From the IMG/VR virus record IMGVR_UViG_3300024344_000150, positions 1 through 21,531 of that record: a stretch of DNA of 21,531 nucleotides. One strand, written 5' to 3'. Shown piece by piece: positions 1-21,531 of the stretch. The notes beneath the pieces were generated by a model. That model was not told the origin of the DNA and did no database searches. It worked only from the letters and a program-made list of their open reading frames with translations. Every line of letters starts with the position of its first letter. Position 1 is the stretch's first letter. The DNA comes from a virus. The position numbers were made by a program, and so were the translations under genes.

Positions 1-1
1 A

Positions 2-400
2 GGCTATGGCCCACGGGCTAAATGCTTTATTACTTTGGATTCAGAACAATTGATAGATATGTCTTTTGCTCAAGCAAATCTTGGCTTAAAGTGGGGTAAC
101 GACACTAGATGGCACAAAGCTTTATCTAAAATAGACTTGGATACAAAAAACTATGTACTTAATGCCTTGCGGAGGGGAGATAACGTTAAACATCCTAGAA
201 TAAAAGTAAGCACCATACACTCAATGAAGGGGGGAGAAAGCGATAACATTCTTGTTATTACCGATCTGTCTTACGCCTCATGGAAACAGTATCAAAAAAA
301 TCCATCAGTTGAGCATCGAGTATTTTATGTTGCGGTTACACGGGCAAAAAAATCATTACACATATTAGAACCAACTACACGAAGATATTACGAGATATGA
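2..400 (+). CDS. UvrD-like superfamily I DNA helicase, C-terminal part (5' truncated by window edge)
   Basis: The frame is open from base 2 with no start codon, so the gene begins upstream of the window and only its last 132 codons are seen. The visible part carries two C-terminal motifs of superfamily I helicases: V-STIHSMKGGESDNILVITD resembles the TxHxxKGxE region (motif V area), and FYVAVTRAKKSLHIL matches motif VI, whose Arg contacts ATP. These belong to the second RecA-like domain. By family, such enzymes unwind DNA 3'-5' using ATP, and in a phage replication block the likely role is replication or recombination. The stop overlaps the next start as ATGA, so it is co-translated with the DUF3310 gene. 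The Walker A half lies outside the window, so an intact enzyme is inferred. Confidence 0.85.
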   Translation, partial: GYGPRAKCFITLDSEQLIDMSFAQANLGLKWGNDTRWHKALSKIDLDTKNYVLNALRRGDNVKHPRIKVSTIHSMKGGESDNILVITDLSYASWKQYQKNPSVEHRVFYVAVTRAKKSLHILEPTTRRYYEI

Positions 401-624
401 AAAAAACGGACAACGTAAACCACCCGCCTCATTACACCAACGGAGAGATCGAATGCCTAGACGCGATTAAATCAGCGTTAGGACAGGATGGCTTTAACGC
501 CTATTTAAAGGGAGTAATTATTAAATACCTTTGGAGAATGGATCATAAAGGTAATCAAATGGAGGATGCTCAGAAGGCGCAGTTCTACAATAATAGATTA
601 GTTAAAGAGTTAAAAGGATCATAG
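397..624 (+). CDS. DUF3310 (SaV-like) small phage protein
   Basis: This 75-residue protein has the signature of DUF3310: VNHPPHYTNGEIECLDAI at the N-terminus, then a helix around FNAYLKGVIIKYLWRMDHKGN and a C-terminal helix with YNNRLV. The family is widespread in phages. Related sequences are annotated as SaV-like or as relatives of the T7 gp1.7 nucleotide kinase, so a role in nucleotide metabolism is possible but not shown here. The ATG overlaps the helicase stop by ATGA, and the polymerase start follows two bases after the stop. It is therefore embedded in the replication operon. The length is normal for the family, with no sign of damage. Confidence 0.88.
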   Translation: MKKTDNVNHPPHYTNGEIECLDAIKSALGQDGFNAYLKGVIIKYLWRMDHKGNQMEDAQKAQFYNNRLVKELKGS

Positions 625-625
625 T

Positions 626-2554
626 ATGCAAGAGGATTTATTTGATGAAACTACTTGGACTCCGCCAGACGTACTTCCAGATTTATCCGGTGAAAAAATA
701 ATAGCTATTGACGTTGAGACACGGGATCCAAATTTAATCAGTAAAGGGCCGGGATGGTCAAGGGACGATGGTCAGTTAATCGGGATAGCTGTAGCAGCAG
801 AAGGATGGAATGCTTACTTGCCCATTGCTCATGAGGGCGGTGGTAACATGTCTAAGAATACGGTTTGTCGTTGGATGCAAGATCAACTAGATCACGGTAT
901 GGATGTCGTATTTCACAACGCTCAGTATGATTTAGGTTGGCTTTTATCCGAAGGATTGGAAGTTAAAGGCAAGGTTCTGGACACTATGATTGCCGCTCCA
1001 TTGCTCGATGAGAACAGATTTAGCTACTCTCTTAATGCTTTAGGAGCTACTTACCTTGGCGAAAAGAAACAAGAGTATGATTTAAGAAGGGCAGCCGATC
1101 AGCATGGCGTTGACGCTAAGAAAGATATGTGGAAGCTTCCAGCGGCAAGAGTTGCCTCATATGCTGAGACGGACGCTAGACTTACTTTAAACTTGTGGCA
1201 CATTCTTATAGACAAACTTTCTCAGGAAAATTGCGATAACGTATTGAAAATGGAGCTTTCTTTACTTCCTGTGATATTTCAGATGCGCCGTAAAGGGGTC
1301 AGAGTAGATCTCGAAAAAGCGGATAAGACCAAAAAGTTTTTAGAAAACAAAGAAAAGAAACTTCTTAAAAAAATTCACGATGAGACTAATGTTTGGCTAG
1401 AGCCGTGGAACGCCACGTCTTTAGCAAGTGTATTTGATTCTCTCAAGCTTAAATACGAAAGAACGTCTAAAACGGAAGCGCCCAGTTTTACTAAGCACTT
1501 TCTACAAAACAATTCGCACCCTATTGCAAAAACAGTTTTAGAAATTCGTGAGTATAACAAGGCCAACACTACTTTTGTAGACACCATACTCAACCATCAG
1601 TACAAAGGCCGAATCCATTGTCAGTTTAACCAGTTGAGATCTGATGATGGGGGTACGGTATCTGGTAGGTTTTCTTCGAGCCATCCTAACTTACAGCAAG
1701 TTCCAGCCAAACATCCTGAAATTAAAAAGATGATACGTGGTTTGTTTATACCTGAAGAAGGGTGCAAATGGGGAAGCTTTGATTATAGTGCTCAAGAGCC
1801 TAGATGGTTGATGCATTACGCTTCTAAAACTCCAGCTACCAAGGACAATGATAAAGTTATTGAAATAGTAAATCAGTACCAAAATACTGATTTAGATTTT
1901 CATCAGATGGTTGCTGACATCGCAGATGTGGATCGAAGTACGGCAAAAGTTATTAACTTGGGTATTATGTATGGTATGGGCATTGGTAAATTAGCTAGTA
2001 TCATGGGGGACATTGAGTTCTCAGAAGCCAAAGCTATACGCAATGATTACGATGAAAAAGTTCCTTTTATCAAAGAGATGGCGTCATCTGTTATGAAGGT
2101 GGCGTCTGAAAGACAAGAGATTAAAACTTTATTGGGCAGAAAGTGCCGATTTCCAATGCGTGAGCTTAAAGGCTATAACAAGGGGTCAAGCTCTCTAATT
2201 CATAAAGACCGCCTCGAGGAGCGGTGGGAGGATGTAATGGCCACTCCTTTAGAAGAGCGTGATCAGGGGTGGAAATCTTTAGATCCGGCACGTTATCAAG
2301 TAGCCTTTACCTACAAGTCATTGAATAGATTAATCCAGGCGTCCTCTGCTGATCAAACCAAGATGGCAATGATGGTATGCGTTGAAAAGGGTTATCTGCC
2401 TATGCTGACGGTGCATGATGAACTTTGTTTTTCAATTGAAAACGATGAGCAAGTAGCTGAGATAAAATATCTTATGGAGAATTGCGTTCCTGATATGGCA
2501 ATACCATCGGTTATCGATACGGGCATCGGCACGGATTGGGGTAATGCGAAATGA
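626..2554 (+). CDS. Family A DNA polymerase with 3'-5' exonuclease domain (Leu762 type)
   Basis: This is a 642-residue replicative polymerase of the Pol I/T7 type. The exonuclease domain is intact: Exo I D29-x-E31 (AIDVET), Exo II N98-x3-D102 (HNAQYD) and Exo III Y179-x3-D183. There is no 5'-3' exonuclease domain. The polymerase domain has a T/SGR-F-S--HPNLQ segment (344-357), motif A with D386 (FDYSAQEPR, E391 at the steric-gate position), motif B with R437, K441 and Y449 (RSTAKVINLGIMYG), and motif C H597-D598-E599. The residue equivalent to E. coli Phe762 is Leu445. Between the G-RKCRFP segment (about 504-510) and NRLIQASSAD (about 567) lies an insertion of some 50 charged residues, longer than in E. 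coli Pol I. The start follows an AAAGGA ribosome site, two bases after the DUF3310 stop. All catalytic residues are present, so an active enzyme is expected. Confidence 0.96.
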   Translation: MQEDLFDETTWTPPDVLPDLSGEKIIAIDVETRDPNLISKGPGWSRDDGQLIGIAVAAEGWNAYLPIAHEGGGNMSKNTVCRWMQDQLDHGMDVVFHNAQYDLGWLLSEGLEVKGKVLDTMIAAPLLDENRFSYSLNALGATYLGEKKQEYDLRRAADQHGVDAKKDMWKLPAARVASYAETDARLTLNLWHILIDKLSQENCDNVLKMELSLLPVIFQMRRKGVRVDLEKADKTKKFLENKEKKLLKKIHDETNVWLEPWNATSLASVFDSLKLKYERTSKTEAPSFTKHFLQNNSHPIAKTVLEIREYNKANTTFVDTILNHQYKGRIHCQFNQLRSDDGGTVSGRFSSSHPNLQQVPAKHPEIKKMIRGLFIPEEGCKWGSFDYSAQEPRWLMHYASKTPATKDNDKVIEIVNQYQNTDLDFHQMVADIADVDRSTAKVINLGIMYGMGIGKLASIMGDIEFSEAKAIRNDYDEKVPFIKEMASSVMKVASERQEIKTLLGRKCRFPMRELKGYNKGSSSLIHKDRLEERWEDVMATPLEERDQGWKSLDPARYQVAFTYKSLNRLIQASSADQTKMAMMVCVEKGYLPMLTVHDELCFSIENDEQVAEIKYLMENCVPDMAIPSVIDTGIGTDWGNAK

Positions 2555-2556
2555 TT

Positions 2557-2587
2557 AAAAAAAAAGGGCAGCCCAGAAGGACTGCCC
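2557..2587 (-). terminator. Rho-independent terminator of the leftward operon
   Basis: Read on the minus strand, CTGCCC/GGGCAG form a 6-bp GC-rich stem (2566-2571 with 2582-2587). Two further G-C pairs inside (2573-2574 with 2579-2580) close an AGAA loop. The stem is followed at once by nine T residues (complement of the A-run 2557-2565). This is a textbook intrinsic terminator for transcripts coming from the right. It ends two bases past the polymerase stop, so it would stop leftward transcripts before they run antisense into the polymerase gene. On the plus strand no T-run follows the hairpin, so termination in that direction would be weaker. Confidence 0.88.
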
Positions 2588-2608
2588 CAAGTTGGTGGCG
2601 TGAAAAAA

Positions 2609-2842
2609 CTATTGTTTTTCGTAATAGACTTCGTTAGTGTTATTAGCAAGTTCATCTAACTCAAGAATAGACCAGTAATGTTGAGCACTGGGAAGTAACC
2701 TAATAGACTTTAGACCACTATTAGGTTCTCGCGCTGCACGGTAAAGTCTAGAGGCCATGCTACGGGAGTGTTCCCCAAATAAATAACAACAAGCTTCTTT
2801 AGTTGTTAGTAAACGGGGTTTATTAGTTTTGTTTAGATCCAT
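2609..2842 (-). CDS. Small helix-turn-helix DNA-binding protein (MerR/AlpA/excisionase-like)
   Basis: A 77-residue basic protein. Residues around RLLTTKEACCYLFGEHS--MASRLYRAARE fit the pattern of a winged helix-turn-helix of the MerR/HTH_17/AlpA type: an LLTTxEA entry helix, a turn, a recognition helix with RLYRAA, then a wing and an ELDEL closing helix. Such proteins act as small regulators or as recombination directionality factors. ATG at 2842 is chosen because AAAGGG lies 8 bases upstream; a longer frame to 2896 would need a TTG start without a good ribosome site. It is the last gene before the leftward terminator. It is preceded by the only long non-coding gap in the window, which contains a 10-bp repeat array that could be its binding site. 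The HTH assignment rests on pattern only. Confidence 0.6.
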   Translation of the reverse strand: MDLNKTNKPRLLTTKEACCYLFGEHSRSMASRLYRAAREPNSGLKSIRLLPSAQHYWSILELDELANNTNEVYYEKQ

Positions 2843-2982
2843 AATATGAACCCTTTCTTGTAATTTAACGGTGCAATATGCTCCGTTTTCTGACAAGAAA
2901 TATCACATAATGTATTTTAAATTTAAAGATGCAGTTTGTGTAAAGTTGTGTACTTTTGTGTACTGTTGTAGACAAACGATGT
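2843..2982. other. 140-bp non-coding region between nuclease and HTH genes
   Basis: This is the only notable intergenic stretch in the window. It holds the 10-bp direct repeats at 2936-2975, an AT-rich palindrome TTTAAATTTAAA at 2915-2926, and the leader of the HTH gene. On the minus strand TTTACA (near 2942) is followed at 17-19 bases by TTTAAA/TAAAAT, a weak candidate promoter for the HTH gene. An AT-rich block beside direct repeats also resembles a small replication origin or regulator-binding region. Neither function is proved by the sequence. Confidence 0.5.
2936..2975. repeat. Iteron-like array of 10-bp direct repeats (TTGTGTA core)
   Basis: Units begin at 2936, 2946, 2956 and 2966 with a strict 10-bp period. 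The first three share TTGTGTA exactly (TTGTGTAAAG, TTGTGTACTT, TTGTGTACTG). The fourth, TTGTAGACAA, differs at two core positions. Units two and three share nine bases, TTGTGTACT. A 10-bp period places every unit on the same face of the helix, as expected for cooperative binding by one protein. The array lies just after the nuclease stop codon and about 95 bp upstream of the HTH start. Confidence 0.75.
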
Positions 2983-3303
2983 TTATGAATTTTGATTTAT
3001 GACATCTGGAACGAAAGTAATCTCATTATCTTTGTTAACATAAGCTAAAATAACGTTGAGATCTTTTTGAAGTGGGCTTCGCGTCCGGTATATTCGGTTC
3101 GGTATATTACGATTTGGATTAAGTCTTTTTGAATCTGTTTTTGCATCAATAAGAAATATGTCCCCTTTTTTATTGACGGCAATAATGTCTATGGGGCCTT
3201 GTTGATGAACTACGGGGGAGAAAACGTAATAACCCATGTTTACTAAATGAGCCGCTGCTATAAGCTCTGATCTAGTACCTCTCTGGTGGGTTATTTCAGG
3301 CAC
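2983..3303 (-). CDS. PD-(D/E)XK superfamily nuclease, small, GTG start
   Basis: This 106-residue protein has the core of the PD-(D/E)XK nuclease fold: E13 in a first helix (RGTRSELIAAAHL), a strand with GYYVFSPVV, D39 in GPIDIIAV, and D53-A-K55 in IFLIDAKTDS. Family members such as the PDDEXK_5 type and archaeal Holliday-junction resolvase relatives cut DNA with Mg2+. The length fits a single stand-alone domain. The start is GTG: a stop codon lies directly before it in frame, and the next Met (residue 23) would remove E13. GTG overlaps the upstream stop by 8 bases (GTGCCTGA), and GGGAGG lies about 14 bases upstream. It is the last gene of the coupled late operon. Candidate roles are junction or recombination processing or degradation of host or rival DNA; the sequence does not decide. 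Confidence 0.75.
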   Translation of the reverse strand: MPEITHQRGTRSELIAAAHLVNMGYYVFSPVVHQQGPIDIIAVNKKGDIFLIDAKTDSKRLNPNRNIPNRIYRTRSPLQKDLNVILAYVNKDNEITFVPDVINQNS

Positions 3304-3940
3304 TTAAACTTGCAATGCCTCCCTTAGAATAAAAGTCTCCCCAATCATACGTTTCTCCAGTTGAGGTTGTTCCTGTACTTTCATCATAATCAGGAGCAAC
3401 AAGAGGTGCTTGAGTAACAGGTGTGGTCGCTGGGTTAAATGTAACGGGATTTATTCTAGTGCCTATTTGATCCCCTCCTGTCCAATCGTTTATATCAACT
3501 CCCCTTTCAGCTAAATAACGTCTTATTGCCGGATTTAAATCAGGACGGGTGGTAGATCCGCTAAAAAGAGAAGCTATTCCGCCAACTAAAGGTAATGATC
3601 TAGCAAATGTTCCTAGACCTGTGGTTTCCCTTCCATACTTAGCTAAGTCATCTATTTTTTGTTGATCATACTTTTCGCTCATTCTAGATATATCGTAAAT
3701 ACCTTTTCCAGCGGCAAGAACGGGATTTAAATTAATAACATTAGCTAAATCTAAAGCTCCTATTCCTCCACTAATATAATCACCAACAGTTTTAACAGCT
3801 TCTACAGGATCTTTAGCAACATTAGCAACATTACCTAACGTACTGACAACGTTTCTAGCATTTTCTCTAATAGCTATGGAAAGAGGCGAAATTCCTTTTT
3901 CCAGCATACTAGCTTTACCCTTATAAAAATCTTCAGCCAT
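3296..3940 (-). CDS. Phage protein of unknown function, probably virion-associated (214 aa)
   Basis: I do not recognise a family. The ATG at 3940 is chosen because it overlaps the preceding zinc-ribbon stop as TAATG and has GGGAG upstream; an in-frame start at 3964 would lie inside that gene. The N-terminal part is mainly helical. A Gly/Ala-rich, mildly hydrophobic stretch (SGGIGALDLANVINLNP--AAGKG) and a second one (SLPLVGGIASLF) do not look like full membrane spans. The C-terminal third is Thr/Pro-rich and ends in FYSKGGIASLSA. That ending echoes the FNEGGIAKF and FNNGGMV segments of the 787-residue protein in the same operon, hinting at a shared virion role. The stop overlaps the nuclease GTG. 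Confidence 0.7.
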   Translation of the reverse strand: MAEDFYKGKASMLEKGISPLSIAIRENARNVVSTLGNVANVAKDPVEAVKTVGDYISGGIGALDLANVINLNPVLAAGKGIYDISRMSEKYDQQKIDDLAKYGRETTGLGTFARSLPLVGGIASLFSGSTTRPDLNPAIRRYLAERGVDINDWTGGDQIGTRINPVTFNPATTPVTQAPLVAPDYDESTGTTSTGETYDWGDFYSKGGIASLSA

Positions 3941-4110
3941 TATGCAGTTTCTCCCTGACAACAATCACCGTCAGTGATGCATTTGCAATCAGCACACTGG
4001 TAGTGTCCATGGACCCAAGTCTTTGGTTTATCGCACCCGCACTTAGGGCAGACTATTCCAAGAACTTCCATCGAACCGTTTGGCTTCGTTTCTGTTTTCT
4101 TTTCCGACAT
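3940..4110 (-). CDS. Zinc-ribbon microprotein (56 aa)
   Basis: This short gene carries C21-x2-C24-x-C26 and C39-x2-C42-x-C44, two knuckles about 15 residues apart as in zinc ribbons, plus C50-C51 near the end. Zinc binding is therefore likely; the partner is unknown. Its start at 4110 lies inside the 3' end of the M15 peptidase gene in another frame (68-bp overlap), and its stop overlaps the next start as TAATG. A shorter version from the ATG at 4071 is possible and would keep all cysteines, but it has no clear ribosome site. Tight coupling on both sides and the intact cysteine pattern argue that it is a real gene. Confidence 0.78.
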   Translation of the reverse strand: MSEKKTETKPNGSMEVLGIVCPKCGCDKPKTWVHGHYQCADCKCITDGDCCQGETA

Positions 4111-4489
4111 AACTACAATGTATCCATCCTGAATTAGGTTGGTCTTCTTTATAAAACTCTAAAATTAATTGGTCGTAATCTAAATTGTCCATGATCCATG
4201 AAGCAACTTCCATGTTAGGGATACCCTTAACCTCAAAGTCAACAGCTTGACCTTTAGTATGTTGAGACTTATCGGATGACCCTATCTTTCTATTCAGTTC
4301 TAAACATCTGTACCCGCTCGAGGGAAGTATAGGTGTATCATAACGGTGGCGCACTGGCTCCAGTATCATGTCACATATCCTGACCAAGTTTTCAATTTCC
4401 TCTGACCCCGGCTCATTGTCTATACCGAAGCGCACAGCCGTATCGGATCGTGTTAACTCTTCTAAACTAAAGTGTTTTGAAAGTTGCAT
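4043..4489 (-). CDS. M15-family zinc peptidase (endolysin / D,D- or L,D-peptidase type)
   Basis: This 148-residue single-domain enzyme matches Peptidase_M15_3. It begins LSKHFSLEELTRSDTA, typical of the family, then SSGYRCLELNRKIG, the signature SQHTKGQAVDF with zinc ligands H77 and D84, a DQLILEF strand, and GWIHCS with the third ligand H124. The catalytic acid is probably E111. Family members cleave peptide cross-links of peptidoglycan, so the likely role is host lysis, or wall opening if carried in the virion. No signal peptide or membrane segment is seen, so release from the cytoplasm would need a holin or another route. The ATG directly follows the stop of a 51-residue zinc-ribbon gene and has AAGAGG upstream. 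The 3' end overlaps a second zinc-ribbon gene. Confidence 0.93.
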   Translation of the reverse strand: MQLSKHFSLEELTRSDTAVRFGIDNEPGSEEIENLVRICDMILEPVRHRYDTPILPSSGYRCLELNRKIGSSDKSQHTKGQAVDFEVKGIPNMEVASWIMDNLDYDQLILEFYKEDQPNSGWIHCSYVGKENRNEAKRFDGSSWNSLP

Positions 4490-4645
4490 TTAGTCCTCTT
4501 CTTTTCGTGCTCTGTACACAACCACCACGGCTTCGCATTCTGGGTTTATACAATCAAATGTTTTTTCCAGATCAAAATTTTCATCATCAAGATCATCATC
4601 TTCTCTGTGTGAGAGTTCATTGTCACAAAAATAACAATTCATCAT
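4490..4645 (-). CDS. Acidic zinc-ribbon microprotein (51 aa)
   Basis: The reading frame encodes a 51-residue protein with C4-x2-C7 near the N-terminus and C32-x4-C37 near the C-terminus, separated by a very acidic linker (HREDDDLDDENFDLE). The spacing suggests a zinc ribbon of the rubredoxin-like kind. The ATG at 4645 overlaps the stop of the 1129-residue gene (ATGA) and is preceded by AGGAG at good spacing; a second ATG at 4642 directly follows. The stop TAA is directly followed by the ATG of the M15 peptidase. Function is unknown. Placement next to the peptidase suggests a linked job, and the cysteine pattern and perfect coupling support a real gene. Confidence 0.78.
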   Translation of the reverse strand: MMNCYFCDNELSHREDDDLDDENFDLEKTFDCINPECEAVVVVYRARKEED

Positions 4646-7600
4646 GGGCTGACTCCTAACAGTTTGTTGATCTCAGCTTGGTATAATGCGTTTATTGTAT
4701 CTGGTCGAGGACCCGTGGTTGGTGGTCCTTGGACAGGTGGTGTTGGTTGAGGAGCGGGCGCTGGTTGAGGAGCGGGCGCTGGTTGAGGAGCGGGCGCTGC
4801 TCCTTGAGTCATTTGTTGCACCATAGGTTGCACTACTTCTTGTTCTACAACATTAGCTCCTTGATCAGTAGCGTAATAACCTGCATCAACCAATATGGTT
4901 CTTAATGATCTTCTAGCTGACTCCCATGCTTTTTCGGCAGCAATGTTTCTTTTGCCTAAATCTGCACCCGCTCTTAACGCTTTTTCTGCTTCATAAGCCC
5001 TTAACCTAGGAGAAGAAAGTACTTTCATAATAGGTTTGGATCTTAATGCTCTCGACAGTACCATTATACCTGCCGCTCCCCCAATAGTAGCTATTGGAGC
5101 TGCCCATAAAGCTGCCGCAAAGGCGGCGGCATAACCAGCGGCGGCAAGGCCTGTTTTACCTTTCATTACTGAATCAGAAACTGTTTCTCCGGCTTTAGCT
5201 ATTCTTGTTAAATCTTTAACAGCAGTTTCTCCAAGAATTTTGTTTAATGCTCCGTCTCTATTCATATCTTTCATCGCTTTTAACCAAGATTTTCCGAAAG
5301 CTCCGCTTTGTACAACATCACTTGTTACATTGCCTGTAGGAAATCCGGAAGATACGATTCTCTCCATGACTAAATCTTTAAATCCTCCTGGGCCTTCTAT
5401 AATATCTGCACCAACTCTGTTTTTTAAAGTGTCGTAATTTTTTGGATTTTTTAATACGTGAGCTACCAATTTATCTACCTCTATAGCGCCCCCACCCATA
5501 GCTCTTAAAAAAGAATCCCGGTTTTCTTGTTCTGATTGTCTAACAACATTTTTAAATCTATCTACAATAATTCTAGCGTCTTGGTTACCTATATTTCCCG
5601 CAAAATCATCTAACTTTTCAACACTCTCTCTATTTAAAAGTTTGAAATCGTTCATGACTCTGCGGAAATCGTTAGCTTGTAAACCAAATAACTCATTCTG
5701 TACTTTAGTTCCTAAACTATCCCAATCAGCAGCAAGAGATCTGTAGTTGATACCACTATCTCCTTGATTTAATTTAATAGAACCATCAAGCCAGTTTTTA
5801 GCTAACAGACCTCTAAAGCCTTCTCTGAATTGTTTTGGAGATCCTGCAGCAGTAGACATCTCACTATAAAGACGCAAAGTTTCAGCAAAATCATTTTGCA
5901 ATCTCATTCTGGTTGGATCATTCGTAGGTAGCTGGTTAAATGTTTCAGGAACAGTAAGCATTGTTTTTTCAGGTTTAAGCCCTGCTTTTTCTAAAGATTT
6001 GGCGCCAAGACCTACTTCCTCTAAAGCATCATTAACTCCTCTAATATCACCATTTAATATGCGTGTTTCTAAAGAAGAAAATAATCCTGGGTTAGCCTTG
6101 CCTACTTCAATTATTTTGTTAACTTCTTTAGATGACGGTTGAACTGCATCTAAAACAAATTTTAATAATTGAGGTTGATTACCCCTAACAGTTAGATCAA
6201 CAAGAGCGGATAGGTCTACAATGTTTTTATCTTTTATGAGTTGGTTGACTTGTTGAAGCATTCCGGAATTTATTATCTCCGCTCCTTCTTGATAATGTTT
6301 GTTAGCCCCCGCAAGTAGATCTAAGCCATCCCTTATTTTTGCTACTTCAGAAGGATCTTGAAGAGGAGGAACATCCCGTCCACTAGGATCACGAATTTCT
6401 TTACCTATTTTTCTTCCTTGAAAAGCTGCATCAAGAGAAGCTTTATAACTTTGAGCTAACTCTATTTCTTTAGTCCGTATAGTAGCTCCTATAACATCAA
6501 GCATGTCTTTAACATTCTTACCAGCAACCGTTCCTAAAAGATCTGGATGGGCCTCGCTTGCTCTTAACGCTGCCCGTAACGCAGGTATTTCGGAAATTGT
6601 AATTTCCGGATTGTCCATAATGTATTTAAATATTCCACCTCGCAAATATTCACCACCGCCAATAACATCACTTTGAAGAGCCTGTAGTCTATTTTGTAAT
6701 GGAACTAGACTAATGGTTTCTCCTCCAAGTAACTCATCAGCATTTCTATATAGTTGGTTAGATCTAGCTGTAAATAGTTTAGTTGACAGTTCTAGACCTC
6801 TTTGAAACTCAGAGGCTAAACCTTCAGATCCAGCAGTTGTTCTTTCTAAAACATCGTTTATAGCTTTAAACTCTGTTTCTAAAACATCTGTTAATTCTTT
6901 GTTTGCTTGTTTAACTGCGCTTTTAGGGTCAGCTAAACTTTGTTCCAATTTATTTGCCATATTTTGAGCAGTTTTTGCTATAAGACGTTTAGCCTCATCT
7001 TGTTGTATTTCACCAAGAGAATGCCTTTTAAGAACGTTGTTAACATAATCAACATTACGAGCAACAGCAGCATCATTAGGAAATATAGATTCCCATATAG
7101 CTTGTGTTCTTCCAAGAATACTTTTACCTGTGAGAGTAACACCGGGTATGTTTGCACCTTGTTCTATCATTTCTCTGTACGATGCAGAAGCTTCTTCTCT
7201 GGCTGCCCTTGTAGCTAATCTTGTAGACTTACCTTTTGAGTAACCTTGATTTAAATAGTTTTGTCTTAGTTCTGCTACTCTTACATTGTCCGGTAAAGGA
7301 CCTTTACCTTTAACAAGCCATTTGGCTCCAGCTATTATGCCTCTACCGAAACCTTCACCACCAGCCTCAATGAGACCTTGTAACGCCACATCTGTTAGTA
7401 TTTCATTTGTGCTTTGTTTTTGAAGACCTTCAAAGATATCTTCTACGATAAATTCATCAACAGCTTTTCCAGCAGCACCCGCTAAACCCACAAGAGTAAT
7501 ACCAAGAGGAGCGCCTAATCCTGTTGCCGCGACACTGGCTCCTAGAGCACCCACTAAAGGAACTGTCTCTCTTCCTAAAAACGAAGCAACATCTTGCCAT

Positions 7601-8031
7601 CCAAGACCCGGCTGGTTAAAACGAATTGTTCCAGATTCAGGAAGATTGTATTTAGTTTTATTTTCTTCAGATATATTGTCTAAGTTCAATACAAAGTCAT
7701 CAGCGCCTATCTTAGTAACTCCTTGCTCACCAAAGACAGAAGATAGTCTTGCTAATCTTTCTTCGTCAGTATCACCTCGACCAACATAGTATTGAAGACC
7801 TAAATCCTTAACTTCCCCCTTATGAGTTGTTTTAACTTGTTCAGGAAGTTGTTCTGAAGAATAACTTGATCTACTAGCTATTAAATCGTCTATACTTTGA
7901 GGTTCCGTTTTAGAATCCTCGAACAAAGAAGGATCTTGCTCTCGCATAGCTTCTAAAGCGTCTTCTATTTCTGCCGGAGAAGCTTGACCAAAATCAATAT
8001 TAAAACCGGAGGGAAGTATCATTTGTGTCAT
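4642..8031 (-). CDS. Large internal virion / DNA-ejection-like protein (1129 aa)
   Basis: This long, mostly helical protein has no enzymatic motif I recognise. Two hydrophobic stretches stand out: residues about 156-190 (VPLVGALGASVAATGLGAP and following) and about 961-995 (AAAGYAAAFAAALWAAPIA and following). Either could insert into a membrane. The middle is a long run of amphipathic and coiled-coil-like helices. The C-terminal tail has a Pro/Gln linker made of three identical hexapeptides (PAPAPQ type), then a short helix (INALYQAEINKLL). Size, position among other virion genes, two membrane-capable segments and helical content fit the internal (ejection) proteins of podoviruses, but this is inference. 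The ATG overlaps the previous stop as TAATG and the stop overlaps the next ATG as ATGA. Confidence 0.72.
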   Translation of the reverse strand: MTQMILPSGFNIDFGQASPAEIEDALEAMREQDPSLFEDSKTEPQSIDDLIASRSSYSSEQLPEQVKTTHKGEVKDLGLQYYVGRGDTDEERLARLSSVFGEQGVTKIGADDFVLNLDNISEENKTKYNLPESGTIRFNQPGLGWQDVASFLGRETVPLVGALGASVAATGLGAPLGITLVGLAGAAGKAVDEFIVEDIFEGLQKQSTNEILTDVALQGLIEAGGEGFGRGIIAGAKWLVKGKGPLPDNVRVAELRQNYLNQGYSKGKSTRLATRAAREEASASYREMIEQGANIPGVTLTGKSILGRTQAIWESIFPNDAAVARNVDYVNNVLKRHSLGEIQQDEAKRLIAKTAQNMANKLEQSLADPKSAVKQANKELTDVLETEFKAINDVLERTTAGSEGLASEFQRGLELSTKLFTARSNQLYRNADELLGGETISLVPLQNRLQALQSDVIGGGEYLRGGIFKYIMDNPEITISEIPALRAALRASEAHPDLLGTVAGKNVKDMLDVIGATIRTKEIELAQSYKASLDAAFQGRKIGKEIRDPSGRDVPPLQDPSEVAKIRDGLDLLAGANKHYQEGAEIINSGMLQQVNQLIKDKNIVDLSALVDLTVRGNQPQLLKFVLDAVQPSSKEVNKIIEVGKANPGLFSSLETRILNGDIRGVNDALEEVGLGAKSLEKAGLKPEKTMLTVPETFNQLPTNDPTRMRLQNDFAETLRLYSEMSTAAGSPKQFREGFRGLLAKNWLDGSIKLNQGDSGINYRSLAADWDSLGTKVQNELFGLQANDFRRVMNDFKLLNRESVEKLDDFAGNIGNQDARIIVDRFKNVVRQSEQENRDSFLRAMGGGAIEVDKLVAHVLKNPKNYDTLKNRVGADIIEGPGGFKDLVMERIVSSGFPTGNVTSDVVQSGAFGKSWLKAMKDMNRDGALNKILGETAVKDLTRIAKAGETVSDSVMKGKTGLAAAGYAAAFAAALWAAPIATIGGAAGIMVLSRALRSKPIMKVLSSPRLRAYEAEKALRAGADLGKRNIAAEKAWESARRSLRTILVDAGYYATDQGANVVEQEVVQPMVQQMTQGAAPAPQPAPAPQPAPAPQPTPPVQGPPTTGPRPDTINALYQAEINKLLGVSP
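4745..4798. repeat. Three perfect 18-bp tandem repeats (Pro-Ala-Pro-Gln linker)
   Basis: The 18-bp unit GGTTGAGGAGCGGGCGCT occurs three times head to tail (4745-4762, 4763-4780, 4781-4798) with no mismatch. On the minus strand it encodes repeated A-P-A-P-Q-P near the C-terminus of the 1129-residue protein. Perfect identity at all codon positions implies recent expansion by slippage. It is more GC-rich than its surroundings. Confidence 0.95.
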
Positions 8032-10394
8032 TAAGGTTTTCCAAATATGTTTCTATATTTAGGGGTAAATTTCCTAGTATCCATGTCTATAACATCTTTG
8101 TAATAAATAGGCTTAGATGTAGACATTGAGCCAAAGGACATTATTTGATTTGACTGAGCACCCCTAAGTGAGGATAAAACATCTTTTGCTTTTCCTCCTC
8201 CCATAAAGCCTACATCTCCGTAGTTTATTTCTATACCTCTCATTGAGTTATTAGCATTTGATATACCTGAATCAATAGAAGCTTCTAAATTTTTAAGTTT
8301 AACAAGAAGACTTCTGTAACTAGCCACTGTTCCATCATAAGCAGAATACGCTGTAACTAAGTCATCTACTCTTGCTCGATCCCCCTCAGATATAGTTTTG
8401 TTACTTTCATTTAAAATTTCTGTGACCATTGTTGTTCCAATAGTTTTCATAAGAGTTTTATATTCTTCTGGTTTATTATCTCTAAGAAAAGCTAAAGCAG
8501 CTCTACCATCCCTATTGTCTTGATACCCAAGAGCGTTTAAAGATTTATCAACAAAAGATTTGAGTAAAGGTTTAACTCCTAAAATTGTTTGACCACTAGC
8601 CCCTTCAGGTATGGCTATTTTAGCTGCGTCCATAAGCAAGCTTTTCATTCTTGTACCATTTTTTAAAGACCTAACATTAGTTAAGTATATTTCTCTGTCT
8701 TTAGAAAATTGATAAGGCTTCATAAGACCTTTATTCGCTTTTTCCATTAACTTTAAAGCATCTTTCACATCGCTTATATAAGTTTCCCTGTATGTTATAG
8801 GATACTGTTGCAATATACCGTCATTAATTTCCGCCATAGTTGCTGGAAAAGCCTGACCCTTTTTAATTGTTTGTCCGTTATAAATAAAATCTTTTTGTGC
8901 TACTAATTGAAAAGGTCTTGTTCTTCCTTCTTTAGCTAAAGCTACCTCTTCCTTCCTAAGTGTTTCCATTCCTGTAAGAGCGTACTTAGCAGCAGATAAA
9001 TCTATTTGTTGGTCAAAAGCACGTTTTGCTTTTTTATCTTTTACAAACTCTGCGGTAACACCTTTCATACCATCAGCTATGTTTTTAATAGCGTTAGGGC
9101 TTTCCCCAGCCATAACTCTTAATCCAGCTTCTGCAATAGCAAAACCCTTCTCTGCTTCTGTCATTCCTTTGTATTCAGGCATAGATTCTTTAAAATCTTG
9201 TATAAACTCTTCTTTAGTTTTAGGTCGTTCTTGACCCGTCTCATCAACTTTCTTTTCTTTAAACACTTTAGCAACAACATCAGCTTGAGCTTGAGTTTGA
9301 GTTTGAGCTTCACCATCGGTTGGCGCTGAATCTTTAGTAGATCCAGATTCATCTACACCGGGTTCAGAAGGTTCTGTTTCGCCTATAAAACCTTTTCTAA
9401 ATTCTTTAAACTCTTGTTCATCTAAATAATCTTGCGCTTTAGCATCTCCAACAGCGCCCATACCTGACTTTGCATCATCAGCATTCTGTAAAATTTCATC
9501 GACAGACCCAGGTATATTGATAGCATCTGGATCAATCTTCATAGCTTCTCCAACAGTAGCTTTATTGCCGTCTTGATCGACTACTACTTCTGAAGTGTCT
9601 ATGGGTAAAGGAACACCATCCACTTCTTCTTCTGTACGAAATATAGATTGAGGGTTTTGAGACCTAAGTTTAGCCGCCGCTTCCCCCCTACTTAAATCAA
9701 GATCATCTTCCATTAAACTAACACCGCCAGTAGCTTCAGGACCTATGTCTTTTTGAAATTGTGTTCCCTCTTCTCCAAAGCCATCTCCTACATTAATAGG
9801 TTTAGGACCTATGTCTTTTTGAAATTGTGTTCCCTCTTCTCCAAAGCCATCTCCTACATTAATAGGTTCAACACGTTCTACGGGTTCTATTTTGGTTATA
9901 CTAAGATCTTTAGGAGAAACTTTTTTATTTTGAATAGCCTCTCCATCTCCAGCTTGAGCGGCCATATAATCTGCTACGTTTATATCCGGCCTTAAAGGTA
10001 AAGGACCGCCCTTTTCTGTTCCTTTGTATAACCTAATTGCTTGAGCTACTTTAGGATCTTGAATGAAAGATGACTGTTCAACTGCCCTTATCTCATTAGC
10101 ATTTGCAGTTCCATTTAAAATTTTAGCAATAACATTGTTAACGCCTCCACTACCAAACTTAGCGATTCCTCCTTCGTTAAAGATGTAACTAGGTTGCATG
10201 TTAACAGCCGCCCCACCTTGGGCCATGGACAGTGTACCACCGCCCATGTCTGATAGAGCATCGTTACTGACTGCATCTACAAGGGAAGGGGACGAAGCTA
10301 AAATACCAGATGCCTTCGGAGTAGGGGGAACCATCCCACCGTTATTAAACATATGGCGCCTAGCTAAAACTGATTGAACTGTTCTATTTCTCAT
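8031..10394 (-). CDS. Large virion structural protein, unknown specific role (787 aa)
   Basis: The N-terminus has a basic start followed by Gly-rich motifs: MFNNGGMVPP (15-24), AQGGAAV (58-64) and YIFNEGGIAKFGSGG (70-84). Residues 177-220 are two almost identical 22-residue units (PINVGDGFGEEG-type). Next come an acidic disordered region and a Q-T-Q-A stretch (364-371). From about 412 a helical domain begins with EKGFAIAEAGLRVMAGESPN-AIKNIADG, a segment style I associate with marine phage structural proteins. The C-terminal half is helical with no catalytic motif. Position between other virion genes supports a structural or internal role. The ATG at 10394 has AGGTGA five bases upstream, 10 bases after the preceding stop. 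The stop overlaps the next start as TAATG. Confidence 0.72.
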   Translation of the reverse strand: MRNRTVQSVLARRHMFNNGGMVPPTPKASGILASSPSLVDAVSNDALSDMGGGTLSMAQGGAAVNMQPSYIFNEGGIAKFGSGGVNNVIAKILNGTANANEIRAVEQSSFIQDPKVAQAIRLYKGTEKGGPLPLRPDINVADYMAAQAGDGEAIQNKKVSPKDLSITKIEPVERVEPINVGDGFGEEGTQFQKDIGPKPINVGDGFGEEGTQFQKDIGPEATGGVSLMEDDLDLSRGEAAAKLRSQNPQSIFRTEEEVDGVPLPIDTSEVVVDQDGNKATVGEAMKIDPDAINIPGSVDEILQNADDAKSGMGAVGDAKAQDYLDEQEFKEFRKGFIGETEPSEPGVDESGSTKDSAPTDGEAQTQTQAQADVVAKVFKEKKVDETGQERPKTKEEFIQDFKESMPEYKGMTEAEKGFAIAEAGLRVMAGESPNAIKNIADGMKGVTAEFVKDKKAKRAFDQQIDLSAAKYALTGMETLRKEEVALAKEGRTRPFQLVAQKDFIYNGQTIKKGQAFPATMAEINDGILQQYPITYRETYISDVKDALKLMEKANKGLMKPYQFSKDREIYLTNVRSLKNGTRMKSLLMDAAKIAIPEGASGQTILGVKPLLKSFVDKSLNALGYQDNRDGRAALAFLRDNKPEEYKTLMKTIGTTMVTEILNESNKTISEGDRARVDDLVTAYSAYDGTVASYRSLLVKLKNLEASIDSGISNANNSMRGIEINYGDVGFMGGGKAKDVLSSLRGAQSNQIMSFGSMSTSKPIYYKDVIDMDTRKFTPKYRNIFGKP
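9284..9308. repeat. Degenerate hexanucleotide repeat (TTGAGC/TTGAGT)
   Basis: Four units of TTGAGC or TTGAGT follow each other inside the 787-residue gene and encode Q-T-Q-T-Q-A-Q-A on the minus strand. This lies in a low-complexity acidic linker. It also produces an out-of-frame Leu/Lys-rich open frame that is not a gene. Confidence 0.8.
9739..9870. repeat. 66-bp tandem duplication, two near-identical copies
   Basis: Copies 9739-9804 and 9805-9870 differ by one base near their right end (TTTA versus TTCA). They encode two consecutive 22-residue units, P-I-N-V-G-D-G-F-G-E-E-G and so on, in the 787-residue protein. Identity at synonymous positions shows that the duplication is recent or kept uniform by recombination. 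Confidence 0.96.
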
Positions 10395-10404
10395 ACTTCA
10401 CCTA

Positions 10405-11445
10405 TTAACTTGTGCCGAATAAATTTCCAAACGGATTGTTTAACGCTTTGTTTAAGCCAAGACCAGCGATACCCGCGCCAATTGCCTGAGATAAAGGACT
10501 AGCATTAGGAGCAACAGTAGTACCAAGAGTAGTCTGAGCCGATCCAATACTAGGTTTAAAAATATCGCTCATAAAGTTTACACGCTGGTAAGGCTCGTAC
10601 TGTTGGGCTAAAGCATTAGCTCGAGCGGCATCAAGCTCTCTTTGCGATTGTTGTTGACTAAGGCCACCTAACTGACTTTGAGCTTGTATTCGGTTTTGCA
10701 ACATATTTTGACCAGCGCCACCAATATTAGCTTGGGCTATTCCTAACTGACCAAGAGCACTGCCACCTCTAATAGCTTCTTGGCTTTGTCCCTGACCTAT
10801 ACCCGCTAATAATTGAGCTACACCCTGTTGACGTTTTTGTTGGTTTTCAAAAGCTGTTTGGGAAGCATTAGTTGCTTGATTAAAGTTACGGGCATAATCT
10901 TCAAATATCCTACGGCTCTGCATGTCCATTAGGTTTCTGTCTAACTCCGCTAATTGAAGACTTCCTCTGTCTCCACCTAACGCTCCAATGCCAGCTTGTC
11001 GAGAAGTAATTCCCTGACGCTGTATGTCTGCTTGGCGTTGCATTTCAGCGAGAGCGGCTTGTGTTACGTTTTCTTGGTACGGATTCATGAAAGGATCAAG
11101 AGTAGCCTGATCAGGAGTGTACATTTGACCTGCACCAGCGGCTTGTGTTCCGGCATCCCTAAACAACTGATTTACGCCAGATAGTCCGGATTGTAATGAC
11201 CCTATACCACTGCCAATAGTTCCTGAAGCATCGGTGATATAATCTTGATACTGTCCTAATCCCTGACCCGCCGCGATAGCACTTTGGGTTAAAGGGTCAA
11301 GTCCGGCGATTTGTTGGGTCGCTCCTATTCCGGCAAGGTCAACAGGAGTTTCCCCAAGTAACAATGCTTGATCCAGAATGGATTTTCCAGCTTCCTCAAT
11401 ATAAGGAGCTTGGCGAACTTCTGAACTGGTTTGTGTAACAGCCAT
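10405..11445 (-). CDS. Gln/Gly-rich helical virion protein (346 aa)
   Basis: No known enzyme motif. The protein is rich in Gln, Gly and Ala. A first part has repeated short helices (GLDPLTQSAIAAGQGLGQYQDYI), followed by a long predicted coiled-coil region of about 150 residues (QRQGITSRQAGIGALGGDRG through LSQQQSQRELDAARANALAQQ). It ends with YEPYQRVNFMSDIFKP and a Gly/Ala-rich tail with a mildly hydrophobic stretch (AIGAGIAGLGLN). Similar Q-rich proteins ending in a Y-P-x-Q-x-x-NFMSDI-like segment are, to my knowledge, frequent in marine podovirus structural modules next to ejection-type proteins. GAGAGGG precedes the ATG, which overlaps the stop of the 587-residue gene as TAATG. Confidence 0.72.
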   Translation of the reverse strand: MAVTQTSSEVRQAPYIEEAGKSILDQALLLGETPVDLAGIGATQQIAGLDPLTQSAIAAGQGLGQYQDYITDASGTIGSGIGSLQSGLSGVNQLFRDAGTQAAGAGQMYTPDQATLDPFMNPYQENVTQAALAEMQRQADIQRQGITSRQAGIGALGGDRGSLQLAELDRNLMDMQSRRIFEDYARNFNQATNASQTAFENQQKRQQGVAQLLAGIGQGQSQEAIRGGSALGQLGIAQANIGGAGQNMLQNRIQAQSQLGGLSQQQSQRELDAARANALAQQYEPYQRVNFMSDIFKPSIGSAQTTLGTTVAPNASPLSQAIGAGIAGLGLNKALNNPFGNLFGTS

Positions 11446-13208
11446 TATACTGCCCTCTCAAATTTATTCATCATATCATACATCCTTGCCGCGCCTAAGT
11501 CACGATTACCGTTACCAGCATTTCTAACAGCTTTTGCTGTCATTACAAACTCACCGTCCGAAAGCATTGCTGGTATACTATCCGAAGTTCCTGATCCCGG
11601 CCCTGTTACTTCTCCGCCAACCGCTGCGCTTACTATTCCGTATCTGTCACGCATAAATCTCTGAGCGTCAGCAAGACTAACTCCGGTAGAACGTGATAGC
11701 TGTTCAGCGGTTCTTGTAGGTGCAATTCCAGATTGTCTTAATAAAGATTGTCCTTCCGGTGTTTGAGCAAAATTAGGGTTATTAGCTTTCCCAGCTTTGT
11801 ATTGTTCGTATGCAGATCTTTGAGGATCTGTCATCTTTGCTTGATCTTCTTCCGATACTTCATCGGGAGCCGCAAAATAAGCTATTCCAGCGGGAATAGT
11901 AGCAGATAAAACAGGTCCTAACACTTCCTTTGACATAAGTTTTTCTTTAATGTTATCCAAACTAAACATACTGCTTTCAGGCTTAACTGCCGCCATTTTT
12001 GCTGCTAAATCTGGATTTTTTGGAAGATAACCTTGGCTAGTTCCTCCTGCTACTGCTTGAGAAGCTATTTCTTCATTAGGTATGTACCTAGGGATTGAGT
12101 CATACTGTATATTTCCTGCCGTACCGGATGCGTACTCAAGTCCTTGATCTTTAAGAAAACTAGAAAGTCCTGCGCCAGGAACCTTATCCGGTAACGGAAT
12201 ATTTTTTAACTCTGTAGCAAGTAATTTAGAATTAGGTTGATAAGTAGGTATATTTGTTGTTGCTATGTTACTTGTAGGAGCGTTTACACCGCCCATTGCT
12301 ATCTCTTCAGCTTTTGCTCCAGCCAACATGTCAGCTTCGTATCCCGCACCTGTCCTTAAATCATCAATATTGTTAACACCGCCTCGTGTAACCATGTTCA
12401 TTTGACCGGGGCCACTTTTTTCTACAGGAATTATTCTAGCTGTGCCTCTTCTTTCTGGCCCTAAAGCAGCATTTTGTGCTTCAGAGACTTCATTAAATGT
12501 TCCTGTAACTTGTGAACCAGCAGCATTAGGATTATAGCTTGGATATAAGTAATCCATAACACCTGATTTACCCGCACCGTAACTACCTCCAAAAATACCT
12601 TGGCTTAAAGGATTGTTTGCTCCAGAACTAAATAAATTACTTGCCGCCTGAAAAGGAGCCATAGCCCCTGATGTTAACCCTTGAGTAAATCCAGATCCAA
12701 ATTGTCCGGTTGGAGCATTTATACCGCCCATAATACCTTGAGTTAAAGCACCACCTGCGTAAGCTAAACCAGCAGACTTTAAAGCATCACCCCAAGATCC
12801 TCCTTGAAGCTTGGTTGCCAAACCAGAAGCTATAAGGCCACCAATTCCTGGAGCAATAGCATTGCCTATAATAGGAGCGGCAACAGGAAGAACCTTTTTA
12901 AACACTCTCTTAACAGCCTTAAATATCTTCTTAAAGAAAAACTCCGGCTGACCTGTCACAGGGTTAATAGAGTTAAGAGCATCACCAACTACGTAGCGAT
13001 TAGGGTTCTCAATGCCCATAGATCTCATCTGGTCGAATAGCTGTGTTTTAAGAGCGGGGTTTGCGTCTAAAATCTCTTTAGGTACAAAGGTTTCTCCTTC
13101 TGCCGCATGGACCATGTAGTTATCACCATAACGACCTAATGTGGCTAACCCACTCGCTAACGCTTGTGCGGAAGGTTCTCCTTGAAGTTTTATGTTTGAC
13201 TGAATCAT
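11445..13208 (-). CDS. Virion protein with terminal VPKEIL and SDGEFV motifs and a cationic membrane-active segment (587 aa)
   Basis: The N-terminal domain (about 1-90) contains YMVHAAEGETFVPKEILDAN and a PNRYVVGDALNSINPVTG segment. Residues 90-106 form a strongly cationic amphipathic helix (FFFKKIFKAVKRVFKKVLP), followed directly by a Gly/Ala/Ile-rich hydrophobic stretch to about 135 (APIIGNAIAPGIGGLIASGL). The centre is low-complexity Gly/Asn-rich. The C-terminal 58 residues hold GPGSGTSDSIPAMLSDGEFVMTAKAV, a motif I know from tape-measure and internal proteins of many tailed phages. A virion, probably ejected, protein is therefore likely; tape-measure function is an alternative. The ATG overlaps the previous stop as ATGA and is preceded by AGGTG. 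Confidence 0.75.
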   Translation of the reverse strand: MIQSNIKLQGEPSAQALASGLATLGRYGDNYMVHAAEGETFVPKEILDANPALKTQLFDQMRSMGIENPNRYVVGDALNSINPVTGQPEFFFKKIFKAVKRVFKKVLPVAAPIIGNAIAPGIGGLIASGLATKLQGGSWGDALKSAGLAYAGGALTQGIMGGINAPTGQFGSGFTQGLTSGAMAPFQAASNLFSSGANNPLSQGIFGGSYGAGKSGVMDYLYPSYNPNAAGSQVTGTFNEVSEAQNAALGPERRGTARIIPVEKSGPGQMNMVTRGGVNNIDDLRTGAGYEADMLAGAKAEEIAMGGVNAPTSNIATTNIPTYQPNSKLLATELKNIPLPDKVPGAGLSSFLKDQGLEYASGTAGNIQYDSIPRYIPNEEIASQAVAGGTSQGYLPKNPDLAAKMAAVKPESSMFSLDNIKEKLMSKEVLGPVLSATIPAGIAYFAAPDEVSEEDQAKMTDPQRSAYEQYKAGKANNPNFAQTPEGQSLLRQSGIAPTRTAEQLSRSTGVSLADAQRFMRDRYGIVSAAVGGEVTGPGSGTSDSIPAMLSDGEFVMTAKAVRNAGNGNRDLGAARMYDMMNKFERAV

Positions 13209-13531
13209 CGAGACACCTCTAATACGCTACCAAATACCATAATCTTAGACGCTGTGTCACAGTTAAGTTTCAGCGTATCACCTGCTTCTAGTACATAAGG
13301 ACCAGTTAAAAGAACTGATGTAGCCAAAGTAGTAACAGTTTCTTTCCTTAAAGTAACCGTAGCTGAAGCAGAACTATCTGTTATCTTAGTAAATACCACT
13401 ATAGATCCACTGTGACTATTATACAAATTAATGTCTTTAATAATTGCTTCTGTGGCATCAGGACACGTATAAATTGTGACATCTCCCGTTGAACCAACTG
13501 TAGTCACTATATTTTTATATGACGAAGCCAT
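13205..13531 (-). CDS. Small beta-rich virion protein (108 aa)
   Basis: The sequence alternates short beta-strands with polar turns (VTIYTCPDATEAIIKDINLYN, GSIVVFTKITDSS, ATVTLRKETV, YVLEAGDTLKLNC). No transmembrane or enzymatic motif is seen. The pattern, with a GPYVLEAGDTLKL segment, resembles small jelly-roll or Ig-like phage decoration and neck proteins, but I cannot assign a family. There is no clear ribosome site; the ATG overlaps the stop of the 55-residue gene as TAATG, so translation is probably coupled. The stop overlaps the next start as ATGA. Confidence 0.7.
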   Translation of the reverse strand: MASSYKNIVTTVGSTGDVTIYTCPDATEAIIKDINLYNSHSGSIVVFTKITDSSASATVTLRKETVTTLATSVLLTGPYVLEAGDTLKLNCDTASKIMVFGSVLEVSR

Positions 13532-13698
13532 TATTCAAAAAACCAACTTAACGCCTTACTAGCATCTTTTCCTTCTATTTCCACAGGAAAATCTTTTTTA
13601 GTAAGAGCCATTTCAATATCTCTAAGTATCCTCTGGTAAGTTGCAGAGTCGTATTCTGTAGGCGCATCTGGAAAACTATGGTCTAAAAGACTGCCCAT
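13531..13698 (-). CDS. Small phage protein with an LLDHxFPxAPxEY N-terminus (55 aa)
   Basis: The frame fills the gap between the 760- and 108-residue genes exactly: its ATG shares a base with the upstream stop (TAATG at 13698) and its TAA with the next ATG (TAATG at 13531). GGGAGAAGG lies at ideal distance. The protein starts MGSLLDHSFPDAPTEYDSATYQRILRDIEMAL, one amphipathic helix, and ends in an aromatic SWFFE tail. Short proteins with this kind of start occur beside neck and tail genes in marine phages, so a minor virion or assembly role is guessed. The exact fit makes it a confident gene despite its size. Confidence 0.8.
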   Translation of the reverse strand: MGSLLDHSFPDAPTEYDSATYQRILRDIEMALTKKDFPVEIEGKDASKALSWFFE

Positions 13699-15980
13699 TA
13701 CCTTCTCCCATCCGGTCGTAAATCAAGACGCAAATCGCCCAATGTCCATGATAAATCTGATGTAGAACTTTGTATCCTTATAGCAGCTTGCCGTGACCTC
13801 GATCTTAAAAAAGATTGTTGTGTGGAGGATGTAACAGCATTTGTAGAATTTGTTGCTAAAGAATCTCCAGGATAATTCCTTGTTTTTACTATGTAATCTA
13901 CAGATGCATCCGCATCACTGCTCGTTATATCTATGTCCGGTATAAGTCTTTGCATAAACATAAACTGTTCACCGTCACCTAAATCAAAATCTGCGGACTC
14001 AATAAAAGAAGTCATAGGGGAACCATCGTTATCATCACCAGATTCATGTATAAAAACATAATTGACATCACTACTTTGTCCGCAAGCTCTAGGATTATCA
14101 TGTATACTGTAATCTACCCAAGCTGTTCTTGCCAGAGTGCCAATATCCCATGTTCCTTCAGTATAATTAAACTTAACGTATCTGTCTATTTCAGTTGAAT
14201 TAGAGGTAGCGTAAAACCAAAACACCTCACTAAACATACGGTTAGACGCCGCAAAGAATTTAAAACTTTGATCAAGGTTTATATCGTCAAATACGTACCT
14301 AAGAACGGTACAGGGAACAACTTGAACGCTTCCAGCGTAAGCATAAAAGTTCTCTCTATCCATCCAGAATACCTTATCACCAATTGTTACGGATGTATTT
14401 GGCCCAAGAATAGACACGTTTCCAGCAACTAAAGAAAAAGAGAATACCAGATCTCCACCAACAAACCTCATTGCATGCAAATTAGAATCAGTCCAAATTA
14501 ACATTTCTTGTCTTGTTCTCTGCGCTGATATAATTTCGGACCCAGATGAAATTCTTTGGCTTCCTGAAGTATTGTCTACTTTAGGCGTCCACATAAATGG
14601 AGCTTCCTGACTTGACCAACGAACCATTAATAAGTCCTGATCAGTTTCACCTTTTGGATTACAGCCAAAACAAACGATATGCCTGTCCGCACCGGAAACC
14701 ATAATTCTTCTCGTTATAGTCGGAACATCTGATGCCCCTGACTGAGAAGCAAGTGATGTTGCTCTGTTGGTTAGTCCTAACGTTTTATCCCAGTAGAAAG
14801 GAGTACCGTCATAAACGTTAAATACAAGATCTTCACCCCAGTTGTCCTGAGAGTACAATCTTATGTTAGAACCCGTAGAAGCACTTGTGCTGGAAGATTC
14901 TCCCCATCCTACAAAATCGTTAGCCTCTTTTACGTTAACACCGTCAGAGTGAGCGGCCGCAGTTGTTCCTCGAGCGCCTCTTGCTACACCAGCATTTATT
15001 GTGTCTGATGATTTACCTGTGTATTGAATAAGCTCATCATCTATAAGCATTAACCCTACAAAAGTTACACCTGCACCACTTGAAGAACTAGCTGCAGTTG
15101 TGCCGTCATCACCTCGAGTTAGTGAACCAAAGATGTTACCGGAAATGCTTCCATAACGTATCTTTTCGCTTCCTATTAATATTGTTCCTTTACTAGGAAA
15201 ACCACTTGTACTAGCTACTGTAATTGTTGTGTCTGAAGCAGTACGGTTTTCAGCAGTTGTTGTAGACGCTGTTTCAAAATCAGACGCACTTGTAAGAGTA
15301 AAAGATGTATCTGAATCACTAATTCCACCACTGTCGTTAAGAGTAGTTTGAGAATAACCTGTTGAATAACCGCTCCACAACCCAGCACCAAAACCTGTTC
15401 CACTTACAACAGTATTTAATCCAGTATTTATTTGATAAGCGGCTACTACAGAAGAACCACCACCTGTAAGAGTGCCAGAACCAGCGGTTCCCGCAGTAGG
15501 TATTGTATAACTGTTTGAATCAATAACAGTTACCTGATGTTCTGTGTTTAGTTGTGCCGCAGTAATGCTATTTACTGCTGTTGCTCCGCTAATGGTAACA
15601 AAGTCATTGGTCACCGCACCGTGGGCCGGGGCCGTAACAGTAACTACACTACTACCATTGACCGTTGTTAAAGGATTTGCTCCTAAAGTTGTTGTGACTC
15701 GTATAGGAGTAATATCATTATAAGCCCCGCCTTCTTCAATATAGACTTTGGTTTCCGTACCAAGGCCCATGTACTTAGAGCCGTCTAACGCTGCCCAAGT
15801 ATGAAGGGAACGACCCACTCCATCTATTGTGCTACTGCTTAATCGAGACCACCCGCCCATTTTTTCAGGGCGTCCTTTTCTAAACCGTATTAAATCAGAA
15901 TTAAACCAACCGTTTTCATCACCATAGGACGTTGTTTCTCTGTTTACACCAGGTTTAAATGTAATTTTTGCTAAAGGCAT
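13698..15980 (-). CDS. Tail/neck structural protein (760 aa) with FCCH-like beta domain
   Basis: The N-terminus (PLAKITFKPGVNRETTSYGDENGWFNSDLIRFRKGRPEK-type, with GGWSRL and WAALDG) is characteristic of a large phage structural protein that begins a beta-propeller-like fold, as in tail-tube, tail-hub or P22 gp10-like stabilisation proteins. Residues about 100-175 match the FCCH-like fold seen inserted in phage tail proteins (VTVTAPAHGAVTNDFVTISG through VTVIDSNSYTI). Two similar beta units follow (TITVASTSGFPSKGTILIGSEKIRYG and VGLMLIDDELIQYTG, each ending in a RG-GTTAA turn). The C-terminal 350 residues are propeller-like strands (MLIWTDSNLHAMRFVG, KVFWMDRENFYAYAG). A tail or neck component is the best reading; the exact homologue is unresolved. 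The stop overlaps the 55-residue start. Confidence 0.78.
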   Translation of the reverse strand: MPLAKITFKPGVNRETTSYGDENGWFNSDLIRFRKGRPEKMGGWSRLSSSTIDGVGRSLHTWAALDGSKYMGLGTETKVYIEEGGAYNDITPIRVTTTLGANPLTTVNGSSVVTVTAPAHGAVTNDFVTISGATAVNSITAAQLNTEHQVTVIDSNSYTIPTAGTAGSGTLTGGGSSVVAAYQINTGLNTVVSGTGFGAGLWSGYSTGYSQTTLNDSGGISDSDTSFTLTSASDFETASTTTAENRTASDTTITVASTSGFPSKGTILIGSEKIRYGSISGNIFGSLTRGDDGTTAASSSSGAGVTFVGLMLIDDELIQYTGKSSDTINAGVARGARGTTAAAHSDGVNVKEANDFVGWGESSSTSASTGSNIRLYSQDNWGEDLVFNVYDGTPFYWDKTLGLTNRATSLASQSGASDVPTITRRIMVSGADRHIVCFGCNPKGETDQDLLMVRWSSQEAPFMWTPKVDNTSGSQRISSGSEIISAQRTRQEMLIWTDSNLHAMRFVGGDLVFSFSLVAGNVSILGPNTSVTIGDKVFWMDRENFYAYAGSVQVVPCTVLRYVFDDINLDQSFKFFAASNRMFSEVFWFYATSNSTEIDRYVKFNYTEGTWDIGTLARTAWVDYSIHDNPRACGQSSDVNYVFIHESGDDNDGSPMTSFIESADFDLGDGEQFMFMQRLIPDIDITSSDADASVDYIVKTRNYPGDSLATNSTNAVTSSTQQSFLRSRSRQAAIRIQSSTSDLSWTLGDLRLDLRPDGRR

Positions 15981-15984
15981 TAAA

Positions 15985-16512
15985 CTACTCTTCTAATTCT
16001 GGCCAATCAAATAAAACGCCTGACTTCTTGCCATCTTTATCCCATGATAAAAACAAAGCTTTAAAGGCATCCATATCTTTTGCATCTGTAATAGCTTTCT
16101 CCATCTCAGTAGCTTTAGTTCTTATGGCTGCTCTCCATGTAGCTATCTTAGCTGGTATATCTGTATCGGTATCAGCCTTACGAATTACAGCCCAATCTGT
16201 TTGAGCTAGTAAAGAACCTTGTTGTTCTTTAACTTGATTAATGTACCCAGAACGTATACCTTTTACAGTTCTTCCGTCTTTGGTAACATCATCTAAAGGT
16301 TTATCTGTAATATTAGATATCCCACCAAGACCATTGTCTATCCAGTTATGAAATCTGCTATCTGGCTTAGTGTCTAAAACAATTTCCTCTATGTTCATAG
16401 ACTTTTTATAATCAGCATCCCAGATATTCCAGTTAGGTGGTTGTTGATTACCATCTTTATCTGTCCAACCTCTTCCTGGTTTTATTTCTGTAGTTTTATT
16501 GTAAAGCCACAT
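15985..16512 (-). CDS. Tail-fibre assembly-like protein (175 aa)
   Basis: The N-terminal part is Trp-rich (WLYNKTTEIKPGRGWTDKDG, NWNIWDADY). The C-terminal part has GSLLAQTDWAVIRKADTDTDIPAKIATWRAAIRTKATEMEKAI, which follows the LLAxTDW-x-WRxxLR layout of tail-fibre assembly and DUF4376-type chaperone proteins. Those proteins help fibre folding or cap the fibre and are normally encoded next to fibre genes, as here. AGGAG lies six to seven bases before the ATG. The gene starts 9 bases after the 169-residue stop and ends 4 bases before the 760-residue start. The chaperone role is inferred from the C-terminal pattern; a virion-bound protein is an alternative. Confidence 0.65.
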   Translation of the reverse strand: MWLYNKTTEIKPGRGWTDKDGNQQPPNWNIWDADYKKSMNIEEIVLDTKPDSRFHNWIDNGLGGISNITDKPLDDVTKDGRTVKGIRSGYINQVKEQQGSLLAQTDWAVIRKADTDTDIPAKIATWRAAIRTKATEMEKAITDAKDMDAFKALFLSWDKDGKKSGVLFDWPELEE

Positions 16513-16521
16513 TTTCTTCTC

Positions 16522-17031
16522 CTATTTAGTCTTTGCCCAGAAGACTATTCCTATTATAGCTACTGTTCCTATTAATAACACAAGTATGTTTTTTATTATC
16601 TGAAAAGCTGCCTCTAGTTGTTTTTCCTTACGTTCTCTTTCTTTCTTCTTTGCAGATTTATGTTTTTCAATTAACTCTTTCTGTTCTAATATTATATTAT
16701 CCCAAGTTCCGTAACCAAATCTTTTATTTATTAACATAGACATTTGTTCTAAAGCCTCATCAGCCATTTTTCTTTCTATATGAGCTTTAGCTACGTTACC
16801 TATTGAAAACTTGTCTGCATTATCTCCTAATTTTCTTTTTAACACAGAATCCCATTTTGCTAAAATAGGATTAGGTGCTTTAGATTTTGCTACCTGAGAA
16901 GAACCTTTAAATAACTTATCGATATCTTCTGCTATTTCTGATACATCTTTTGCTGTTCCTATTGCGCTTTTTATTCCTTTTACCGCGCTATTTACTAAAG
17001 CAATTCCAGCTAATGTTTCTGCCACCACCAT
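16522..17031 (-). CDS. Protein with basic coiled coil and C-terminal membrane anchor (169 aa)
   Basis: I do not recognise a family. A short N-terminal helix of hydrophobic character (VVAETLAGIALVNSAVKGIKSAIG) precedes a soluble helical middle. Then comes a highly charged helix (ELIEKHKSAKKKERERKEK) leading directly into one strong membrane segment near the C-terminus (NILVLLIGTVAIIGIVFW) and a short basic end. The arrangement is that of a tail-anchored protein with its bulk in the cytoplasm. With a muralytic enzyme but no obvious holin in the operon, a role in lysis (holin or spanin-like) is a possibility; a virion role is equally open. It lies between the fibre gene and the assembly-like gene, 9 bases after the former. 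Confidence 0.68.
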   Translation of the reverse strand: MVVAETLAGIALVNSAVKGIKSAIGTAKDVSEIAEDIDKLFKGSSQVAKSKAPNPILAKWDSVLKRKLGDNADKFSIGNVAKAHIERKMADEALEQMSMLINKRFGYGTWDNIILEQKELIEKHKSAKKKERERKEKQLEAAFQIIKNILVLLIGTVAIIGIVFWAKTK

Positions 17032-17040
17032 AACATTTCT

Positions 17041-20000
17041 CTATCTTCCAGCAATGATACGACCAGCCGTATCTATAATGGGTGTTCCTATTGCCATGTA
17101 TATATATGTATAAGACGAATTAGAATCACTGCTTACTCTTTGTTTGAAACCTCCTGTTACAATATCCATTGTAGAGCTAGTGACTTCCGCATTAGTCAGG
17201 TCTGGGTATAGTTCTTTATTTACTACATTATATGGACTTCGTGCAGTATCTCTGAGAAACCAACTTTGAGTATGATCCATACTTTTTATTAAAGTCCACA
17301 CTGGCTGAATAGGAACACCAAGGCTATTAAGTGTTGGACAAAATGCTCCGTCTGCATTTGCATTTCCTTCGTATGTTCCTATACTGATAAATTGGCTAGG
17401 TGCAAAGGCTATGAAGTTATATGGTTGACCCGATTTATTTACTGCTTCACTGTCCGTACCTAGTTCAATTAGTGTCGATGTGTTGCCAGATGTATCCCAG
17501 TATCCGCTACTAACTTGTGCGGCATTAGTATTCAGTAACACACTGTAATCGTCTGTAAGACCTGAGTGCCAGACCGCCCAGCCGTATGTTGCATTGGTTC
17601 TTTTGACTATAATCATTTCGCAACCCGTCAATCCCGTTTGAATTGTCTCATTTGCGGAACCCGTGCCTGTAAAAGTTCCTACACTCATGCCGAGAGTAGT
17701 GTCAACTAAAGCTGTAGTATTGATAGACCCACTAGTTAGAGATGAACCACTGCCAGTAGCTTCCATCATAAAGTTCCAGAAAGCATAGCTTTCATTAGCT
17801 GTGTTGTAGTACGTATCTTCACCTATTTGCACTCCACCAGCTAAAAACTTATGAATAAAATCAGGTTGAGTAGATGCGGCAGCAGTATCGTTTGGAAATA
17901 AAGCTGTTCCAGCACCACTTACTCTGTTTTCAAGCATATGATAATCAGTAGTATCTCTATTCTTTATCCAGCTAAGAGCAGTTATAAATTGATCTGAGGA
18001 TGCTATGTTGTCTTGGGCTAAAGCTATATGATCCGTTGGTGCTGAGTAACTCCACAAAGATGAATCAAACCGTGCTTCAAACGATGCTGTTCCACTGCCA
18101 TTCCAATCACCCATTGCTGTGTAATACATCCCATCTAGTAAACCTTTAATCACTCCTTGAGAGGAATTGTTTTTATAGAATGTAATAGTTTTATTATCTA
18201 AATCTAAAGCCACACCTATTATATCATCAACAGCATAACTAGCTCCATATGATTCTCCAGCACCATTATTATTTGTAACTATATCTCCATCATAACTATA
18301 GTAACCATAATCTCCAACTTGATACCCTAAGTTGTTACCTGTTGCTAAATTTATTCCCCTTGATATACCAATTAAGCTATACAAAGTTGCTGTTGATGAA
18401 GCTGTAGGTTTTATTTCCCAATACCATTTTCCACTATCTATACCTAGTGATCCTAAAGCTGGTCCATATTCAGAGCTACCTGTTATTAACGATCTGTTAC
18501 CATTACTAAGAGTTCCACCAGAAAACGCTGTATTAAAAATAATATTCCAGTTAACAGTTGGTGTGTCTCCTGATTGAGCCACTGTATTATTATTTGTAAA
18601 GTCATTAGTATTTCCAGATTCATCGTCACCCACATTACCTGAATCTGCATAATCTAAAAAGAATCCTGCACTACCAAAAGTAAGACCAGATACATCTTTA
18701 GGAACCCATCTGTTTGAGCTAGTATCTGTTTGTCCAAAACTACTAGGCGTTAATTGAGTTCCAGTAATATAGGCTGTTTGTGCTAAATACCCGTTCCACT
18801 CATCACCATCAGTGTGACGTATACCAATATAATGTGCTGTACTATCTACTCCCCATGCGAGACTAGCACTTGAACTAGGATAATTTGTTGTTCCAAAATC
18901 TGTTAATTGAACACCGTTGATATAAACTTTTATTCTATCTGCGGCTGTACTTTGAGTTGTGTCTACTGCTACTAATAAATGATACCACTGACTAGTATCT
19001 TCAAATGTTCTATTTGTAATAAGGTCATTCCATATACTGACGACAAGCTGATTAGACGTATTTAGTTTAACAACAAACCAAGTTGACTCACTATTAGCTG
19101 AACCGTTTTTTGTACTAAATAGTGTAACTCCAACACTGCCTTCTTGTTCGCCAGTTTGACCAATTTTAAACCATGTAGATAAACTAAATATTTGTCTATT
19201 ACCTGCTTCATCAAATGTTCTACTTAAATTTCCTGTGGCTGGAAATAAAGCACCTTTAGACACAGTAAAACTATCTGTAAACGGTTGAAAATTACCTACT
19301 CTTTGTTGCCCACCATTTCCTTCATAGAGGACGGTCTGGAAATATTTTGTACTGTCAGATGCTGTACGAGTTGTGGCAGATGCTATACTCTCTGTACTAC
19401 ATTCAAGGAAAGTAGCCGTATCTGAGTAATCCCAATCTCCACTTTCTACTGCTATTGTAACCGTAACAGCCGAAGAAGTGCCACCATCTCCCCATTCAAA
19501 ACACATATCACCTTCACCAGCAGTATACCCTGATGCATTAATTGTCCTAGCCCCACCTTGGCTAGTATTATTTTTCTTGAACTCAATAGTACCAGCATCA
19601 TCATCGACTAAAACAGTGATAACATCATTTGTAGTCCATGTTGCTCCAGAGCTTCCTGTTGCTCCCCCTACTGATCCATCACTACTATAATAATATACCT
19701 CTATGGATGTTCCTAAAGTTATACTTCTAATACCAAGAATACATACAGTGCCTACATCAAGTTTAAATTCTGCTTTCATTTTGCCAACGATAGGTAGGGT
19801 TGACTGCGCTCTTGAATTTGCACTAGTTGTAGTTGCAACCGTTGTGTTACCGTTACTATAAGTTATTGCGCTTTTAACTAATGGATTAGCTAAACCAAAT
19901 ATATTTGTTGGAGTATGAGTTGTAGTCGTAACAGTACCATTATTTGAAAAGTTATTACCTTCACCACTAGCATCTGTTTGAGCATTTGTAGTATTGTCTA

Positions 20001-20661
20001 AGTAGAAACCATTTGTGCCAAATGTTAATGTTTTAATGTCATCAGAACTCTTTGGTGTCCAATATAAACCAGATGAATCATATTCTCCAAAACTAAAAGG
20101 TGTTAATTGTAGACCATCAATCCATACTGTTTCGGCAGCATAGCCTTCTAATCCACCACTTCCAGTAGCACCATCATACGGACCTAGATTATTAACAACA
20201 CTAGAAGTATTAAAATCATTTACAAAATTTAAACTAGGATAATTTGTTGTTGCTAATGCAGTAACACGTTCACCATTAATATAAATTATAGCTCTATCGT
20301 CTTCGACAGCTTGAGTTGTATCTATAGCCACAACAATATGAATCCAGCCAATATCACGGAAGACTTGCGTTGTAGCTAATTGCCAATCATACCCACCAGA
20401 ATAATTATAAACGTGTAAAGTATTATCAGTTGGAAAATAAATTTGAAATAATTGAGTGCTACTTATATAAGCTGCAAATACACTGTCTTGATTTCCGGGT
20501 GTAGTTCTATAAATCCAACGGGAAAGAGTACCCTTTTCTTCTACACCTGTTGAGCTAGGCGTTCTTGCTAAATAATTTGTACCATTAAACAAAGCAGAGT
20601 TGCCTACTGATACTACATCATCAGAAGGTGCGGTGAACCATTGATTATTAGAAAATACCAT
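17041..20661 (-). CDS. Tail-fibre/adhesin protein with duplicated LamG + SPRY-like units (1206 aa)
   Basis: The protein contains the same two-domain unit twice. LamG-like (concanavalin A-fold) domains lie at about 25-195 and 470-645, and SPRY-like beta-sandwiches at about 285-415 and 735-875. Matching landmarks about 453 residues apart are VAIDTTQ/VAVDTTQ, YINGERV/YINGVQL, TTNYPS/TTNYPS, LQLTPFSFG/TQLTPSSFG and LTFGTNGFYLD/LTFGSAGFFLD. The C-terminal 330 residues form another beta-rich region ending in YIYMAIGTPIIDTAGRI, a DUF7483-like style. Such folds bind glycans or proteins on the host surface, so receptor recognition is likely. No ribosome site is visible; its ATG overlaps the stop of the upstream fibre gene (TAATG), suggesting coupled and perhaps stoichiometric synthesis. 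Confidence 0.82.
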   Translation of the reverse strand: MVFSNNQWFTAPSDDVVSVGNSALFNGTNYLARTPSSTGVEEKGTLSRWIYRTTPGNQDSVFAAYISSTQLFQIYFPTDNTLHVYNYSGGYDWQLATTQVFRDIGWIHIVVAIDTTQAVEDDRAIIYINGERVTALATTNYPSLNFVNDFNTSSVVNNLGPYDGATGSGGLEGYAAETVWIDGLQLTPFSFGEYDSSGLYWTPKSSDDIKTLTFGTNGFYLDNTTNAQTDASGEGNNFSNNGTVTTTTHTPTNIFGLANPLVKSAITYSNGNTTVATTTSANSRAQSTLPIVGKMKAEFKLDVGTVCILGIRSITLGTSIEVYYYSSDGSVGGATGSSGATWTTNDVITVLVDDDAGTIEFKKNNTSQGGARTINASGYTAGEGDMCFEWGDGGTSSAVTVTIAVESGDWDYSDTATFLECSTESIASATTRTASDSTKYFQTVLYEGNGGQQRVGNFQPFTDSFTVSKGALFPATGNLSRTFDEAGNRQIFSLSTWFKIGQTGEQEGSVGVTLFSTKNGSANSESTWFVVKLNTSNQLVVSIWNDLITNRTFEDTSQWYHLLVAVDTTQSTAADRIKVYINGVQLTDFGTTNYPSSSASLAWGVDSTAHYIGIRHTDGDEWNGYLAQTAYITGTQLTPSSFGQTDTSSNRWVPKDVSGLTFGSAGFFLDYADSGNVGDDESGNTNDFTNNNTVAQSGDTPTVNWNIIFNTAFSGGTLSNGNRSLITGSSEYGPALGSLGIDSGKWYWEIKPTASSTATLYSLIGISRGINLATGNNLGYQVGDYGYYSYDGDIVTNNNGAGESYGASYAVDDIIGVALDLDNKTITFYKNNSSQGVIKGLLDGMYYTAMGDWNGSGTASFEARFDSSLWSYSAPTDHIALAQDNIASSDQFITALSWIKNRDTTDYHMLENRVSGAGTALFPNDTAAASTQPDFIHKFLAGGVQIGEDTYYNTANESYAFWNFMMEATGSGSSLTSGSINTTALVDTTLGMSVGTFTGTGSANETIQTGLTGCEMIIVKRTNATYGWAVWHSGLTDDYSVLLNTNAAQVSSGYWDTSGNTSTLIELGTDSEAVNKSGQPYNFIAFAPSQFISIGTYEGNANADGAFCPTLNSLGVPIQPVWTLIKSMDHTQSWFLRDTARSPYNVVNKELYPDLTNAEVTSSTMDIVTGGFKQRVSSDSNSSYTYIYMAIGTPIIDTAGRIIAGR

Positions 20662-21530
20662 TATGCAAACGCCAGTTGTGGTGCCCCAAGTTGTATTGAA
20701 CCAGAAGCCTTTACAAAATAAGGAAGAACATCTACCGCACTTGCTGCTGTTGAGATAGTTAAACCTCCACCAGCAGGTGTTTCATAGTCTGTTCCTAATG
20801 TTAATGTTCGGCTACCCGTGCCATCCTGTATAATAACAATGACCCCAGATTGACCCACTGATTCGGTGCTAGGATTTGCTAGAGTAACATTACCAGTAAA
20901 CGTCAGAATAAAGTTTTGATAAGCATTGAAGTCTAAGGTAACACTTCCTGTATTTGAAGTGTCTGTTAAAGTTGCCCCCAAAGCTGCTTTACCAAAAGTA
21001 GTCATCTGGTTTTCATCGATAGATATAGCAGGTGTCGTTCCCACTGCCGAACCGAGACCTATCACAAGGTCATCAGCACTATCATCGAGGCCAATATAGT
21101 AATCTTGAGCATTGCCATTATAAACCAGTTTTGTATCTTCAGCAGTACCATCACCTATGGTTACAGATGCCGCAGGAAGTACAACAGCTTGGTTCTCGTC
21201 AATTGTAATTGCTGGTGTTGTTCCTACTGTTGAACCAAGGCCGATAACTAAATCGTCCGCGCTATCATCAAGTCCTATATAAAAGTCTTGAGCATTGCCA
21301 TCAAAAACAAGTTTAGTATCTGCAGCCGCACCGTCACCAATTGTAACCGAATCATCGTCTAAAGTAAGAATTGAGTTCGTTCCGACTGTAGATCCAACAC
21401 CGACAACTAGTTTGTCTGCACTATCATCAAGACCCATGTAAAAATCTTTAGCATTACCATCATAAATTAATATGGTGTCTTCAGCCGTTCCGTCACCGAT
21501 TGTAGCTTTGGCTGCAGGAAGAACTACCGC
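20661..21530 (-). CDS. Repeat-containing tail-fibre protein, 3' part (start lies beyond right edge)
   Basis: The frame stays open to the window edge with 31 further codons before the first in-window ATG (21437), and those codons continue the same repeat, so the real start is outside. The visible 289 residues contain three modules of the type TIGDGTAEDTKLVYNGNAQDYY-IGLDDSADDLVIGLGS, then a linker (TTFGKAALGATL) and a beta-rich C-terminal domain (GSVTLDFNAYQNFILTFTGNVTLANPS through SIQLGAPQLAFA). Asp/Gly-rich beta repeats of this kind are typical of trimeric fibre shafts; the C-terminal domain may cap or trimerise the fibre. It precedes the lectin-domain fibre gene with a TAATG overlap, so the two probably belong to one fibre apparatus. 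Confidence 0.82.
   Translation of the reverse strand, partial: AVVLPAAKATIGDGTAEDTILIYDGNAKDFYMGLDDSADKLVVGVGSTVGTNSILTLDDDSVTIGDGAAADTKLVFDGNAQDFYIGLDDSADDLVIGLGSTVGTTPAITIDENQAVVLPAASVTIGDGTAEDTKLVYNGNAQDYYIGLDDSADDLVIGLGSAVGTTPAISIDENQMTTFGKAALGATLTDTSNTGSVTLDFNAYQNFILTFTGNVTLANPSTESVGQSGVIVIIQDGTGSRTLTLGTDYETPAGGGLTISTAASAVDVLPYFVKASGSIQLGAPQLAFA
21009..21503. repeat. Protein-level repeat array in the fibre gene (three modules in view)
   Basis: Modules begin with I-G-D-G at about 21500, 21341 and 21158, reading leftward, giving periods of 159 and 183 bases (53 and 61 residues). The difference is a linker: the first and third modules are preceded by A-V-V-L-P-A-A, while the second has a short T-L-D-D-D-S linker. 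The array continues past the right edge of the window. Confidence 0.85.
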
Positions 21531-21531
21531 T

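Follow-up and report, generated by a model that had tools for sequence, protein, structure and literature searches.

What is the function of a short run of evenly spaced repeats that lies in the largest gap between the genes of a marine phage? The DNA in question, here called the window (21,531 nucleotides), is a fragmentary linear virus record of 21.5 kb in IMG/VR. On its plus strand are the end of a UvrD-like helicase gene, a DUF3310 gene and a family A DNA polymerase gene (PolA, 626–2554), and all genes past 2554 are on the minus strand. By sequence comparison the window phage is a marine relative of the HTVC023P-type group/SAR11 phages. This placement is based on TerL: in G001, a 56-kb relative from which locus L003 comes, it has 58–65% identity to the TerL of HTVC023P, HTVC027P and two further related phages.

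A sequence-only reading of the window had described four units at an exact 10-bp spacing, three of them with TTGTGTA, and this description was confirmed. TTGTGTA was found on the plus strand at 2936, 2946 and 2956, followed by a degenerate fourth unit, TTGTAGA, at 2966, and the step is exactly 10 bp throughout. The array is real and non-random. It is the sole exact 7-mer triple at periods of 8–14 in the window, none of 60 dinucleotide shuffles contained one, and its pattern with up to three mismatches was expected only 0.01 times per window shuffle. It is also unique within the 56-kb relative. Other repeats in the window are within genes of the minus strand: an in-frame tandem repeat at 9731–9870 (66-bp unit, 2.1 copies), another at 4744–4799 (18-bp unit, 3.1 copies) that encodes a PAPQPAPAPQP tract, and a protein of repeated blocks (e.g., GDGTAEDTKLVYNGNAQDYYIGLDDSADDLVIGLGS) at 20661–21530 that is incomplete at the window end.

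The array lies in a 140-bp gap (2843–2982) bounded by two minus-strand genes, one ending there with the stop codon of a PDDEXK-like nuclease and the other, for a 77-residue protein, starting at 2842. This gap, which had been described as the only real one in the window, is the largest between plausible genes, the next being the 54-bp terminator gap after PolA. The location of the array at the convergence of the two gene arms proved mistaken: the tail-to-tail junction is at 2555–2608 and has an intrinsic terminator, and the array is on the far side of the 77-residue gene from it, within the arm of minus-strand genes and ahead of the start of the 77-residue gene. There it is directly upstream of a candidate promoter for the gene and overlaps its −35 element (Table 1). 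Matches in a promoter consensus scan were at chance level in this region, yet TTKACA-19-TAAnnT was kept in all carriers of the array. The AT-rich palindrome that had been noted next to the repeats is present, but was not conserved in either of two relatives (L020, L021).

Table 1. Features of the array-bearing locus in the window.
Feature	Position	Strand	Basis or remark
Intrinsic terminator closing the cassette	2565–2588	−	10-bp stem and T-tail; conserved in all carriers
Gene for the 77-aa predicted winged-helix protein, with its stop codon	2609–2842	−	ORF, predicted model
Small hairpin round the start codon (GGTTCATATTATGGATC)	2836–2852	−	Folding, relatives; lost in L021
Shine-Dalgarno-like sequence AAGAAAGGG	2851–2859	−	Sequence
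Predicted leader hairpin TTTCTTGT..AACGGAGCA-TAT-TGCACCGTT..ACAAGAAA	2854–2900	−	Folding, double-sided changes in L027; reaches into the Shine-Dalgarno sequence
Candidate promoter: TTTACA (2939–2944) -19 bp- or TACACA (2937–2942) -17 bp- TAAAAT (2914–2919)	2914–2944	−	Consensus scan; elements kept in relatives
AT-rich palindrome TTTAAATTTAAA	2916–2927	.	Extends into the −10 region; no conservation
Array of four 10-bp direct-repeat units	2933–2972	−	Repeat scans, shuffles; same register in all carriers
Array unit TCTACAACAG	2963–2972	−	
Array unit TACACAAAAG	2953–2962	−	
Array unit TACACAACTT	2943–2952	−	
Array unit TACACAAACT	2933–2942	−	
PDDEXK-like nuclease	2983–3303	−	Pfam match, below cut-off

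To compare the junction among related phages, a polymerase search was used that returned 80 loci, the close ones being compared at the 3′ end of PolA. This alignment, which the sequence-only reading had proposed as a check, supported an operator: in all six relatives that have the HTH gene and a sequenced upstream region (L010, L020, L023, L024, L027 and L030) the array is present and its 10-bp register is that of the window, and five others (L025, L026, L028, L029 and L041) have neither the gene nor the array. With L021, discussed below, there are seven carrier contigs besides the window, representing only about four independent lineages. Four units are present in the window, L010 and L021 and three in L020, L023, L024, L027 and L030, a difference of exactly one 10-bp unit. 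Such a change by a whole unit with the register kept would be expected if helical phase matters. Between the window and L020 none of 29 array positions differ, as against 8 of 34 in the adjacent spacer. When IMG/VR was scanned for the array pattern, these carriers alone were returned.

These elements form a compact cassette at the 3′ end of the PolA gene, consisting of the array, the candidate promoter, a predicted leader hairpin, a small ORF and a terminator. The predicted 5′ untranslated region (67 nt, fold of 2836–2902) is more stable than its shuffles (z of −4.3). In L027 two inner-stem pairs are changed on both sides and still paired (A-U to G-C and G-C to C-G), and other changes produce G-U pairs. 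Double-sided changes of this type were reached by 14 of 500 control shuffles, with only seven distinct sequences to compare, and the covariation, seen in one lineage, is suggestive. In L020 and L027 the outer stem, which takes in a portion of the Shine-Dalgarno sequence, is disrupted. The window, leader included, had no match in Rfam at gathering thresholds. A scan of IMG/VR with the leader pattern returned the same carriers and an unrelated region (L100), and the five matches in bacterial genomes are about the number expected by chance, none having the wider leader.

The cassette is optional. L027 and L030 are 99.7–99.9% identical to L028 and L029 save for a clean 457-bp insertion immediately behind the stop codon of PolA, which holds the terminator, the HTH gene, the leader and the array. 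A 17-bp direct repeat, GGGGCAATGCCAAATAA, flanks the insertion and is present as a single copy in the empty genomes; no flanking duplication of this type was found at the cassette of the window. The array-bearing unit fits the description of a moron, a term for units that phages have gained between conserved genes (PMC6316719, PMC2784084): it is a single gene with its own terminator (2588–2565, in all carriers) and a probable promoter, between conserved genes, and near relatives with contiguous flanks lack it. It differs from phage morons in that the front end and terminator also enclose an unrelated ORF in one contig, and in that the promoter is putative. No convincing match to cassette DNA was found in cultured phages, and the small genes downstream of the polymerase in HTVC023P showed no similarity by eye. 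The five relatives without the cassette have a conserved plus-strand micro-ORF of ~30–40 codons directly after PolA, with a Shine-Dalgarno-like sequence and the ending ..AWVKAGxxDxF; it is absent from the window and lies beside the cassette in L027.

The 77-residue protein had no match in Pfam, PHROGs or NCBIfam, and sequence searches of bacterial genomes, of cultured phages and of the PDB turned up no convincing relative. Its AF2 model (pLDDT 68) has the order strand-helix-helix-strand-strand-helix. A Foldseek search with the model gave no significant match. The top rows of a structural alignment were mostly proteins of the MerR or Xis type, among them SoxR, Pukovnik Xis, GIsul2 excisionase, BldC and RdfS, with Z of ~5.5–6.3, all below 8, a range in which a score can reflect a common arrangement. 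The model thus weakly suggests a MerR/Xis/BldC-like winged helix, as a plausible class assignment only. A possible alternative start, TTG at 2896, which would extend the protein at its N terminus, is in a frame that is open in all carriers; substitutions in the extension were without codon-position bias (4/4/4, window versus L027), and no Shine-Dalgarno sequence was evident for it.

Small winged-helix proteins of these classes are known to read repeats spaced by one helical turn. Apl, like other RDFs, binds as head-to-tail monomers and highly cooperatively to direct repeats separated by one turn, and it acts at att and represses promoters (PMC7498355). The Apl/Cox/Xis RDF operators of phages 186, P2 and lambda share with the present locus one-turn (10–11 bp) direct repeats beside or overlapping a promoter, here in a 10-bp register in all carriers. 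A small winged-helix protein is encoded near those operators, and the nearby 77-residue protein is weakly predicted to be one. The present locus differs from them in that no tyrosine integrase was seen in G001, no att site was identified and the 77-residue protein has no recognizable sequence homology. PF00589 was absent from G001 in a search that covered four related genomes, and an excisionase working with an integrase was rejected on this ground.

BldC of Streptomyces, a MerR-like domain without a sensor domain, protects the smeA promoter between −60 and −10, in four tracts set at intervals of one helical turn (PMC5859096). The smeA-sffA promoter resembles our locus in its four one-turn repeats and in the variable number of units, and the 77-residue model is 23–24% identical over structurally aligned BldC chains. 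However, the BldC consensus AATTxxxxC (PMC5859096) is absent from the array, no unit of which contains AATT, and Z was only 5.8–5.9, again below 8. RdfS of ICEMlSymR7A, a winged-helix protein that forms oligomers, binds to its own promoter (PMC11963761), and its fold matched the model at a Z of 5.5, likewise in the range that a common arrangement can give. RdfS lacks a consensus motif and works together with an integrase, whereas here the repeats are clear and no integrase was seen.

We consider that there is a little better than an even chance that the array serves as operator to a phage cassette that is small, self-contained and moron-like, probably an autoregulatory one. The array begins ahead of the HTH gene's candidate promoter and runs into it, accompanies that gene in all relatives sequenced at this place, and is missing only from relatives that also lack the gene; the protein is weakly of a fitting class. 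That the array is conserved while the adjacent spacer diverges, and that it comes and goes with the cassette, support an operator as judged from these comparisons. In the mechanism that we envisage, a small winged-helix protein of the MerR/Xis/BldC kind would bind as monomers, one to each unit, head-to-tail on a single face of the DNA, each cooperating with its neighbors. Binding from about −65 to −35 would set transcription of the cassette, and the likeliest binder would be the cassette's own 77-residue protein, closing an autoregulatory circuit. Repression would be more likely than activation since the last unit overlaps the −35 element; activation is possible because of the long 19-bp spacer. 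The leader hairpin near the Shine-Dalgarno sequence may add a second control, at translation.

The autoregulatory part of this proposal, which the sequence-only reading had also put forward, is weakened by L021, the main reason that we do not rate it higher. In that contig the cassette's array, leader and terminator enclose an unrelated ORF of 186 residues (L021:4039–4599, minus strand) and there is no HTH gene. The 186-residue product has cysteine pairs, a possible HTH and a weak match to phrog_21667; its predicted fold was of too poor quality for use. The swap implies either that the reader of the array may differ from the adjacent product or that the swap is recent. The operator could therefore have some other reader, either a second regulator of the phage or a protein of the host, with the HTH gene being only one of several ORFs behind a common front end. 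The retention of all four units in L021 argues for this, as does the small number of differences from the window in the array (2 of 39 positions) relative to the adjacent spacer (10 of 34); the main leader hairpin differs at 2 of 48. Nevertheless, L021 is a single contig, its swap could be recent, its own product or another protein of the L021 phage could bind as well, and the class of the HTH protein suits the geometry of the array. We regard a reader other than the cassette's own protein as a serious contender, though on present evidence rather unlikely.

Another explanation is that the array marks the end of a mobile cassette, providing arm sites or an excision/insertion signal on which a recombinase coming in trans would act, the HTH protein serving as an Xis-like directionality factor. 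In its favor are the clean insertion with its 17-bp direct repeat in L027 and L030; phased units in L027 continue in register almost to the end of the insert, and the fold hints are of Xis type. Against this, the four related genomes covered lack a tyrosine integrase, every contig found has the cassette at the same locus, the window has no repeat flank, and template switching or homologous exchange accounts equally for the insertion. This explanation is therefore distinctly unlikely. Slightly less improbable, and still doubtful, is a fuller picture of an exchangeable cassette of ~440 bp, with a fixed front end (repeats, promoter and leader) and a fixed terminator between which ORFs are swapped, inserted as a unit at the polymerase 3′ end with a 17-bp target duplication, and encoding an Xis-like protein while lacking a recombinase gene.

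A neutral, functionless tandem duplication would account for the difference of one unit among relatives. Exact triples of TACACAA (the minus-strand form of the heptamer) in 10-bp tandem numbered 11 in viral contigs and those of the reversed heptamer 7, so that another heptamer forms such triples at roughly the same frequency. However, the array was kept while the adjacent spacer diverged, its register is the same across lineages and it overlaps the −35 element, all of which make a functionless array very improbable. The same counts gave no clear enrichment, and we rejected TACACAA arrays as a motif common across phages. Two related contigs, L011 (from 3871) and L013 (from 7756), have TACACAA three times in exact 10-bp steps, 24 bp upstream of a gene for a 62-residue HTH_17 protein and divergent from a repressor-like gene; this we note as a lead only. 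A small iteron replication origin, the other function that had been suggested, has tandem repeats, an AT-rich neighborhood and a nearby sign change in GC skew in its favor, but is barely credible, as the skew changes sign at the strand switch, where the polymerase gene ends, just as much in relatives that lack the array as in those that have it, skew elsewhere in the 56-kb relative tracks gene orientation, the array is part of an optional cassette and the AT-rich palindrome is not conserved.

The design of the array is already known, and what is new here is most likely the exchangeable package in which it is found. If the operator reading is true, this phage group related to HTVC023P would have a compact and testable array, with one monomer per helical turn, that controls a phage gene cassette and apparently does so outside an integration system. 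Nature has also provided the variants with which the reading of the array and the spread of the cassette may be studied: near-identical genomes with and without the cassette, changes of the repeat by whole units, and the swapped ORF of L021.
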